A model generated the notes under the pieces. The model saw nothing but the letters and a program-made list of their open reading frames with translations. It did not search any database and was not told the DNA's origin. From assembly GCF_000160755.1 (NCBI RefSeq), contig NZ_GG668576.1:175884-239883 (forward strand): a stretch of DNA of 64,000 nucleotides. The letters are read 5' to 3'. Source of the stretch: Proteus mirabilis ATCC 29906 (GTDB lineage Bacteria > Pseudomonadota > Gammaproteobacteria > Enterobacterales > Enterobacteriaceae). This document shows positions 1-64,000 of the stretch, piece by piece (the stretch's first letter is position 1; each line of letters opens with the position of its first letter). The translations under genes were made by a program, and so were the position numbers.

Positions 1-25
1 CCGAAAGTAGGCAATTAATTATCTC

Positions 26-241
26 TTATTCGATAAGCAACGCCTGCAATTGTAGCTTAATATCGCTTAACTGCGCTTGCTGCTGTTGGTTCTGTTGCTT
101 CATAGTTCGAATGTCTTCACTGTCCGGTATCAATACCAAACACTCATTTAGAATATTCACCGTAAAAGTGAAATCCGTATCAAACCTTGTATCCTGAACC
201 ACTGCCCTTTGAGGTGTATCGCCGGCGATGGTACAGTTTTG
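26..241 (-). pseudogene. C-terminal fragment of an unrecognised protein
   Basis: An open frame on the minus strand runs from just after a stop (242-244) to a stop at 26-28 and has no convincing start codon or ribosome binding site. It encodes about 71 residues ending in a glutamine-rich stretch (KQQNQQQQAQL), which looks like the tail of a longer protein whose front is missing. I do not recognise the family. It lies beside decayed toxin and immunity fragments, so it may belong to the same degraded locus, but that is inference. The window begins at base 1, so what follows the stop codon is cut off. Confidence 0.3.
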
Positions 242-376
242 TTACCGTCCCGCCATGTAATAGAGACATATAATAGAGAATGGCTGTATTTATGGAATAC
301 ACAAAATCATCTAACTGCGTGTCTTGTAGATAGGGGTTTTCCTGATGAAATTAGAAAATTACTGGGGATAGAATGA
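242..376 (+). pseudogene. Toxin C-terminal fragment (polymorphic toxin remnant)
   Basis: An open frame of about 44 codons without its own start ends in a TGA at 374-376 that overlaps the ATG of the next reading frame (373-375) as ATGA. The final residues (LVDRGFPDEIRKLLGIE) look like the end of a small cytoplasmic toxin domain of the kind carried at the C-terminus of Rhs or CDI proteins. The overlap with a following small gene is the usual toxin-immunity arrangement. The toxin family is not identified. The piece is far too short for a whole effector, so it is treated as an orphan remnant. Confidence 0.4.
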
Positions 377-692
377 ATATATATGACGGTATAGTATCAA
401 ACTCGTTACTTAAGAAGTTTCCATCGGGTTATCCTGCAAATGTACTATTGACTAATTTTGTGGCGAATTTTGTTGATTTAGAAGGCGTTCTTGCCTGTGC
501 TGGTTTATTTTGCCCAACATTTATTGAAATAGATAATGTACTAATGAATATCTTTTAGATATAGACTGGAGACCTTCGTTCAAAATTGATGGTCAATTTA
601 AGTTGGCGCTAATTAAAGGTTTTAACTTGTAAAATTCTGTTTATTTAGGTTCAACAATTAATTTATTCGAATTAAAGAAGAAACTCAACTAG
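373..692 (+). pseudogene. Frameshifted immunity-like gene
   Basis: The frame starts with ATG at 373, overlapping the stop of the preceding toxin-like fragment. It runs 61 codons to a stop at 556-558. A shift of one base near 540 restores a frame reading EYLLDIDWRPSFKIDG. That frame then meets a stop at 630-632 and continues in register (NSVYLGSTINLFELKKKLN) to a stop at 690-692. This pattern suggests a once intact protein of about 105 residues broken by one frameshift and one nonsense change. Position directly after a toxin-like tail suggests an immunity protein. I do not recognise the family. Confidence 0.4.
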
Positions 693-715
693 CAATGCGC
701 AAATTATAGGATCTC

Positions 716-1080
716 TTGATTAATATGGAACAATTACTAACCAAAACCGAAATGCCAGAATGGTTTTCTTACCCACGTGAATTTCTCAGAATAGTTGAGC
801 AAAATTTACTTAATTTTGATCCTTGGATTATTTTGGAAGGAGAGCGGCTCAGGGTTCGTTTTGGTGGTTTAAAAAAAGATACCCAACAAATAGAAATATT
901 ATTCCTTTTGCCCATCGGGAAGATAATGATGATGTAGCGTGTTGGGATAAAAATAGCCGTCATCAGGTTATTATTATTCACGATTTTGCAAGTGAAGGTT
1001 ATGAATATGTCGGTAAGTTTGATTCATTTTGGGATTGGCTCAGAACGGCCTTAGAAGCAACTATCGAATACAATGAGTAA
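716..1080 (+). pseudogene. SMI1/KNR4-like (SUKH) immunity protein, frameshifted
   Basis: Two overlapping frames belong to one gene. The first (from ATG 716) reads MINMEQLLTKTEMPEWFSYP and ends at 937. The second, shifted by one base and joined near 885-905, reads IIPFAHREDNDDVACWD, then VIIIHDFASEGYEYVG and FDSFWDWLRTALE, ending at 1080. The PFA-RxDNDDVACWD block followed by VIIIHDFASEG and FDSFWDWL is characteristic of SMI1/KNR4 (SUKH) proteins, which act as immunity proteins beside polymorphic toxins. The joined product would be about 120 residues. The frameshift makes it a probable pseudogene, although a sequencing error cannot be excluded. Confidence 0.6.
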
Positions 1081-1089
1081 ATATTAATG

Positions 1090-1337
1090 TATCAACAAAG
1101 CCGGAAGACTGAAGTGGCAAGTTACCGTTGATGGGAGAACCTAGAACATATTTCAAAGCAACTGGTGGGCATATTATAGTCTTCGATCCAGATGGGTGCC
1201 GCATAGCGGATATAAGTAAAGAAAGAATAAAAATAGTTGAATGAAACCGTTCACCCAAAGGACAATATTTTATCCCAACTGGTAGTGATACAAAGTTTGC
1301 GAGTAAAGAAATACCCGATGTAATTAAAAAATTATAA
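1090..1337 (+). pseudogene. Second toxin C-terminal remnant
   Basis: Several short pieces in different frames can be strung into one protein tail: NKAGRLKWQVTVDG, then GEPRTYFKATGGHIIVFDPD with ISKERIKIVE, a TGA at 1243-1245, and finally NRSPKGQYFIPTGSDTKF with KEIPDVIKKL before TAA 1335-1337. The layout (a beta-rich region, then SPKGQYF and a DVIKKL end) resembles small nuclease-like C-termini of Rhs or CDI toxins. At least one frameshift and one in-frame stop interrupt it. No start codon was found. The family is not identified. Confidence 0.4.
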
Positions 1338-1370
1338 TAGCCCTTGCTATAAATTAGCAAAGGCTATTTT
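1337..1370 (+). terminator. Hairpin terminator downstream of toxin remnants and znuB
   Basis: ATAGCCcTTGCT pairs with AGCAAaGGCTAT around a short loop and is followed by TTTTGTTG. It can serve the plus-strand remnants and, on the other strand, the end of znuB. Confidence 0.6.
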
Positions 1371-1397
1371 GTTGTTTATAAGATAAACGCTAAACAA

Positions 1398-2183
1398 CTA
1401 CTGCTTTGCTGGTACAAGCAAGCTCAATACAAATAAACTACTGGCGGCTAATACTACTGATGGGCCTGCAGGGGTGTCATAGAATGCAGAGAAAGTTAAT
1501 CCCCCAGTGATAGCAAACATACCTACAGCGACGGCAATCACTGCCATCTGTTCTGGTGAACGTGAAAAACGGCGCGCTGTTGCTGCGGGAATAATCAATA
1601 GTGACGTAATGATAAGTGCACCAACAAATTTCATTGCCAACCCAATTGTTAATGCGGTGATCATCATCAATTTTAAACGTTCGCGTTTAATATTCACACC
1701 ATCGACAAAAGCCATATCTTGATTAATAGTCATTGAAAGAAGTGGACGCCATGAACGGATAATCACTAATAAAACAATAACGACACCAATAAAAATACTG
1801 ATCACATCTTGGTAATTAACGGAGAGTAAATCACCAAAGAGATATGCCATTAAATCAACACGAACATTGGCCATTAAACTGACGACAACAAGCCCTAAAG
1901 AAAGGGCGCTATGAGCCATGATACCTAACAAGGTATCAACAGAAAGTTGAGGCTTTAGTTCTAACCAAACTAATAAAATAGCTAACAGCAAAGTTACGGC
2001 AATAACGGCATAAAAAGGCTCTATATTAAACAGCAGGCCAAAAGCGACCCCCAATAAAGAGGCGTGGGCGAGGGTATCGCCAAAATAGGACATTCTGCGC
2101 CAAACAACAAAGGAGCCTAATGGACCTGCGGCCATCGCTAAGAGCATACCGGCGATCCAGCCCGGTAACAGCAACTCAATCAT
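1398..2183 (-). CDS. znuB: Zinc ABC transporter permease ZnuB
   Basis: ZnuB is the inner-membrane permease of the high-affinity zinc importer ZnuABC. The 261-residue protein is almost entirely hydrophobic and fits the ABC-3 permease family of zinc, manganese and iron transporters. It begins [20 protein letters not shown] and has the [18 protein letters not shown] block typical of the family. The frame is open 23 codons further upstream, but the start at 2183 matches known ZnuB N-termini and overlaps the last bases of znuC (ATGATTGA), indicating translational coupling. It is transcribed with znuC from the Zur-controlled region near 2930. Confidence 0.95.
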
Positions 2184-2901
2184 GATGACACTCCTTATTA
2201 TGTTGGTGATGATGACGATAAATACCCAGTTGTTCAGCACCACGACTACCAAACATAGCTATAAATTCAGGGTGAGAAGAAACCACATCTGGTGTACCTG
2301 AGCAGCAGATATGACCATTTAAACAGAGCACTTCATCTGTTTTAGCCATAACCAGATGTAAGTCATGTGACACCATTAAAATTGCGCAGCCTAATTCATT
2401 GCGAAGCTGATTAATTAAATCATAGAGGGCTAATTGACCATTTACATCAACCCCTTGAGTGGGTTCATCTAGAACTAACAGTTGTGGTTGATTAAGTAAA
2501 GCTCGGGCGAGTAAAACACGTTGTGATTCACCCCCTGATAATTTTTGCATAGGGGCGTTTATTAATTTTGCTGCATTGACTCGTTCTAAAGCAGGTAAAA
2601 TATCTTTATCTTTAACACCCGGTTTTAAGGTCATAAACCGCTTGACTGTCAATGGCATAGTTGGATCGAGATAGAGTTTTTGAGGTACATAGCCAATACG
2701 TAAACTATGTTGACGTTCAATCTTTCCAGAAGAGGGAGCCAACAACCCTAAAACCAAACGAATAATCGTTGACTTACCCGCACCATTAGGGCCAAGTAAG
2801 GTAAGAATACGGCCTGCTTTTAGATTAAAAGAGATATCTTTTAGAATAACGCTTTCACCAAAAGAGACACCAACCGATTTTAAACGAATTAAGTCAGACA
2901 T
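2176..2901 (-). CDS. znuC: Zinc ABC transporter ATPase ZnuC
   Basis: ZnuC is the cytoplasmic ATPase that drives zinc import through ZnuB. Visible motifs are the Walker [10 protein letters not shown] (residues 37-45), the signature LSGGESQ (121-127) and the Walker B LVLDEP (142-147). The C-terminus is rich in histidine ([14 protein letters not shown]), as in other ZnuC proteins, and may sense or bind zinc. Length 241 residues is normal. It is the first gene of the znuCB operon and is divergent from znuA, sharing an intergenic region that contains a Zur operator. Confidence 0.96.
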
Positions 2902-2925
2902 AAAATTAGCACTTGCAGAATCATT

Positions 2926-2948
2926 GAAACGTTATAATATAACATTTC
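2926..2948. promoter_or_regulatory. Zur box between znuC and znuA
   Basis: The 23-base element contains GTTATAATATAAC flanked by GAAAC and ATTTC. This is nearly identical to the Zur operator of Escherichia coli znu (GAAATGTTATAWTATAACATTTC). One site lies between the two divergent zinc-uptake units, so it probably represses both when zinc is plentiful. Confidence 0.85.
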
Positions 2949-2975
2949 CAATGACGTTTCACGAGAATTTTGCCT

Positions 2976-3920
2976 ATGTTACATAAAAACAACAAATTTG
3001 CGCATGGTTTTTTAATTAAATCATGTTTAGTGACTGCTATGATAGCCTCATTTAGTTCATCTGTTCAGGCAGATGTTGTTGCTTCAATTAGGCCGATAGG
3101 GTTTATTGCGGCAGCAATTGCTGATGGTGTAACGCCAACAGAAGTTTTATTACCTGATGGGGCATCGCCACATGATTATGCATTAAAACCTTCGGATTTA
3201 CGCAAAATCACCTCAGCAGATTTAATGGTATGGGTTGGGCCGGATATGGAAGTCTTTTTAGATAGACCATTAAATAGACTTAGTGACAAAAATAAGCTGG
3301 CTTTAGCGGAAACTGACAAAATAAAGTCGCTTTTATTGAAAGATGATAATGACAATGTGCATAAACATGAGGAAAATCACGAACATCATTCTCATGGTGA
3401 TTATAATATGCACATCTGGTTATCACCAGAGATTGCGTTGTCGTCTGCAAAACAGATCCACGATAGGTTAGTGACGCTCTATCCAGATAAAAAAGAACTT
3501 CTGGACGTAAACCTAAGTAAATTCAGCGAACAACTCAAGCAAACAGATAAAAATCTTGTTAATATTCTGTCGCCTGTTAAAAACAAGGGTTATTTTGTCT
3601 TTCATGATGCTTATGGCTACTTCGAAAAACATTATAATTTAAAGCCATTAGGTCATTTTACGATCAACCCTGAAATACAACCAGGTGCACAGAAATTACA
3701 TCAAATACGAACACAGTTGGTTGAGCAAAAAGCCACATGTATTTTTGCTGAGCCACAATTTAGGCCGACAGTAATTGAGACAGTGGCGAAAGGCACTGGA
3801 GTTAAAATGGGGGTATTAGATCCCCTAGGAAGTGGGATTGCATTAACTCAAGATAGTTATGTGAAATTCCTTACCCAATTAGCTAACCAATATGCGAGCT
3901 GCCTGAATGAAACACAATAA
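2976..3920 (+). CDS. znuA: Periplasmic zinc-binding protein ZnuA
   Basis: ZnuA captures zinc in the periplasm and hands it to ZnuBC. The N-terminus has a signal peptide, with likely cleavage after SSVQA (residue 32). Metal-ligand histidines are visible in SPHDY (H66) and MHIW (H146), and a further one in [11 protein letters not shown] histidine- and acid-rich loop ([14 protein letters not shown], about 129-142) precedes the second ligand, as expected for zinc-specific members of the family. The ATG at 2976 is chosen over an in-frame TTG two codons upstream because GAG lies at suitable spacing. It is divergent from znuCB. Confidence 0.95.
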
Positions 3921-3932
3921 GGAATTAAGAAC

Positions 3933-5261
3933 GTGCAGCAGAAGACGAGATCCATTGCACAGGTATATTTAAATTTACCCTTACCACATAAAATTATGCT
4001 TGGTTCGTTAACTGCAGCAACACTGGCTGTCGCAATATGGCGGCCAGTTGTGCTTCACACCGAACAAAGCAGAGAAGTTCCTATCAGTATTCAGACTCCC
4101 CTAACAACCCAAGGGGAAAACACCGACGATATTATTACCGACAGTAGTGATCAGCTAACAGATGAAGGACTTGTAGGTGCTGATGATGGTGTCGATACTA
4201 GCACCGCAGTGGCACAGGTTCCTCATACTTATATTGTCTCCAGTGGAGATTCATTAAGTTCGATATTAACGCAATTTGGTATCGACTCAGCTGATATTGC
4301 AACGCTCTCCAATCAAAATAAAGATCTCAGAAACCTTAAAATAGGCCAACCAATAAGTTGGAAACTTGATGATGATGGTTTATTGCAAGAGTTAAGTTGG
4401 GGCGTTTCTCGCCGAGAAACTCGTGTTTATACGCGTACGGAAACAGGTTTTACTGAAGCAAAAGAGTTCCAAAAAGGCGAATGGAAAAATAGTGTGACCA
4501 CAGGGGTTATCCGTGGTAGTTTCTCTGCAAGTGCAACAAATGCTGGCTTAACTAACGCAGAAGCTCGCGCAGTGACTAAAGCTTTGCAATGGCAATTAGA
4601 CTTTAGAAAATTACAAAGTGGTGATAAATTCTCAGCCCTTTTTTCTCGTGAAGTCTTAGATGGTCGTACCGAACAGAGCGAACTTATTGGTGTGCGGTTA
4701 CGAAGTGGTGGTAAAGATTACTATGCTTTTCTTGCTGAAGATGGCCGCTACTATGATAGCCAAGCAGGTGGTTTAGAACGTGGTTTTATGCGTTTTCCAA
4801 CGGTAAAACAGTTTAGAGTCTCTTCTCAATTTAATCCTCGCCGTATCAATCCTGTCACAGGCCGTGTTGCACCGCATAAAGGGGTTGATTTTGCTATGCC
4901 TGTTGGTACGCCTGTTTTAGCTACAGGAGATGGTGAAGTCATTGTCTCTAAATACAGTGGTGCAGCAGGTAATTTTATTGCTATCCGTCATGGTAGCCAA
5001 TATACCACTCGTTATATGCACTTACGCCAACTGTTAGTCAAACCGGGACAACGTGTAAAACGAGGTGATCGCATTGCACTATCCGGAAATACAGGGCGCT
5101 CCACAGGGCCACACTTACATTATGAATTATGGATCAACCAACAAGCAGTTAATCCATTAACAGCTAAATTACCTCGTGCAGATGGCCTAACAGGCAAAGA
5201 GAAGCGTGAATACTTAGCTAAAGTAAAAGAGATCATGCCTCAATTAACGTTAGATAATTGA
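3933..5261 (+). CDS. mepM: Murein DD-endopeptidase MepM
   Basis: MepM cleaves peptide cross-links in peptidoglycan so that new strands can be inserted. The protein has one N-terminal membrane anchor (about residues 20-40), a LysM domain starting near HTYIVSSGDSLSSIL (about 98), and a C-terminal M23 metallopeptidase domain. Zinc ligands are visible in PHKGVDFA (H315, D319) and the HLH motif (H394, H396). Length 442 residues is normal for YebA/MepM. The start codon is GTG at 3933 with AGGAA about eight bases upstream. It follows znuA by 12 bases, an order shared with E. coli, so part of its transcription may come from znuA. Confidence 0.94.
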   Translation: MQQKTRSIAQVYLNLPLPHKIMLGSLTAATLAVAIWRPVVLHTEQSREVPISIQTPLTTQGENTDDIITDSSDQLTDEGLVGADDGVDTSTAVAQVPHTYIVSSGDSLSSILTQFGIDSADIATLSNQNKDLRNLKIGQPISWKLDDDGLLQELSWGVSRRETRVYTRTETGFTEAKEFQKGEWKNSVTTGVIRGSFSASATNAGLTNAEARAVTKALQWQLDFRKLQSGDKFSALFSREVLDGRTEQSELIGVRLRSGGKDYYAFLAEDGRYYDSQAGGLERGFMRFPTVKQFRVSSQFNPRRINPVTGRVAPHKGVDFAMPVGTPVLATGDGEVIVSKYSGAAGNFIAIRHGSQYTTRYMHLRQLLVKPGQRVKRGDRIALSGNTGRSTGPHLHYELWINQQAVNPLTAKLPRADGLTGKEKREYLAKVKEIMPQLTLDN

Positions 5262-5289
5262 CATTAAACAAGAAGTTAAAGACATAAAA

Positions 5290-5317
5290 GCGGATGATTG
5301 ATATCATCCGTTTTTGT
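5290..5317 (+). terminator. Terminator after mepM
   Basis: CGGATGAT and ATCATCCG form an 8-base-pair stem with a four-base loop, followed by TTTTTGTTTT. It separates mepM from lpxM. Confidence 0.85.
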
Positions 5318-5367
5318 TTTAATGATTTTTACGCCTATTTAGAGGTGTCAGTTCAGCGAGTTATCTG

Positions 5368-6342
5368 ATGAATAAAGAAAAAGATACAGATAGTAAAGCG
5401 GGTTATGTACCGACTTTTCACCGCGCCTATTTGCATCCTCGTCATTGGGGAACCTGGTTTGGTGCAGGCGTATTGTGTGCATTAGCGTATATGCCGGTAA
5501 AATGGCGTGATCCGCTCCTTGCTTCTATAGGTCGTTTTGTTGGGCGTAAAGCGAAAAGTGCCAGACGTCGTGCAGATATCAATTTAAGATATTGTTTTCC
5601 TCACTGGGATAAAGCACAACGAGAAGATGTGCTTGATAAAATGTTTGAAACAGCGCCACAGTCTTTCGTGATGCTTGCAGATCTTTGTTTAAGAGGGGCT
5701 AAACACACATTACAGCGTACCTCTTGGGAAGGGATAGAGATTATAGAGCGCTTAAAAGCACAAGGGCGTAATGTTATTTTTATGGTACCGCATGGATGGG
5801 CTGTTGATGTACCTGCCATGTTATTGGCTGCTAAAGGGCAAAAAATGGCAGCAATGTTTCACCACCAAAAAGATCCGGTGACTGATTATTTATGGAATAA
5901 AGCACGTTACCATTTCGGCGGACGTTTACACTCGCGCGAAGCGGGGATAAAACCTTTTATTTCAACGGTGCGCCAAGGGTTTTGGGGGTATTATTTACCT
6001 GACCAAGATCATGGTGCCGAGCATAGTCAATTTGTGGATTTTTTTGGTACTTATAAAGCCACATTACCGGCGATTGGCCGATTAATGAAAGTATGCAGAG
6101 CGGCCATTGTGCCACTGTTTCCTGTTTACTGTCATAAAACGCATCAACTAAAGATTATTATCCGTGAGCCGATGGATGATATAGAAGGGCAAGATGATCG
6201 TTATATTGCGCGTCGGATGAATGAAGAGCTAGAAGCGTTAGTCTCACCGACACCAGAGCAATATACTTGGATCTTAAAACTATTAAAAACGCGTAAAGAG
6301 GGGGAAATAGAACCTTATGCGCGTGAGAATATCCTAGACTAG
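5368..6342 (+). CDS. lpxM: Lipid A myristoyltransferase LpxM
   Basis: LpxM adds the second secondary acyl chain to Kdo2-lipid A at the inner membrane, completing hexa-acylated lipid A. The 324-residue protein fits the LpxL/LpxM/HtrB acyltransferase family. The catalytic HX4D motif is visible as HGWAVD (H142, D147). One hydrophobic segment near residues 30-45 anchors it. It begins MNKEKDTDSKAGYVPTFHRAY, the usual start for LpxM. It lies next to mepM as in E. coli (yebA-msbB), which supports LpxM rather than LpxL or LpxP. Confidence 0.93.
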   Translation: MNKEKDTDSKAGYVPTFHRAYLHPRHWGTWFGAGVLCALAYMPVKWRDPLLASIGRFVGRKAKSARRRADINLRYCFPHWDKAQREDVLDKMFETAPQSFVMLADLCLRGAKHTLQRTSWEGIEIIERLKAQGRNVIFMVPHGWAVDVPAMLLAAKGQKMAAMFHHQKDPVTDYLWNKARYHFGGRLHSREAGIKPFISTVRQGFWGYYLPDQDHGAEHSQFVDFFGTYKATLPAIGRLMKVCRAAIVPLFPVYCHKTHQLKIIIREPMDDIEGQDDRYIARRMNEELEALVSPTPEQYTWILKLLKTRKEGEIEPYARENILD

Positions 6343-6374
6343 TCCATTGCTGGTGAACGAATAGGAAGATAAAA

Positions 6375-6402
6375 AAACGGGCACTATTTAAAGTGCCCGT
6401 TT
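6375..6402. terminator. Bidirectional terminator between lpxM and pykA
   Basis: AAACGGGCACT pairs with AGTGCCCGTTT around ATTTAA. An A-run on the left gives a U-run for the minus-strand pykA transcript; the plus-strand lpxM transcript ends in a weaker T-rich stretch. Confidence 0.88.
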
Positions 6403-6431
6403 GCCATTTTGCTATAAAAGAATAAGAACGA

Positions 6432-7874
6432 TTATTCTACGGTAAGGATACGACAAGTATTGGTACTTCCGATCGTACCCATCTGGTCACCTTGCGTGAC
6501 TAAGACTAAATCACCTGAAACTAAAAAGCCTTTTTCACATAAACGCATAATAGCTTCATTAGCGGCAGCAATACCGTCAGTATGAGTACTGCAATAAACA
6601 GGCGTAACACCTCGATAAAGTGCAGTTTGGTTTAATGTTTTCTCATGGCGTGACATAGAGAAAATAGGTAAACCGGTGCTAATTCGTGACATCATACGGG
6701 CAGTACGACCGGACTCAGTCATAGCGATAATCGCATTAACGCCTTTCATATGGTTAGCTGCATACATGGTTGACATGGCTATCGCTTCTTCAGCATTATC
6801 AAATACCATATCTAAACGGTGTTTTGATACATTGGCCGCAGGCATTTTTTCCGCGCCTAAGCAGACTTGTGCCATTGCGGCTACAGTTTCAGCGGGATAT
6901 TGTCCTGCTGCTGTTTCAGCCGATAACATAACGGCATCTGTACCATCTAATACCGCATTGGCGACGTCCATGACTTCTGCACGAGTTGGCATTGGGTTAG
7001 TTATCATCGATTCCATCATTTGAGTGGCTGTGATAACAACACGATTTAGCTGACGAGCACGACGGATGAGTTTTTTCTGTACCCCGACTAATTCAGGATC
7101 ACCAATTTCTACGCCTAAATCACCACGGGCAACCATGACAACATCAGAAGCGAGAATGATCTCATCGATAATTTCATCATTGGCAACGGCTTCGGCACGT
7201 TCAACTTTCGCGACAATTTGGCACTCACAGCCTGCATCACGTGCTAAGCGACGTGCATAATTAAGATCTTCGCCTGTTCTTGGAAAGGAGACAGCAAGAT
7301 AATCAACACCAATTTTGGCTGCAGTAATAATATCTTGTTTATCTTTTTCAGTTAATGCTTCAGCAGAAAGACCACCACCGAGTTTATTGATCCCTTTATT
7401 ATTAGATAATGGGCCACCGACAGTCACTTCAGTGAAAACTTTCAGGCCTTCGACTTTAAGGACTTTTAATTGAACACGTCCATCATCAAGTAGCAAGATA
7501 TCGCCAGGAACAACATCGGCAGGTAACCCTTTATAGTCAATACCGACTTTAGTTTGGTCGCCTTCGCCTTTTTCTAAATTGGCATCAAGGAGAAATTTGT
7601 CTCCCACATTAAGAAATACTTTGCCTTCTTTAAATGTCGAAACACGGATTTTCGGACCCTGCAAATCGCCTAAAATAGCAACATGGCGACCAAGTCTAGC
7701 TGCTATTTCACGGGTGCGATTAGCACGAGCAAGATGATCTTCTGCAGAGCCATGAGAGAAATTTAATCGAACAACATTTGCACCAGCAGTAATGATTTTT
7801 TCTAGGTTATTATCACGATCTGTTGCTGGGCCTAAGGTGGTAACAATTTTTGTTCTTCTGAGCCGTCTGGACAT
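6432..7874 (-). CDS. pykA: Pyruvate kinase II
   Basis: This enzyme converts phosphoenolpyruvate and ADP to pyruvate and ATP, the last step of glycolysis. The 480-residue sequence starts [19 protein letters not shown] and contains the conserved [24 protein letters not shown] and ATQMMESM blocks that make up the catalytic barrel. Length and the adjacency to lpxM and hexR match PykA (type II, AMP-activated) rather than PykF. It is transcribed on the minus strand. A Cra-like palindrome lies about 90 bases upstream of the start. Confidence 0.95.
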
Positions 7875-7956
7875 GCATTACTCCGTTGACCTTGAACGAA
7901 AGGTATTGGCTATTGGATAAAACGGAGGTAAGTAACATTCTATCCAATATGTTAAG

Positions 7957-7968
7957 TGAAACGCTTCA
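7957..7968. promoter_or_regulatory. Candidate Cra (FruR) site upstream of pykA
   Basis: TGAAACGCTTCA matches the Cra operator pattern (TGAAWCGNTTCA) and is nearly palindromic. It sits 83-94 bases upstream of pykA, where a repressor of glycolytic genes could act. Only sequence similarity supports it. Confidence 0.45.
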
Positions 7969-8104
7969 AGCTAATTGTAACATACTTAGGTGTTTTCATC
8001 ATATGTGAGAGTTAGCTCGCAGTTATGCTACCATTTTTCAAAAAGTTATCTAGTCAAGGGCACACTGCTAAATGTGACTATACTAACAAATTCATTTAAA
8101 ACGG

Positions 8105-8947
8105 TTACTTATCAAAGCGCGAATCGCGTAATGCTTCTTTGACACGCTTCAAGTTATCTCTAAATTTTGGCCCTCGGCGTAAAATAAACCCTGTAGCCAG
8201 AACATCAATAACGGTAAGTTGTGCAAGGCGAGAAATCATCGGCATGTAGATATCGGTATCTTCCGGTACATCAAGTAAGATGGGTAACGTTGCTTCGGCG
8301 GCTAATAAAGAGCCAGAAGTGGTAATCGCTATTACTGATGCATCATTTTCACGTGCAATTTTAGCAATTTCGACTAAATTTTTAGTACGACCTGTGTGAG
8401 ACACAATCACCACAACATCACCGTCGATACTATTTATACAGCTCATTCGTTGCATGATAACATCATCAAAATAGGTCACGGGAATGTTGAAACGTGAGAA
8501 TTTATTCATGGCATCATGTGCGACGGCGGCAGAAGCACCTAGACCAAAAAACGAGATTTTTCTTGCTTGAGTAAGAATATCGACAGCTCGATTAATAACC
8601 GCAATATCGAGATTATTTTTGACAGTCTCTAAACCCGCCATCGCGGATTCAAATATTTTATTGGTATAAGCAGAGACAGAATCGGAGTCATCAATGTTAC
8701 GATTGACATAAGGTGTACCATTGGCAATGCTTTGTGCTAATTGTAACTTAAAATCTGGAAATCCTTTTGTTGCCATGCGTCGACAAAAACGATTTACAGT
8801 GGGCTCACTAACATCAGCTGTTTTCGCCATAAGAGCGATACTTGAATGGATCACGGTTTGTGGTGTTGTTAAAACAACCTCAGCCACTTTTTTTTCTGAT
8901 TTACTCAAGATGTCCAGACTAGACTGAACCCTTTCCAATATATTCAT
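8105..8947 (-). CDS. hexR: HexR, RpiR-family regulator of central carbon metabolism
   Basis: HexR represses zwf and related genes and is released by 2-keto-3-deoxy-6-phosphogluconate. The 280-residue protein has an N-terminal RpiR helix-turn-helix domain (about residues 1-77, with SEPTVNRFCRRMATKGF as the recognition region) and a C-terminal SIS sugar-phosphate-binding domain (about 125-255, including FFGLGASAAVAHDAMNKF and VIVSHTGRTKN). It is divergent from zwf, the usual arrangement in Enterobacterales. A near-perfect HexR operator lies just upstream of zwf. Confidence 0.94.
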   Translation of the reverse strand: MNILERVQSSLDILSKSEKKVAEVVLTTPQTVIHSSIALMAKTADVSEPTVNRFCRRMATKGFPDFKLQLAQSIANGTPYVNRNIDDSDSVSAYTNKIFESAMAGLETVKNNLDIAVINRAVDILTQARKISFFGLGASAAVAHDAMNKFSRFNIPVTYFDDVIMQRMSCINSIDGDVVVIVSHTGRTKNLVEIAKIARENDASVIAITTSGSLLAAEATLPILLDVPEDTDIYMPMISRLAQLTVIDVLATGFILRRGPKFRDNLKRVKEALRDSRFDK

Positions 8948-9047
8948 TAAATATACAGATCCTTGGCTTTGCCAATTTCAATAAAAGGAGAAATCTATAA
9001 CGGTTTTATGAAAATATACTACGCATATAACAGCACTTACATCGCTG

Positions 9048-9076
9048 ACAGCCCCTTAAAAGGGCTTTTTTCATCA
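9048..9076 (+). terminator. Terminator-like hairpin in the hexR-zwf intergenic region
   Basis: AGCCC pairs with GGGCT around CTTAAAA and is followed by TTTTTTCATC, a good intrinsic terminator on the plus strand. No annotated plus-strand gene precedes it, because hexR is transcribed away. It may end a small RNA starting within about 100 bases upstream or attenuate a long zwf leader. On the minus strand it would lie in the hexR leader. Confidence 0.6.
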
Positions 9077-9127
9077 AAGTATGACCTGTGTCTAACTTTC
9101 AAAGCTGAAAACAATTAACAAAACTGT

Positions 9128-9139
9128 TGTAAATTTACA
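9128..9139. promoter_or_regulatory. Short palindrome TGTAAATTTACA upstream of zwf
   Basis: A perfect 12-base palindrome whose half-sites (TGTAA/TTACA) match HexR half-sites, but with three bases less between them than in the canonical 15-base operator. It may be a weak second HexR site or chance in AT-rich DNA. Confidence 0.3.
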
Positions 9140-9261
9140 TAGAAATAGAAAAAGCTAGACATAAAAAACTGTTGGTTAATAAGATGTAAGGGGCGTTAAA
9201 GACTAAAACACGCAAGCGTATTTACTGCGTACACCCAAAAGAGTACATTAATACGAAATTA

Positions 9262-9276
9262 TGTAACAAAATTACA
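9262..9276. promoter_or_regulatory. HexR operator upstream of zwf
   Basis: TGTAACAAAATTACA differs at only two positions from the HexR consensus TGTAATTAAATTACA. It ends 25 bases before the chosen zwf start, so HexR bound here would block zwf expression. Confidence 0.75.
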
Positions 9277-9301
9277 AAATCTCATCATGAGGAGACGTAC
9301 T

Positions 9302-10777
9302 ATGGCAGCGATATCGACTGCTCAGGCCTGTGATCTGGTTATCTTCGGTACTAAAGGGGATCTTGCCCGTCGTAAGTTAATTCCATCACTTTATCAACTG
9401 GAAAAGGCAGGATATATTCACCCTGATACACGTATCATCGGTGTTGGTCGTGCTGATTGGGATGTAGCTGCTTATACAAATGTTGCCCATGAAGCATTAC
9501 AAACTTTTTTAAAAGAAGAGATTAACCCTGAAATTTGGCAACGTTTAAGTGCTCGTCTCGATTTTTGTAATCTTGATGTCAATGAAACTGACCACTTTAT
9601 TGAGTTAGCAAAACATCTAAAACAAGACAAATTACCGGCGATTTACTATTTTGCAATGCCACCAAGTACTTTCAGTGCGATGTGTAAAGGTTTGGGACAT
9701 GCTAAATTAAATAAAGAGCCAAACCGTGTTGTTATGGAAAAACCACTAGGAACAGATTTAGCGTCTTCAGTTTCTATTAATGACAGTGTGGCGAAATACT
9801 TTAAAGAGAGTCAAATTTATCGTATCGACCACTACTTGGGTAAAGAAACCGTTTTAAACTTATTGGCTTTACGTTTTGCTAACTCCTTATTTGTTAATAA
9901 TTGGGATAACAAAACGATAGATCATGTCCAAATCACGGTGGCAGAAGAAGTTGGTATTGAAGGACGTTGGGGGTATTTCGATCAAGCGGGTCAAATGCGT
10001 GATATGGTGCAAAATCACCTATTACAAATTTTGACGATGATCGCCATGTCACCACCTGCTGATTTAACGGCTGATAGTATCCGCCAAGAAAAAGTGAAAG
10101 TACTGCGCTCATTACGTCGTATTGATATGACTAATGTCCGTGAAAAAACGGTTCGTGGGCAATATACGGCTGGTTTTGTACAAGGTAAAAAAGTACCGGG
10201 CTATCTAGACGAAGAGGGTGCAAATAAAGCCAGTAATACAGAGACCTTTGTTGCAATTCGTGCTGATATTGATAACTGGCGTTGGGCGGGTGTACCCTTC
10301 TATTTAAGAACCGGTAAGCGTATGCCAAGTAAATGCTCGGAAGTGGTGGTCTATTTTAAAAAACCAGCTCTGAATATTTTCAGTGAAACCTATCAAGAGT
10401 TACCACAAAATAAACTCACTATCCGTTTACAGCCTGATGAAGGTATTGATATTGAAGTGCTAAATAAAGCACCAGGTCTTGATCATAAACACCGCTTACA
10501 AACCACTAAATTAGACTTAAGTTTCTCCGAAACTTTTAATCAAACTCATTTAGCTGATGCTTATGAGCGGTTGTTGCTTGAGGCAATGCGGGGTATTCAA
10601 GCGCTATTTGTCCGTCGTGATGAAGTAGAAGAAGCATGGAAATGGGTCGATTCAATTATTAATGCATGGGAATGCGATAATGAATTACCTAAGCCATACC
10701 AAGCAGGAACATGGGGGCCGGTTGCATCTGTTGCAATGATCACTCGTGATGGCCGCTCTTGGAATGAAATTGAGTAG
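9302..10777 (+). CDS. zwf: Glucose-6-phosphate 1-dehydrogenase
   Basis: This enzyme oxidises glucose 6-phosphate to 6-phosphogluconolactone with NADP, the first step of the oxidative pentose phosphate pathway. The nucleotide-binding loop FGTKGDLARRK lies at residues 15-25 and the active-site motif RIDHYLGKE at 174-182. The ATG at 9302 (MAAISTAQACDLV) is chosen over an in-frame ATG five codons upstream: it matches the start of other Zwf proteins and has GAGG upstream. The product is 491 residues, the usual length. Unlike in E. coli, no edd-eda genes follow. It is divergent from its repressor gene hexR. Confidence 0.95.
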   Translation: MAAISTAQACDLVIFGTKGDLARRKLIPSLYQLEKAGYIHPDTRIIGVGRADWDVAAYTNVAHEALQTFLKEEINPEIWQRLSARLDFCNLDVNETDHFIELAKHLKQDKLPAIYYFAMPPSTFSAMCKGLGHAKLNKEPNRVVMEKPLGTDLASSVSINDSVAKYFKESQIYRIDHYLGKETVLNLLALRFANSLFVNNWDNKTIDHVQITVAEEVGIEGRWGYFDQAGQMRDMVQNHLLQILTMIAMSPPADLTADSIRQEKVKVLRSLRRIDMTNVREKTVRGQYTAGFVQGKKVPGYLDEEGANKASNTETFVAIRADIDNWRWAGVPFYLRTGKRMPSKCSEVVVYFKKPALNIFSETYQELPQNKLTIRLQPDEGIDIEVLNKAPGLDHKHRLQTTKLDLSFSETFNQTHLADAYERLLLEAMRGIQALFVRRDEVEEAWKWVDSIINAWECDNELPKPYQAGTWGPVASVAMITRDGRSWNEIE

Positions 10778-10816
10778 GGAATTTCATCGTCAGATATAGT
10801 CCCTAACTAATATAAA

Positions 10817-10860
10817 TAACACCGTAAAATAAGAGGTCGAGTTTTGCGGTGTTTTTTTAT
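10817..10860 (+). terminator. Terminator after zwf
   Basis: AACACCGtAAAA pairs with TTTTgCGGTGTT across a 13-base loop and is followed by TTTTTATT. It ends the zwf transcript. The next 200 bases up to about 11050 are AT-rich and I see no gene in them. Confidence 0.85.
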
Positions 10861-11113
10861 TAAGCATGATTACTGCGATATAAATGAATAAATTAATAAC
10901 AAGTTCAGCTAAGAATTGATTAACTATGCAGTGTATTGCAATCTTCAACTTAAAACCTAAATAAAACCAATCAATTACCTAAAAAATTTTTGCAGAAGAT
11001 CCTTGCTTTAAATAATTCGGCATGATAGAAATATCATGTAACATTTATCCATATTATATGAGGGTTCGGAGTATATCGTGCGGATGGTCTGCGCGATGAA
11101 AGAATAAATAATC

Positions 11114-11212
11114 ATGACTAGCGCCAAAAGCGTAAAAGTTAAACGTTCTACTTATAAGTTATTCCTTTCTGCTATTTTATCCAGCGAACACTACTGGTGT
11201 GGCGCATTATAG
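11114..11212 (+). CDS. Small upstream ORF in the mdtJI leader (MdtU-like candidate)
   Basis: A 32-codon ORF (ATG 11114, TAG 11210-11212) sits in the roughly 300-base leader of mdtJ, 147 bases before it. The peptide is basic at the front (KSVKVKRSTYKLF) and ends SSEHYWCGAL. It is preceded by a GC-rich hairpin-forming stretch near 11076-11098 and followed by a perfect palindrome at 11229-11246. In E. coli the mdtJI leader carries a short upstream ORF, mdtU, whose translation is needed for spermidine-dependent induction. Position, size and context suggest an equivalent here, but I cannot align the peptides. The ribosome binding site is weak (GAAAG about 12 bases upstream). Confidence 0.5.
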   Translation: MTSAKSVKVKRSTYKLFLSAILSSEHYWCGAL

Positions 11213-11228
11213 AAATTTCTCATCCTAC

Positions 11229-11246
11229 TTCCTGATATATCAGGAA
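11229..11246. promoter_or_regulatory. Palindrome in the mdtJI leader
   Basis: TTCCTGATATATCAGGAA is a perfect 18-base palindrome located 17 bases after the stop of the small leader ORF and about 110 bases before mdtJ. It could be a protein operator or form a hairpin in the leader RNA. The rest of the leader to 11359 holds no other obvious signal apart from two copies of AACGTT. Confidence 0.4.
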
Positions 11247-11359
11247 ATAACGTTGCCTTAACGTTCGGTTTTATACCGCCAGAAAGACTATCTGCATATT
11301 CTCTATCTTCTGCGCAAGAAACGTTTAGGCGTGCTTTAAACGTGTATGAGAGATGAAAA

Positions 11360-11800
11360 ATGATTTATTGGATATTTTTAGTTTTAGCTATTATCTGTGA
11401 AGTGATCGGCACTTTATCAATGAAGTATGCCAGTGTCAGCGGTGGTTACACTGGTATGATCGTTATGTGGTTAATGATTGCCACTTCCTATATCTTTTTA
11501 GCCATAGCCGTAAAAAAAGTGGCATTAGGTGTAGCTTATGCACTGTGGGAAGGTATTGGAATTGTCATTATTACAACATTTAGCGTGCTTTGGTTTGGTG
11601 AATCACTGTCAGCATTAAAATTAGGTGGTTTAGCAATGTTAATTGCGGGGATCACTCTGATTAAGTCAGGCACTAAAAAATCGGCGGTTGCTAAAAAAAC
11701 AACCGATTCGGTAAAAAATATTGCCGGAAAAGCCAAACAGGTTGCTACTGTGGTAAAGGGAGTTAATAAGCCAATTTCTTCTAATGTTAAAGAGGCTTAA
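11360..11800 (+). CDS. mdtJ: Spermidine export protein MdtJ (SMR family)
   Basis: MdtJ pairs with MdtI to form a small multidrug resistance-type exporter that removes spermidine. Four hydrophobic helices are visible, with the essential membrane glutamate in the first (E14 in [12 protein letters not shown]). The WEGIGIV motif also supports MdtJ. The protein is 146 residues, about 25 longer than E. coli MdtJ, because of a lysine-rich C-terminal tail (about residues 107-146, including [16 protein letters not shown]). One base separates its stop from mdtI, so the two are co-translated. A long leader with a candidate regulatory ORF precedes it. Confidence 0.92.
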
Positions 11801-11801
11801 T

Positions 11802-12134
11802 ATGTTAGCTCAATTTGAATGGTGGCATGGCGCTTTTCTTCTTCTTGCTGTTGTGCTTGAAATCGTGGCCAATATATTCTTGAAAATGTCTAACGGTTTT
11901 AGTCGTTGGGGGTTGGGAATATTGTCATTGCTTTGTGTATTAGGCGCATTTAGTTCATTGGCAATGGCCGTAAAGGGGATAGAGCTTTCTGTTGCTTACG
12001 CACTATGGGGAGCTTTTGGTATTATTGCCACTATCGCCGCTGGGTGGATCTTATTTAATCAACGCCTAAATTATAAAGGATGGAGTGGAATTATATTATT
12101 ATTAGTCGGTATGATAATGATTAAATTCGCTTAA
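11802..12134 (+). CDS. mdtI: Spermidine export protein MdtI (SMR family)
   Basis: MdtI is the partner of MdtJ in the spermidine exporter. The 110-residue protein has four transmembrane helices and a conserved glutamate in the first (E20 in [12 protein letters not shown]). The ATG at 11802 (MLAQFEWW) is chosen because it matches the family start and sits one base after the mdtJ stop; an upstream in-frame start at 11784 would overlap mdtJ. A strong terminator follows. Confidence 0.92.
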
Positions 12135-12171
12135 CTCTATTTTACATAGCAAAGTAAAGCATATTAAATAA

Positions 12172-12205
12172 AAAAGCTAAGTTTCTTGTAAACTTAGCTT
12201 TTTTG
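12172..12205 (+). terminator. Terminator after mdtI
   Basis: AAAGCTAAGTTT pairs with AAACTTAGCTTT around a five-base loop and is followed by a T-run. Confidence 0.9.
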
Positions 12206-12232
12206 TTTCTATAAATATCTATTAAAAACGAT

Positions 12233-12415
12233 GTGTTTAAAATAACAAAAGTTTATAGTAAAAATAACCTTACTATTTCAACACTAAAAAGAGTGAAATT
12301 TGAAGATGCTATAGAATCTATCACTAACAATGGTGAGTATATTGCATTTATTATGCTAAACGCAGTTGCTATTAATTTATCATTGATGTTACTTTTCATG
12401 ATAATTAAAAAATAA
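12233..12415 (+). CDS. Small hypothetical membrane protein
   Basis: A 60-codon ORF with a GTG start ends 10 bases before the next gene, whose ribosome binding site (AAAGGAG) follows its stop directly. The C-terminal half is hydrophobic (IAFIMLNAVAINLSLMLLFM, about residues 37-56) and ends in KK, consistent with one membrane helix. No ribosome binding site of quality precedes the GTG. I do not recognise it. It may be a small protein co-transcribed with the SDR gene, or a chance frame. Confidence 0.35.
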   Translation: MFKITKVYSKNNLTISTLKRVKFEDAIESITNNGEYIAFIMLNAVAINLSLMLLFMIIKK

Positions 12416-12425
12416 AGGAGTTGAA

Positions 12426-13289
12426 ATGAAACGGATATTAGTCGCGGGAGCAACAGGATATTTGGGTGGTTTTTTAGTTCAAGAATTAAAAAAACAAGGA
12501 TATTGGGTACGTGTTTTAGTTAGAAATCATCAACAAGCGACAAAGTTTGCTGATGTTGATGATATATTTATTGGCGAGATCACAAAACCAGAGCAACTTT
12601 CTTTGATTGCTCAAAATATTGATTGCGTGATATCAACGGTAGGGATCACTCGGCAAAAAGAAGGGTTAACCTATATGGATGTGGATTATCAGGCAAATGC
12701 CAATTTATTAGAAGAAGCGATTAAATCGAAGGTTAATAAATTTATTTATATCTCGGCTATTGATGGCGAAAAACACCGAAATCTAAAGATTTTTCAAGCA
12801 AAGGAGCGCTTTGTTGATAAATTAAAACAAGCCAATTTAGCATACTGTATTGTAAGACCTAATGGCTATTTTAGCGATATGGGGGATTTTTTACAGATGG
12901 CAGCATCGGGTAAAGTTTATTTATTTGGTGATGGCGAACAAAAAATAAATCCTATTTCTGGAAAAGATTTAGCGCAATTTATTGTCGAGAAAATGACAAC
13001 CAATATAAATGAATTCACTGTAGGTGGACCGGATATTCTATCTTTGAATCAAATATGTGAACTCGCAGGAAGCGCATTAGATAAAAAAATTAAAATAATC
13101 CATTTACCCGATACGTTAAGAAAAATAACTATTTTTACGTTACGTCATTTCACGAGCCAAAAATTTTATGGGCCATTAGAGTTTTTTTTAACTTTTATGG
13201 CAAACAGTCATATTGGTATGTGTTATGGGCATGATCATTTATCAAATTATTATATTGAATTAGCTGATCCGAGATATAAGAGAAAATAG
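12426..13289 (+). CDS. SDR-family NAD(P)-binding oxidoreductase
   Basis: The 287-residue protein belongs to the atypical short-chain dehydrogenase/reductase group (NmrA-like or TMR-like). The dinucleotide-binding loop GATGYLGG lies at residues 8-15. The fold continues with ISTVGITRQKEGLTYMDVDY and YISAIDGE near the usual catalytic region, but the YxxxK pair is not clear, so the activity is uncertain. A good ribosome binding site (AAAGGAG) precedes the ATG. Proteins of this kind bind NAD(P)H and may act as redox sensors or sugar/flavonoid reductases. The substrate is unknown. Confidence 0.75.
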   Translation: MKRILVAGATGYLGGFLVQELKKQGYWVRVLVRNHQQATKFADVDDIFIGEITKPEQLSLIAQNIDCVISTVGITRQKEGLTYMDVDYQANANLLEEAIKSKVNKFIYISAIDGEKHRNLKIFQAKERFVDKLKQANLAYCIVRPNGYFSDMGDFLQMAASGKVYLFGDGEQKINPISGKDLAQFIVEKMTTNINEFTVGGPDILSLNQICELAGSALDKKIKIIHLPDTLRKITIFTLRHFTSQKFYGPLEFFLTFMANSHIGMCYGHDHLSNYYIELADPRYKRK

Positions 13290-13310
13290 TACCCGCATGT
13301 GCGGGTGCTA
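13288..13310. terminator. Hairpin between convergent SDR gene and yoaB
   Basis: AGTACCCGC and GCGGGTGCT form a GC-rich stem around ATGT. The minus-strand side is followed by a T-rich tract (TATTTTC), so it mainly serves yoaB. Confidence 0.65.
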
Positions 13311-13318
13311 ATAAAAAA

Positions 13319-13663
13319 TTAGAGAGCAGCGATGATTTTAATTTCTACTTTATATTCAGGATGCATGAGTTGAGCCTGAACGGTACAACGTACTGGCGCG
13401 CTCCCTTTAGCAACCCATGCATCCCATGCTTGATTCATACCTGCAAAATCGGCTTTATCTGCTAAAAATAGTGTTGCATCAAGGATCTTACTTTTATCCG
13501 ATCCCACTCTTTGTAATAACACATCAATAGCAGCTAATGTATCTGCAGTTTGTTCGATTATATCCCCTGATAAGTTTTCAGGAACTGCAGTGTAATAGAC
13601 AGTATCATTATAAATAACCGCTTCAGACCAACGGTCCTCTGGATCGATACGTTTTATAGTCAC
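13319..13663 (-). CDS. yoaB: RidA-family protein YoaB
   Basis: YoaB belongs to the YjgF/YER057c/UK114 (Rid) family, small trimeric proteins; RidA members deaminate reactive enamine and imine intermediates. The 114-residue protein starts MTIKRIDPEDRWSEAVIYND and has the family ending APVRCTVQAQLMHPEYKVEI, including the arginine expected in the active site (R in APVRCT). The start codon is GTG at 13663 with GGAG about nine bases upstream. It is divergent from yoaA, as in E. coli. The exact physiological substrate is not established. Confidence 0.9.
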   Translation of the reverse strand: MTIKRIDPEDRWSEAVIYNDTVYYTAVPENLSGDIIEQTADTLAAIDVLLQRVGSDKSKILDATLFLADKADFAGMNQAWDAWVAKGSAPVRCTVQAQLMHPEYKVEIKIIAAL

Positions 13664-13748
13664 GATAAATTCTCCTTTGTATTAATAACGTGGGTGGTAC
13701 TTTTAGCTATCCACTGGCATAATTTACGTCTTATTTTATAAAAAGAGT

Positions 13749-15686
13749 ATGCCTGTGTCAGACGATTTTGCAGAAAACGGGATTTTAACCCGACGCGTTC
13801 CTGGATTTCATCCCCGTGAAGCTCAACGACAAATGGCGATATCAGTAACAGAGGTTATTGATAAACAAGGTGTGCTTATTGCAGAAGCGGGGACCGGGAC
13901 AGGGAAAACCTATGCCTATCTTGTGCCTGCATTACGTTCTGGGAAAAAAACTATCATCTCTACCGGATCTAAGGCATTACAAGATCAACTGTATAGTCGT
14001 GATCTCCCCACCATAATAGAAGCGCTAGACTACGATGGTACAACGGCTTTATTAAAAGGTCGCTCTAATTATTTGTGTTTAGAACGTTTAGATCAGCAAA
14101 TGCTCAGTGGCGGTGATTTAGAAGCAGAAGTACTTGCTGATGTTATGCATGTACGCCAATGGTCAACGCAAACAGAAGATGGTGATATTAGTCGCTGTCA
14201 TAGTGTGGCGGAAGATAGCAAAGTATGGCCATTGGTGACTAGCACTAATGATAATTGTCTGGGCAGTGATTGTCCTCGCTACAAAGAGTGTTATGTATTA
14301 AGTGCCCGTAAAAATGCGTTAGCCGCTGATGTGGTGGTTGTTAATCATCACCTTTTTATGGCAGATACGGTAGTAAAAGATACTGGTTTTGGTGAGCTGA
14401 TCCCCGATGCGGAGATAATGATCTTCGATGAGGCGCATCAAATTCCTGATATAGCGAGCCACTACTTCGGTCAACAGCTCACTAGTCGTCAATTATTCGA
14501 TCTAGCGCGAGATATGATTGTGGCGTATCGCACTGAAGTGCGTGATCAAGTGCAACTGCAAAAAAGTGCTGACCGTTTAACTCAAATGGTACAAGATTTT
14601 CGTCTTAGCTTAGGTGATACGGGTTTTCGGGGTAACTTAAGGGAATTATTACAAAATAAGGAAACCAAACGCTATTTAACCTTATTAGATGATGCGTTAG
14701 AGCTAAGTTATGATGTAATGAAGCTCTCTTTAGGGCGTAGCCAATTACTGGATAGTGCGTTTGAACGGGCAACACTTTATCGTAATCGTTTAAAACGCCT
14801 AATTGATACGACGATTGCCGGATACAGTTATTGGTTTGAAAGCTATGGTCGTCATTTTTTACTGGCGATCACGCCACTTTCGGTTGCTGATAAATTTCGT
14901 GAGCTGATAAAGTCCCATAAAAGTAGTTGGATATTTACTTCTGCAACACTCTCTGTAGATGAAAAAATGTCTTATTACACAGATAGATTAGGACTGGAAA
15001 ATGCCACAACATTAATTTTAAATAGCCCATTTGATTATCAACATCAAACGTTGCTCTGTGTACCACGTTATTTACCTCCGTTAAATCAACCATACACCGC
15101 GAAGCGTTTAGCCGCTATGCTGGCTCCTGTGATCTTAAAAAATCAGGGGCGTTGTTTTTTTCTTTGTACCTCTCACGCTATGATGCGTGGATTAGCCGAA
15201 GAGTTTAAAGCCAGCTTACCACTTCCCGTGTTAATGCAAGGCGAAATGGGGAAATCGCAATTATTGAAAAAATTTGTTTCCTCAGGCAATGCGTTACTTG
15301 TCGCGACCCAAAGTTTTTGGGAAGGGGTGGATGTCAGGGGAGATACACTTTCTTGTGTGATCATTGATAAATTACCCTTTACCGCACCTGACGATCCATT
15401 ATTAAGAGCACGTATTGAAGATTGTCAATTACGTGGTGGTGATGCATTTCGGGATGTACAAATCCCTGATGCGGTGATCACTCTAAAGCAAGGCGTCGGG
15501 CGTTTGATCCGCGATATACATGATTATGGTGCCATTATTGTTTGTGATGATAGATTAGTTTCAAGACCTTATGGGGAAGTGTTTTTAAGTAGTTTGCCCC
15601 CATCACCACGAACCCGTTCATTAGAAAAAACCAGTTATTTTTTAAGCCAACGGGCACAACGAAATGAAATAGTGTCGGAGTCATAA
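13749..15686 (+). CDS. yoaA: XPD-like ATP-dependent DNA helicase YoaA
   Basis: YoaA is an iron-sulfur helicase of the DinG/XPD superfamily 2 group, linked in E. coli to repair of stalled replication through the HolC subunit. The 645-residue protein has Walker A AGTGTGKT (residues 47-54) and DEAH (227-230). Four cysteines suited to a 4Fe-4S cluster lie at positions 110, 170, 175 and 181 (NYLC, and DNCLGSDCPRYKEC). The helicase C-terminal motifs are present (QSFWEGVDVRGDTL and GVGRLIRD). It is divergent from yoaB and upstream of tsaB, matching E. coli gene order. Confidence 0.93.
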   Translation: MPVSDDFAENGILTRRVPGFHPREAQRQMAISVTEVIDKQGVLIAEAGTGTGKTYAYLVPALRSGKKTIISTGSKALQDQLYSRDLPTIIEALDYDGTTALLKGRSNYLCLERLDQQMLSGGDLEAEVLADVMHVRQWSTQTEDGDISRCHSVAEDSKVWPLVTSTNDNCLGSDCPRYKECYVLSARKNALAADVVVVNHHLFMADTVVKDTGFGELIPDAEIMIFDEAHQIPDIASHYFGQQLTSRQLFDLARDMIVAYRTEVRDQVQLQKSADRLTQMVQDFRLSLGDTGFRGNLRELLQNKETKRYLTLLDDALELSYDVMKLSLGRSQLLDSAFERATLYRNRLKRLIDTTIAGYSYWFESYGRHFLLAITPLSVADKFRELIKSHKSSWIFTSATLSVDEKMSYYTDRLGLENATTLILNSPFDYQHQTLLCVPRYLPPLNQPYTAKRLAAMLAPVILKNQGRCFFLCTSHAMMRGLAEEFKASLPLPVLMQGEMGKSQLLKKFVSSGNALLVATQSFWEGVDVRGDTLSCVIIDKLPFTAPDDPLLRARIEDCQLRGGDAFRDVQIPDAVITLKQGVGRLIRDIHDYGAIIVCDDRLVSRPYGEVFLSSLPPSPRTRSLEKTSYFLSQRAQRNEIVSES

Positions 15687-15779
15687 TAGTGATTACATAT
15701 GATGTGTATTTATTCTGTTGAATACTATTATGATATTATTCTTTCTCTTTTTACTTATTGAATCTGCCGGAGTTATGGC

Positions 15780-16481
15780 GTGTCACTGCGAATTTTAGCA
15801 ATTGATACCGCAACTGAGTCTTGTACTGTTGCGGTTTGGAATGAAGGTGTCGTTGCTTCACGTTTTGAAATTTCACCGCGTGAACATACACAAAAAATTT
15901 TACCAATGGTGAAAAGTGCTTTAGAAGAAGCCAATTTATCACTGCAATCCTTAGATGCCCTCGCTTTTGGTCGTGGTCCGGGCAGTTTTACCGGTGTTCG
16001 CATTGGTGTCGGTGTTGCGCAAGGTATCGCACTAGGGGCTAATTTGCCACTGATTGGTATTTCTTCTCTTGCCACCATGGCAGAAGGCGTCTTTAGAACA
16101 ACAGGCATTAAGCAAGTTTTAGTCGCCATTGATGCCCGTATGGGGGAAATCTACTGTGCCCAATATCAACGTAATGACGCTGGCATTTGGTCTGGTGAAG
16201 AAACAGAAGCGGTAATGAAACCAGAACAATTTGCCGAAACGCTACAAGCTACCACAGGTCGCTGGGCAATTGCGGGTACGGGGTGGCAAGCTTATCCTGA
16301 TTTAGCTTTATCATTGCCTTTTACCGTGGTTGAAACGCAAATTACTTTGCCTGCGGCACAAGATATGTTGCCACTTGCCGTTACCGCATGGCATGAAGGG
16401 AAAGCAACTAAAGTAGAAGAGGCCGAGCCTGTTTATTTACGTAATGAAGTCACTTGGAAAAAATTACCAGGACGGGAATAG
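15780..16481 (+). CDS. tsaB: tRNA threonylcarbamoyladenosine biosynthesis protein TsaB
   Basis: TsaB partners TsaD and TsaE to install threonylcarbamoyladenosine at position 37 of tRNAs reading ANN codons. The 233-residue protein starts [20 protein letters not shown] and has the ASKHA-fold signatures of the YeaZ group ([20 protein letters not shown]). The start is GTG at 15780 with CCGGAG upstream; the nearby ATG at 15775 is in another frame. It lies between yoaA and a Slp-type lipoprotein gene as in E. coli. Confidence 0.94.
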
Positions 16482-16571
16482 ATTGTTAGCGATTTTCTGT
16501 TAGAAGTGACAGAGTGACGCTATACTTATCTTAGCGTGTAACGTACTTAATGACGTACAAAGAGGTGGTTT

Positions 16572-17165
16572 ATGAACAGACAATTAAACTACCGTTTGGT
16601 AAGTAAAGCGCTATTTTTATCTGGCGCTCTATTACTAACGGGCTGCGTCTCTATACCTGAATCTATTAAAGGGACAACAGCAACTCCTGTTACTGACTTA
16701 AATGTAGTTCTAGCGGCACCGGAGCTTTATGTCGGTCAAGAAGGTCGTTTTGGTGGGCGAGTGATAGAGGTTAAGAATCTACCTTCATCAACCCAGTTAG
16801 AAATTGCTGTGATGCCACTTTCTCACTATGATGCGGCTCCTGAGTTACAGCAACCTTCTGTTGGTCGTCTTTATGCGAATGTTACTCATTTTTTAGATCC
16901 AACAGATTATAAAAATCAGTATGTCACGGTAGTGGGTACGATCAAAGGTGTAAAAACAGGCAAAGTGGGTGAAGCCGTTTATCCATTTTTACGTATCGAT
17001 GTTACAGGAATGAAACGCTGGACATTAACGCAACAAGTTATTATGCCTGCGCCTGTTATGACATGGGGATACTATGGTAATGCCCCTTACTGGTATAATT
17101 ATGGCTACGGCGGCTATGGGGCATATCCATATGGTACTGGCCAAGTTGTCCCCGTTTTGGAGTAA
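16572..17165 (+). CDS. yeaY: Slp-family outer membrane lipoprotein YeaY
   Basis: The product is a 197-residue lipoprotein of the Slp (starvation-inducible) family. The N-terminal signal ends in a lipobox, LLLTGC, with the lipidated cysteine at residue 25. The domain containing APELYVGQEGRFGG and FLRIDVTGMKRW is characteristic of Slp/YeaY. The C-terminal end is rich in glycine and tyrosine (WYNYGYGGYGAYPYG), a low-complexity tail. Its position between tsaB and fadD matches E. coli yeaY. Function is unknown. GGTGG upstream serves as ribosome binding site. Confidence 0.88.
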   Translation: MNRQLNYRLVSKALFLSGALLLTGCVSIPESIKGTTATPVTDLNVVLAAPELYVGQEGRFGGRVIEVKNLPSSTQLEIAVMPLSHYDAAPELQQPSVGRLYANVTHFLDPTDYKNQYVTVVGTIKGVKTGKVGEAVYPFLRIDVTGMKRWTLTQQVIMPAPVMTWGYYGNAPYWYNYGYGGYGAYPYGTGQVVPVLE

Positions 17166-17297
17166 TAAACTAGAATAATTGTTAATGACGATATAATATT
17201 TTACCTTTATGAGTTTGAAACGGTGTATAATCAATACCTGTAATATATTAGATGGCAATTATCTAATATAATTATTAAAGATGAAGACAACAAAAGA

Positions 17298-17326
17298 GAG
17301 GGCGGTTTTGACCGCCTTCTTTTTTG
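17298..17326 (+). terminator. Terminator after yeaY
   Basis: GGCGGT and ACCGCC form a stem around TTTG and are followed by TTCTTTTTTG. It separates the lipoprotein gene from fadD. Confidence 0.88.
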
Positions 17327-17388
17327 TTAAACATAAAAAGAAAAAATTTAGTGATACACTTCGCATCTTCACAACAGAAAATTGTTTG

Positions 17389-17405
17389 TGCTGGTAGGAT
17401 GAGTT
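17389..17405 (+). promoter_or_regulatory. Candidate FadR operator upstream of fadD
   Basis: TGCTGGTAGGATGAGTT closely resembles the FadR operator known upstream of E. coli fadD (AGCTGGTATGATGAGTT, from memory), differing at two positions. It ends 62 bases before the start, consistent with repression of fadD without long-chain fatty acids. Confidence 0.6.
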
Positions 17406-17467
17406 AATACTTTGTTAAAAAGAAACATAATATTAACCAAGAAGTGCGATTAATCAGGAGTACTACT

Positions 17468-19156
17468 TTGGAAAAAGTCTGGCTTAAACGTTATCCGGCA
17501 GATGTTCCGGCTGAAATTGACCCGGACCGTTTTGCATCTCTTGCAGAGATGCTTGAAAACGCTGTCGCAAATTACGCAGATCAACCCGCCTTTATCAATA
17601 TGGGCGAGGTCATGACTTACCGCAAACTAGAAGAGCGTAGCCGTGCTTTTGCCGCTTATTTGCAAAATGGCTTAGGATTGAAAAAAGGTGATCGTGTCGC
17701 CTTAATGATGCCTAACTTACTGCAATATCCTATAGCGCTTTTCGGCATTCTTCGTGCCGGTATGGTAGTGGTCAATGTAAACCCACTCTACACACCAAGA
17801 GAGCTTGAACATCAGCTTAATGATAGTGGCGCCACAGCTATTGTCATTGTTTCTAATTTTGCCCATACGCTGGAAAAAATCGTCTTTAACACCAGCATTA
17901 AACACGTTATTTTAACACGTATGGGAGATCAGCTATCTCGTCCTAAAGCGACACTGGTTGATTTTGTGGTTAAATATATCAAGCGATTAGTCCCAAAATA
18001 TAATTTGCCTGACGCGATATCATTTCGTCGAGCGATGCATTTAGGCTACCGAATGCAATATATTAAGCCAGAAATTACTGGAGATGATTTAGCCTTCTTA
18101 CAATATACTGGTGGTACCACAGGAATTGCGAAAGGCGCGATGTTAACTCATCGTAATATGTTGGCTAATCTAGAACAAGCTAAAGCCGCTTATGTTCCTG
18201 CACTTAATGTAGGGAAAGAGCTGGTGGTAACCGCTTTACCCTTGTATCACGTCTTTGCTTTAACCGTGAACTGCTTGTTATTTATTGAAGTTGGCGGGAA
18301 AAACCTACTGATAACGAACCCACGAGATGTTAAAGGCACTATTAAAGAGTTATCGCGTTATCCTGTCACGGCGATTACCGGGGTAAATACACTATTTAAT
18401 GCTTGGCTACATAATCCTGAGTTTCGTCAACTTGATTTTTCTAAGCTCAACCTTTCTGTTGGTGGCGGAATGCCCGTACAAAGTAGTGTTGCGAAAGAGT
18501 GGGAAGAATTAACCGGTAAGCATCTATTAGAAGGTTATGGTTTAACTGAGTGTTCGCCTTTAGTAACAGGTAACCCTTATAACCTGAAAAAATACAGTGG
18601 TAGTATTGGGCTTCCTGTACCTTCAACGGAAGTAAAATTTATGGATGATGAAGGTAATGAAGTGTCTCGCACAGAAGGCGGTGAAATGTGGGTTCGTGGC
18701 CCTCAGGTCATGAAAGGCTACTGGAATCGTCCTGATGCGACAGCAGAAGTACTACATGATGGATGGGTTGCCACAGGTGATATTGCCACAATGGATGATG
18801 AAGGCTTTATCCGCATCATTGACCGTAAAAAAGATATGATCTTGGTTTCAGGATTTAATGTCTATCCTAATGAAGTTGAAGAAGTGGTTACTGCGCACCC
18901 GAAAGTTTTAGAATCAGCAGCTATTGGTGTACCGAGTAAAAGCTCGGGTGAGACTGTGAAAATCTTTGTTGTCAAAAAAGATCCCTCATTGACAGAAGAT
19001 GAACTTAAAACTCATTGTCGCCGTTACTTAACGGGTTATAAAGTACCTAAGATTATTGAGTTTCGAGAAGAGCTGCCTAAGTCAAATGTTGGTAAAATTT
19101 TACGCAGAGAATTAAGAAATGAAGAAAAACAGTTGAAAACATCAACTGGATCTTGA
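17468..19156 (+). CDS. fadD: Long-chain fatty acid CoA ligase FadD
   Basis: FadD activates imported long-chain fatty acids to acyl-CoA at the inner membrane, coupling uptake to beta-oxidation. The 562-residue protein has the AMP-binding motif [14 protein letters not shown], the [13 protein letters not shown] block, and the C-terminal [18 protein letters not shown] hinge and lysine region ([11 protein letters not shown]). The start is TTG at 17468, with AGGAG eight bases upstream and the expected N-terminus ([13 protein letters not shown]). The open frame extends eight codons further up without support. E. coli fadD also starts with TTG. A FadR-like site lies upstream. Confidence 0.95.
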
Positions 19157-19181
19157 TACAACAAAGTATAACCTTTGATAA

Positions 19182-19207
19182 ATTCGCCGGTTTATACCGG
19201 CGTTTTT
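19182..19207 (+). terminator. Hairpin with T-run between fadD and rnd
   Basis: CGCCGG and CCGGCG form a perfect stem around TTTATA, followed by TTTTTGTCTTT. It is a good terminator for fadD and also lies about 50 bases before the rnd start. In E. coli the rnd leader has a GC-rich stem and a U-tract needed for translation, so this element may have a double role. Confidence 0.8.
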
Positions 19208-19255
19208 GTCTTTACGAAAAAGTCATTAGACATAAAAACACAAGAGAAACCTGTT

Positions 19256-20374
19256 TTGAATTATCAATTTATCACGACAAACACAGCACTAGAAGATGTC
19301 TGTAAAGCAGCGTCTGAGGTATCACAAATTGCATTAGATACAGAGTTTGTCCGTATACGCACCTATTACCCACATTTGGGGCTTATCCAAATGTACGATG
19401 GGAAACAGATCTCTCTTATTGATCCCCTGACCATTACTGAGTGGACTCCTTTTGTTGAATTATTAACTAATCCCGCAGTACTTAAATATTTGCATGCTGG
19501 AAGTGAAGATCTTGAAGTGTTTTCTCATCAATTTGGTTGTGTTCCGACACCCATGATAGACACCCAAGTCGTGGCCGCTTTTCTGGGCTATCCCATTTCT
19601 TGTGGTTTTGCCACCTTAGTTGAGAAATATGAACATATTGCTCTCGATAAAAGTGAATCACGAACAGATTGGCTGGCGCGCCCATTAACCGAAAAACAGT
19701 GCCAATATGCGAGTGGTGATGTGTTTTATTTGTTACCTCTAGCTAAGAAATTAATCGCACAGGCACAAGAAGCCGGTTATATGGACGCGATTGTTGATGA
19801 GTGTGAAATGATAGCCGAGCGTCGCCAAGAGACCGTATCACCAGAGCTTGCCTATCGCGATATTGGTAATGCATGGCAATTACGAGGTCAACAATTAGCA
19901 TGCTTAAAAATGTTGGCAGAATGGCGTTTAAATCAAGCTAGAGCCCGTGATATGGCATTAAATTTTGTTGTAAGGGAAGAGCATTTATGGTCAGTAGCAC
20001 GCTATTTACCGACCTCTCTTGCTGAATTAGATGCGCTTTCTCTATCGGGGCAAGAAATTCGTTGTCATGGCCGTCGCTTGTTGGATTTTGTTGCCAAAGC
20101 CAAACAGATCAAAGATGAAGATTGTCCTGAGCCTATTGGCAATTTAATTGAACAACCTAACTATAAAAAAGCCTTTAAAGCAATAAAAACGGTGATCCAA
20201 GAGGTAAGTGAAGGACAGCGTTATAACCCCGAGTTATTAGCCTCAAGAAGACAAATAAACCAATTGCTTAATATTCACTGGAAAATTAAAACAGGGGAGC
20301 CTGAATTGCTTTCACGCTGGCGTAAAGCATTATTAGCAGAAAAAATTACTGCAATTTTGGCGCAATATCCTTAA
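19256..20374 (+). CDS. rnd: Ribonuclease D
   Basis: RNase D is a 3'-to-5' exoribonuclease that trims tRNA and other small RNA precursors. The 372-residue protein has a DEDD exonuclease domain with IALDTEFV (D28, E30), LHAGSEDLEV and the YASGDVFYL motif (D near 155). Two HRDC domains follow (AWQLRGQQLACLKMLAEWR and NYKKAFKAIK). The start is TTG at 19256, giving LNYQFITT as in other RNase D proteins. E. coli rnd also starts with UUG. The frame is open for 27 more codons upstream, but that stretch covers the hairpin and has no family similarity. Confidence 0.92.
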   Translation: MNYQFITTNTALEDVCKAASEVSQIALDTEFVRIRTYYPHLGLIQMYDGKQISLIDPLTITEWTPFVELLTNPAVLKYLHAGSEDLEVFSHQFGCVPTPMIDTQVVAAFLGYPISCGFATLVEKYEHIALDKSESRTDWLARPLTEKQCQYASGDVFYLLPLAKKLIAQAQEAGYMDAIVDECEMIAERRQETVSPELAYRDIGNAWQLRGQQLACLKMLAEWRLNQARARDMALNFVVREEHLWSVARYLPTSLAELDALSLSGQEIRCHGRRLLDFVAKAKQIKDEDCPEPIGNLIEQPNYKKAFKAIKTVIQEVSEGQRYNPELLASRRQINQLLNIHWKIKTGEPELLSRWRKALLAEKITAILAQYP

Positions 20375-20390
20375 TATCACGTTATATTAA

Positions 20391-20426
20391 TTCAGGCTAA
20401 AGAGTAATTATTTAGCCTGAAATTTT
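20391..20426. terminator. Bidirectional terminator after rnd
   Basis: TTCAGGCTAAA pairs perfectly with TTTAGCCTGAA around a short loop, followed by TTTTC on the plus strand. Confidence 0.85.
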
Positions 20427-20564
20427 CTCAAACCCAATATGAGTTTCTATCATCCTTCTATCATCCAATAAATAGCAACTCCAACTTATTATTAATGAAT
20501 GTTTAAAATAGCAACAATATATAGCGCTATTTGCACATTTGTATTCAGCCAGTTTATATATAAT

Positions 20565-20614
20565 TAAAAACACAGAGCCAAGCAAATATGTGATAGTTTA
20601 TAGCTGGCTCTGTG
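20565..20614 (-). terminator. Terminator of the min operon
   Basis: CACAGAGCCA and TGGCTCTGTG form a 10-base-pair stem with a 24-base loop. On the minus strand it is followed by TTTTTAATT, and it lies 34 bases past minE. Confidence 0.75.
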
Positions 20615-20647
20615 GATCATTAGCTTATATCAGCGAATTAAATATGA

Positions 20648-20917
20648 TCACTTAGGTGATTCTTCATTTTCAGGTAATGTCACATTTAATTCTAGTACGG
20701 AGATATCATCGCCTTTCTGCTCAAACTGAACAGATAGCATATCGGGATCTATCTGCACATACTTACAGATAACACCTAATAAATCTCTTTTCATATCAGG
20801 TAAATAAGCTGGCTCAGTATCGCCACGTCGACGCTCTGCTACGATAATTTGTAGGCGCTCCTTGGCAATATTTGCTGTCGACTTTTTACGCGACAGAAAA
20901 AAATCTAATAAAGCCAT
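20648..20917 (-). CDS. minE: Cell division topological specificity factor MinE
   Basis: MinE displaces MinD from the membrane and drives the pole-to-pole oscillation that confines division to midcell. The 89-residue protein has the short N-terminal membrane and MinD-contact region ([31 protein letters not shown] is the typical layout, about residues 1-31) and a C-terminal dimerisation domain. It is the third gene of minC-minD-minE, starting three bases after minD ends. Confidence 0.96.
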
Positions 20918-20920
20918 CTT

Positions 20921-21733
20921 TTACCCCCCAAAAAGGCGTTTTAGGAAGCCTTTTTTCTCTTCTTCAATAAAACGGAATGGATGTTCTTCACCTAATAAAC
21001 GATTTACTGTATCTAAATAAGCTTTACCTGCATCAGATTCACTATCAAGAATAACAGGCTCACCTTGGTTTGATGAACGTAAAACGGATTGATCTTCTGG
21101 AATAACACCCAGCAGTGGAATACATAAAATTTCTAGCACATCTTCCATACTTAACATATCACCACGGCTTACTCGGCCTGGATTATAGCGTGTTAATAGA
21201 AGATGTTCTTTAATAGGATCTTCGCCTCGTTCAGCGCGACGTGATTTAGAGGCTAAAATACCTAAAATACGGTCTGAGTCACGTACAGAGGAGACTTCTG
21301 GGTTGGTGGTGATAATGGCTTCATCTGCAAAATAGAGTGCCATAAGTGCGCCACTTTCAATCCCTGCAGGTGAATCACAAATAATAAAATCAAAACCCAT
21401 TTCATCCAGTTCATCTAACACTTGCTCTACACCATCACGGGTTAAAGCGTCTTTATCTCTTGTTTGTGAAGCAGGGAGGATATAAAGGTTTTCTGTACGT
21501 TTATCTTTAATCAGGGCTTGATTTAAAGTAGCATCACCTTGAATAACATTAACAAAGTCATAAACGACTCTACGCTCACAACCCATAATTAGGTCAAGAT
21601 TACGTAACCCGATATCAAAGTCGATAACAACCGTTTTATGCCCTTTTTGAGCGAGGCCGGTAGAAATGGCCGCGCTGGAAGTTGTTTTACCAACCCCACC
21701 TTTACCTGACGTAACAACAATAATGCGTGCCAT
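20921..21733 (-). CDS. minD: Septum site-determining ATPase MinD
   Basis: MinD is a membrane-binding ATPase that recruits MinC and oscillates under MinE control. The deviant Walker A motif GKGGVGKT lies at residues 10-17, and the C-terminal amphipathic membrane-targeting helix ends KKGFLKRLFGG. The 270-residue length is standard. It is the middle gene of the min operon, 22 bases after minC. Confidence 0.97.
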   Translation of the reverse strand: MARIIVVTSGKGGVGKTTSSAAISTGLAQKGHKTVVIDFDIGLRNLDLIMGCERRVVYDFVNVIQGDATLNQALIKDKRTENLYILPASQTRDKDALTRDGVEQVLDELDEMGFDFIICDSPAGIESGALMALYFADEAIITTNPEVSSVRDSDRILGILASKSRRAERGEDPIKEHLLLTRYNPGRVSRGDMLSMEDVLEILCIPLLGVIPEDQSVLRSSNQGEPVILDSESDAGKAYLDTVNRLLGEEHPFRFIEEEKKGFLKRLFGG

Positions 21734-21755
21734 GGAGTGATTCCTTGTCGATGCT

Positions 21756-22457
21756 CTAAATTAAGTTCTCGATTGTTAATTCATTCTCTTGCAAACTAAG
21801 TTGGACTGATTTGCCAACAAAATCTGTAGGAATTTGGTCGCTTAGCCAATATTGACCAGCAATGGAAACTAGTTCTGCAGATAAATGTGTACAAAAAATA
21901 TGGCTCTCTTGGTCGCCTGATGCTCCGGCAAGAACCCGTCCACGCAATACACCATAAATATGTACATTACCGTCTGCGATTAATTCAGCGCCAGCACTGA
22001 CATTGCTTAACACGACTAAATCGCTATTTGGTGCGTAAATACGTTGCCCTGAACGCACTGGTGTATGAATGATTTTGGTTTTTTGTCGTACATTTATCGG
22101 TACTTCATTCGTTTTATCGTTATTTGCCTGAGCTGCTGGCTTAGTTATTTTACCTTCATTTAGAATAGGTAACTGTGCGGCAATTATCGCTTCTTTTTGT
22201 TGAGCGTCATGACTACCACTAATTCCCACAACACGTAAGCCAGCATCTTCTACTATTCGCCTCAGTTTTTTAAAATCAATCGTTTGATCTGCGATAGCAG
22301 AGACATTGATAACAACAGGCGCATTTTTCAGAAATTGAGGCGCTTGGGCAATTTTATCTGAAATAGCCTGACGAATAACCTTCGGTGATCCATCATTTAA
22401 ATGAAGTACCGAGAGGGTAAAATTACTGCCTTTTAACTCAATGGGCGTGTTTGACAT
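21756..22457 (-). CDS. minC: Septum site-determining protein MinC
   Basis: MinC inhibits FtsZ ring assembly away from midcell when held at the membrane by MinD. The 233-residue protein has an N-terminal FtsZ-binding domain ([20 protein letters not shown] onward) and a C-terminal right-handed beta-helix domain that binds MinD (about residues 130-233, with the [20 protein letters not shown] repeat). A proline- and asparagine-rich linker separates them. It is the first gene of the min operon, divergent from ycgL as in E. coli. Confidence 0.95.
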
Positions 22458-22584
22458 CTATCTGACTCAGTAAATTTTCTATAATCTGGCACAAAAAACC
22501 AGAGACGATATTACGAAATTATATAAGCATGTTATATTTACTAAAATATTCAGGCAAGTCGCTTATTTTAATAATTAGAGTTTA

Positions 22585-22878
22585 ATGAAAATGATTTGTG
22601 CAATTTACCGTAGTACCAAGCGTGATCAAACTTATTTATACATCGAAAAAAAAGATGATTTCTCTCGAATTCCTGAGGAATTATTACAAAGTTTTGGTGA
22701 ACCACAGTTTGCAATGTTGCTAGATCTCGCGCAAAGACAGCGTTTAGCGAATGCAGACATAGAAAAAGTCAAACAAGCGTTGACTGACCAAGGTTTTTAT
22801 CTACAAGTGCCACCTCCCGTCGAAAGTATGTTAAATGCTTATTTAGATGAATTAAAAAATTCAGAAAAAACTGAATAA
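22585..22878 (+). CDS. ycgL: YcgL domain-containing protein
   Basis: A 97-residue cytoplasmic protein with the YcgL domain: it starts [20 protein letters not shown] and contains [18 protein letters not shown] followed by a proline pair. The family is widespread in gammaproteobacteria and its biochemical function is unknown. It is divergent from minC and leads a run of plus-strand genes (lytic transglycosylase, ycgM, ycgN). Confidence 0.9.
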
Positions 22879-22902
22879 ATCATCGAGATAAAAGGAGCAT
22901 AA

Positions 22903-24030
22903 ATGTTCAAATATTCGTTCATCGCGGTGATTGTTTCTACTGTTTTGCTATCTGCTTGTGCAGATAGCCATCAGAAGAGTGCAGAAAAAAAACCTGTAAC
23001 AAGTGAAATTGCCGATATTACGACATCAGCACCGGCTCGCTGGAAACAGATTGATGTTGCCTCACTTGAACAGGCGTTTCCAAAACAGTCACGGACACCT
23101 GCACAATTTCCTGCTTATGTAGATGCTTTAAAACAAAAAGCGGCTGAATTGGGTTATAAACCTGAAACTATCAATTTTGCCTTTTCGGAAATTCACTTTA
23201 TTGACAGAGTGGTGAAATCAGACCGTAATCAGCCAGAAAAGAAAATTACTTTAGATGTGTATTTACCTCGAGTGGTGACGAAAGGACGTATCGCAGAAGG
23301 GGCGAAACTTTATCAAGCTAACCAACAAACCCTAGCGCAGATCAGCAATCAATATGATGTGCCTGCAAATTATATTGTTGCCTTATGGGGATTAGAAAGT
23401 GGTTTTGGTCGAGTACAAGGAAAAGAAGATGTTATCTCAGCACTGGCCACATTAGCTTTTGAAGGTCGCCGTGAGGCCTTGTTTAGTCGCCAATTAATGG
23501 CCGCACTTGAGATAATCGAAAATGGACATTTACCTGTAGGCCAGCGTTTAAAAGGCTCTTGGGCAGGCGCAATGGGGCAGACACAGTTTATGCCATCTTC
23601 ATTTTTGACTTACGCTGCTGATGGCAATGGTGATGGCAACATTGATATATGGAATAGCCGTGAAGATGCGTTTGCTTCAGCCGCTAATTATTTAGCAACC
23701 GAGGGATGGCAACGCGATCTCCCTTGGGGGGAACAAGTCAGTTTACCTGCTAATTTTAATCAACAGTTGGAAGGTATAAAAACAGAGCAACAAAAAACGG
23801 TCGCACAATGGAAGGCGCTAGGGGTGCAATTACCCGCTAATAGCCAATTAAGTGATGATATGAAGGTATGGCTGATAATTCCTGATGATGATTTGCATAG
23901 AAGTTATTTAGTCACCCAAAATTTCCGTACTATCATGCATTGGAATAGCTCTTACTTTTTTGCTTTGAGCATTGTGACGATGGCTGATGGCGTTGCCAAT
24001 AAAATAAATACACTGCCAACTCAACACTAA
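22903..24030 (+). CDS. Lytic murein transglycosylase lipoprotein (MltB-like, GH103)
   Basis: The 375-residue protein carries a lipoprotein signal with the lipobox LLSAC (cysteine 19), so it is probably attached to the outer membrane. The catalytic domain belongs to the MltB/GH103 lytic transglycosylases, which cut glycan strands to form 1,6-anhydroMurNAc ends. The catalytic glutamate is E165 in WGLESGFGR, with the supporting motif GAMGQTQFMPSSF and a DGNGDGNIDIW loop resembling an EF-hand-like metal site. It is not classical MltB, whose neighbours differ, so no symbol is given. It follows ycgL by 24 bases with AAAGGAG upstream of the ATG. Confidence 0.87.
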   Translation: MFKYSFIAVIVSTVLLSACADSHQKSAEKKPVTSEIADITTSAPARWKQIDVASLEQAFPKQSRTPAQFPAYVDALKQKAAELGYKPETINFAFSEIHFIDRVVKSDRNQPEKKITLDVYLPRVVTKGRIAEGAKLYQANQQTLAQISNQYDVPANYIVALWGLESGFGRVQGKEDVISALATLAFEGRREALFSRQLMAALEIIENGHLPVGQRLKGSWAGAMGQTQFMPSSFLTYAADGNGDGNIDIWNSREDAFASAANYLATEGWQRDLPWGEQVSLPANFNQQLEGIKTEQQKTVAQWKALGVQLPANSQLSDDMKVWLIIPDDDLHRSYLVTQNFRTIMHWNSSYFFALSIVTMADGVANKINTLPTQH

Positions 24031-24083
24031 ATCACGTTAGCAGTGACATAAAACACAGCGATTTACCTAATAAGGAAAATATT

Positions 24084-24740
24084 ATGTATCAACATAGAGA
24101 TTGGGAAGGTTCGTTGCTTGATTTTCCTGTTAATAAAGTGATTTGTGTGGGCAGTAATTATGCAAACCACATAAAAGAGATGGGCTCGGTGCGCTCTGAA
24201 GAGCCGGTTATCTTTATTAAACCAGAAACGGCGATGTGTGATATTCGCCAACCTATTGCGATCCCCAAAGAGATGGGGGCGGTGCATCATGAAATAGAGT
24301 TAGCGGTATTAATTGGTCAGCCACTGAAACAAGCCAATGAAGATAGGGTTGATCGTGCTATTGCTGGTTTTGGTGTTGGTTTAGATCTCACTTTACGTGA
24401 TTTACAAAGTCAATTAAAAAAAGCGGGACAACCTTGGGAGAAAAGTAAAGCGTTTGATGGTTCAGCGCCTTTGTCGGGATTTATTCCGGTGAACTCTTTT
24501 GGTGATCCCCAAAATGTTGACTTAATGTTGAAAGTTAATGGTGAAATTCGTCAGCAAGGCAACAGTCGTGATATGCTAACGCCTGTTTTACCCCTTATCA
24601 GTTATATGTCGCGCTTTTTTACCCTTCGCCCAGGTGATGTCATTTTAACGGGAACACCTGAAGGTGTCGGTCCCTTAGCATCGGGTGATATGTTGGTATT
24701 AAGTGTCAATGAACATCAGCTGACCACACGGGTTATTTAA
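24084..24740 (+). CDS. ycgM: Fumarylacetoacetate hydrolase-family protein YcgM
   Basis: A 218-residue protein of the fumarylacetoacetate hydrolase (FAH) family, which act on 2-oxo-acid or acylpyruvate substrates using a divalent metal. The expected blocks are visible: KVICVGSNYANHIKEMG near the start, HHEIELAVLIG (metal ligand glutamates, about 70-80), DLTLRDLQ and TGTPEGVGPL near the end. It lies between the transglycosylase gene and ycgN, as ycgM does near ycgN in E. coli. The natural substrate is not known with certainty; homologous proteins act as oxaloacetate tautomerase or acylpyruvase. Confidence 0.88.
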   Translation: MYQHRDWEGSLLDFPVNKVICVGSNYANHIKEMGSVRSEEPVIFIKPETAMCDIRQPIAIPKEMGAVHHEIELAVLIGQPLKQANEDRVDRAIAGFGVGLDLTLRDLQSQLKKAGQPWEKSKAFDGSAPLSGFIPVNSFGDPQNVDLMLKVNGEIRQQGNSRDMLTPVLPLISYMSRFFTLRPGDVILTGTPEGVGPLASGDMLVLSVNEHQLTTRVI

Positions 24741-24773
24741 TAATATGATGAGCAATAAGGTAATAACGTAGAG

Positions 24774-25217
24774 ATGACACAGGCTTTTTGGCAGACAAAA
24801 ACTTTGGATGAAATGAGTGATGATGAGTGGGAATCGTTATGTGACGGGTGTGGGCAGTGCTGTTTACACAAGTTAATGGATGATGATACTGATGAGATCT
24901 ATTTTACTAACGTCGCTTGTAATCAGTTAAATATTAAAACCTGCCAATGCAGTAACTATGAAGATCGTTTTCGTTATGAGCCTGATTGTATCAAACTCAC
25001 GCGATATAATTTGCCGACGTTTGAATGGTTACCGATGACTTGTGCTTATCGCTTATTAGCAGAAGGGAAGCCTTTAGCGGATTGGCATCCCCTTATTGCA
25101 GGTAATAAAGCAAAAATGCATCAAGGTAATATCTCAGTAAGATATATTGCTGTTCCTGAAGTGGAAGTTGAAGACTGGGAAGATCATATTCTTAATCGCC
25201 CCAAAGGACGCGGTTAA
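24774..25217 (+). CDS. ycgN: YcgN family (UPF0260) cysteine-cluster protein
   Basis: A 147-residue protein of the YkgJ/UPF0260 family. The N-terminal metal-binding cluster is visible as CDGCGQCC (cysteines 23, 26, 29, 30), with further cysteines in NVAC, KTCQC and EPDC. The signature [16 protein letters not shown] and [16 protein letters not shown] are typical. Such proteins are predicted to bind zinc or iron; the function is unknown. It is the last gene of the plus-strand run before a strong terminator. Confidence 0.9.
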
Positions 25218-25223
25218 TATTGC

Positions 25224-25254
25224 GCTCTCCCTTTGTGTTACACAGAGGGAGAGC
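25224..25254. terminator. Bidirectional terminator between ycgN and fetB
   Basis: GCTCTCCCTTTGTG pairs with CACAGAGGGAGAGC around TTA, with one G-U pair. It separates two convergent units. Confidence 0.85.
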
Positions 25255-25261
25255 CATTATT

Positions 25262-26032
25262 TTATTGATTAAACGTCATTAATTGATGGCGTTGATTAAA
25301 GAATTTCTTATAGGTTAAATAGCAAGCAATAATTGTTGAAATACTGGCGGTTGCCATCAACATAAAGGTGACCATAATTTGGTATTTAACCGCTTGTAGT
25401 GGATCAACACCGGCAAAAATTAATCCAGACATCATTCCAGGTAAGCTTACAATCCCCACTGTCTTGGCTGCGTCAACGGTCGGAATTAACGACGATTTAA
25501 TACTATCTCGAATAATAGCCATTGAAGCAATTTTAGGGGTTGCCCCCAAACTTAACATTTCTTGGATCTGTTGTTGATGATTTTCAAAACGTTGCCCAAG
25601 CTGATTATAACAAAGTCCGGTCGCAATCATTGCATTCCCCGCGATCATACCGGTAATAGGAATAATTTGGATAGGGGTAAAGGCAATAGCATGAGTAAAA
25701 AGTAAAATACTTAAGGTGAGCAATGCCCCTGTGGTAATAGCGACAAACGAGATAATAAAAATATCTTTAACGTATTTACTGCGTTTTTTAGCATTATAGG
25801 CAGCGTTATAACAGATAAATAAGACCATTAGAAATGTAAGGATAATATGGTCGACGTCGAAAATATAAGTTAATACGTAGCCAACAATAAAGAGTTGAAT
25901 TATCGCTCGGGCGGTACTCCAAATAATATCTTTCTCTAATGAAAGTTTCTCTTTTCGGCTAATAAATATAGCCACTAAGACCAGTAACAGAGAAAAAATA
26001 AGAGATTCATTACTGATTGTATGTTCGTTCAT
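25262..26032 (-). CDS. fetB: Iron export ABC transporter permease FetB
   Basis: FetB is the membrane subunit of the FetAB exporter, which lowers cellular iron and improves resistance to hydrogen peroxide in E. coli. The 256-residue protein is a UPF0014/YbbM-type permease with about seven hydrophobic segments and the conserved GNAMIATGLCYNQLG and LPGMMSGLIFAGVDPLQAVK stretches. It follows fetA by 65 bases on the minus strand, so the two form an operon. Confidence 0.9.
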   Translation of the reverse strand: MNEHTISNESLIFSLLLVLVAIFISRKEKLSLEKDIIWSTARAIIQLFIVGYVLTYIFDVDHIILTFLMVLFICYNAAYNAKKRSKYVKDIFIISFVAITTGALLTLSILLFTHAIAFTPIQIIPITGMIAGNAMIATGLCYNQLGQRFENHQQQIQEMLSLGATPKIASMAIIRDSIKSSLIPTVDAAKTVGIVSLPGMMSGLIFAGVDPLQAVKYQIMVTFMLMATASISTIIACYLTYKKFFNQRHQLMTFNQ

Positions 26033-26097
26033 AATAATTTATTTGCTCACTGCTCAATAAAGTTAAAACTAAGGGGGTAATGGAAGTCAACCTAACC

Positions 26098-26748
26098 TTA
26101 ATTGTTCATATGACTCGGTAAGTGGATCACATCATCGGCATGTTTGATTTCATTTTGATCGTGAGTTACCCATAATGCAGCGATTTTTTGCTCTTTGACA
26201 TAATGATGGATAAGCTCATTGACTTTTATTTTATTGTCTTCATCAAGAGCACTAGTAATTTCATCAAGCAATAACACTTTAGGCAAAAACTGTAGGTTAC
26301 GGATAAGTGAGATACGCTGTTTTTCACCACCAGAAAGTTCATTAATACCTTTATTTAAAATCTCATTGGGCAAATTAAAGTAATCTAAATCTTTCGCTAA
26401 TTTCTTCTCATCAACGGCGATTTTGCGTAGTAAATAAGGAAATTTAAGATTGTCATAAACCGTTTCACCAAATAACATCGGGGTTTGAGTACAATACGAA
26501 ACTTGTTGTCGGTATTGTTCAGGAGAAAGGGTTAAGTAGTCTTTTCCGTCAAAGAAAAGTGTGCCACTTGTCGGTGATAATAAAGAGGCAATGATTTTTA
26601 ATAACGTACTTTTTCCACAGCCAGAAGGGCCTGTAATCAATTTAAATTCAGAAGGTTGTAGTGAGAAAGTCACATTATCTAGAATAATTTTGCTATCGAG
26701 TTGAAAGCCAATTTTTTCCAGACATAGTAGTGCGCGATTATTGTTCAT
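26098..26748 (-). CDS. fetA: Iron export ABC transporter ATPase FetA
   Basis: FetA is the ATPase of the FetAB iron exporter. Walker A GPSGCGKST lies at residues 40-48, followed by the signature LSGGEKQR and Walker B VLLLDE with the switch histidine in WVTHD. The ATG at 26748 (MNNNRALL) is chosen because AGGA lies six bases upstream; the frame is open five codons further. The 216-residue length fits YbbL/FetA. Confidence 0.9.
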   Translation of the reverse strand: MNNNRALLCLEKIGFQLDSKIILDNVTFSLQPSEFKLITGPSGCGKSTLLKIIASLLSPTSGTLFFDGKDYLTLSPEQYRQQVSYCTQTPMLFGETVYDNLKFPYLLRKIAVDEKKLAKDLDYFNLPNEILNKGINELSGGEKQRISLIRNLQFLPKVLLLDEITSALDEDNKIKVNELIHHYVKEQKIAALWVTHDQNEIKHADDVIHLPSHMNN

Positions 26749-27039
26749 TCTGATCCTATACATCTAGAAGAGAGAAGTTATCACTATTATACAAGGTTAA
26801 TTGTTTAATGATCCTGTTCCATATCAGTGATCTGATAACAAGATTTAACTTAAGTATAAGAGCATAAAGGTGTGATGATAAATTGCTTTTCTCTATCACT
26901 ACTATCAGTCAATCAATATTAAATAGCCAATAGGGGAAACAGAAAGATAACGCAGCATAAAAGATTAAGCATGATAAAATAGGCCTAATCATCAGCTCGT
27001 AAAATTATCTTAATATAATAAGTCAAGATAGGATGAATG

Positions 27040-27963
27040 TTATTTATTATATTGCGCATACCATTGCTGTATATCTTGAACGACTTTTCCGGTTAATCGC
27101 TCACCTTGTTGATTATAAAAACCATGATTTAATTTATCATATTTAATAAATGTCACATTAGGTTGCGTTATCTCTTGAGATAATTGATGGAATGCAGCCA
27201 TATCTACATTGATATCATCTAATGTTTGAACAATTAATACCGGAGTTTGCGTGTTGCGCTTAATCACCTCAAGTAGATCAATAGCAAGATATTGTTGCCA
27301 CCATAATTTGCTATGTTCACTAACAAATTGCTCATCACCAATTTGATTCGTTATTATTGCATTAGCGAGTTGTTGAAAGCTATTTATTGCTTCTTCCACA
27401 TGCTCTTTAGGTGTTGTATTGCGTATATTGTACAGTACATCATCAAGGAAAAAACGACCACCGCCATTTAATGCGATTGCAGCGCTAATATCATGACGTT
27501 CAGCAACAACTAAATGAACCATTGTTGCGCCTTCACTTCCTCCAAGTAATACAATATTGGTGTAATTAGGGGATAATTTATCTAGCACTGCTAAATAATC
27601 AGCAAGTCTTTGGTTAGGATTATCATGTAGTTTATAGTTTTTAGGGCAATCTTCTCTTTCACCATTATCGTCGGAATAAGTCAATTGTGCTGTAATACCA
27701 TACTTTTCAACCATTAAAACATCACTACTCGGTAGCCATCTACCAAAGGTTTCTTGAATAAAAGTATTATTTTTTATGCTATTACAGTCAGAACCTTGCA
27801 TTAAAACTAACAGTGTTTTGTTATGTTCAGCTTGTTTATCTAGATAATAAATCAGTTCGCTATTATCTTGGCGAATCAGTTTATGTGTGCTTATTTCTGC
27901 GTAGCTTGATGTTATTGATGATACTAAGAAAGTGGTGCAGAGCAACAAAGAACAAATACGCAT
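27040..27963 (-). CDS. Secreted alpha/beta-hydrolase-like protein
   Basis: A 307-residue protein with a clear signal peptide (MRICSLLLCTTFLVSSITS, cleavage likely after SYA at residue 22), so it is exported. The nucleophile elbow GGSEG (S143) in LLGGSEGATMVH, an acid candidate in VQTLDDINVDM and a histidine in YDKLNHGFY near the C-terminus fit a serine alpha/beta-hydrolase triad. An oxyanion-type segment (LMQGSDC) lies near residue 55. The substrate is unknown; esterase or peptidase activity are both possible. It stands alone between fetA and the Rob-like regulator. Confidence 0.65.
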   Translation of the reverse strand: MRICSLLLCTTFLVSSITSSYAEISTHKLIRQDNSELIYYLDKQAEHNKTLLVLMQGSDCNSIKNNTFIQETFGRWLPSSDVLMVEKYGITAQLTYSDDNGEREDCPKNYKLHDNPNQRLADYLAVLDKLSPNYTNIVLLGGSEGATMVHLVVAERHDISAAIALNGGGRFFLDDVLYNIRNTTPKEHVEEAINSFQQLANAIITNQIGDEQFVSEHSKLWWQQYLAIDLLEVIKRNTQTPVLIVQTLDDINVDMAAFHQLSQEITQPNVTFIKYDKLNHGFYNQQGERLTGKVVQDIQQWYAQYNK

Positions 27964-28081
27964 AGAACAACCTTATTAACCAAGGGAGGGTGAGAGAGAA
28001 GGATGGCTAAATAATCCATCAAGACGGTTAATTAGCCATATCAATAAACTGAAAGTCAAGTCGTTAAGTACTTATTACTGA

Positions 28082-28996
28082 TTAATGAATTGGAACGTAA
28101 TAATCAATTTCCAGTGTTTTTGGTAGTTCCATAATGTCGCTATCTGTTTCTATACAAATGTAGTTTTCAATATCTGGCCCTAAACGACGACATAACCCCA
28201 AAGCCGGTAAAGTATAAAAGTAGATCTTGATGGCAAATTGTTTATATTCTTCTAACGTGCCTTTAAATTGGAAACGAACATAACGCCCGCCTGCAATCGC
28301 TTTTTTTCTAAAACCACGGGGTCTGGTAAAGTGATCTAAATTGTTTAGGCCAATTTCATAATCAATCTGGATCTTATCTTTACGTAATGTATTTGGCTGA
28401 TAAGAAATTAACACACTACTTTCCGTAAAGTTTTTATCTGTGTACAACAGAAAATCATTCCAAAACTGATGACGAATATCTTCATGTAGCTTGCCAATAT
28501 CCTCGATAGAGCAAAAGTATTGGTATTGAATAACATAAAGAAAGCTTTCAGGTAGCTCGATAATATTTGGAATAGGGAGGTCGGTAACTTCAAAATTGAT
28601 GGGGGGCTGAAAATTGTCGCTACACAACACATCAACTTTACGGTATTCCGAAGGAGTAACGCCAAAAACAGCTTTAAAGCGGCGTGTAAAAGATTGCTGC
28701 GAATCAAATTGATAGCGTAGTGCGATAGTTAATACCGGAAGTTTAGTTAAGCGCAATTCAGTGGCGGCTTTGGTCAGTCGTCTACCACGAATATAAGAGG
28801 CTAATGTTAAGCCCGTTGCTTGCTTAAACACCCGTTGTAAATGCCATTTTGTATAACCTGATTTTATCGCAACATCATCAAGTAATAACGGCTTTTCTAG
28901 ATTTACCTCGATCCAGAGCAGAAGTTCTTTAATCACTTCTATATTAAACGAAGATAAAGAATTGGAAGGGATAAGTCCATTGAACTGAGATGACAT
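28082..28996 (-). CDS. Rob-like AraC-family transcriptional regulator
   Basis: The 304-residue protein has an N-terminal AraC DNA-binding domain with two helix-turn-helix units (about residues 20-125, including SGYTKWHLQRVFKQATG and YQFDSQQSFTRRFKAVFG). A C-terminal GyrI-like domain of about 170 residues follows (from about 135). This is the architecture of E. coli Rob, which activates the marA/soxS/rob regulon. The ATG at 28996 is chosen because CAGGA precedes it; the frame opens further upstream without a better site. It is divergent from a TetR-family gene, sharing a palindrome-rich 94-base region. It could be Rob or a paralogue, so no symbol is given. Confidence 0.8.
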   Translation of the reverse strand: MSSQFNGLIPSNSLSSFNIEVIKELLLWIEVNLEKPLLLDDVAIKSGYTKWHLQRVFKQATGLTLASYIRGRRLTKAATELRLTKLPVLTIALRYQFDSQQSFTRRFKAVFGVTPSEYRKVDVLCSDNFQPPINFEVTDLPIPNIIELPESFLYVIQYQYFCSIEDIGKLHEDIRHQFWNDFLLYTDKNFTESSVLISYQPNTLRKDKIQIDYEIGLNNLDHFTRPRGFRKKAIAGGRYVRFQFKGTLEEYKQFAIKIYFYTLPALGLCRRLGPDIENYICIETDSDIMELPKTLEIDYYVPIH

Positions 28997-29056
28997 GATG
29001 ATTTCCTGAAAAGATATTTTGTTCAGTTTACACAAAACTGATACCCATATATTATT

Positions 29057-29073
29057 ACATACTTATGGTATGT
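29057..29073. promoter_or_regulatory. Palindromic operator between Rob-like and TetR-like genes
   Basis: ACATAC and GTATGT form a 17-base inverted repeat with a five-base centre, nested inside a wider repeat (ACCCATA near 29043 and TATGGGT near 29076). This is the typical form of a TetR-type operator and lies 18 bases before the TetR-family start. Confidence 0.6.
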
Positions 29074-29090
29074 TTTATGGGTTTTTTATC

Positions 29091-29714
29091 ATGAAATTAA
29101 AATCACGGCAACAAGAGAATTCAGAACAAACACGCTTAGCTTTACTTGAAGCTGGACAATATCTCTTTGTAAATCAATGCTATTATGATGTTTCCATTGA
29201 TGAAATATCACGTTATGCAAGGGTTACTAAAGGGGCGTTTTATCATCACTTTAGTAATAAAAAAGCCCTTTTGAGAGAGTGTTATTTACTGCAAGTTAAG
29301 CATGCTGTTCAAAAATTAGATGAAGTGCCTACTTATGATGATAAATGGCAAGAGCTAACGGCGCTCTTCTCTCTTTGTGTTGACCATATTTATCAGTGTA
29401 AAAACGAGTTAATTCCCTTACAAGAAGTTATCTCGGTATTAGGTTGGAAAGAGTGGGAAGAGATTGACGCCAACATTCTTATTCCTCGTATCCAACACTG
29501 TGTTGATATACTCTTTGCTGAAAAACAGATCTGTGCTTATTCACCGGCTATTGTGGTGAATTTAATTTATGGTTTTATTACTCATATTGCTATCAATCTA
29601 AAAAATGAAGCGTCATTGCCGAAAGAGGCATGTAGTGATTTTAAAGCTATTTTTGCTGATTTTTTAATCGGGGTAAAACAAGCATCACCACAGCGTCATC
29701 AACATAGGGTATAA
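29091..29714 (+). CDS. TetR/AcrR-family transcriptional regulator
   Basis: A 207-residue repressor of the TetR/AcrR family. The helix-turn-helix lies near residues 30-60 (VSIDEISRYARVTKGAFYHHFSNKKALL), with the YHHFSNKKAL block typical of AcrR and TtgR relatives. The C-terminal part is the ligand-binding domain. The ATG at 29091 (MKLKSRQQE) is chosen because the family N-terminus starts there; an upstream frame covers the operator region. Its divergent partner is a Rob-like activator, suggesting a drug- or stress-response pair. The ligand is unknown. Confidence 0.82.
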   Translation: MKLKSRQQENSEQTRLALLEAGQYLFVNQCYYDVSIDEISRYARVTKGAFYHHFSNKKALLRECYLLQVKHAVQKLDEVPTYDDKWQELTALFSLCVDHIYQCKNELIPLQEVISVLGWKEWEEIDANILIPRIQHCVDILFAEKQICAYSPAIVVNLIYGFITHIAINLKNEASLPKEACSDFKAIFADFLIGVKQASPQRHQHRV

Positions 29715-29734
29715 AGAGGTATTAAAATACCTCT
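29715..29734 (+). terminator. Hairpin after the TetR-like gene
   Basis: AGAGGTATT and AATACCTCT form a perfect nine-base-pair stem with a two-base loop directly after the stop codon. There is no T-run, so termination is uncertain. Confidence 0.4.
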
Positions 29735-30202
29735 AAGCATTGTGCAAAAGATTAACAATCAACAAATAATTCTGTTCAATTATCACTGTATTATTGAATA
29801 GCAAAACATAGCGATTCAATAAAGAGATAAGTTTAATTGAACTAACTAAAAAATAATTAAAAATAGAATAAGTAATCTTTCTTAATATCGTTAATCTATT
29901 TGAGTTAAATAACCTAATGTCCACAGTATTAAGCAATAGCATTATTTTTTAAGAAAGTAACAACAATTCTTTCTGTTTAAATAAAAAAGTATGATTAGTT
30001 TAATTTATAAAATAAATACTGATATTGTATGATAAATTGGTCATGCCTTAAAATCTATCCTGTTCATTCTAAAAGATAATTAATCATTTAATTTTTTATC
30101 AATCAAATCATAATGCTAATGGAATATTATGTAACGAATTGCTTAGTGGGCAGTGAAATGAAATGTTTATTTCAAAAATAAAAAATAGATTTCACTATGC
30201 TC
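29735..30202. other. AT-rich intergenic region, no gene seen
   Basis: About 470 bases of AT-rich sequence between the TetR-like gene and the chemoreceptor promoter. A 69-codon minus-strand frame (29733-29942) has low-complexity content and no ribosome binding site, so it is not called. I see no RNA gene or repeat. Confidence 0.5.
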
Positions 30203-30230
30203 TAAAGTTTTTGATAAAAATGACCGACAT
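30203..30230 (+). promoter_or_regulatory. Sigma-28 (FliA)-like promoter for the chemoreceptor
   Basis: TAAAGTTT at 30203-30210 followed after 12 bases by ACCGACAT fits the flagellar sigma-28 pattern (TAAAGTTT, 11 bases, GCCGATAA), with the -35 perfect and the CCGA core of the -10 kept. It lies about 160 bases upstream of the chemoreceptor start, which suits a flagellar-class gene. Confidence 0.6.
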
Positions 30231-30304
30231 TATCAATGTGAGCAGTCTCTTACCTGTCTCTATAATCTAAAAAATAATCTTTAATTTATTTTGTTAACAC
30301 TAGG

Positions 30305-30336
30305 GAATGCACTCTTTTTTACTAAAGAGTGCATTC
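30305..30336. promoter_or_regulatory. Long perfect hairpin in the chemoreceptor leader
   Basis: GAATGCACTCTTT pairs with AAAGAGTGCATTC around six bases, a 13-base-pair stem without a following T-run. It lies between the sigma-28-like promoter and the start codon, so it would be in the mRNA leader. Its role is unknown. Confidence 0.4.
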
Positions 30337-30393
30337 TGATATCTTACAAATATACAGAAAAATCAAAGCTGTATATTTTGCTGGAATATGATT

Positions 30394-31947
30394 ATGTTTA
30401 AAAACATCAGTATAGAAAAAACCGTTAAAGTTATGCTGGCTATTTTATTTGTACTTATTATGAGCATTATTTACTTTAGTTATGATGCTTCAACACGCTC
30501 TTATCATAACTTTGTTTCATCAAATAACTTAAGTCAGCAAATGTTGCTGATGGGAAAAGCGCGTTATCAAATGGCGGTGATCAGAGCGAATATTAATGGC
30601 TTGGATGGGCAGTTAAGAGTGAATGAAAAACCTTCTGCTAAATACCTTCATCAAACTCAAGAATATATAAAAATCACCCGTGAAGAGATCCACCGTTGGG
30701 CAGATGCTGAAAAGTTAACCATGGAAGGGCGTCAGGTTGCTGATGATATGACGAAACGCTTTGATGAGCTTTTAGATATATTTACCGATGCCTTAGCTAA
30801 ATTACGTAAAGGACAATTGACTACGCACTCTGCTAGTCAAAAAATGGATGAACTCAACGAGATCACCATGACATATTATGCCGTCGCCAATGGTATTGAG
30901 AATAATTATATTGATATTGCGAAAACCTCACAACAGCGCATTATACTAATGGCGTTAGTCACAGCGATTATTGTCATTATGCTCTTTATCATTATCTTAC
31001 GTTGGTTCTCTCATAGCTTTATCGGCAATATTAAAGTGCTTATTAATATTTTTAGTAAAATGAGCCAAGGCGATTTAAGTATGCGAGTGGAAAATCACGG
31101 TAACAATGAATTTGGTAAGCTATTTAATGAAATGAATAAAATGAAAGTTTCATTAAGTCAAATGATTGCTTCGGTAAAAAATGCAGTAAACACCATTAGC
31201 GTCAGTGCAAGTGAAATAGCAACAGGTAATACTGACCTCTCCTCACGTACTGAAGAGCAGGCTAGTGCGCTACAACAAACCGTTGCAAGCATGGAGCAAA
31301 TCAAAACCACGGTTGAAAAAAATGCCGATAACTCACGCCAAGCTAGCCAGTTGGCATTAAGAGCGACAACGTCAGCACAAAACGGCGAAAAGGTGATGGA
31401 TAATGTTATCGAAACCATGTCATCGATTTCTGAAAGTGCGAAAAAGATCTCAGATATTAATGACATCATTAACAGTATTGCCAATCAAACCAATATTCTC
31501 TCATTGAATGCTGCGGTTGAAGCGGCTAGAGCGGGTGAACAAGGTCGCGGATTTACCGTTGTTGCAGCCGAAGTGCGTAACTTAGCTAGTCGTAGTGCAG
31601 AGGCAGCCAAAGAGATCAATGAACTTATTACCCATTCGGTAAATAAAGTACAGGTTGGATCACAACAAGTGAGCGAAGCAGGACGCTCCATGTCGGAAAT
31701 TGTGACCACCATTAGTCAAGTTAATGATTTTATGCAACAGATTGCCTTAGCCTCTAATGAACAAAGTATGGGGATTAATCAAATTGCTATGGCCGTAAGT
31801 GAGATGGATACCGTGACTCAACAAAATGCGGCACTTGTGGAAGAGTCTGCCACTATTACTGCCAATATGGATGACGAAGCTCATCAGCTTGCCAACTTAG
31901 TCTCTCAATTTAAAGTGGATGAGAAAGAAAATACTAGGCATGCATAA
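30394..31947 (+). CDS. Methyl-accepting chemotaxis protein
   Basis: A 517-residue transmembrane chemoreceptor. A first helix (about residues 8-30) is followed by a periplasmic four-helix sensor of Tar type (about 31-190), a second helix (about 184-208), a HAMP domain (about 209-262) and the cytoplasmic signalling domain. The highly conserved hairpin tip is visible ([20 protein letters not shown]). The C-terminus ([11 protein letters not shown]) lacks the NWETF pentapeptide that recruits CheR and CheB, so methylation would depend on other receptors. The ATG at 30394 has better spacing from GGA than the ATG at 30388. The ligand is unknown. Confidence 0.88.
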
Positions 31948-32026
31948 AAGGGATAGTTTACGCTTGATAAAAATGTACCTAAGAAGATAAATATGTTGTT
32001 AATTCATTAACCAAGACGAATAAGAT

Positions 32027-32069
32027 AAAACCCCTTTAGCCACTCAAAGGTGACTAACAGGGGTTTTTT
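32027..32069. terminator. Bidirectional terminator between chemoreceptor gene and ldhA
   Basis: AAAACCCCT and AGGGGTTTT bracket a partly paired loop and are followed by a T-run. Both convergent transcripts can end here. Confidence 0.8.
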
Positions 32070-32075
32070 AGAGAC

Positions 32076-33074
32076 TTAGGCTTTCACTTCGTTAGGTGAT
32101 GTTATACCTGCAGCAACCTCTTTAATATTGTGCAATGTCGTTTCACTAATACTAATTAACGCTTCTTCAGTTAAGAATGCTTGGTGCCCGGTAAACAATA
32201 CGTTATGGCAAGAGGAAAGGCGACGGAACACGTCATCTTGAATAACATCATTTGATTTATCTTCAAAAAATAAATCGCGCTCATTTTCGTAGACATCCAT
32301 GCCTAATGCGCCAATTTTACCTTGTTTTAAGGCATTAATGGCAGCTGCAGAATCAATTAAGGCCCCACGGCTAGTGTTGATGATCATTACGCCATCTTTC
32401 ATTTGCGAAAAAGCACTTTCATTTAATAAATGATGATTTTCTGCGGTTAATGGGCAATGCAACGAAATAACATGTGAATTTGCGTAAAGAGTCGCTAAGT
32501 CAACATATTCCGCACCCAAATCTAATACAGCTTGGTTTGGATAAGGATCATAGGCCAATAGCTTCATACCAAAGCCTTTTAGTATGCGTAAAGTCGCTAG
32601 ACCAATTTTCCCCGTACCGATAATCCCTGCAGTGCGATTATGCATATTAAAGCCAGTTAAGCCTTCTAAGGAAAAGTTTGCATCACGGGTACGCTGGTAG
32701 GCTCTGTGAATACGACGATTTAACGAGAGCATCATCCCAACAGTATGCTCAGCAATCGCTTCTGGGGAATAAGCCGGCACACGCACTACGGTGATCCCTA
32801 ATTCGGCTGCTGCCTTAAGGTCAACATTATTAAACCCCGCACAACGCAGTGCAAGGATACGGATGTTGAGACTGGCAAGCTCTTGTAATACCGCACGATT
32901 AGCATCATCATTAACAAAGATACAGACTGCATCTGCGCCGACGGCATTTTTTGCTGTTTGTTCAGTCAAATTAAAGTCAAAATATTCGATATCATAATGA
33001 TATCCATTATGCTGATTGACCCATTCCATGTGTTTGCGGTCATAATGTTTAGTACTATAGGAAACAATTTTCAT
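32076..33074 (-). CDS. ldhA: Fermentative D-lactate dehydrogenase
   Basis: LdhA reduces pyruvate to D-lactate with NADH under fermentative growth. The 332-residue protein belongs to the D-isomer specific 2-hydroxyacid dehydrogenases. The NAD loop GTGKIG lies at 153-158, and the catalytic residues are visible as NTSRGALID (R236), YENE (E265) and GHQAF (H297). The sequence starts MKIVSYSTKHYDRKHME. It is divergent from the ydbH operon, and ldhA and ydbH are close in E. coli as well. Confidence 0.94.
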   Translation of the reverse strand: MKIVSYSTKHYDRKHMEWVNQHNGYHYDIEYFDFNLTEQTAKNAVGADAVCIFVNDDANRAVLQELASLNIRILALRCAGFNNVDLKAAAELGITVVRVPAYSPEAIAEHTVGMMLSLNRRIHRAYQRTRDANFSLEGLTGFNMHNRTAGIIGTGKIGLATLRILKGFGMKLLAYDPYPNQAVLDLGAEYVDLATLYANSHVISLHCPLTAENHHLLNESAFSQMKDGVMIINTSRGALIDSAAAINALKQGKIGALGMDVYENERDLFFEDKSNDVIQDDVFRRLSSCHNVLFTGHQAFLTEEALISISETTLHNIKEVAAGITSPNEVKA

Positions 33075-33232
33075 CCTGTACTCGCTTATTATCGATTAAA
33101 ATTTATTTTGAGAGTGAGAAAACAAGAATTATCTAACCCCAATAGAGAAACATTTAATACTATTATTATAAACAATTTAATGGGTAAAGTGGATGTTCGG
33201 AATGTGGTTAATGTGATCAAAAGGAAAATGAG

Positions 33233-35869
33233 GTGTTGTTAAAGAAAACAATCAAATGGACAGGGATGATACTACTGGGTGTCGGCGCAGTTAGCACGAC
33301 CTTGTGGCTCACCATTCCACGTTGGTTACCTGTTGTGGCTAAAAGCTATTTACCTGAAGGTGTTTCACTCTCTTTAACACAACCTAGGTTACAACAATGG
33401 GGTGTTTTTATTGATGATATCGCATTAAAAAGTGATAGCTGTACCTTGGCTAATGTGCAGCAATTTACGTTTAACTATCAAAAACAGCAAATTGATAGCC
33501 TATCATTTAATAGTCAACAACTTACTATTAACGAAGGGTGTTTTTCACAATTATCTTTTGCAGATAAAAAAGAGACCGCAACAGTTCCTCTCGATATTCA
33601 TGCGTTATTAGCTACTATTCCTCACTTATCGGTTGATATCAATCATGTTTCTTTAATGGATAATCAGCGCTATAACGGCCATTTTCAGCTTAAAAGTGAT
33701 ACAAATGGGCGATTAATCAGCTATCAGGGAGATAATACGCAGATACAAGCGCTGATCCGTGATAATCAATGGTTAGATATTAAACAATTAAAGATTAATT
33801 TACCTGACGATAATCAGATAGAGCTGGCGGCTGAAATCGCGTTACCCCTTAATGTTGATTCATTACCAGAAAATGGTTCTATCAGCACAACATTGTTAAC
33901 ATCCCATTATGCTTACCCATTAGTCTTTATTGCTCAATGGCAAGGGAATAGCGGTACCATTTCTATTGCTGAACAAGGTGGAGGGCAAGCGTTAGCTGTG
34001 TTGCCTTGGAATGTAACTGCAGAAAATATCACGATAGAAAAAGGGCGTTGGGAATGGTTTGGGCTTGATCAACCCTTACGTGGTGGTGTGAATATCAACA
34101 TTGCCCAGTGGCAGCAAGGATTAACGGGATTACGCTTAACTGCGCGCTTAAATGTTATGACGCAAGGGCATGCAGGAAAAGGGAATTTAGTGATGACGAT
34201 ACCTGAAACGGCGATTAACTGGTTAGATGCTGATATACCTATTCAATTGACAGGCATTGTAAATAAAGATCTCATGCAAGCCAGTGCACAACTTCCCGTT
34301 AAAGTGACTGGTATGTTGACAGATCCTACTATCGAATTTCAGCCCGGTTCACTATTACGCTTTAAAGGGCAACTAACAGAAACGCTGACGGTAAAAGATG
34401 CTCGTTTACCACTGGCTGGCTCAACATTATCTTCCAAAGGATTTAATGGTCACCTAAATGCGATTGTGTTAGCTGAAGATACTATTTGGGGAGATTATCG
34501 GGTCCATTTTGCTGGACGTTCGACCGATTTCTTACCTGATCAGGGCAATTGGCAATGGCGTTATTGGGGAGAGGGCAATTTATTGCCATTAAAAGCGCGT
34601 TGGGATATCGCTGGAACTGGCTCTTGGGTAGATAACATGGTGAGTTTTGAGACATTAAATACCGGATTTGATGTTTTAACTTATCAGCATACCAGTATGT
34701 TAGCCCCCAGATTGACGCTCTTAACGCCATTTCGTTGGTTAAGAGACGATAAAAACCCATTATTTGAAGGAAAATTGAAGTTAACCAGTCAACGAATCGA
34801 TTTTCCTGCGGGGGGATTCTTAGATAGAGCTGACTTTATTGCCAGTGTAAAAGGTCAATCTCCTTTTCGTTTTAATATGAAAGGCGAGCTCAATGCCAAG
34901 CCAAATATTGGACCGATAACGATTAATACACGTTGGGATGGTGAAAGGCTAAGAGGGCAGATGCGTTGGCCTGCACAACCAATCAATGCCTTTCAATCTT
35001 TATTGCCAGAAAAATTAGGCATCACATTAGATAATGGCGAATTTTATACACAAGCTGACTTTTCTATTGCCCCTCAACAAGGTTTAGTTGCTGGTGGACA
35101 TTTAGTAGTTAAGCAAGGCAGCATGTGGCTAAAAGATGGCGTATTAGAAGGACTCGATTTTATTTTACCTTGGCGTTTAAACGGTGATGAATGGCAACTA
35201 GGTGTAAAGCAGCCAGTGCAATTACGGATTAAGCGCGTCAATAATTTATTTGAAATGACAGACATTACCGCCGATCTGCAAGGATTTTACCCTATTACAG
35301 AAGCAAAACCTTTAGTCTTATCTAATGTCAAGGTTGCTATGCTTGATGGCACTATTTCTATGGCAAAATTAGCATTACCACAGCATGAAGCGGCGATTAT
35401 CTCATTAGATAATCTAGAGTTAAGTCGGCTTTTCACTTTATTGAAGGTGACCCAATTTGCCGCATCAGGTAAAGTAAGTGGCGAATTACCTTTCTTTATC
35501 AATAACAATCAGTGGATAGTGAAAGATGGGTGGCTGGCTAATTCATCGTACTTAACCCTCAGGCTTGATAAAGATTTTGTTGACTCTATTGATGATAGCA
35601 ATATGACAGCCGGTGTCGCTATGGCATGGTTACGATATTTAGAGATTAGCCGCTCTTGGACGCGGGTTAATTTAAGCAACCTAGGTGAATTAGTGCTTGA
35701 AGCGGAAATCCAAGGGAAAAATCCATTGGAAGACAAACGGCGACAAGTAAATCTTAATTATCGCCATCAAGAAAATATTTTTCAGTTATGGCGCAGCTTG
35801 CGATTTGGTTCGCAATTGGAAGAGTGGTTAGAAAAGAGCCTATCCGATTTAGGGAGTGAGTCAGAATGA
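33233..35869 (+). CDS. ydbH: AsmA-like intermembrane lipid transport protein YdbH
   Basis: YdbH is an AsmA-like protein that, with TamB and YhdP, supports transport of phospholipids from the inner to the outer membrane. The 878-residue protein has one N-terminal membrane anchor (about residues 8-27) and a long periplasmic beta-rich region that would form the hydrophobic groove. The start is GTG at 33233. It overlaps ynbE by four bases, and ydbL follows. In E. coli YdbH forms a bridge with the lipoprotein YnbE. The operon order ydbH-ynbE-ydbL is the same here. Confidence 0.9.
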   Translation: MLLKKTIKWTGMILLGVGAVSTTLWLTIPRWLPVVAKSYLPEGVSLSLTQPRLQQWGVFIDDIALKSDSCTLANVQQFTFNYQKQQIDSLSFNSQQLTINEGCFSQLSFADKKETATVPLDIHALLATIPHLSVDINHVSLMDNQRYNGHFQLKSDTNGRLISYQGDNTQIQALIRDNQWLDIKQLKINLPDDNQIELAAEIALPLNVDSLPENGSISTTLLTSHYAYPLVFIAQWQGNSGTISIAEQGGGQALAVLPWNVTAENITIEKGRWEWFGLDQPLRGGVNINIAQWQQGLTGLRLTARLNVMTQGHAGKGNLVMTIPETAINWLDADIPIQLTGIVNKDLMQASAQLPVKVTGMLTDPTIEFQPGSLLRFKGQLTETLTVKDARLPLAGSTLSSKGFNGHLNAIVLAEDTIWGDYRVHFAGRSTDFLPDQGNWQWRYWGEGNLLPLKARWDIAGTGSWVDNMVSFETLNTGFDVLTYQHTSMLAPRLTLLTPFRWLRDDKNPLFEGKLKLTSQRIDFPAGGFLDRADFIASVKGQSPFRFNMKGELNAKPNIGPITINTRWDGERLRGQMRWPAQPINAFQSLLPEKLGITLDNGEFYTQADFSIAPQQGLVAGGHLVVKQGSMWLKDGVLEGLDFILPWRLNGDEWQLGVKQPVQLRIKRVNNLFEMTDITADLQGFYPITEAKPLVLSNVKVAMLDGTISMAKLALPQHEAAIISLDNLELSRLFTLLKVTQFAASGKVSGELPFFINNNQWIVKDGWLANSSYLTLRLDKDFVDSIDDSNMTAGVAMAWLRYLEISRSWTRVNLSNLGELVLEAEIQGKNPLEDKRRQVNLNYRHQENIFQLWRSLRFGSQLEEWLEKSLSDLGSESE

Positions 35870-36072
35870 TGTTATTATTTTTAAAAAGACTATTTTTATT
35901 TGTTATTTTCACTATCGGCATATCAGCACTCACTGGATGTATTCGATTAGAGGTTGCTACCCCGGAAAAACCGATAAACATTAATATGAACGTTAAGATT
36001 GAACATGAAATTAATGTCAAAATAGATCGCCAAGTTGAAGACTTGCTGAAAAACAATAGTGCTATATTCTAA
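35866..36072 (+). CDS. ynbE: YnbE-family lipoprotein
   Basis: A 68-residue lipoprotein with the lipobox SALTGC (cysteine 25). The mature part (RLEVATPEKPININMNVKIE and HEINVKIDRQVEDLLK) is the YnbE signature. YnbE partners YdbH by beta-strand augmentation to link it to the outer membrane. The ATG overlaps the ydbH stop (ATGA), so the two are translationally coupled. A second ATG three bases later could be the start. Confidence 0.9.
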   Translation: MMLLFLKRLFLFVIFTIGISALTGCIRLEVATPEKPININMNVKIEHEINVKIDRQVEDLLKNNSAIF

Positions 36073-36086
36073 CGCTGGGGTGAATA

Positions 36087-36419
36087 ATGAATTATAAAAA
36101 ATATCTCTTTAGTTTTGCATTAATCACAGCATTGATTAGTTCAAATGCCGTTGCTTTAACACTTGATGAGGCGCGCGCGCAAGGCTTAGTAGGGGAAACT
36201 TTTAGTGGTTATGTTGAGTTAGTGCAACCAAACCATAAGCAAGCTCAAATATTGGTGAATGAAATCAATCAAGCCAGAAAAGCCAAATATGCTGAAATTG
36301 CTAAAACCAATCAAGTGACTCCTGAATCTGTTGCCCGTTTAGCGGGTGAAAAATTAGTGGCAAGAGCCAATTCAGGTGAGTTTGTTAAAGGAATTAATGG
36401 GCAGTGGATTAAGAAATAA
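36087..36419 (+). CDS. ydbL: YdbL-family periplasmic protein (DUF1318)
   Basis: A 110-residue exported protein of the YdbL/DUF1318 family. The signal peptide ends near SNAVA (residue 23), and the mature part starts LTLDEARAQGLVGETFSGYV. It ends with GINGQWIKK. In E. coli YdbL acts as a chaperone-like partner that limits multimerisation of YnbE. Fourteen bases separate it from ynbE, completing the ydbH-ynbE-ydbL operon. Confidence 0.88.
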   Translation: MNYKKYLFSFALITALISSNAVALTLDEARAQGLVGETFSGYVELVQPNHKQAQILVNEINQARKAKYAEIAKTNQVTPESVARLAGEKLVARANSGEFVKGINGQWIKK

Positions 36420-36497
36420 TATCCACTACCCAAGTAGCGATAAAAGAGAGACTAAATTATTCTCATAGCGTTGATATAGTGATAATACTTATTATCA

Positions 36498-37082
36498 CTA
36501 CAGTACTCTGTTTTCTACACCCGCAAATTCATTATCATTTTCAACAATCTGATCTTTTGCTTCCACAATGAACGTAATACGAGAAGATATATACCCTGGC
36601 TTTGCGCGAAGATTATCTTTTTTGACATAATTTATAAAGAAATTAAAATAAGCAGTACCACTTTCATCAATAGTTTTAGTGAATGTATTTTTCTGATTTA
36701 AATCAATAGGATTATTTTCATCATCAATTAATTGGAATGTCACATTATCACTTGCTTCAGAGCCTGTTACATCGTTGATAAGGTAACCATTATTAAAATC
36801 AATATTTGTATTATCAATACGTAAAGTTATTTTAGTATTCTTTTCTGAACAAAGACTAAAAACTATAGCAATTCTTTTAGAATATCTGTCATTAGCTAAG
36901 GTTCCTGCATAATTGCTAGGGAAAGAATCAGGACGTATACTTCTAACTTTAGTGCTATTAGGTATGTCAAAGCTACAACTTATTGGCGCTGGTAAACTAC
37001 CTCTTCTATTATCAGATAAAGCAATAAAAGGGAAGTATAGTAATAGTAGAGGAATTAAAAATGTTATATTTATTGATTTCAT
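36498..37082 (-). CDS. Minor fimbrial protein or adhesin-like subunit
   Basis: A 194-residue exported protein (signal peptide about residues 1-22, ending ALS) and the last gene of the fimbrial operon, 41 bases past the usher. Two cysteines (SCSFDIP and SLCSEKN) could form a pilin-type disulfide. The beta-strand-rich sequence and its position suggest a minor or tip subunit. The C-terminus (ENDNEFAGVENRVL) extends beyond the usual pilin end. I cannot assign a receptor. Confidence 0.65.
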   Translation of the reverse strand: MKSINITFLIPLLLLYFPFIALSDNRRGSLPAPISCSFDIPNSTKVRSIRPDSFPSNYAGTLANDRYSKRIAIVFSLCSEKNTKITLRIDNTNIDFNNGYLINDVTGSEASDNVTFQLIDDENNPIDLNQKNTFTKTIDESGTAYFNFFINYVKKDNLRAKPGYISSRITFIVEAKDQIVENDNEFAGVENRVL

Positions 37083-37123
37083 AGAAACACCTTACATAAA
37101 TATTCAAGAATAAAAATTATTCA

Positions 37124-39538
37124 TTATTGGCAATAAATTTGTTTCTTAATAATTGAATTATTTTTACTTTCATTTTTTACGTTATAATGGAAGAAACATT
37201 GTTGCTCCTCTGTATCTCCCCATTTTACTTGTACCGTTCCGCTTTCTTTTATTCCGGAGAGGAATATTCTATTGTGGTCATAGACAGAATCACTAGAAAT
37301 GAGATTATTATTATCATCAAATGCCATTACATTGGCAGCAAAAGGAATTGGTGTATTTGAGGTAAATAAAACATTATAGCCCCTATTTATAGGGAAATTG
37401 ATTTTTGCTACCGCACCTAAAGTAGGTACGATGATTTTACTTTGAGTTTTAGTATTACTAAACTCAGGTAACGAATTTATGTTTAGTCCAATAGTATTTT
37501 TACGATATGGCATGATGTGCGGTAATATTAAATTACCGTTATTGTCTGTAATGGCTTGTGAAGAACGATTAGTTTTAATTCCGGCAATGCCATTCGTATT
37601 TACAATAGCAAAAGTATTACCTAAGTCAGGTGCCAAAGTTACTCCACTTTGATGTAACACTATTGCACCATTAATCCCTAATCTTAAATTGGTTTTATTA
37701 TTAGACGATTTAGTTGTATTAATAGAATAAGATTGATATCTCCCCTTATACTGAGTATTTACTGAAGTATGATAGCCAGCATTTGGGTGGCTAAAATCCC
37801 GTCGGTAATTAATAGAATAGCCTAAGCGATAGTGTTCTAATAAACTTCCACCTATAGTCGTACTATTTATATAACCTTTATTGTTTGGATGATAATCAAA
37901 TTGATTGCTTACCCAATGATAGGATTGAGAGCTATTTGTTAGTGGAATATTAAAATTTAAAGAAAAATGATTGTCATTATAATATTTTTCATTTTTATAT
38001 TGATATTTTATACTATAATTCATTTTTTTTATAGAAGATGATAGAGAAGTATTGATTGTAAAGTCATTTTTTCTTTTGGCATAAGAATTTTGATGATAAC
38101 CAATAGAAAATGTCCCGAAAGATTTAATCGGTTGAAAGAGAGAAATTGTATAGCTATTTTTTATGTTGTCTGTTTGACTTTTTCTAATGCTAACACTATC
38201 AGATTTTATTGATTGATAATGGCTAGAAGATATATTTAAAGAAGTACCAATATTGCTCCATCGTTTATTATAGCGCAACTGGTATTTTAATAGATTATTG
38301 TGTTCAAAATAACTAATATCACTGGCTACTCCCCCCCAGCGTCCTAAATCTAATGATAATCCTGAAAAGAAAGTATTGCTATTCAGCTTCTTTCTAATTG
38401 CACCATAAGCGGTTATTTTTTGATTAATACCATAGGAGAACTCACCCAGTAAAAAAATAGGGTTATTATTTTGATTATTAAACTGGTTATATCTATCATA
38501 AGAATATCCAGAAATAAAATTATATTGATAACGACCTTTTTTTAATTGGTTTGGCATTGTAGTAAAGTAATGAGTACTTTTTCTTATACGTCCATCTGCT
38601 TCTTTTATTTCTAATACCAATTCATTGCTACCTATAACAGGTAGATCGTTTAAAATAAAAGGCCCAGGAGGAACAATAGTTTCATAAATGGTTCTTCCTT
38701 GTTGTTTCACTTTAATTTCAGCATGAGATTCTGCAATCTCTTCTATGATAGGACTATTCATATAGAGATCATTACCAGAGAGCAAATTACTAGATATAAG
38801 TTGAAATCCAATTAATTTATCTGTTGATAACATTCTACTGGTTGGTCGAAATTCCCCCACATTAAGCGTTGCCAACAGCGTATTTAATTGATGATAAGCA
38901 TATAATGAGTATAGCTTAAATTGCTGTTGCTTATCCGTATGATGATAATAACTTTTACTACGTACTCGCCAAGCACCTAAGTTAGCACCTGAGTTAAAAC
39001 TGATTTTGTGTTCTATCTTATTTTGATTGTTATATTTGCCAAAATAAGAATATGAGCTAAACAAAGCAGGGACACCATCATCCCATAAAACTTGGCTAGC
39101 AAGCATATTTTTTTTATTATCTAAGGCTTTTTGTGGAATAGTTAAATATAATGATTGCGAGGAGAAATTATATTTAAAATCAATATTGTAATCGCTTAAT
39201 AACAAATCAGAACTTAAATCAATAGGAATATTATAAAAAGATGGATCAATATTTAAACGAATTAAATCATTAACATTAATCCTTGGTGTTAATATACCGT
39301 CTTTATTTTCATAATATAAAATAATGGTTTCTTTTTTATTTTCGTTGATATAAATATTTGTTGAGTAATAACCATCAGGATGTTCATTATTTAATAACTT
39401 GCCGATGGTTTTATTATCAATATTTGACAATACACTTTTATATAGAGAATGAATATTATTGTTAGCAATAGAAAAGAAAGGGTATGCATTTAATATCAAT
39501 AGCAAAGATGTTTTTAGTCTAAAACTTATCTTACTCAT
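37124..39538 (-). CDS. Fimbrial outer membrane usher protein (operon 1)
   Basis: A FimD/PapC-family usher of 804 residues that assembles and secretes pilin subunits across the outer membrane. The signal peptide ends near FFSIA (about residue 26). N-terminal pilin-binding, beta-barrel and plug domains follow (NDLPVIGSNELVLEIKEADG is the conserved usher block near residue 325), then the C-terminal domains with the cysteine pair EQQC and IYC. The ATG at 39538 is chosen because it overlaps the chaperone stop by eight bases. The gene is very AT-rich, like many acquired fimbrial genes. Confidence 0.88.
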   Translation of the reverse strand: MSKISFRLKTSLLLILNAYPFFSIANNNIHSLYKSVLSNIDNKTIGKLLNNEHPDGYYSTNIYINENKKETIILYYENKDGILTPRINVNDLIRLNIDPSFYNIPIDLSSDLLLSDYNIDFKYNFSSQSLYLTIPQKALDNKKNMLASQVLWDDGVPALFSSYSYFGKYNNQNKIEHKISFNSGANLGAWRVRSKSYYHHTDKQQQFKLYSLYAYHQLNTLLATLNVGEFRPTSRMLSTDKLIGFQLISSNLLSGNDLYMNSPIIEEIAESHAEIKVKQQGRTIYETIVPPGPFILNDLPVIGSNELVLEIKEADGRIRKSTHYFTTMPNQLKKGRYQYNFISGYSYDRYNQFNNQNNNPIFLLGEFSYGINQKITAYGAIRKKLNSNTFFSGLSLDLGRWGGVASDISYFEHNNLLKYQLRYNKRWSNIGTSLNISSSHYQSIKSDSVSIRKSQTDNIKNSYTISLFQPIKSFGTFSIGYHQNSYAKRKNDFTINTSLSSSIKKMNYSIKYQYKNEKYYNDNHFSLNFNIPLTNSSQSYHWVSNQFDYHPNNKGYINSTTIGGSLLEHYRLGYSINYRRDFSHPNAGYHTSVNTQYKGRYQSYSINTTKSSNNKTNLRLGINGAIVLHQSGVTLAPDLGNTFAIVNTNGIAGIKTNRSSQAITDNNGNLILPHIMPYRKNTIGLNINSLPEFSNTKTQSKIIVPTLGAVAKINFPINRGYNVLFTSNTPIPFAANVMAFDDNNNLISSDSVYDHNRIFLSGIKESGTVQVKWGDTEEQQCFFHYNVKNESKNNSIIKKQIYCQ

Positions 39539-40232
39539 AAATAAGTTCCTTTGGGGTTGCAATGATAGTCTGCTCATACTCATCGACTCTCTTCCAATGT
39601 ACTTTTTTATCTTTAATATTTTTAGTTATTTTTTTATTTTTTATACTGTAATTTTTAAATGGCGATAGGGTTATTCGCTCATTTAATATATCAATGTTAT
39701 CTACCTTTGCTTCTGCTATGGTAATAAAATAAGGAGTGGGGTTGTTTATTTTAATAAAATTTTCATCATTAATAAAGAAATTAATATCTTTATTATCACT
39801 TTTGTTAATAATATCGCTAGGTGTATAGAAAAGATTATATATTGAGTTTAAAGAGATAAGAAGCAAGTTTTTATCAGCCATCTCATCATCTATAACTGGA
39901 ACTAATTTTATATTTACTCTATATACAGATTCTTGGTTGATTTCTTTTATATCATCCGTTTTGATAATTTTTAATGTAAAATTTTCATTGGGTGCTAATC
40001 TTATTAAACTAGGAGAAATGATAAATGGTGCCTCACTATTATCTTCTTTGTTATAGTGTGATACCCAACTTTGAATAATATAGGTTTTTTGTTCGCTTTT
40101 ATTTCTTATGTCAAATAGAATTTCCTTATCTTGTTCTTTATAAAAAAATCTATCCTTATTAATTTGAATAGAAGCATAACATGAGAATGTAAAGACAAAT
40201 GATATTATATAAACAATATATTTTTTAATCAT
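39531..40232 (-). CDS. Periplasmic fimbrial chaperone (operon 1)
   Basis: A 233-residue PapD/FimC-family chaperone with a signal peptide ending near SCYA (residue 20). It donates a beta-strand to pilin subunits and delivers them to the usher. The sequence KTYIIQSWVSHYN and FIISPSLIRLAPNE match the conserved strands that bind subunits. It ends inside the start of the usher gene. Just upstream is an attenuator hairpin, and its start-codon region is one edge of the tandem duplication. Confidence 0.88.
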   Translation of the reverse strand: MIKKYIVYIISFVFTFSCYASIQINKDRFFYKEQDKEILFDIRNKSEQKTYIIQSWVSHYNKEDNSEAPFIISPSLIRLAPNENFTLKIIKTDDIKEINQESVYRVNIKLVPVIDDEMADKNLLLISLNSIYNLFYTPSDIINKSDNKDINFFINDENFIKINNPTPYFITIAEAKVDNIDILNERITLSPFKNYSIKNKKITKNIKDKKVHWKRVDEYEQTIIATPKELIYE

Positions 40233-40286
40233 ATGTTTTTTAATTAACCATTAGTTAAGTTATTTATTATATTAATCCATAAATAA

Positions 40287-40312
40287 AAAGCCGGTATTTC
40301 CCCGGCTTTATA
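40287..40312 (-). terminator. Attenuator between major subunit 1 and chaperone
   Basis: AAAGCCGG pairs with CCGGCTTT and on the minus strand is followed by TTATTTATGG. It lies between the pilin and the chaperone genes, where a partial terminator would keep pilin mRNA in excess. Confidence 0.75.
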
Positions 40313-40357
40313 TTGGGTTAAAAATTAAAGCAGAATTATATTTAATTTTGGCCTTTT

Positions 40358-40903
40358 TTATTGGATATCATCAGTGACGTAAGCATCAAGAGATAAGGCT
40401 GCATTGAAAGCACCTGCGGTAACAGCATCATCAATCGATTCTGGTCTATCATATTTTAATAAAAATTCTAAGCTACCACGTTCACCGGCAACCTCCGAAG
40501 AAAATGTACGTTCTGAATTCTCACCATTAAGTGGAACAAGTTCACCTGTAGAACGCAATAATGCTACTCGAGCATTGGTATCATTTTCTGTCGAACCAGT
40601 ATTCATTAAATGAGTAGCGTGTTGTCGTGCAACAACTACTTTGACTTTTCTATCTCTTGCTTGATTAGTACAGCCAGAAAAATCCACACTAAATCGTTTT
40701 TCAGGAGTAAGTAGTAAAGAATCAACGTAAGCATTATCCAATTGAATTGGAGCAATATCTTGAACGACACAAGTTAGTTTCTCGTCAATTACTCTGCCTT
40801 GGATATCTATATTATAACCACCAAGGAAAATCTGTTGTGCAATAGCTTGTGTTGATAAAGAAAGTGTAGATAGAATTAATAGTGAAAATAATGATTTTTT
40901 CAT
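40358..40903 (-). CDS. Major fimbrial subunit, copy 1
   Basis: A 181-residue pilin with signal peptide MKKSLFSLLILSTLSLSTQA. The disulfide cysteines are visible in KLTCVV and SGCTNQ. It is the gene nearest the chaperone, usher and minor subunit, so it is likely the main subunit of operon 1. The start at 40903 is chosen because GGA lies eight bases upstream; an ATG four codons earlier has none. A second copy, roughly 85 percent identical in protein, lies upstream at 41789. Differences concentrate after the signal peptide, in the middle and C-terminal half. Confidence 0.85.
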   Translation of the reverse strand: MKKSLFSLLILSTLSLSTQAIAQQIFLGGYNIDIQGRVIDEKLTCVVQDIAPIQLDNAYVDSLLLTPEKRFSVDFSGCTNQARDRKVKVVVARQHATHLMNTGSTENDTNARVALLRSTGELVPLNGENSERTFSSEVAGERGSLEFLLKYDRPESIDDAVTAGAFNAALSLDAYVTDDIQ

Positions 40904-41118
40904 TTTAAAGTCCATTTAAGTATTAATTGTAGTTACAAATTTGCTCATAATTAAGAGCGAGATAATAATATTTTTTTACGTGAAATTTGACAAGTTATAT
41001 ATAATTATGATTAGTATTATTTTGTTAAATGATTAGCGAAATATGTTTTTTTTGGGTTGGTTTGTTAGATTTAAATTTTAAATTATAGGTAAAAGATGAA
41101 GGATTTATCTATTGAAGG

Positions 41119-41135
41119 TTTTTTTTAAAAAAAAA
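41119..41135. repeat. T8A9 homopolymer pair upstream of pilin copy 1
   Basis: Eight T followed by nine A, about 220 bases upstream of pilin 1. The same tract occurs upstream of pilin 2, so it is part of the duplicated unit. Such tracts can vary in length by slipped-strand mispairing. Confidence 0.5.
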
Positions 41136-41173
41136 CAGAGGTTTTATTTGTGTAATTATATTTATAAATAAAT

Positions 41174-41197
41174 AGCACCTTGATTAAAGGTGCCATT
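41174..41197 (-). terminator. Terminator after truncated azoR
   Basis: GGCACCTTT and AAGGTGC form a stem around a four-base loop, followed on the minus strand by ATTTATTT. It insulates the azoR remnant from pilin gene 1. Confidence 0.7.
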
Positions 41198-41207
41198 AGG
41201 TATATTT

Positions 41208-41652
41208 TTATTTTATCATTATTTCTTTATTAATAATTAAATTTATTTCTTTTTGTGCTTGAACATGTGACTGTTGTGCATATTCTTCGCCTAGCGCAGT
41301 ATCCTCGGTGAGAATAAACTGTACATTATTAATACCAATAAATGATAAAAATTGTGTTAGATATGGAATAATTAAATCAGAGGGTTGTCCTTTATGGATC
41401 CCACCACGACTCGTTAATACAATAACTTGCTTATCTTCAAGTAATCCGACTGACCCTGTTTCAGTATATTTAAAAGTTTCGCCTGCACGCGCAATAAAAT
41501 CAATAGAATGTTTTAACTGAGAGAAGATGGAGAAATTATATATAGCCGTATCTTTGCCAAAAGCAAATAATATGGCTTGATCTAAAACGGGAATGGGATC
41601 TTTTGCCAGATCACGTAGGGTAATGAGGTCATTTTGATGGTGTTTTTGCCAA
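41208..41652 (-). pseudogene. azoR: Truncated azoR copy between the pilin genes
   Basis: This is the 3' part of azoR (ending INLIINKEIMIK), copied with the tandem duplication. The first codons are missing: the frame begins abruptly at 41652 (WQKHHQND in the intact gene) and fuses to sequence from the chaperone start region. Inside it, 93 bases (31 codons) present in the intact gene are deleted, in frame. The intact gene has ACATAG at both ends of that segment, which suggests deletion by recombination or slippage between the repeats. No in-frame start codon with a ribosome binding site is seen, so it is probably not translated. Confidence 0.8.
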
Positions 41653-41715
41653 ATTTTAATCTTATGTTTTTTAATTAATCATTAGTTAAGTTATTTATTG
41701 TATTAACCTATAAAT

Positions 41716-41742
41716 AAAAAGCCGGTATTTCCCCGACTTTTT
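41716..41742 (-). terminator. Attenuator-like hairpin after pilin copy 2
   Basis: AAAAAGCCGG pairs with CCGACTTTTT with one mismatch. It is the duplicate of the attenuator after copy 1. Confidence 0.65.
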
Positions 41743-41788
41743 ATTGGGTTGAAAATTAAAGCAGAATTATATTTAGTTTTGGCTGTTT

Positions 41789-42331
41789 TTATTGGATATT
41801 ATCAGTGATGTAAGCATCAAGAGATAAGGTAGCCTTGAAAGCACCTGCGGTAACAGCATCAATCGATTCAGGTCTATCATATTTTAATGAAAATACTAAT
41901 CTACCACTATCACCGGCAACATCCGAATAAAATGTACGTTGTTCTCGCTCACCATTAAGTGGAACAAGTTCACCTGTAGAACCCAATAATGCTACTCGAG
42001 CATTGGTATCATTTGCTGTCGAACTAGTATTCATTAAATGAGTAGTGTTTTGTCGTGCAACAACTATTTTGACTTTTCTTGCTCTTTCTTGATTAGTACA
42101 GCCAGAAAAATCCACATTAAATTGTTTTTCAGGAGTAAGCAGTAAAGAATCAACGTAAGCATCATCCAATTGAATTGGAGCAACATCTTGAACGACACAA
42201 GTTAGTTTCTCGTCAATTACTCTGCCTTGGATATCTATATTATAACCACCAAGGTGAATCTGTTGTGCAATAGCTTGTGTTGATAAAGCAAGTGTAGATA
42301 GAATTAATAGTGAAAATAATGATTTTTTCAT
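41789..42331 (-). CDS. Major fimbrial subunit, copy 2
   Basis: A 180-residue pilin with the same signal peptide as copy 1 (one change, STLALSTQA) and the same disulfide cysteines. It has about 28 amino-acid differences from copy 1, mostly in exposed-looking stretches such as RQNTTHLMNTSSTAND and REQRTFYSDVAGDSG. Both reading frames are intact and both have the upstream GGACTTTAAAATG start region, so both are probably expressed. It may be an alternative subunit or a sequence reservoir for gene conversion. The start at 42331 follows the same reasoning as copy 1. Confidence 0.83.
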   Translation of the reverse strand: MKKSLFSLLILSTLALSTQAIAQQIHLGGYNIDIQGRVIDEKLTCVVQDVAPIQLDDAYVDSLLLTPEKQFNVDFSGCTNQERARKVKIVVARQNTTHLMNTSSTANDTNARVALLGSTGELVPLNGEREQRTFYSDVAGDSGRLVFSLKYDRPESIDAVTAGAFKATLSLDAYITDNIQ

Positions 42332-42543
42332 TTTAAAGTCCATTTAAGTATTAATTGTAGTTACAAATTTGCTCATAATTAAGAGCGAGATAATGATATT
42401 TATTTACGTGAAGCTTGACAACTTATATGTAATTACAATAAATATTTATTTATTAAATAATTAGGAGTAGATACTTTATATGGTGGGTAAGCTAGATTTA
42501 AATATCAAAGTATGGGTAAATAGTGAAGTATTTATCTGTTGAG

Positions 42544-42560
42544 TTTTTTTTAAAAAAAAA
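42544..42560. repeat. T8A9 homopolymer pair upstream of pilin copy 2
   Basis: The same eight T plus nine A tract as upstream of copy 1, located about 215 bases before the pilin 2 start. Confidence 0.5.
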
Positions 42561-42596
42561 CAGAGGTTTTTTTTGTGTAATTATATTTATAAATAA

Positions 42597-42621
42597 ATAG
42601 CACCTTAGTTAAAGGTGCCAT
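42597..42621 (-). terminator. Terminator after azoR
   Basis: GGCACCTTT and AAGGTGC form a hairpin just past the azoR stop, followed by ATTTATTT on the minus strand. Confidence 0.75.
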
Positions 42622-42632
42622 TAGATATATTT

Positions 42633-43253
42633 TTATTTTATCATTATTTCTTTATTAATTATTAAATCTATTTCTTTTTGTGCTTGAGCATGTGACTGCT
42701 GGGCATATTCTTCGCCTAGCGCAGTACCCTCGGTGAGAATAAACTGTACATTATTAATACCAATAAATGATAAAAATTGTGTTAGATATGGAATAATTAA
42801 ATCAGAGGGTTGTCCTTTATGGATCCCACCACGACTCGTTAATACAATAACTTGCTTATCTTCAAGTAATCCGACTGACCCTGTTTCAGTATATTTAAAA
42901 GTTTCGCCTGCACGCGCAATAAAATCGATATAGTGTTTTAATTGAGAAGGGATGGAGAAATTATACATAGGCGCCGTGATCACAATAATATCATGTGCTT
43001 TTAATTCATTAATTAATGTATCAGAGAGTGCTCTAGCGGCTTTTTGTTGTTCCGATAACATAGCCGTATCTTTGCCAAAAGCAAATAATGTGGCTTGATC
43101 TAAAACAGGAATGGGATCTTTTGCCAGATCACGTAGGGTAATGAGATCATTTTGATGATGCTTTTGCCAATTTTCTATTAGATAGTCAGCCATTTTATTG
43201 CTGTGCGAGTAATTTTCTAAAATACTGGATTTTAGTACAAGAAGCTTGTTCAT
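42633..43253 (-). CDS. azoR: FMN-dependent NADH-azoreductase AzoR
   Basis: AzoR is a flavodoxin-like oxidoreductase that reduces quinones and azo compounds with NADH. The 206-residue protein starts MNKLLVLKSSILENYSHSNK, with the FMN-binding region SSILENYSHSNK and the conserved APMYNFSIPSQLKHYIDFIARAG part near residue 95 and LTSRGGIH near 145. The ATG at 43253 is chosen from GAGAG upstream and family length (E. coli AzoR has 201 residues). It is divergent from hrpA, as in E. coli. A truncated copy lies at 41208. Confidence 0.9.
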   Translation of the reverse strand: MNKLLVLKSSILENYSHSNKMADYLIENWQKHHQNDLITLRDLAKDPIPVLDQATLFAFGKDTAMLSEQQKAARALSDTLINELKAHDIIVITAPMYNFSIPSQLKHYIDFIARAGETFKYTETGSVGLLEDKQVIVLTSRGGIHKGQPSDLIIPYLTQFLSFIGINNVQFILTEGTALGEEYAQQSHAQAQKEIDLIINKEIMIK

Positions 43254-43474
43254 TTTATTCTCTCGGTAAATATCTGTTATGTTTATATAGACCAAATTTT
43301 ATCTTATCTGAAAAATTTCACACCATAATCGTTTGAATATGCTATTCAAATTTATTGATTATATATATTCATAGAATAAGAAAATTCATCAACCCTTTAT
43401 GTGCAAATTGGCGGTTGTGATATCATGGCAACAATATTATTTGGTTAAATAAACCTCAAAAAGGATAACAAAAG

Positions 43475-46400
43475 GTGGCACTATCATCTGCGATGCTCTA
43501 CAAAGAGATAGAGCAACTCTCGTTGCGGGATCAGCAACGATTGAGAAAACGCTTACGTGGCGTTGATAAAATAAGTAAAGAAACGTCGAAACACGCGGTA
43601 TTAAGCGAGATTGAGCAGGATATTATTGTCGCAAAACAGCGTATATTAAATCGACAAATTCACTGTCCTAAAATTGTTTATCCAGAAAACTTGCCTGTTA
43701 GCCAGAAAAAAGAGGCTATCTACAATGCAATCAAAGATAACCAAGTGGTTATTATTGCAGGGGAAACGGGATCGGGTAAAACAACTCAGATCCCGAAAAT
43801 TTGTCTCGAATTAGGGCGAGGCGTAAAAGGTTATATTGGGCATACGCAGCCTCGACGTTTAGCTGCACGCTCTGTCGCAGAGCGAATTGCTCATGAATTA
43901 AACACAACATTAGGTGAGTCTGTCGGTTATAAAGTTCGTTTTAGTGATCATGTTGGTGATAACACGCTAGTTAAGTTAATGACTGACGGGATTTTATTAG
44001 CTGAACTACTACAAGATAAGCTGTTATTACAATATGATACTATTATTATCGATGAAGCCCATGAACGTAGCTTAAATATTGACTTTATTCTTGGTTATTT
44101 AAAGCAGCTTTTGCCCAAACGCCCAGATTTAAAAGTGATTATTACTTCTGCCACTATCGATCCTGAGCGTTTTTCTAAGCATTTTAATCAAGCTCCTATT
44201 ATTGAGGTATCTGGCCGAACTTATCCGGTTGAAGTGCGTTATCGTCCTATTGGTGGTGACGCTTTGGATAGTGATAAGGATATGACTGAGGGCATTATTG
44301 ATGCAATTGACGAGTTAAGTCGAGAAAGTGCGGGTGATATTCTTATTTTTATGAGCGGTGAGCGCGAGATAAGGGATACCGCAGAGGCATTAAATAAATT
44401 ACAACTACGTCATACCGAAGTTTTACCCCTATTTGCTCGTCTTTCTAATAGTGAACAAAACCGGATATTTCAGCCTCATACCGGAAGACGCATCATATTA
44501 GCAACCAATGTTGCCGAAACTTCTCTTACGGTACCGGGCATTAAATATGTGATTGATACGGGTTATGCACGTATTAGTCGATATAGTTATCGAACCAAAG
44601 TTCAGCGCTTACCCATAGAGCCTATCTCTCAAGCTTCTGCGGATCAGAGAAAAGGGCGTTGCGGTCGTGTTTCTGATGGTATTTGTATTCGTCTTTATTC
44701 TGAAGATGATTTTATTTCCCGTGCGCAATTTACCGATCCTGAAATACTAAGAACCAATCTTGCTTCGGTTATTTTACAAATGACCTCGATAGGATTAGGG
44801 GATATTAGCGGATTTCCTTTTGTACAAGCGCCCGATAAACGCAATATACAAGATGGTGTACGCTTATTAGAAGAGCTGGGTGCCTTACAAGAGGGTACTG
44901 ATAATAAAGGTGCTTATCGTTTGACGCCGATGGGGAAACAATTAGCTCAGCTTCCTATCGATCCAAGATTAGCGAGAATGGTTCTTGAAGCGCGCAAATA
45001 TGGTGCAGTTAGAGAATTAATGGTGATCACATCGGCGCTTTCTATTCAAGATCCTCGTGAAAGACCGATGGACAAGCAACAAGCATCAGATGAAAAACAT
45101 CGTCGTTTCCAAGATAAAGATTCAGATTTTCTTTCGTTACTCAATTTATGGGACTATTTAAAAACTCAGCAGAAAGAATTGAGTCACTCTCAGTTTCGAA
45201 AACACTGTCGCCAAGAGTTTTTAAACTTTATGCGAGTTAGGGAATGGCAAGATGTCTATACGCAACTACGCCAAGTTGTGAAGGAATTAGGTTTTCCAAT
45301 TAATAGCCAACCGGCCGATTTTAAAAGTATTCATGTGGCTTTATTAAGTGGGCTATTATCACATATCGGACAAAAAGATAGCGATAAGCAAGAGTTTACT
45401 GGCGCGAGAAATGCGCGTTTTGCTATTTATCCCGGCTCTGGGTTATTTAAAAAACCGCCCAAATGGACCATGGTGGCAGAATTAGTCGAAACATCACGGT
45501 TATGGGGGCGCATTGCTGCACGTATTGAAGCGGAATGGATTGAACCTATCGCGACCCACTTAGTTAAATATCACTATAGTGAGCCTCATTGGTCAAAAGC
45601 ACAGGGTGCGGTAATGGCTAATGAAAAAGTCACCTTATATGGTTTACCTATTGTGGCCTCACGATTAGTAAATTATGGCAAAATTGATCCACTATTATGT
45701 CGAGAGTTATTTATTCGCCATGCGTTGGTAGAAGGCGATTGGCAAACTCGACATGCTTTTTTCCGTGAAAATTTAAAATTACGTACCGAGGTTGAAGAGT
45801 TAGAGCATAAATCACGTCGTCGCGATATTTTGGTAGATGATGAAACGCTGTTTACATTCTACGATCAACGAATACCACAAGATGTTATCTCTACTCGCCA
45901 TTTTGATAAATGGTGGAAAATAGCGCAAAAGAATTTACCTGATTTGCTGAGCTTTGAAAAAAGCATGCTTATCAAAGAAGATGCTAAACGTGTTAGTGCA
46001 TTAGATTATCCAAATTATTGGCATCAAGCTAATTTAAAATTACGCTTAACTTATCAGTTTGAGCCAGGTACAGCAGCAGATGGCGTCACTGTCCATATTC
46101 CATTACCGATTTTAAATCAGGTTAAAGATGAAGGTTTTGATTGGCAAATTCCGGGTATTCGTCATGAATTAGTCGTTGCCTTAATAAAATCATTACCTAA
46201 ACCTATACGTCGTAATTTTGTTCCTGCGCCTAACTACGCTTCAGCTTTTTTAGAACGAGTGGTTACCCCTGAAGGTGAATTACTCGATAAATTAGAAAAA
46301 GAGCTACGTAGAATGACCGGCGTTACGGTCGAACGTGATAGTTGGCAACTTGAGCAAGTGGCCGATCACTTAAAAATGACTTTTCGAGTTGTTGGTGACA

Positions 46401-47371
46401 ACAATAAAACCCTTGCGGAAGGAAAAGATCTTAATCAGTTAAAAGCACGTTTAAAGGACAAAGTTCAAGAAACATTATCAGCGGTAGCAGATGATGGTAT
46501 TGAGCAGCAAGATTTACATATTTGGAGTTTTGGTGACTTGCCACAACGCTACGAACAAAAGCGTGGTAGCTATTCAGTTAAAGCCTATCCGGCATTAGTG
46601 GATGAAAAGAATAGTGTTGGTATCAAGCTATTTGAAACAGAAACAGAGCAACAAGCGGCAATGTGGCAGGGGATAAGACGGTTATTACTACTTAATATTC
46701 CTTCACCCATTAAATACTTGCATGAAAAATTGCCTAATAAAGCAAAATTAGGTCTTTATTTTAATCCTTATGGCAAGGTGCTAGATCTGATTGATGACTG
46801 TATCGCTTGTGGGGTTGATAAACTCATTGCTTCTTATGGGGGATTAATATGGCAAGAAGAGCAATACCAAAAACTCCAAGATTATGTCCGTGCTGAATTA
46901 AACGATGTTGTTGTCGAAATTGCTAAACAAGTTGAGTCTATTTTAACTCAAGTATTTGCGATTAATAAACGCTTAAAAGGGCGGGTTGATATTAGTGTCG
47001 CTTTTGCATTATCTGATATTAAAGCACAACTTAATCAATTAGTTTTCCCCGGATTTGTCACATCCCATGGCTGGAAACGTCTTGCGGATATTCCTCGCTA
47101 TCTCAGTGCCATTGAAAAACGTATGGAGAAATTAGCGATTGACCCTAACCGTGATAGAGCACAAATGAGCCGAGTTGAAAATGTCATTTTGCAGTGGCAA
47201 CAGTGGTTAGCTAAGTTAACCGAGAAGCAAAAACAGCAAGAAGAGGTACAAAATATTCGTTGGATGATAGAGGAATTAAGAGTGAGTTTATTTGCTCAAC
47301 AGATAGGAACACCTTATCCCATCTCTGATAAACGCATCTTACAAGCTATTGAGTCTATCTCATTAAGTTAA
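43475..47371 (+). CDS. hrpA: ATP-dependent RNA helicase HrpA
   Basis: HrpA is a DEAH-box RNA helicase, implicated in mRNA processing and, in recent work, in resolving collided ribosomes. The 1298-residue protein has Walker A GETGSGKT (residues 96-103), DEAH (193-196), SATI, QRKGRCGR-type motif VI, and the long C-terminal region (DUF3418, about 700-1298) typical of HrpA rather than HrpB. The start is GTG at 43475 with AAGGA nine bases upstream. It is divergent from azoR, matching E. coli. Confidence 0.95.
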   Translation: MALSSAMLYKEIEQLSLRDQQRLRKRLRGVDKISKETSKHAVLSEIEQDIIVAKQRILNRQIHCPKIVYPENLPVSQKKEAIYNAIKDNQVVIIAGETGSGKTTQIPKICLELGRGVKGYIGHTQPRRLAARSVAERIAHELNTTLGESVGYKVRFSDHVGDNTLVKLMTDGILLAELLQDKLLLQYDTIIIDEAHERSLNIDFILGYLKQLLPKRPDLKVIITSATIDPERFSKHFNQAPIIEVSGRTYPVEVRYRPIGGDALDSDKDMTEGIIDAIDELSRESAGDILIFMSGEREIRDTAEALNKLQLRHTEVLPLFARLSNSEQNRIFQPHTGRRIILATNVAETSLTVPGIKYVIDTGYARISRYSYRTKVQRLPIEPISQASADQRKGRCGRVSDGICIRLYSEDDFISRAQFTDPEILRTNLASVILQMTSIGLGDISGFPFVQAPDKRNIQDGVRLLEELGALQEGTDNKGAYRLTPMGKQLAQLPIDPRLARMVLEARKYGAVRELMVITSALSIQDPRERPMDKQQASDEKHRRFQDKDSDFLSLLNLWDYLKTQQKELSHSQFRKHCRQEFLNFMRVREWQDVYTQLRQVVKELGFPINSQPADFKSIHVALLSGLLSHIGQKDSDKQEFTGARNARFAIYPGSGLFKKPPKWTMVAELVETSRLWGRIAARIEAEWIEPIATHLVKYHYSEPHWSKAQGAVMANEKVTLYGLPIVASRLVNYGKIDPLLCRELFIRHALVEGDWQTRHAFFRENLKLRTEVEELEHKSRRRDILVDDETLFTFYDQRIPQDVISTRHFDKWWKIAQKNLPDLLSFEKSMLIKEDAKRVSALDYPNYWHQANLKLRLTYQFEPGTAADGVTVHIPLPILNQVKDEGFDWQIPGIRHELVVALIKSLPKPIRRNFVPAPNYASAFLERVVTPEGELLDKLEKELRRMTGVTVERDSWQLEQVADHLKMTFRVVGDNNKTLAEGKDLNQLKARLKDKVQETLSAVADDGIEQQDLHIWSFGDLPQRYEQKRGSYSVKAYPALVDEKNSVGIKLFETETEQQAAMWQGIRRLLLLNIPSPIKYLHEKLPNKAKLGLYFNPYGKVLDLIDDCIACGVDKLIASYGGLIWQEEQYQKLQDYVRAELNDVVVEIAKQVESILTQVFAINKRLKGRVDISVAFALSDIKAQLNQLVFPGFVTSHGWKRLADIPRYLSAIEKRMEKLAIDPNRDRAQMSRVENVILQWQQWLAKLTEKQKQQEEVQNIRWMIEELRVSLFAQQIGTPYPISDKRILQAIESISLS

Positions 47372-47380
47372 AGCTGATAG

Positions 47381-47420
47381 ATAAACCCACAATGGTGAGT
47401 TATGGCCATTGTGGGTTTAT
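47381..47420. terminator. Bidirectional terminator after hrpA
   Basis: ATAAACCCACAATGG pairs perfectly with CCATTGTGGGTTTAT (15 base pairs) around a 10-base loop. It separates hrpA from the convergent second fimbrial operon. Confidence 0.85.
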
Positions 47421-47429
47421 ATACTACTA

Positions 47430-47747
47430 TTATTGATAATGTACTGAAATGGTAAATTGATCATTAATATTGTCAGCTAAAACCACTTTATTACTATCTA
47501 AGATAAAAGATGTTTTTGCGCTATTTTTTATTGAAATAGCAGTGTTCTTTTTAATATTCAATATACTATTAGCGTTTTTTATTATTGATGGACAGTTTGA
47601 TATCTTCAATATAACTTCTTGGTTTTCTTTTGATTTATTATTATCCATTATGTATTCACAGCTAGTTTCATAGATATAATAAGCATTTACAGAAAACACA
47701 GGTAGTAATATTAATAACATGATAATAGGAGTTAAATGTTTTTTCAT
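47430..47747 (-). CDS. Small exported protein at the end of fimbrial operon 2
   Basis: A 105-residue protein with a signal peptide (MKKHLTPIIMLLILLPVFSV, cleavage near residue 22). Two cysteines (TSCEYI and SNCPSI) could form a disulfide. It starts 12 bases after the adhesin-like gene ends and is the last gene of the operon. I do not recognise a family. It is too short for a normal pilin, and may be an assembly or surface accessory factor. Confidence 0.5.
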   Translation of the reverse strand: MKKHLTPIIMLLILLPVFSVNAYYIYETSCEYIMDNNKSKENQEVILKISNCPSIIKNANSILNIKKNTAISIKNSAKTSFILDSNKVVLADNINDQFTISVHYQ

Positions 47748-47759
47748 AGGGGAAATAAA

Positions 47760-48764
47760 TTATTTATATTCTAAGTTTACATTAATTTGTGATGTTACCT
47801 TGCCAGGCAAGATGTTTTCACTCATTTTCACATAACCTACTGAAAAAGGAAAAGTATATTCCGTCGAAGGTGTTCTATGAACGCTATTATAAATAACATT
47901 ACCTAAATAATATTTATTATCATTATATTTAATTGATAAACCTACCCCAGAAGGGGTGCCATTATTAAGAAGTGTTAATAAATTAGTATTTCTACTTTTA
48001 TAAATAGCAGGTGCATCAAGCTTTAATGAAACTAATGTATCTTGGTTACAAATAACACCAATAGAAAAATGTGTTTCATTAGCGGGTATTGAATCACTTA
48101 AACTGTTTTTTTCTACAGGCGCTAATTCAATATTAGGTTGTTCAATATTAAGTTCGCAAACTTTATTCTGAGGCTTCTCAATAATCAAATTATTATAAGT
48201 AAATTTTTTATTATCTAATGTATAGACAAGAAAATCATCCATAACAAATATGTCGCTCAGAGGTTCTAGAACGATTTCGCTTATTTTTATTAATTGAATA
48301 TATAGTCTTGGCCAACTATCAGTACAATATATATTTTTATATCCTTCTTTTCTAGTTTGAGCATTACAGACATTTGCATATTCAGGTGTTACATTAAACT
48401 CATCGCCTACTAAGTTAAAAGGTGTTTTATTCGCTGATATCTTAAAGCCAACTCCTGGAATATTTGTTTTAAAAATATCATCTTTATAATGCCTTGCATT
48501 AATAATTAATTTTAGATCAACTTTATCTTTACAATGAAGAATTGACGTAGATAGAGCGGCATCAGTAAAACTCATTTCTGCGATAGGTTGGCCAATATCG
48601 ACACCTAAATCAATATCACTAGCTTTAAATCTAATATTATGTACTGGAATAAACCCATTGTCTGTTATATCGTCATAAACGCAATTGTTACTAAAGCTTT
48701 TATATGGTTCATCAGAATAACAATGGAATGAGAGTAAATAAATTAAAATAATAATGTATTTCAT
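47760..48764 (-). CDS. Two-domain fimbrial adhesin-like protein
   Basis: A 334-residue exported protein (signal peptide about 1-16, ending CYS) in the position of a tip adhesin, nine bases after the usher gene. The N-terminal half (about 17-195) has its own cysteines (SNNCVYDD, LHCKD, NVCNAQ, YCTDS) and could be a receptor-binding lectin domain. The C-terminal half (from about 200: KVCELNIEQPNIELAPVEKN and IGVICNQDTLVSLKLDAP) has a pilin-domain pattern with a disulfide. This two-domain layout is that of tip adhesins such as FimH. The receptor is unknown. Confidence 0.7.
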   Translation of the reverse strand: MKYIIILIYLLSFHCYSDEPYKSFSNNCVYDDITDNGFIPVHNIRFKASDIDLGVDIGQPIAEMSFTDAALSTSILHCKDKVDLKLIINARHYKDDIFKTNIPGVGFKISANKTPFNLVGDEFNVTPEYANVCNAQTRKEGYKNIYCTDSWPRLYIQLIKISEIVLEPLSDIFVMDDFLVYTLDNKKFTYNNLIIEKPQNKVCELNIEQPNIELAPVEKNSLSDSIPANETHFSIGVICNQDTLVSLKLDAPAIYKSRNTNLLTLLNNGTPSGVGLSIKYNDNKYYLGNVIYNSVHRTPSTEYTFPFSVGYVKMSENILPGKVTSQINVNLEYK

Positions 48765-48773
48765 TTTTATATA

Positions 48774-51167
48774 TTATTCCTCTTTAATGCAATTTACAGT
48801 TTTAAAATAAATTCTATTTTGTTTTTCATTATCATTTAATTGATAGTTAAATGAGCACTGTTGTTTGTTGGAACTTCCCCATTTTACAAAAATCTTTCCT
48901 GAAATAGGTAAATTAGAAATATATAATTTATTATCTTCATTTACATAGGATATATCGGATAGGGTGCCATCAGAATTTTTCACATAGGCTGTTGCACCAA
49001 AAGGAATGTTTTGGTGAAATGTAAATAAAGCACTTTCTCCTTTAGTTACCTTAATATTTTTTGCAATAATAGCTCCTTTAGTAGGAATTAAATGATAGCT
49101 ATAATTATCAATATTATAATTATAATCTAATGATTTTGCATCAATGTGGAACTTATTGTTATGATAACTAGTTAAATTAGGAATGATTAAATAACCTCTT
49201 CGGTCTGATTCTATTGTTGGCTTTCCTATTATTTTTACTTTCTTAGCACCTGCAAAATTTAGGATAGCAAAACTATCATTTAGATCTTGGGCTAACGTTA
49301 TTCCTCCATTATGAAACACAATGCCGCCATTGAGTCCATAGCCTAAAGAATAACTATCTTTATTAAATCGAGAGTTTATATTTAGTTTGGCTATCCTACT
49401 TAAATAATTAATTTTCATTGATGAATCTAAGCGTTCTTTATTATTTTTAGAAAAATCAAGGTTATAATTTAACCGATTATTTTCTAATGTATTTCCACTA
49501 AATGAAATATTCTCATGAAAATATTTTTCTCTATTATCATAATTGATCCTTGCTGTTGCCCAATGAGAGAGATCTTGACCAATAGGATAATTTAAAAAAA
49601 TTGATAATTGATTATTATTGCTGTACTGATCTTTGCTATTCTCTAGCTCTAATGAATAGGAAAGTTTTTTATAATTTGAACTAGTATTAATAAAAAGTCG
49701 TTGGCTTTTTTCTTTTGAGTGATAATAGGTTGCAATATTATACCCCAACGTTAAAGCAATATTATTATTTAATGATTGTGAAAAGTGAAATCCTAAATCA
49801 TATTTCTTATATTCTTTATTTACAGCATAATTCTCTTTAAATCTAAAGTAGAATGATGAGTTTAATGAAATAGTTGTATTTTCCATAGAAAATACTTTTT
49901 GGTAATTAATCTTATTGGACTGATATTGTTGATGATATTTCTCTCTTATCCAAGCGTTTTCTAATGAGACTATACCCAGGATATTTAATCCTAGGGTATT
50001 TCCAATAAGTGCTTTAATATCATCTCCTTTTTTTTCAGCTCCTATCATTGTCGTTAAATAATTGCTCACTCCATAGCTTAAATTCAATTGAGTTAATAGT
50101 TCTTTTTTCTTATTAGAAGGAAACTGTCTTTTTTGAGGATTATTTACTAAACCCATAGTATAGTAATAATTCCATTGGTTCTTTCTTAATAAATACTGTG
50201 AAGAATAATTCCAGATTTTCTTCTTTCTTACTTCGCCATTTTCTTCTTTTATAATTAATACTAATTCACCATTTGTACCTAAAGAGGGAAGGTTATTAAG
50301 AGTAAATGGCCCAGGTGGTACAGATGTGCTATATAGTGTTTCTCCATTTTGCTCAATGCTAACTTCTGCATAGGTATAGGCGGTTTCACTTATAATGGGT
50401 GCATAACCTACTAGGGAGCCATCTTTCATTGCATTATCGCTATTGATTTGCACGCCTAGTATTTTATAAGTGTTTAAGTTAGGAGAATAAGCATAGAAAT
50501 CACCCATAGTTAAAATGGAATTAATATTTCTAAGTGTCCTATATACATATTGCTGGTTTATAGAAAAAGAATTATTATTATTATAGTTTAGATCTTGACG
50601 ATAACGCCATGCAAATAAATTAATTCCATTATATAGCTGTAGGTTATGTATGTGTTGTCCATTTAAACTATTTTGTTTATAATAATGGCCTTGATAGTTG
50701 TATTTAATGAAAGCAGCATTATCACCATCATCCAATTTTTCTTTGGAATATGAAGTGTTTTTTTCTATCGCAATTAATGGTACTTTAAAGTAAATCGACT
50801 GTTTGTTAATTTCTAATTTTATATTAAATAATTTTTTTAATAAATCATAGTCAACGATATCGTTGTCTAACTTATTTTTTAAAGGCTCGTAATAATTGGT
50901 GTTTATTCCCCATTGTTTTAAATCAAATAGAGTTATTATTGGAGTTAAGTTATTGTTTTTGTTTTTAAATGATATCTCAGCATTTTGTTTTTTATTGTTA
51001 TTTATATAAATTGTTATGTTATAGGTTCCTTCGAGAAAATTTTCATTAAGCAAGAGTGAAAAATCAATATTTCCATTGTGGTTTTCAATTGCTTGTAAGT
51101 AAAGTGCATTTGCATATACATAGGGCGTAAATAATAAGAGTAAAGAAATAGGAGATAACTTTATCAT
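48774..51167 (-). CDS. Fimbrial outer membrane usher protein (operon 2)
   Basis: A 797-residue FimD/PapC-family usher with signal peptide (about residues 1-18). Conserved usher blocks are visible: GPFTLNNLPSLGTNGELVLI near residue 290 and the C-terminal cysteine pair QQCSFNYQL with VNCIKEE. It follows the chaperone by eight bases. Sequence similarity to the operon 1 usher is visible (the GPF-LNDLP/NNLP region) but the two are clearly different genes. Composition is strongly AT-rich. Confidence 0.88.
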   Translation of the reverse strand: MIKLSPISLLLLFTPYVYANALYLQAIENHNGNIDFSLLLNENFLEGTYNITIYINNNKKQNAEISFKNKNNNLTPIITLFDLKQWGINTNYYEPLKNKLDNDIVDYDLLKKLFNIKLEINKQSIYFKVPLIAIEKNTSYSKEKLDDGDNAAFIKYNYQGHYYKQNSLNGQHIHNLQLYNGINLFAWRYRQDLNYNNNNSFSINQQYVYRTLRNINSILTMGDFYAYSPNLNTYKILGVQINSDNAMKDGSLVGYAPIISETAYTYAEVSIEQNGETLYSTSVPPGPFTLNNLPSLGTNGELVLIIKEENGEVRKKKIWNYSSQYLLRKNQWNYYYTMGLVNNPQKRQFPSNKKKELLTQLNLSYGVSNYLTTMIGAEKKGDDIKALIGNTLGLNILGIVSLENAWIREKYHQQYQSNKINYQKVFSMENTTISLNSSFYFRFKENYAVNKEYKKYDLGFHFSQSLNNNIALTLGYNIATYYHSKEKSQRLFINTSSNYKKLSYSLELENSKDQYSNNNQLSIFLNYPIGQDLSHWATARINYDNREKYFHENISFSGNTLENNRLNYNLDFSKNNKERLDSSMKINYLSRIAKLNINSRFNKDSYSLGYGLNGGIVFHNGGITLAQDLNDSFAILNFAGAKKVKIIGKPTIESDRRGYLIIPNLTSYHNNKFHIDAKSLDYNYNIDNYSYHLIPTKGAIIAKNIKVTKGESALFTFHQNIPFGATAYVKNSDGTLSDISYVNEDNKLYISNLPISGKIFVKWGSSNKQQCSFNYQLNDNEKQNRIYFKTVNCIKEE

Positions 51168-51175
51168 AATTAATA

Positions 51176-51850
51176 CTATTCGCTATTTTTTATGTTGATA
51201 TTAACTTCATTACCAAAATCATTTATATAGCTCCAGCCTACTTTAGCTGTACCAAAATGATTTTTTCCTATATTAATTTCACTAAAAGGGGATAGCATGA
51301 CTGAGATCTCTTTTTTTTCCCCATTAGAAAAAATATTTATAATAGTGAAGTAGTATTCAGAGTTGTTTTTTATTATCATTTCTTTTTTATTATTTATAGA
51401 AAAAATAATTTTTTTTGTCGCTTCTTCAACTGTTTCTGTTAAGCCATGTGGTCGGTAAAATAATTTAAACACTGACTTAATTGATATATGAATACTATTA
51501 TGTTTTGATTCAGCTATAGGGATCGCTTTGCTATTTATATAAAAAAGACTTTCACGATCTGTTTGAGCTATTGATGTGATTTTGGCAATTCGCAAAATTG
51601 CAGATTGTTCTTTATTTAATTTAAATAAAGGTGGGGTAATCATAAAAGGTGTATTTTTATCATTTTCATCCTTTGTGATCCAGCTTTGTATTAAATAATC
51701 AGTAGCGGAGTTTTTATTTTTTATATTAATAATAATATCATTATCGTCTTCATTATAGATAAACCGTGTTCCACTATAAATTACATTTGCTTGTGTAAAA
51801 AAAGTAGAACACAGAATTATGATAAATAAAATATAAACATTATACTTCAT
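51176..51850 (-). CDS. Periplasmic fimbrial chaperone (operon 2)
   Basis: A 224-residue PapD-like chaperone with a signal peptide ending near FTQA (residue 21). The strand TDYLIQSWITKDENDKN and FMITPPLFKLNKEQS are the conserved subunit-binding parts, followed by the second domain. It is followed after eight bases by the usher gene. Very AT-rich. Confidence 0.87.
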   Translation of the reverse strand: MKYNVYILFIIILCSTFFTQANVIYSGTRFIYNEDDNDIIINIKNKNSATDYLIQSWITKDENDKNTPFMITPPLFKLNKEQSAILRIAKITSIAQTDRESLFYINSKAIPIAESKHNSIHISIKSVFKLFYRPHGLTETVEEATKKIIFSINNKKEMIIKNNSEYYFTIINIFSNGEKKEISVMLSPFSEINIGKNHFGTAKVGWSYINDFGNEVNINIKNSE

Positions 51851-51877
51851 AATAAAATAATCCTGTGTTTTTTTTAA

Positions 51878-52444
51878 TTAAGAATATTTAACGGTAAAAT
51901 TTACTGATGTATTGACAGTTCCTGATGTTGGATTTGGAAGATAACTCGCGTAATTGGCATGGAATTTATAAGTTGCTGTTTTATTTTCAATTCTCTTAGT
52001 TATTGCTTGGTTACCATTTAAATGAATAATATTTTTATTACCTTCATCACTACGAATGAAAATTCCTACTCCTTTAGCACTATTATTTGTGATGCTTTTA
52101 TTCTTCATAATTTTATTTTCACCGGCTAAATCAGTGCCGTTAAATGTTAATGTTGCATTATTATTGCCACAATCTAATAGTTTAATTTCAAAATTACTAC
52201 CTGTACTGCTTTTGGCATTGGCCCAATCTTTATCTAAGACTATTTCCGATTTATTAATTGTAGGCAAAGTGATAGGAGAACTAGGGCTATCTATATTGCA
52301 GGATGTTGATATTACTGTTCCACTAAAATTAATAATATTGTTATTTTTCTTTTCTGTTGTTTTGCTATTATCTGCTAATACATTCATGCTAGAAGAGATA
52401 ACTAATAATGCAGATAGTAATCTGATATGATTTTTTATTTTCAT
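51878..52444 (-). CDS. Major fimbrial subunit (operon 2)
   Basis: A 188-residue pilin with a signal peptide ending near NVLA (residue 24). The pilin domain starts with INFSGTVISTSCNIDSPSSP and has the second cysteine in LLDCGNNNATLTF. It ends VNFTVKYS, with the penultimate tyrosine common to type 1-like pilins. It is the first gene of the operon, with the chaperone following after 27 bases. Upstream lies a long palindrome (52519-52569). Confidence 0.87.
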   Translation of the reverse strand: MKIKNHIRLLSALLVISSSMNVLADNSKTTEKKNNNIINFSGTVISTSCNIDSPSSPITLPTINKSEIVLDKDWANAKSSTGSNFEIKLLDCGNNNATLTFNGTDLAGENKIMKNKSITNNSAKGVGIFIRSDEGNKNIIHLNGNQAITKRIENKTATYKFHANYASYLPNPTSGTVNTSVNFTVKYS

Positions 52445-52518
52445 CGTTTTTCCTTTAATAAATAATTTGATAATGCAATAGGTTTATCCTATTTGTTGCG
52501 ACGGAGTGGATAATATAG

Positions 52519-52569
52519 TTTTCTAACAAAAAGTAAATAAAGTTTATTTATCTACTTTTTGTTAGAAAA
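52519..52569. promoter_or_regulatory. Long perfect palindrome upstream of fimbrial operon 2
   Basis: TTTTCTAACAAAAAGTA at 52519-52535 is the exact inverse of TACTTTTTGTTAGAAAA at 52553-52569, with a 17-base spacer. It starts 74 bases upstream of the pilin start, where the promoter is expected. It may be an operator or a hairpin in the leader. The arms are too close to bound a switchable promoter. The rest of 52570-52899 is AT-rich and I see no gene in it. Confidence 0.55.
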
Positions 52570-52899
52570 ACCAGTTTATTTGTCTGTCTATAATGTTACT
52601 TATGGTTGTATTAACTAAAAATAATATATTTTATTGTGTTATTCACTGGTTTTTTAAAAAACATCATATAAAAAATGAATTTTATATAAAAATTATATGG
52701 GTAAATTGTAGTCAATTAGGGAAATAATTAGTTACAACATACAATTTACCCTTCTAATATAATGCACCTAACCATCATCAATAATATTTACTTGCTAAGT
52801 AATCAAAACATGGCGTTATTCAATTTCTAATTACAAAGCTTAAGGAAATGAACAAGAGAAGCTTGGGTAGAAAAAAAGGGGAGTGAAGGGAAAGAGATG

Positions 52900-52924
52900 C
52901 CCCCTTGCTTCTTTCTCAAGGGGG
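52900..52924 (-). terminator. Hairpin past the amino acid antiporter gene
   Basis: CCCCCTTG pairs with CAAGGGGG around nine bases, ten bases past the stop codon. There is no T-run, so its strength as a terminator is uncertain. Confidence 0.5.
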
Positions 52925-52934
52925 AATATAGATC

Positions 52935-54329
52935 TTAATTAAATACTAAATAGCCACAAGCAGGAATTGCGCCAATTAATACCATCATCAGTAGTATTTT
53001 TTCACTAGTATTTAATGACTGTTTATCTTTATATTGTTTTCGTGAATATAAAAATATTAATACACCGGGTGCATAGAGAACGACGGAAAGTAATAAATTA
53101 ATTACACCTGATGCATAAAGTAACCATAAACCATAGAGGCTTGCAGGTATTGCTATCAGTAATAATCCTCGGCTACTGCGTTCTATGGCAACTTTAAATA
53201 AGAAAGCACCAACCAGGAAATAAGGAACGAGGATCATTTCTGACGCGATGGTCAGTAGGGTATTGTAATTACTACCAGTAAGCCAAATTAATACTAGTGA
53301 TAATTGAACAGCTAAATTAGTAAACCACAAGGAAGAGGAAGGCGCATCATTGTGATTTTGTTTACTCAGTTGTTTGGGAAAAGAGTGGTGTAATGCGGCA
53401 ATATAAGGGACTTCAGCAGCCATAATTGTCCAGCTTAAATAAGCGCCACATACCGATAGAATAAGGCCGGCGGCAATAACTATCTCACCTATATTTCCAA
53501 TTAGTTGAACCAGTAAAGGTGCCATAGATGGGTTTTTCATCATAGCAAGCTCTGGTTGGCTAACTAATCCTTGAGATAATAGGGTAACGAGAATATAAAT
53601 AATCAGCGCGATCACAACCGCAAATATTGTCGCTAAACCAACATCTCTTCTATTTTTTGCTCTTGCAGATACGACAACGGCCCCTTCAATACCAATAAAT
53701 ACCCATAAAGTAATTAACATGGTATTTTTTACTTGTTCCCAAACGGGCACGCCCATTTTTATCCCTTCGAAATCAAAGGTAAAAATATCCATATTAAAGG
53801 CAAGTAGGGCAACAATAATAAATAACCCCAATGGTATTAATTTTGCCATCGTGGTCATTAAATTGATACTAGCGGCTGTTTGCACACCTCGTAGAACTAA
53901 AAAGTGCACAACCCAAAGTAAGATTGATTCACCCAACAATGCCTGCCATGTATTACCATCACCAAAAATAATATTATTAGGGCTGTCGGTAAAAAAACTC
54001 ACAGCAGCGAAAACGATGACTAAATAAGAGACATTGGCAACTACCGCACAGACCCAATAGCCCCAAGCAGAACAAAAGCCAATAAATTCACCAAATCCTT
54101 CTTTCGCATAGGTAAAAATACCGCCATCAAGATCAGGTCTTAAGCGAGAAAGCAATAACAATGATAGGGCGAGAAAAAGGATGCCAACCCCTGTTATTAT
54201 CCAACCGATAATCAGTGCCGCAGGGCTTGCAACCTCAGCCATATTCTGAGGCAAACTGAATACACCTGCACCAACCATTGAGCTTAGCACTAACGCTGTT
54301 AGTGACATTAAACCAAGTTTTTTATTCAA
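52935..54329 (-). CDS. ydgI: Amino acid antiporter YdgI (arginine:ornithine type)
   Basis: A 464-residue APC-superfamily permease with about 12 membrane helices. It matches the basic amino acid antiporter group that includes YdgI and ArcD. The N-terminal helix MNKKLGLMSLTALVLSSMVG with GAGVFSLPQNMA, and the FDGGIFTY-like segment DLDGGIFTYAKEGFGE, are typical. In E. coli ydgI sits next to ydgH, as here. Transport of arginine for ornithine is inferred from the family, not shown by the sequence. Confidence 0.88.
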   Translation of the reverse strand: MNKKLGLMSLTALVLSSMVGAGVFSLPQNMAEVASPAALIIGWIITGVGILFLALSLLLLSRLRPDLDGGIFTYAKEGFGEFIGFCSAWGYWVCAVVANVSYLVIVFAAVSFFTDSPNNIIFGDGNTWQALLGESILLWVVHFLVLRGVQTAASINLMTTMAKLIPLGLFIIVALLAFNMDIFTFDFEGIKMGVPVWEQVKNTMLITLWVFIGIEGAVVVSARAKNRRDVGLATIFAVVIALIIYILVTLLSQGLVSQPELAMMKNPSMAPLLVQLIGNIGEIVIAAGLILSVCGAYLSWTIMAAEVPYIAALHHSFPKQLSKQNHNDAPSSSLWFTNLAVQLSLVLIWLTGSNYNTLLTIASEMILVPYFLVGAFLFKVAIERSSRGLLLIAIPASLYGLWLLYASGVINLLLSVVLYAPGVLIFLYSRKQYKDKQSLNTSEKILLMMVLIGAIPACGYLVFN

Positions 54330-54547
54330 AGATAAGTTCCTGCATGATTAAAATTGTGAATAAATAGCGTATTTTCTTGTTTTTGGTTTAATAATTAGCA
54401 TAAATATGAATCTGTTAATTTAAGACAAAGATAAAACCACTAAAAAACAGCGAGATTTTACGGAGAGTTGACTTGGTTGTCTATGCATAAAATCATAAAT
54501 TTTATGCATAAGGATAAGAAATTGAGTGAGGTTATTTGGACAAGTAT

Positions 54548-54580
54548 AAAAAAACCTTGCATAGAGCAAGGTTTTTAAAA
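54548..54580 (-). terminator. Terminator after ydgH
   Basis: AAAACCTTGC and GCAAGGTTTT form a stem around ATAGA; on the minus strand it ends in a T-run. Confidence 0.85.
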
Positions 54581-54597
54581 GAGAAAGTAACAACAGA

Positions 54598-55551
54598 TTA
54601 TTTAAATAAATCAGCGGTGATTGTTACCGTACCACCATTACTCTGCCATTCACGAGTAATATGGTAGTATTTTGCACCTTTCTCTGCGGCACGTTTAGCA
54701 ACTTGATAAGAAACTTCCGGTGAGTTCACAAAATAACCACTGAAAGTAATGGTATCAAAAGGTTCCATTAATGCAGCCGCTGCTTTATTAACCTCTTGAA
54801 TTTCAGTGCCATCAGGTAAGGTGACAGTGTAACGTCCGCTTTTACCTGATGATTGTGTTTCAGCAAATACACCTACATTTCTATCAAAGTCACTATTTGA
54901 CGCAAGTCCTGGTTTTTCAACTTTATTGGCTGCACTTCCACCTTCGGCAATAAGCGCTCGACCCGCATCAGAGTCATAAGGAACCACGGCTTCTGAAGAC
55001 TGTATGGCTCTTTTAGGGGCATCTTTTTTATAGATATAAGCAGTAACTTCTTGGTTACCACCATCATTTACCGAGATATTACGGACAATAAAGAATGATG
55101 CTGCACCTTTTTTTGCTGCTTCTTTCCCGATTTCGTTATTAATATCAGGTGTTGTTGGATAGTAACCATGAATAGTAACGGTATCAAAAGGCTGTAGCAA
55201 AATAGCTTCAGGTTTTGGTAATTCTTTTACACCATGAAATACGCGGTATTCTTCTTCAGTTGCTTTTGGTGCATCTTTTCTATACAGATCGGCAGTCACA
55301 CTCATGTTACCACTATCACTGATATCATCTAGACCTTGAATGTAAAAACTATCAGCACCGATTTTATCAGCACGACGAGATACTGCGTCAGCTGCTTCAT
55401 AAATCGCATTAAAACGACCGATGACTGTAATTCTTTCAAATGGTTTTAGCTCTGCCGCTTGTTCTGGAGACAGTTCCTGTGCAGCCTGCGCAACAGTAAT
55501 ATTAGTTAAAGATAACACCGCTGCTGCGATGACTGAGGTTTTCAGCTTCAT
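54598..55551 (-). CDS. ydgH: YdgH family protein with three YdgH/BhsA (DUF1471) domains
   Basis: An exported 317-residue protein (signal peptide ending near AQAA, residue 24) with three copies of the roughly 55-residue DUF1471 (YdgH/BhsA/McbA-like) domain. Each carries an F-D/ERITVIGRF or FDTVTIHGYY strand followed by AA-K/RAxKxGA-YFxI (about residues 35-90, 135-190 and 265-317). Family members are small periplasmic or outer membrane proteins linked to stress and biofilm. The ATG at 55551 (MKLKTSVIAA) is chosen over an upstream in-frame ATG because it gives the normal signal peptide. Function unknown. It is divergent from pntA. Confidence 0.88.
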   Translation of the reverse strand: MKLKTSVIAAAVLSLTNITVAQAAQELSPEQAAELKPFERITVIGRFNAIYEAADAVSRRADKIGADSFYIQGLDDISDSGNMSVTADLYRKDAPKATEEEYRVFHGVKELPKPEAILLQPFDTVTIHGYYPTTPDINNEIGKEAAKKGAASFFIVRNISVNDGGNQEVTAYIYKKDAPKRAIQSSEAVVPYDSDAGRALIAEGGSAANKVEKPGLASNSDFDRNVGVFAETQSSGKSGRYTVTLPDGTEIQEVNKAAAALMEPFDTITFSGYFVNSPEVSYQVAKRAAEKGAKYYHITREWQSNGGTVTITADLFK

Positions 55552-55938
55552 ACAAAATCCTTCCGCCTTGCGCAATTAATATTGGTCATGTGCTGAACAT
55601 AGTGATCTATCACATAGAGTGCAATTATTACATGTAATAATAGCGTTTGTCGCATTATTTTATTTAGTGAATAGCCACTGGGTCAAATGACCAGTATATG
55701 TTACCAGATATTTACTTAAATATAGTGAATAATTCATTAATATGCCTTTTCGACTAAAATGATCGCATTAAGTTCAATTTTAGCTTTACACAGATCTAGA
55801 TTATTGGTTTTATTTTCAGTAGGTTATTAGTACCCCAATAAATGGCATGTGAATGATAATGCTTAACAATTTTTTTGCATATTAATGAAATTAGCCATGA
55901 AATTTTAACAGTTTTCGGATGGATAAGAAGGGAAAATT
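55552..55938. other. Intergenic region between ydgH and pntA
   Basis: 387 bases. It contains two short perfect palindromes: GTGATCTATCAC at 55602-55613 and ATTATTACATGTAATAAT at 55624-55641, both within 90 bases of ydgH, where they could be operators. The rest is AT-rich with no gene or further signal recognised; it should include the pntAB promoter. Confidence 0.5.
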
Positions 55939-57468
55939 ATGCGAATTGGTATACCCAAAGAGCGACTTTCTAACGAAACAAGAGTTGCAGCAACACCTGC
56001 TACAGTCACACAACTCTTGAAATTAGGATTTACAGTCGCGATAGAAAATGAAGCTGGCATTGCTTCTAGTTTCGATAATGACGCTTATCAACAAGCAGGG
56101 GCTGAGATCTTAGATTGTCAAAATATTTGGCAATCCGACATTATCTTAAAAGTTAATGCCCCCCTAGAAGATGAAATTGCTTTACTCAAAAAAGGCTCGA
56201 CTTTAATTAGTTTTATCTGGCCCGCACAAAATGCACCATTGCTAGAAAAATTAGCTGAAAAAGAGATTAATGTGATGGCTATGGATAGTGTACCGCGTAT
56301 TTCCCGTGCACAATCTTTAGATGCATTAAGTTCAATGGCGAATATTGCCGGCTATCGTGCCGTTGTTGAAGCCGCTCATGAATTTGGCCGTTTCTTTACT
56401 GGGCAAATTACCGCTGCAGGTAAAGTACCACCAGCCAAAGTGATGGTGATTGGTGCGGGTGTCGCTGGGCTTGCCGCTATTGGGGCCGCAGGTAGTTTAG
56501 GCGCTGTTGTTCGTGCATTTGACACTCGACCTGAAGTCAAAGAGCAAGTGCAAAGTATGGGCGCTGAGTTCCTAGAGCTGGATTTTAAAGAAGAAGCGGG
56601 GAGTGGTGATGGCTATGCTAAAGTGATGTCAAAAGCATTTATTGATGCAGAAATGGCATTATTTGCAGAGCAAGCCAAAGATGTTGATATCATTATTACC
56701 ACAGCATTAATTCCAGGAAAACCTGCACCACGTTTAATCACTAAAGAGATGGTTGATTCAATGAAACCAGGTAGCGTGGTGGTCGATTTGGCAGCCCAAA
56801 ATGGTGGTAACTGTGAATATACCGTTCCTGGTGAGATTTTTACCACTGAACATGGTGTGAAAATTATTGGTTATACCGATTTAGCCGCCCGGTTACCGGC
56901 TCAATCATCTCAACTTTATGGTACTAACTTAGTTAACCTATTGAAATTACTCTGTAAAGAAAAAGATGGTAATATCAATATTGATTTTGACGATGTGGTT
57001 ATTCGTGGTGTTACCGTTATTAAAGCAGGGGAAGTGACATGGCCGGCGCCTCCTATTCAAGTTTCAGCGCAACCTAAAGCAGCTCCTGCAGCAAAACCCC
57101 AAGAAAAACCCGTTGCGAAACCTATTTCCCCGTGGAAAAAATATGGTTTATTGGCTATTGCCTTTTTACTGTTCGCATGGTTGGCTAATGTTGCGCCAAA
57201 AGAGTTCTTATCACACTTTACTGTCTTCGCACTTTCTTGTGTTGTTGGTTATTACGTTGTTTGGAATGTCAGCCATTCATTGCACACCCCATTAATGTCG
57301 GTGACAAATGCCATTTCAGGTATCATTGTCGTTGGTGCATTACTACAAATCGGTAGTGGTGGTTGGGTAAGCTTTTTCTCATTTATCGCTATTTTAATTG
57401 CCAGTATTAATATTTTTGGTGGATTTACCGTCACTCAACGTATGTTGAAAATGTTCCGTAAAGGATAA
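55939..57468 (+). CDS. pntA: NAD(P) transhydrogenase subunit alpha
   Basis: PntA with PntB forms the membrane transhydrogenase that uses the proton gradient to make NADPH from NADH. The 509-residue alpha subunit has the NAD(H)-binding domain I (about residues 1-380, with [21 protein letters not shown] and [12 protein letters not shown]) and four C-terminal helices (from about 400) after a proline/lysine-rich linker. It is followed after 11 bases by pntB. Confidence 0.96.
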
Positions 57469-57479
57469 GGGAGACAATT

Positions 57480-58868
57480 ATGTCCAGCGGTGTTGTTACA
57501 GCGGCATATATTGTCGCCGCAATATTATTTATTTTTAGCCTTGCAGGGTTATCCAAACATGAAACCTCAAAACAGGGGAATTACTTTGGTATTGCAGGGA
57601 TGGCTATCGCGTTATTTGCGACTATCTTTGGGCCTTATGCTGATAATGTAGGTTGGATCATTGTTGCTATGGTTATTGGTGCCGTTATTGGTATCCGTTT
57701 AGCCAAAAAAGTTGAAATGACGCAAATGCCAGAGTTAGTGGCTATTTTGCATAGTTTTGTAGGTTTAGCCGCGGTTCTGGTTGGTTTTAATAGTTATCTA
57801 GATCACAATCCTGCCATTGATCCTGTAATGGCCAACATTCATCTCACAGAAGTCTTTTTAGGTATCTTTATCGGTGCGGTTACTTTTACCGGCTCTATTG
57901 TCGCTTATGGCAAACTAAGTGGCAAAATGTCATCCAAACCTATGATGTTGCCTAATCGCCATAAACTTAATTTAGCAGCTTTAGTTATTTCATTTTTATT
58001 AATGATCTGGTTTGTCAAAACTGACAGTGTTGGTTTACAAGTCTTTTTAATGATTGTGATGACAGTCATTGCATTAGCATTTGGTTGGCATTTAGTTGCC
58101 TCCATTGGTGGTGCGGATATGCCAGTTGTTGTGTCAATGTTGAACTCTTATTCGGGGTGGGCCGCCGCTGCTGCTGGTTTTATGTTAAGCAACGATTTGT
58201 TAATTGTGACCGGGGCATTAGTGGGTTCATCGGGCGCTATTCTTTCTTATATCATGTGTAAAGCAATGAACCGCTCATTTATTAGCGTGATTGCCGGTGG
58301 TTTTGGTACAGATGGTAGCAGCTCCAGTGACGAAGGAGAGATGGGGGAATATCGTGAAACAACCGCAGAAGAAGTTGCTGAACTATTGAAAAACTCAACT
58401 TCAGTGATTATTACGCCGGGTTATGGCTTAGCAGTGGCACAAGCACAATACCCAGTACATGATATAACAGAAAAGCTTCGTCAGCGTGGTATAAAAGTAC
58501 GCTTTGGTATTCATCCAGTTGCGGGTCGTCTACCGGGGCATATGAATGTATTGTTAGCAGAAGCGAAAGTACCTTACGATATTGTCTTAGAAATGGATGA
58601 AATCAATGATGATTTTGCTGATACAGATACCGTTTTAGTTATTGGTGCAAATGATACTGTTAACCCAGCCGCACAAGACGATCCTAATAGTCCAATAGCA
58701 GGTATGCCGGTATTAGAGGTATGGAAAGCTCAAAACGTGATCGTGTTTAAACGCTCTATGAATACTGGCTATGCGGGGGTACAAAATCCATTATTCTTTA
58801 AAGAAAATACCCAAATGTTATTTGGTGATGCTAAAGCCAGTGTCGATGCGATTTTAAAAGCCTTGTGA
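57480..58868 (+). CDS. pntB: NAD(P) transhydrogenase subunit beta
   Basis: PntB carries the remaining proton-channel helices (about residues 1-260) and the NADP(H)-binding domain III (about 285-462), visible as [38 protein letters not shown] and [11 protein letters not shown]. The 462-residue length is standard. The ATG has AAGGGAGA upstream. It completes the pntAB operon and is followed by a terminator. Confidence 0.96.
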
Positions 58869-58895
58869 TCTGTTTAGCTAATAATCTTTAATAAA

Positions 58896-58934
58896 AAACG
58901 CCCGACTATTTAAGTGATAGCGGGCGTTTTGTTA
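58896..58934. terminator. Terminator between pntB and uspE
   Basis: AAAACGCCCG pairs with CGGGCGTTTT, with CTA and TAG also pairing in the loop. The ends are followed by T on the plus strand and A-run on the left for the minus strand. Confidence 0.88.
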
Positions 58935-58950
58935 TACAGTATTAAAAGCG

Positions 58951-59901
58951 TTATTCGTTGTCTGAATCGACAGTGATAGGACAGGTAAAGCCATCAGGTT
59001 TGATAGCGAGTAAATCACATTTTATATGGTCGATCAGCTGTTCTGCTGTATTGCCTAAGAAAGCGGCAGAAAGTCCGGTTCTCCCTAAAATACCTAATAC
59101 GACAATACCCGCGTTTAGCTCTTCGCATACTTGAGGGATAACTTGCTCAGGCAATCCTTCTTTGACATGTGTTTTTTCCTCAGGAATAGAGAATTTCTGG
59201 CGAAGCTCTTTCATCGCTATAAGGTGTTGTCCACGCAAAGCATTGTTATAAAGGTTAGGATCAAAGTCAGGTAACTCAATTGCAATATTAATGGGTGCAA
59301 CAGGGTAGGCACTGAGTAAATGAACGTCTGGATCTTTTTGTATACGGTGAGATAAATCGTTAGTTAATTCAATTAACTTTAAATTTAATGCATCATGATA
59401 TGACTCTTCATTGGACAGATTAGCGGCGACAACAATAGTGCCGTATTCTGGCCACTCTTTATCTTTTACCATCCATACAGGAGCAGGGCATTTTCTTAAC
59501 AATTGCCAATCTAGGGGAGTAAAAATTAAGGAGCCTAACTTATCATGTTGATGAGCCATTTTAATCAGTAAGTCATGCTTATCGGTGATCACTTCTTCAA
59601 TAATGGCTTCATACGGTCGGTTATGCCAAATCACTTTTATGTCGATTTGAATGCCGGCTTCAAGATAATAGCGAGCTTGCTGTTTTATCCAAGCGGTTTT
59701 TTGATTAATCACGCCTTTGCGCATCGCATTACGTTCATCGGGAGATAAAAGGGTGGTCATGTCATATGAGAGATCATAAACAGGTAGAAAAGCTTTTATC
59801 CGCCCACCATTACGCTGAACGATATAAACAGCACGACGTAGTGCTGGTTGGTCATCTTGGTTAGGATCAATGACAACGAGAAGGTTTTGATATTTTTCCA
59901 T
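58951..59901 (-). CDS. uspE: Universal stress protein UspE
   Basis: UspE is a cytoplasmic tandem universal stress protein with two Usp domains (about residues 1-150 and 155-316). The starts are visible as [19 protein letters not shown] and [19 protein letters not shown]. The C-terminal ATP-type loop [19 protein letters not shown] is typical. In E. coli it is linked to motility, adhesion and DNA damage resistance. The ATG at 59901 is chosen from AGAGGA upstream and family start. It lies after fnr on the same strand, as in E. coli. Confidence 0.94.
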
Positions 59902-60043
59902 TGCTATATCCTCTTTAGGGCTGGATTTATCCATCTACATTTTTAAAGATAACCCAAGAAGCTAAAATGCAATAGCACAAAATAGAAAACGGGACACAAA
60001 TTTGTGTGCCCCGTTATAAAAATAGGTGATGTAATGTAAAAGA

Positions 60044-60814
60044 TTAAGCTTCTGTTGAGGAAGGCAGTTTGCCTGCGAGTTCACTTAACATTTCACTATC
60101 TTCAATAGTGATGTATTTACCTTTTACACTTAACATACCACTTTTCTGGAAACGACCTAATAGTCGGCTAATAGTTTCTACTGTCAGGCCTAAGTAATTA
60201 CCAATATCACCACGAGTCATGGTTAAACGGAACTCACGAGGTGAAAAACCGCGCTGCGCAAAGCGGCGAGAGAGGTTATAAATAAAGGCGGCTAAACGTT
60301 CTTCTGCATTTTTCTTTGATAGCAGTAAGATCATCTCTTGGTCACCTTTGATTTCGCCACTCATTAGACGCATCATTTGTTGACGTAAATTAGGCATTTT
60401 GCCTGATAAATCATCTAGTGTTTCAAATGGTATTTCACAAACCATTGATGTTTCAAGAGCTTGTGCAAAGCTTGGGTGTTCGGTGTTGATAATGGCATCA
60501 AATCCAACCAAGTCACCTGCAAGATGAAAACCTGTGATCTGTTCGTCGCCTTCTTCAGTGATCGTATAACTTTTAATAGTTCCTGAACGAATGGCATAAA
60601 GTGACTTCAGCTCATCACCGGCTTTAAACAAGGTTTGACCTTTCTGGATAGGTTTTTTACGCTCGATAATATTATCCAGTTGATCAAGCTCATGCTCGTT
60701 TAAAGTAAACGGGATGCAGAGCTGGCTAATACTGCAATCTTGACAATGGATTGCACAACCGCCAGATTGGATTCGGCGAACGACGCGTTTTTCTGGGATC
60801 ATAAGCTTGCTCAT
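60044..60814 (-). CDS. fnr: Fumarate and nitrate reduction regulator Fnr
   Basis: Fnr is the oxygen-sensing CRP-family regulator of anaerobic metabolism. The N-terminal cysteines for the 4Fe-4S cluster are visible ([17 protein letters not shown]20, C24, C27, C33), with the fourth ligand in TSMVCEIPF near 126. The C-terminal helix-turn-helix reads [15 protein letters not shown]. The frame starts with [10 protein letters not shown]; the second methionine (four codons later) matches the annotated E. coli start, and neither has a strong ribosome binding site. An FNR-like site lies upstream, suggesting autoregulation. Confidence 0.95.
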
Positions 60815-60828
60815 TACAAATAAAAATA

Positions 60829-60842
60829 TTGATATGTGTCAA
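60829..60842. promoter_or_regulatory. FNR site upstream of fnr
   Basis: TTGATATGTGTCAA differs at one position from the FNR consensus TTGAT-N4-ATCAA. It ends 15 bases before the fnr start codon, compatible with autorepression. Confidence 0.65.
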
Positions 60843-61293
60843 TTTTAACACACATTGCTGTAATTGGTAAGGGGAATAATGGTACGCATAGAAATAATTC
60901 TGAATGTAAAAAACGATATAGATTGATTAAGCCCGTGTTTTGTTTGGTGACTTATTTAGAATAATTTGCGCTAACCCTATACACGATTGGTATATTATTC
61001 GATTTTTTAAGGAAGTCATAGGGTATTTGCTAAATTATCTTTGGTAAAACTAAAAATTAGGAGGGAACTCAAGAAATTTTATTCAAGGATTAACATCTTA
61101 TTCACTTTATTTTCTTAACTTTTCGTTTTGCCAACAGAAATTAATCATCTGTTAACACTTCCTAAGTAAAGTTAGCTAAATGTATTTTTGATACAACTTA
61201 ATGCTAACTTGAATTAGCTTTTCCTTATAAAATGGCAGATCCCATACAAAGACGAATGGAGTTTTGAAACATTCGCTTACCTATTAAGTGGTA
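60843..61293. other. Intergenic region between fnr and the reductase operon
   Basis: About 450 bases of AT-rich sequence in which I see no gene. It should contain the fnr promoter. A half-match to an FNR site (TTTTTGATACAACTTAA near 61187) is too weak to call. Confidence 0.45.
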
Positions 61294-61307
61294 TTGATAT
61301 GTATCAA
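61294..61307. promoter_or_regulatory. Perfect FNR box upstream of the reductase operon
   Basis: TTGATATGTATCAA matches the FNR consensus TTGAT-N4-ATCAA exactly. It lies 61 bases upstream of the ATG. A -10-like TATCAT is near 61329, which would place the box near -41.5, the class II activation position. Confidence 0.8.
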
Positions 61308-61367
61308 TAAGGGTTATCCACTATCTTTTATCATTTTCATTAATAAAAATAGTTATGTGAGAATGAT

Positions 61368-63764
61368 ATGTCTATAAAAAAACAAGAAAAAAGGCTTGCT
61401 AATCAAGAGGGGATGCCATTAACGCGTCGTCATTTTGTACAAGCCAGTGCAGCATTAGTGAGTATGCCTTTTTTCGCACAAAATGCACAGGCCAATCTTG
61501 ATAAAAGCCTACCTATTGCCAACATTGATGAGAAACCTGCTACTGTCGTCGCAACATGTAGCACCTTTGACTGTGGTGGTAAATGTGATATCCGAGCTCA
61601 TGTTAAAGAGGGGATTGTTACCCGTATTACCACAAGACCAGATGCTGATTTAGATGAACAAATGCCGATAATGAGGGCCTGCGTAAGAGGTAGAGGTTAT
61701 CGTAAATTCACTTATCATGCGGATAGACTTAAATATCCCATGAAACGTGTGGGTAAGCGCGGTGAAGGCAAATTTGAGCGTATCTCTTGGGATGAAGCAA
61801 CCTCTTTAATTGCTGATAATGTAACACGATTAACTCAACAGCATGGTGCAGCAAGTCGTTTTCTTACGGTAAATACCGCCGTCACTGGGGGGATCTTCTC
61901 TGGTGATACTATGATGAAAAAACTCTTTAATCTCACAGGAGGATATCTTCCTTATTATCACTCAGTGAGCTTAGGGAATACCGCTAAAGTCACACCTTAT
62001 ACTTATGGCGTATCTAAAACAGGAAGTTCTCTTGATACTTTAGCGGATACGCCTTTAGTTATTTTGTGGGGACATAATCCCAACGAAACCATTTTTGGTC
62101 ACACCAATCACTATTTTCAAAAAATGAAAAATAATGGGACCAAATTTATTGTTGTCGATCCTCGTTATTCAGATACAGCCCAATCTTTAGCTGATCAATG
62201 GATCCCATTACTTCCTACCACAGATAATGCACTGATGGATGCAATGATGTATGTCATTGTGACCGAAAATTTACATGATAAAGCGTTTATCGATAAATAT
62301 GTGCTAGGTTTTGATGAAGATCATATGCCTGAAGGGGTGCCAGCTAACGAATCATTAATGGCTTATTTATTAGGGAAAAAAGACGGTATAGCGAAAACCC
62401 CAGAATGGGCGACAAAAATCACACGAGTCCCAGCCAATACTATCCGTCAATTAGCACGTGAATATGCGATGACAAAACCCGCGGCCTTAATTCAAGGTTG
62501 GGGGCCACAACGTCATATTTGTGGTGAACGTACCGCCCGTGGTTCAACGTTATTAGCAGCAATTACTGGGAATGTGGGTAAAAAAGGCGCTTGGGCGGCT
62601 GGATATGGCGGAATTGGTAACCGTCAATCTATTCGTGGTCCTAATATTGGCAAAAATCCGGTAACTGCACAAATATCCATTATGAATTGGATGCAAGCTG
62701 TTGAGGATGCGAGCAAAGTGACGCCAGAAGATGGCCTTATTGGCGTCGATAAACTTGATAGTAATATCAAAATGATCTTTTCTTTAGCGGGTAACTATCT
62801 TGTCAATCAAAACCCTGATGTTAATGCGGCAGCTAAGTTACTTGAAGATGAATCTAAAGTAGAGTTTATCGTTGTTAGTGATCTATATATGTCTCCGTCA
62901 GCCAAATACGCAGACTTAGTTTTACCAGAAACGAGCTTTTTAGAGCGTTGGAATATCGGTAATACATGGGGAACGGGCAACTATTTCTTACTGTCAGAAA
63001 AAGTCGTTGAACCTGCTTTTGAAAGACGTTCTGATTATGAATGGATCAGCGATGTTGCTGAGAAAATGGGAGTCAAAGAGGCTTTTACCGAAGGACGAAC
63101 AGAAAAAGAGTGGATAGCTTATCTCGTTAATACTAACAAAGAACGCTTTAAAGATAGACCTGATTTCCCAACTTTTGATGAATTACTCAAGACTCGCCGC
63201 TATCTTTTCAAAGATGCACCTTTTGTTGCATTTGAAGAAAATATTCGTGATCCAGAAAATCATCCTTTCCCAACTCCATCAGGAAAAATTGAAATTTTCT
63301 CTAAACGTCTCTATGACATGAATAATGTCGATATTCCTGCATTATCTCATTATGTTCCTGCAATTGAAGGTCCAGAAGATAAATTGACCGAGAAATATCC
63401 ACTACAAATGTTAACTTGGAAAGGAAAAAATAGAGCTAATTCAACGCAATATGCTAACCCTTGGTTACAAGAGGTACAACGCCAAGAAATGTGGATAAAC
63501 CCTATTGATGCACAAAATAGAGGCATCAAAAATGGCGATATGGTGCGTATCTATAACGACAGAGGGATCACCCAAATACCCGCTTTAGTTACCGAGCGAA
63601 TTATTCCTGGTGTGGTTGGTTTACAGGCGGGGGCTTGGTGGTCTCCTGATAAAGACGGTGTTGATCATGGTGGGTGCCCTAACGTTTTGACATCAACACG
63701 TATGACACCATTAGCCCATGGTAATTCACATTTAACCGTTTTAGTTGAGGTAACCAAAGCATGA
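61368..63764 (+). CDS. DMSO reductase-family molybdopterin oxidoreductase, catalytic subunit
   Basis: A 798-residue periplasmic or membrane-facing molybdoenzyme of the DmsA/YnfE group. A twin-arginine signal is visible as LTRRHFVQAS (residues about 17-26). The N-terminal iron-sulfur cysteines appear as ATCSTFDCGGKC (spacing C-X4-C-X3-C) with a fourth in MRACVRGR, about 35 residues later. Molybdopterin-guanine dinucleotide contacts such as LVILWGHNPNETIF and TGNVGKKGAWAAG follow. A serine near YYHSVSLGNT may be the molybdenum ligand. Its stop overlaps the next start (ATGA). A perfect FNR box precedes it. The substrate could be DMSO, an S- or N-oxide, or another compound. Confidence 0.88.
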   Translation: MSIKKQEKRLANQEGMPLTRRHFVQASAALVSMPFFAQNAQANLDKSLPIANIDEKPATVVATCSTFDCGGKCDIRAHVKEGIVTRITTRPDADLDEQMPIMRACVRGRGYRKFTYHADRLKYPMKRVGKRGEGKFERISWDEATSLIADNVTRLTQQHGAASRFLTVNTAVTGGIFSGDTMMKKLFNLTGGYLPYYHSVSLGNTAKVTPYTYGVSKTGSSLDTLADTPLVILWGHNPNETIFGHTNHYFQKMKNNGTKFIVVDPRYSDTAQSLADQWIPLLPTTDNALMDAMMYVIVTENLHDKAFIDKYVLGFDEDHMPEGVPANESLMAYLLGKKDGIAKTPEWATKITRVPANTIRQLAREYAMTKPAALIQGWGPQRHICGERTARGSTLLAAITGNVGKKGAWAAGYGGIGNRQSIRGPNIGKNPVTAQISIMNWMQAVEDASKVTPEDGLIGVDKLDSNIKMIFSLAGNYLVNQNPDVNAAAKLLEDESKVEFIVVSDLYMSPSAKYADLVLPETSFLERWNIGNTWGTGNYFLLSEKVVEPAFERRSDYEWISDVAEKMGVKEAFTEGRTEKEWIAYLVNTNKERFKDRPDFPTFDELLKTRRYLFKDAPFVAFEENIRDPENHPFPTPSGKIEIFSKRLYDMNNVDIPALSHYVPAIEGPEDKLTEKYPLQMLTWKGKNRANSTQYANPWLQEVQRQEMWINPIDAQNRGIKNGDMVRIYNDRGITQIPALVTERIIPGVVGLQAGAWWSPDKDGVDHGGCPNVLTSTRMTPLAHGNSHLTVLVEVTKA

Positions 63765-64000
63765 GTGAATTCAAACAATATGCGCCTGTTAGCGATGAAC
63801 AGCTTGGTTTTTTTATTGATTCTTCTCGTTGCTCAGGTTGTAAAGCATGCCAAGTTGCATGTAAAGATAAAAATAATTTAGAGGTTGGGCGCCGTTTTCG
63901 CCGTATTTATGAAATACAGGGCGGGGGATTTGCGCCTAATGGGCAAGGTGCATTTGAAAATAATGTCTTTGCATACACATTAACGATTTCATGTAATCAC
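63761..64000 (+). CDS. dmsB: DmsB-like iron-sulfur subunit (partial, cut by window end)
   Basis: The first 80 codons of an electron-transfer subunit. It starts MSEFKQYAPVSDEQLGFFID, then the ferredoxin motif SRCSGCKACQVACKDKNN (C-X2-C-X2-C-X3-C, at about residues 24-34), as in DmsB and related four-cluster proteins. Its start overlaps the end of the catalytic subunit gene, so it is the second gene of the operon, usually followed by a membrane anchor (DmsC). The rest lies outside the window. Confidence 0.85.
   Translation, partial: MSEFKQYAPVSDEQLGFFIDSSRCSGCKACQVACKDKNNLEVGRRFRRIYEIQGGGFAPNGQGAFENNVFAYTLTISCNH

Follow-up and report, generated by a model that had tools for sequence, protein, structure and literature searches.

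Two intact pilin genes in a head-to-tail repeat of a Proteus mirabilis chaperone-usher operon, as read from sequence

Two complete pilin genes lie in tandem ahead of a single chaperone-usher pair in the 64,000-nucleotide stretch of Proteus mirabilis ATCC 29906 DNA that we analyzed (hereafter, the window), with a fragment of azoR between them. This arrangement raises the question of whether one pilin gene is a store of sequence for rewriting the other, as an earlier note on this DNA had proposed, or whether both genes supply subunits to the same fimbria.

A repeated block carrying a pilin gene and part of azoR

On the evidence of the sequence, a ~1.43-kb block comprising the 3' part of azoR, a leader, a pilin gene and a hairpin is duplicated head to tail in a P. 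mirabilis chaperone-usher operon (Table 1). The repeat described in the earlier note was confirmed by alignment and by direct repeats that span positions 40223-43174 at a spacing of 1425-1431, but 1518 upstream of a deletion. Both pilin frames are, as that note had it, intact, in strains H110 and H63 as well as in the window strain, and the two proteins differ at 28/184 aligned residues, in agreement with the ~28 counted earlier, plus one extra codon in copy B. The linked chaperone and usher genes score over the cut-offs of PF00345, PF02753, PF00577, PF13954 and PF13953. A profile of five pilins matched, in the PDB, the type-1 fimbrial A chain (6y7s, E 2.4e-7) and FimF (2jmr, E 0.0023); in these five pilins the paired cysteines C49 and C82 are invariant, as are 23/26 residues of a signal-like N-terminus (signal peptide judged by eye). 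For structure mapping, an AlphaFold model from the five sequences reached a mean pLDDT of 53.9 and was not carried into a fold search.

Table 1. Features of the duplicated pilin locus, by position in the window.
Feature	Position	Strand	Evidence
Minor or tip pilin, 194 aa, single Fimbrial domain	36498..37082	-	PF00419 E 3.8e-7, 30.9 bits, cut-off 25.6 exceeded
Outer membrane usher	37124..39541	-	PF00577 E 1.8e-91 (scored on longer ORF, to 39583)
Periplasmic pilus chaperone	39531..40232	-	PF00345 E 4.6e-23
Copy B of repeated block (azoR relic, leader, pilin B, hairpin)	40226..41653	-	repeat search and alignment
T-tailed hairpin following pilin B (putative attenuator before chaperone)	40287..40309	-	terminator scan; fold z -2.15
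Pilin B, 185 aa	40358..40915	-	PF00419 E 5.5e-5, 23.9 bits, under 25.6 cut-off
16-bp near-palindrome GCTCTTAATTATGAGC, pilin B leader	40943..40958	.	sequence match
Candidate pilin B promoter, TTGTCA-17-TATTAT, at the position corresponding to that in copy A	40965..40993	-	consensus match only
Terminator-like hairpin of azoR, still present in copy B; lies between pilin A and the candidate pilin B promoter	41171..41197	-	counterpart 42596-42622
azoR relic; codons 1-28 missing, as are 31 internal codons; remaining frame open	41208..41651	-	alignment, junction, deletion
Copy A of repeated block (3' part of intact azoR, leader, pilin A, hairpin)	41654..43170	-	repeat search and alignment
Hairpin after pilin A (putative attenuator or terminator)	41713..41745	-	fold of 41700-41790, -17.4 kcal/mol, z -2.68; not listed by terminator scan
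Pilin A, 184 aa	41789..42343	-	open frame; no Pfam match at E<=0.1
16-bp near-palindrome GCTCTTAATTATGAGC, pilin A leader	42371..42386	.	sequence match
Candidate promoter of pilin A, TTGTCA-17-TATCAT	42393..42421	-	consensus match only
azoR, intact; flavodoxin-fold FMN-dependent NADH-azoreductase family	42633..43253	-	PF02525 E 3.2e-48

A three-way comparison of the chaperone start (ATGATTAAAAAAT), the junction (AAGATTAAAATTTGGC) and azoR (GAAAATTGGC) places the crossover inside a common A-tract of ~4 bp plus one further T, so that the short microhomology reported earlier stands, but not as a clean AATTTT. The junction sequence also confirms that the chaperone ATG has been turned into AAG there, and the segment around it (41649-41788) carries 0/140 differences in H110 and H63.

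The intact azoR matches the NCBIfam azoreductase models under their cut-offs. In the relic region, the ORF list holds no frame of at least 60 aa with an ATG, GTG or TTG start, and the deleted 93 bp match exactly the distance that separates a pair of CTATGT repeats in intact azoR. A raw dN/dS of 0.19 looked low for a relic, and a constrained gene was therefore considered; when changes were polarized against 15 further azoR genes from Proteus (a majority of 8 or more being required), however, the branch common to both relics showed 6N:3S, with 3 sites ambiguous, a ratio that makes the azoR copy look unconstrained. Judged by its junction AAG codon, its lost 93 bp and these changes, the azoR copy is a dead relic, functionless as had been supposed.

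Divergence between the copies, the strains and the species

Alignment of block A with block B gave 19/441 mismatches and a 93-nt gap in the azoR part, 40/289 mismatches in the azoR-pilin spacer, 36/555 with 3 gap columns in the pilin (signal, 1/81; mature, 35/474) and 11/135 in the pilin 3' region. At the nucleotide level the pilin and azoR parts do not differ significantly (Fisher p 0.16), and the claim that the pilins are visibly more diverged than azoR was not borne out at that level. The ratio of replacement to silent changes does differ significantly between them (pilin 32:4 vs azoR 8:11).

For the mature pilin, counting gave a dN/dS of 2.3 (0.091/0.039; bootstrap dN-dS 0.006 to 0.094; Fisher p 0.097). 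A codon likelihood model of four sequences yielded omega values of 1.39 for all codons, 1.28 for the mature part and 1.37 for codons 71 to the end, all indistinguishable from 1, and 1.66 for the B-B pair (all codon-model p 0.51-0.63 against 1), which rules out treating positive selection as proven; binomial tests against neutrality gave p 0.054 for the comparison of copies and p 0.39 for that of strains. Three signs of a surface-face pattern were too weak to retain: an excess at i,i+2 (p 0.046) and a hydrophobic depletion (p 0.10), both over the mature part, and an avoidance by the A/B differences of columns conserved in relatives (10/69 vs 17/85, p 0.40).

Comparison of the window strain with H110 and H63, which are near-identical here and thus leave two independent lineages, showed the same two-copy arrangement throughout, and the strain survey of copy number came out at two pilins in 3/3 records, in keeping with the earlier note. 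Between strains, changes occur at 13/558 positions in pilin B, 1/555 in pilin A and 58/11,748 in eight neighbor genes (density in pilin B vs the eight genes, p 1.5e-5). In pilin B these amount to N 11.3:S 1.7, as compared with N 17:S 41 in the eight other genes (Fisher p 3.6e-4; p 0.0064 when a 6-base and a 2-base cluster are each collapsed to one event). Replacement changes in pilin B (11/423) likewise exceed local silent and non-coding change (8/2153; p 4.5e-5), also with clusters collapsed (6/423; p 0.0175). Two points are solid: the purifying constraint seen in neighbor genes is absent from the pilin, and pilin B is the hot spot between the two lineages. Of the diversifying selection proposed earlier, these two elements stood; a dN/dS above one did not, omega being indistinguishable from 1.

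The same figures bear on a redundant copy left to drift, in which pilin A would do the work while an unconstrained pilin B headed to decay and varied neutrally. An omega near 1, strain N:S counts that fit neutrality, the 13 changes in B against 1 in A and the unconstrained evolution of the adjacent azoR relic would all agree with this. We nevertheless consider drift somewhat unlikely: pilin B is intact in 3/3 records, directly before the chaperone, its replacements exceed local silent and non-coding change, and the residues of relatives are matched about equally by both copies (B at 5 sites, A at 4; 19/28 ambiguous).

The changes in pilin B have sharp edges, with 0/125 differences on its 3' side and 2/295 on its upstream side, as might be left if homologous recombination of the ordinary kind, acting in the flanking operon and the conserved leader, swapped pilin B alleles between strains and so imported old variation. 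Each of 19 further Proteus species was represented by one genome, and none of these genomes has a second pilin here: a single pilin match occurs in 18 and no match at E<=1e-3 in the remaining one. Compared with P. penneri and P. faecis, the operon of the window strain shows DNA identities of 90-96% in leader and signal, 86% in the usher, 83% in the chaperone, 75-76% in the tip pilin and 54-57% in the mature pilin, so that between species, too, no part of the operon changes faster than the pilin; that mature pilins differ greatly behind a conserved leader favors the allele swap. Against P. myxofaciens, the leader lacks strong conservation (66-68%), with 87-89% in the signal and 52-54% in the mature pilin. 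That operon type varies among Proteus species at this one locus also suggests exchange. However, no donor allele was seen among the window strain, H110 and H63, and imported alleles should bring silent differences too, yet only 1.7 of the 13 are silent; we take an allele swap to be a serious possibility, though short of an even chance. Descent of P. penneri and P. faecis from a duplicated ancestor was considered and dropped, their azoR remnants matching azoR and azoR' about equally at the sites that distinguish the two (7 vs 8, with 7 neither, and 5 vs 9, with 8 neither, respectively); part of the remnant alignment falls outside azoR in these species, and the comparison therefore says little.

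Two subunit genes or a silent reservoir

In the 60 nt preceding the start codon, the pilin copies differ by 1 base, and the start codon is present in both. With up to one mismatch, the near-palindrome in each leader occurs nowhere else in the window's genome than at these two pilins. The promoter core between azoR and pilin is the most diverged part of the block (31/119), so that one of the two promoter-like sites may be inactive; the promoter consensus scan gave 15 matches in total vs 20.0 in shuffles, no excess.

In an antigenic-variation reservoir, one pilin would be a donor that rewrites the other through gene conversion, akin to silent pilin cassettes. At ten of the 13 positions where pilin B differs between strains, H110 B agrees with A; six of these fall inside 7 nt, as expected of a short conversion tract, but the same ten sites fit a change in the window strain's B equally well. 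At azoR site 42795/41370 both copies are alike within each strain, and the azoR copies share an identical run of 199 nt (p 0.0002, 20,000 shuffles), so that the stretch of nearly 200 unchanged bases remarked on earlier is real; against this, no pilin site has the homogenized pattern, as 0/39 variable sites conflict with a simple A|B tree. The gene conversion suggested in the earlier note has one azoR site in its favor and is required at none in the pilin. A silent donor would be expected to lack a working promoter and the start region with its ribosome-binding site, and to exist in several copies per genome; here promoter-like sites occur in both copies, although one may be inactive, both start regions are kept and there are two close copies only, a protein search (E<=1e-3; very short fragments could escape) finding no third in the window genome, H110 or H63, and one further paralogue (29%) in the window genome. 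The leader and start codon of both pilins, with no third copy, argue against a silent reservoir, a reading that we now regard as very unlikely. The locus has the look of common gene duplication and gives little indication of silent-cassette antigenic variation.

Our preferred reading is that two functional pilins, of which copy B is variable, probably serve one chaperone-usher line, having arisen by A-tract tandem duplication. In the P. mirabilis lineage, head-to-tail duplication via the short A-tract produced a second azoR(3')-leader-pilin-hairpin unit, as the sequence shows; the azoR copy is dead, has lost 93 bp between CTATGT repeats and is probably now spacer only. Each pilin retains its leader, start codon and 3' hairpin. 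These elements, along with the azoR terminator-like hairpin between A and B, make separate transcription probable, and both pilins would supply the single chaperone-usher pair downstream of B. Having two subunit genes could loosen the constraint on the pilin, with pilin A constant and mature pilin B changing fast, at or above the neutral rate in the pattern between two lineages; immune pressure, phage pressure and simple redundancy are candidates for the cause. Gene conversion between A and B may happen at times, the pilin differences being explicable without it. A division of labor, in which a diverged promoter of its own would drive A as the conserved subunit and B would be a separately controlled, fast-changing coat subunit to which A-into-B conversion tracts add variation, might allow the fimbrial surface to be altered without risk to assembly, but we consider it unlikely.

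Comparison with known systems

The pilins resemble type 1-like (FimA) major pilins in their profile matches to 6y7s and 2jmr and in the chaperone and usher genes that follow, and differ from FimA-type operons in that two complete pilin genes occur in one operon and both miss the Pfam PF00419 cut-off. No description of the pilin duplication was found among the literature matches listed, judged mostly by titles and abstract openings; the 17 fimbriae of P. mirabilis are reportedly the subject of a paper by Kuan (2014).

P. mirabilis also has tandem flagellin genes, flaA and flaB, of which flaB is normally silent and for which hybrids have been seen. The likeness lies in tandem structural-protein genes in the same species, whereas the silent copy and the hybrids are flagellin features, neither of them demonstrated for pilins A and B. 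Flagellin hybrids of P. mirabilis were not mentioned in the available part of PMC4009794 or among the matches listed in the literature search. Pilin copy number varies in related bacteria: a pilin subunit gene is duplicated in Yersinia ruckeri CC1, the kind of pilus being unstated in the available part of that text (PMC10174560), and P. mirabilis Pr2921 has extra copies of ucaA (PMC4919397), which belongs to another fimbria; a divergence analysis was not found in the available portions of those texts. A pilin-based marker or antigen at the present locus may vary from one P. mirabilis strain to another in an operon that otherwise hardly changes, as happens in the single pair of lineages compared here. 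PMC10469602 gives a figure of 1,748 for the public genomes of P. mirabilis. If both pilins are assembled, the locus would offer a natural system for asking whether duplication of a major subunit frees surface change, with the dead azoR fragment as a neutral clock.

Type IV pili and chaperone-usher pili are unrelated. The pilE/pilS system of Neisseria shares with this locus a pilin gene and a homologous copy on the same chromosome. Its pilS copies, up to 19 in number, have neither promoter nor ribosome-binding site according to the available part of the source (PMC4534519), whereas the P. mirabilis locus consists of two complete genes.

The duplicated block and the azoR relic

On the minus strand, the locus reads azoR, pilin A, azoR relic, pilin B, chaperone, usher and minor pilin; a five-gene operon in strain HI4320 may be this fimbria operon. 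Direct repeats of near-constant spacing, running from the chaperone start to about azoR codon 29, confirmed the head-to-tail repeat of the pilin block and most of azoR proposed in the earlier note. At the junction, the chaperone start region is fused to azoR within a short A-tract, and the one-time ATG now reads AAG, as had been reported; this segment shows no difference from P. mirabilis strains H110 or H63.

The genome carrying the window is 4.03 Mb, and positions 40100-43300 match the H110 and H63 records at 99%. These PLSDB records (NZ_OL790812.1 and NZ_OL790811.1) are filed as plasmids, yet are roughly chromosome-sized (4.09 and 4.08 Mb) and contain this P. mirabilis chromosomal region. 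Over 19.2 kb, 4 alignment columns separate the two, so we counted them as a single lineage, and the strain comparison thus comprises two lineages (the window strain and H110/H63).

Coordinates of features at and near the duplicated pilin locus
Feature	Position	Remark
Pilin A	41789-42343 (-)	
azoR relic	41208-41651 (-)	
Pilin B	40358-40915 (-)	
Promoter core, pilin A	42399-42517	
Promoter core, pilin B	about 40970-41090	
16-bp near-palindrome, pilin A leader	42371-42386	no match in rest of genome
16-bp near-palindrome, pilin B leader	40943-40958	no match in rest of genome
Equivalent azoR site, copies A and B	42795/41370	within 199-nt identical run
Second fimbria operon	47430-52444	far side of hrpA; pilin, chaperone, usher, 334-aa possible adhesin, 105-aa protein
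azoR remnant, P. penneri ATCC 33519	L055:7024-7230	last part of azoR, beside P. mirabilis-type fimbria operon
azoR remnant, P. faecis TJ1636	L054:4124-4255	last part of azoR, beside P. mirabilis-type fimbria operon

The relic lacks 93 bp. In intact azoR, two CTATGT repeats are set apart by exactly this distance, which would make the loss a typical slip deletion. Its frame is open apart from the losses, and the ORF listing of the window holds no ORF of at least 60 aa with an ATG, GTG or TTG start there. When changes were polarised against 15 other Proteus azoR genes, those common to both relics comprised 6 replacement and 3 silent, a ratio that appears as expected without constraint; those assigned to intact azoR (shared or single-strain) comprised 2 and 5, respectively, with 3 ambiguous sites.

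In the second fimbria operon, matches of the pilin and of the 334-aa protein to fimbrial models fell short of the cut-offs, and the chaperone and usher were identified by eye.

Divergence and selection at the pilins

The two copies mismatch at 19/438-441 positions in azoR, 40/289 in the spacer, 36/555 in the pilin and 11/135 in the 3' region. Divergence is lowest in the start-codon-proximal leader and signal sequence and highest in the promoter core (31/119, exceeding azoR versus relic); the two pilins may be under different regulation. The two copies share evenly in the changes lying between the azoR stop and pilin codon 30 (A 18, B 17, unresolved 8). As for the claim that the pilins have diverged more than azoR, the difference in total nucleotide divergence is not significant (p = 0.16), but that in the replacement to silent ratio is (32:4 versus 8:11; p = 0.0004), and the reported stretch of almost 200 unchanged azoR bases is a 199-nt identical run unlikely to arise by chance (p = 0.0002).

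For the mature pilin, Nei-Gojobori counting gave dN 0.091 and dS 0.039 (bootstrap dN-dS 0.006 to 0.094; Fisher replacement versus silent p = 0.097). Over all pilin codons of four sequences, our own implementation of the GY94 codon model (F3x4, run from a single start) gave omega 1.39 (likelihood ratio 0.43, p = 0.51). Binomial tests against neutrality yielded p = 0.054 for the copies and p = 0.39 for the strains. Pilin omega is thus about 1 or somewhat higher, unlike that of the constrained neighbours; of the suggested diversifying selection, the absence of the neighbours' constraint stands, but an excess over 1 is not proven. The pilin structure model was poor.

Between the window strain and H110 (H63 yields identical counts), pilin A is constant and pilin B variable: 1/555 and 13/558 changes, respectively, as compared with 0/585 in the minor pilin, 2/2460 in the usher (long ORF), 4/702 in the chaperone, 10/621 in azoR and 30/3897 in hrpA. 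Pilin B exceeds eight other genes combined both in replacement to silent ratio (11.3:1.7 versus 17:41; p = 3.6e-4) and in change density (p = 1.5e-5). Its changes are clustered, with 6/13 inside 7 nt and 2 adjacent; after collapsing clusters, p was 0.0064 for the replacement to silent ratio and 0.0175 against local silent and non-coding change.

Gene conversion between the copies, also raised earlier, finds a sign in one silent azoR transition, T in both window-strain copies and C in both H110 copies. H110 pilin B equals pilin A at 10/13 strain-variable sites, a pattern that fits conversion from A to H110 B and change in the window strain's B alike.

The locus across Proteus

Among 20 Proteus genomes searched, including the window's own, the azoR-hrpA region was found, whole or in part, in all 20 and a pilin match in 19. 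All 19 other species carry chaperone and usher at the locus; 18 have a single matched pilin there, with coordinate spacing too tight for a second full pilin gene, and the remaining one (locus L072) has none at E<=1e-3. P. myxofaciens has one extra 30% pilin match on a separate contig. The usher is close to the P. mirabilis type only in P. penneri, P. faecis and P. myxofaciens (66-83% protein identity versus 47-48% elsewhere). Two operon types occupy one syntenic locus: with P. mirabilis itself, four species have the P. mirabilis-like type, and the remaining 16 genomes have the other.

When P. mirabilis is compared with P. penneri or P. faecis, identity is 90-96% for the leader's last 60 nt and the signal sequence and 54-57% for the mature pilin, as against 86% for the usher, 83% for the chaperone and 75-76% for the minor pilin; for P. 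myxofaciens, the leader is just 66-68%, the signal sequence 87-89% and the mature pilin 52-54% identical. Taken with the strain comparison, this makes the pilin the most rapidly changing part of the operon both within and between species. The hrpA-azoR spacer of P. penneri and P. faecis contains 149 bases that are 92.6% identical to P. mirabilis, compared with about 81% for a further Proteus genome. Together with the azoR remnants, this suggests whole-segment exchange between species.

Predicted expression and comparison with known pilin systems

A promoter-like site (consensus match only) is equally placed before both pilins, and the near-palindrome could be a regulator site. Each pilin has a 3' hairpin, of which the terminator scan reports just that of pilin B; the copied azoR terminator-like hairpin separates pilin A from the candidate pilin B promoter. 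From this arrangement, the pilins would be transcribed separately and would both use the single chaperone-usher pair encoded after pilin B. Pilin A is held constant and pilin B varies.

pilS-type donor copies have no promoter and no ribosome-binding site (PMC4534519). Unlike these, both P. mirabilis copies have a start codon, and their 60 nt upstream differ at 1 base. A protein search at E<=1e-3 found two close copies plus one 29% paralogue in the window genome, and two copies apiece in H110 and H63. The pair is thus probably not a silent cassette, which argues against the antigenic-variation reservoir envisaged in the earlier note. Pilin copy-number variation in related cases has already been published (PMC4919397 and PMC10174560).
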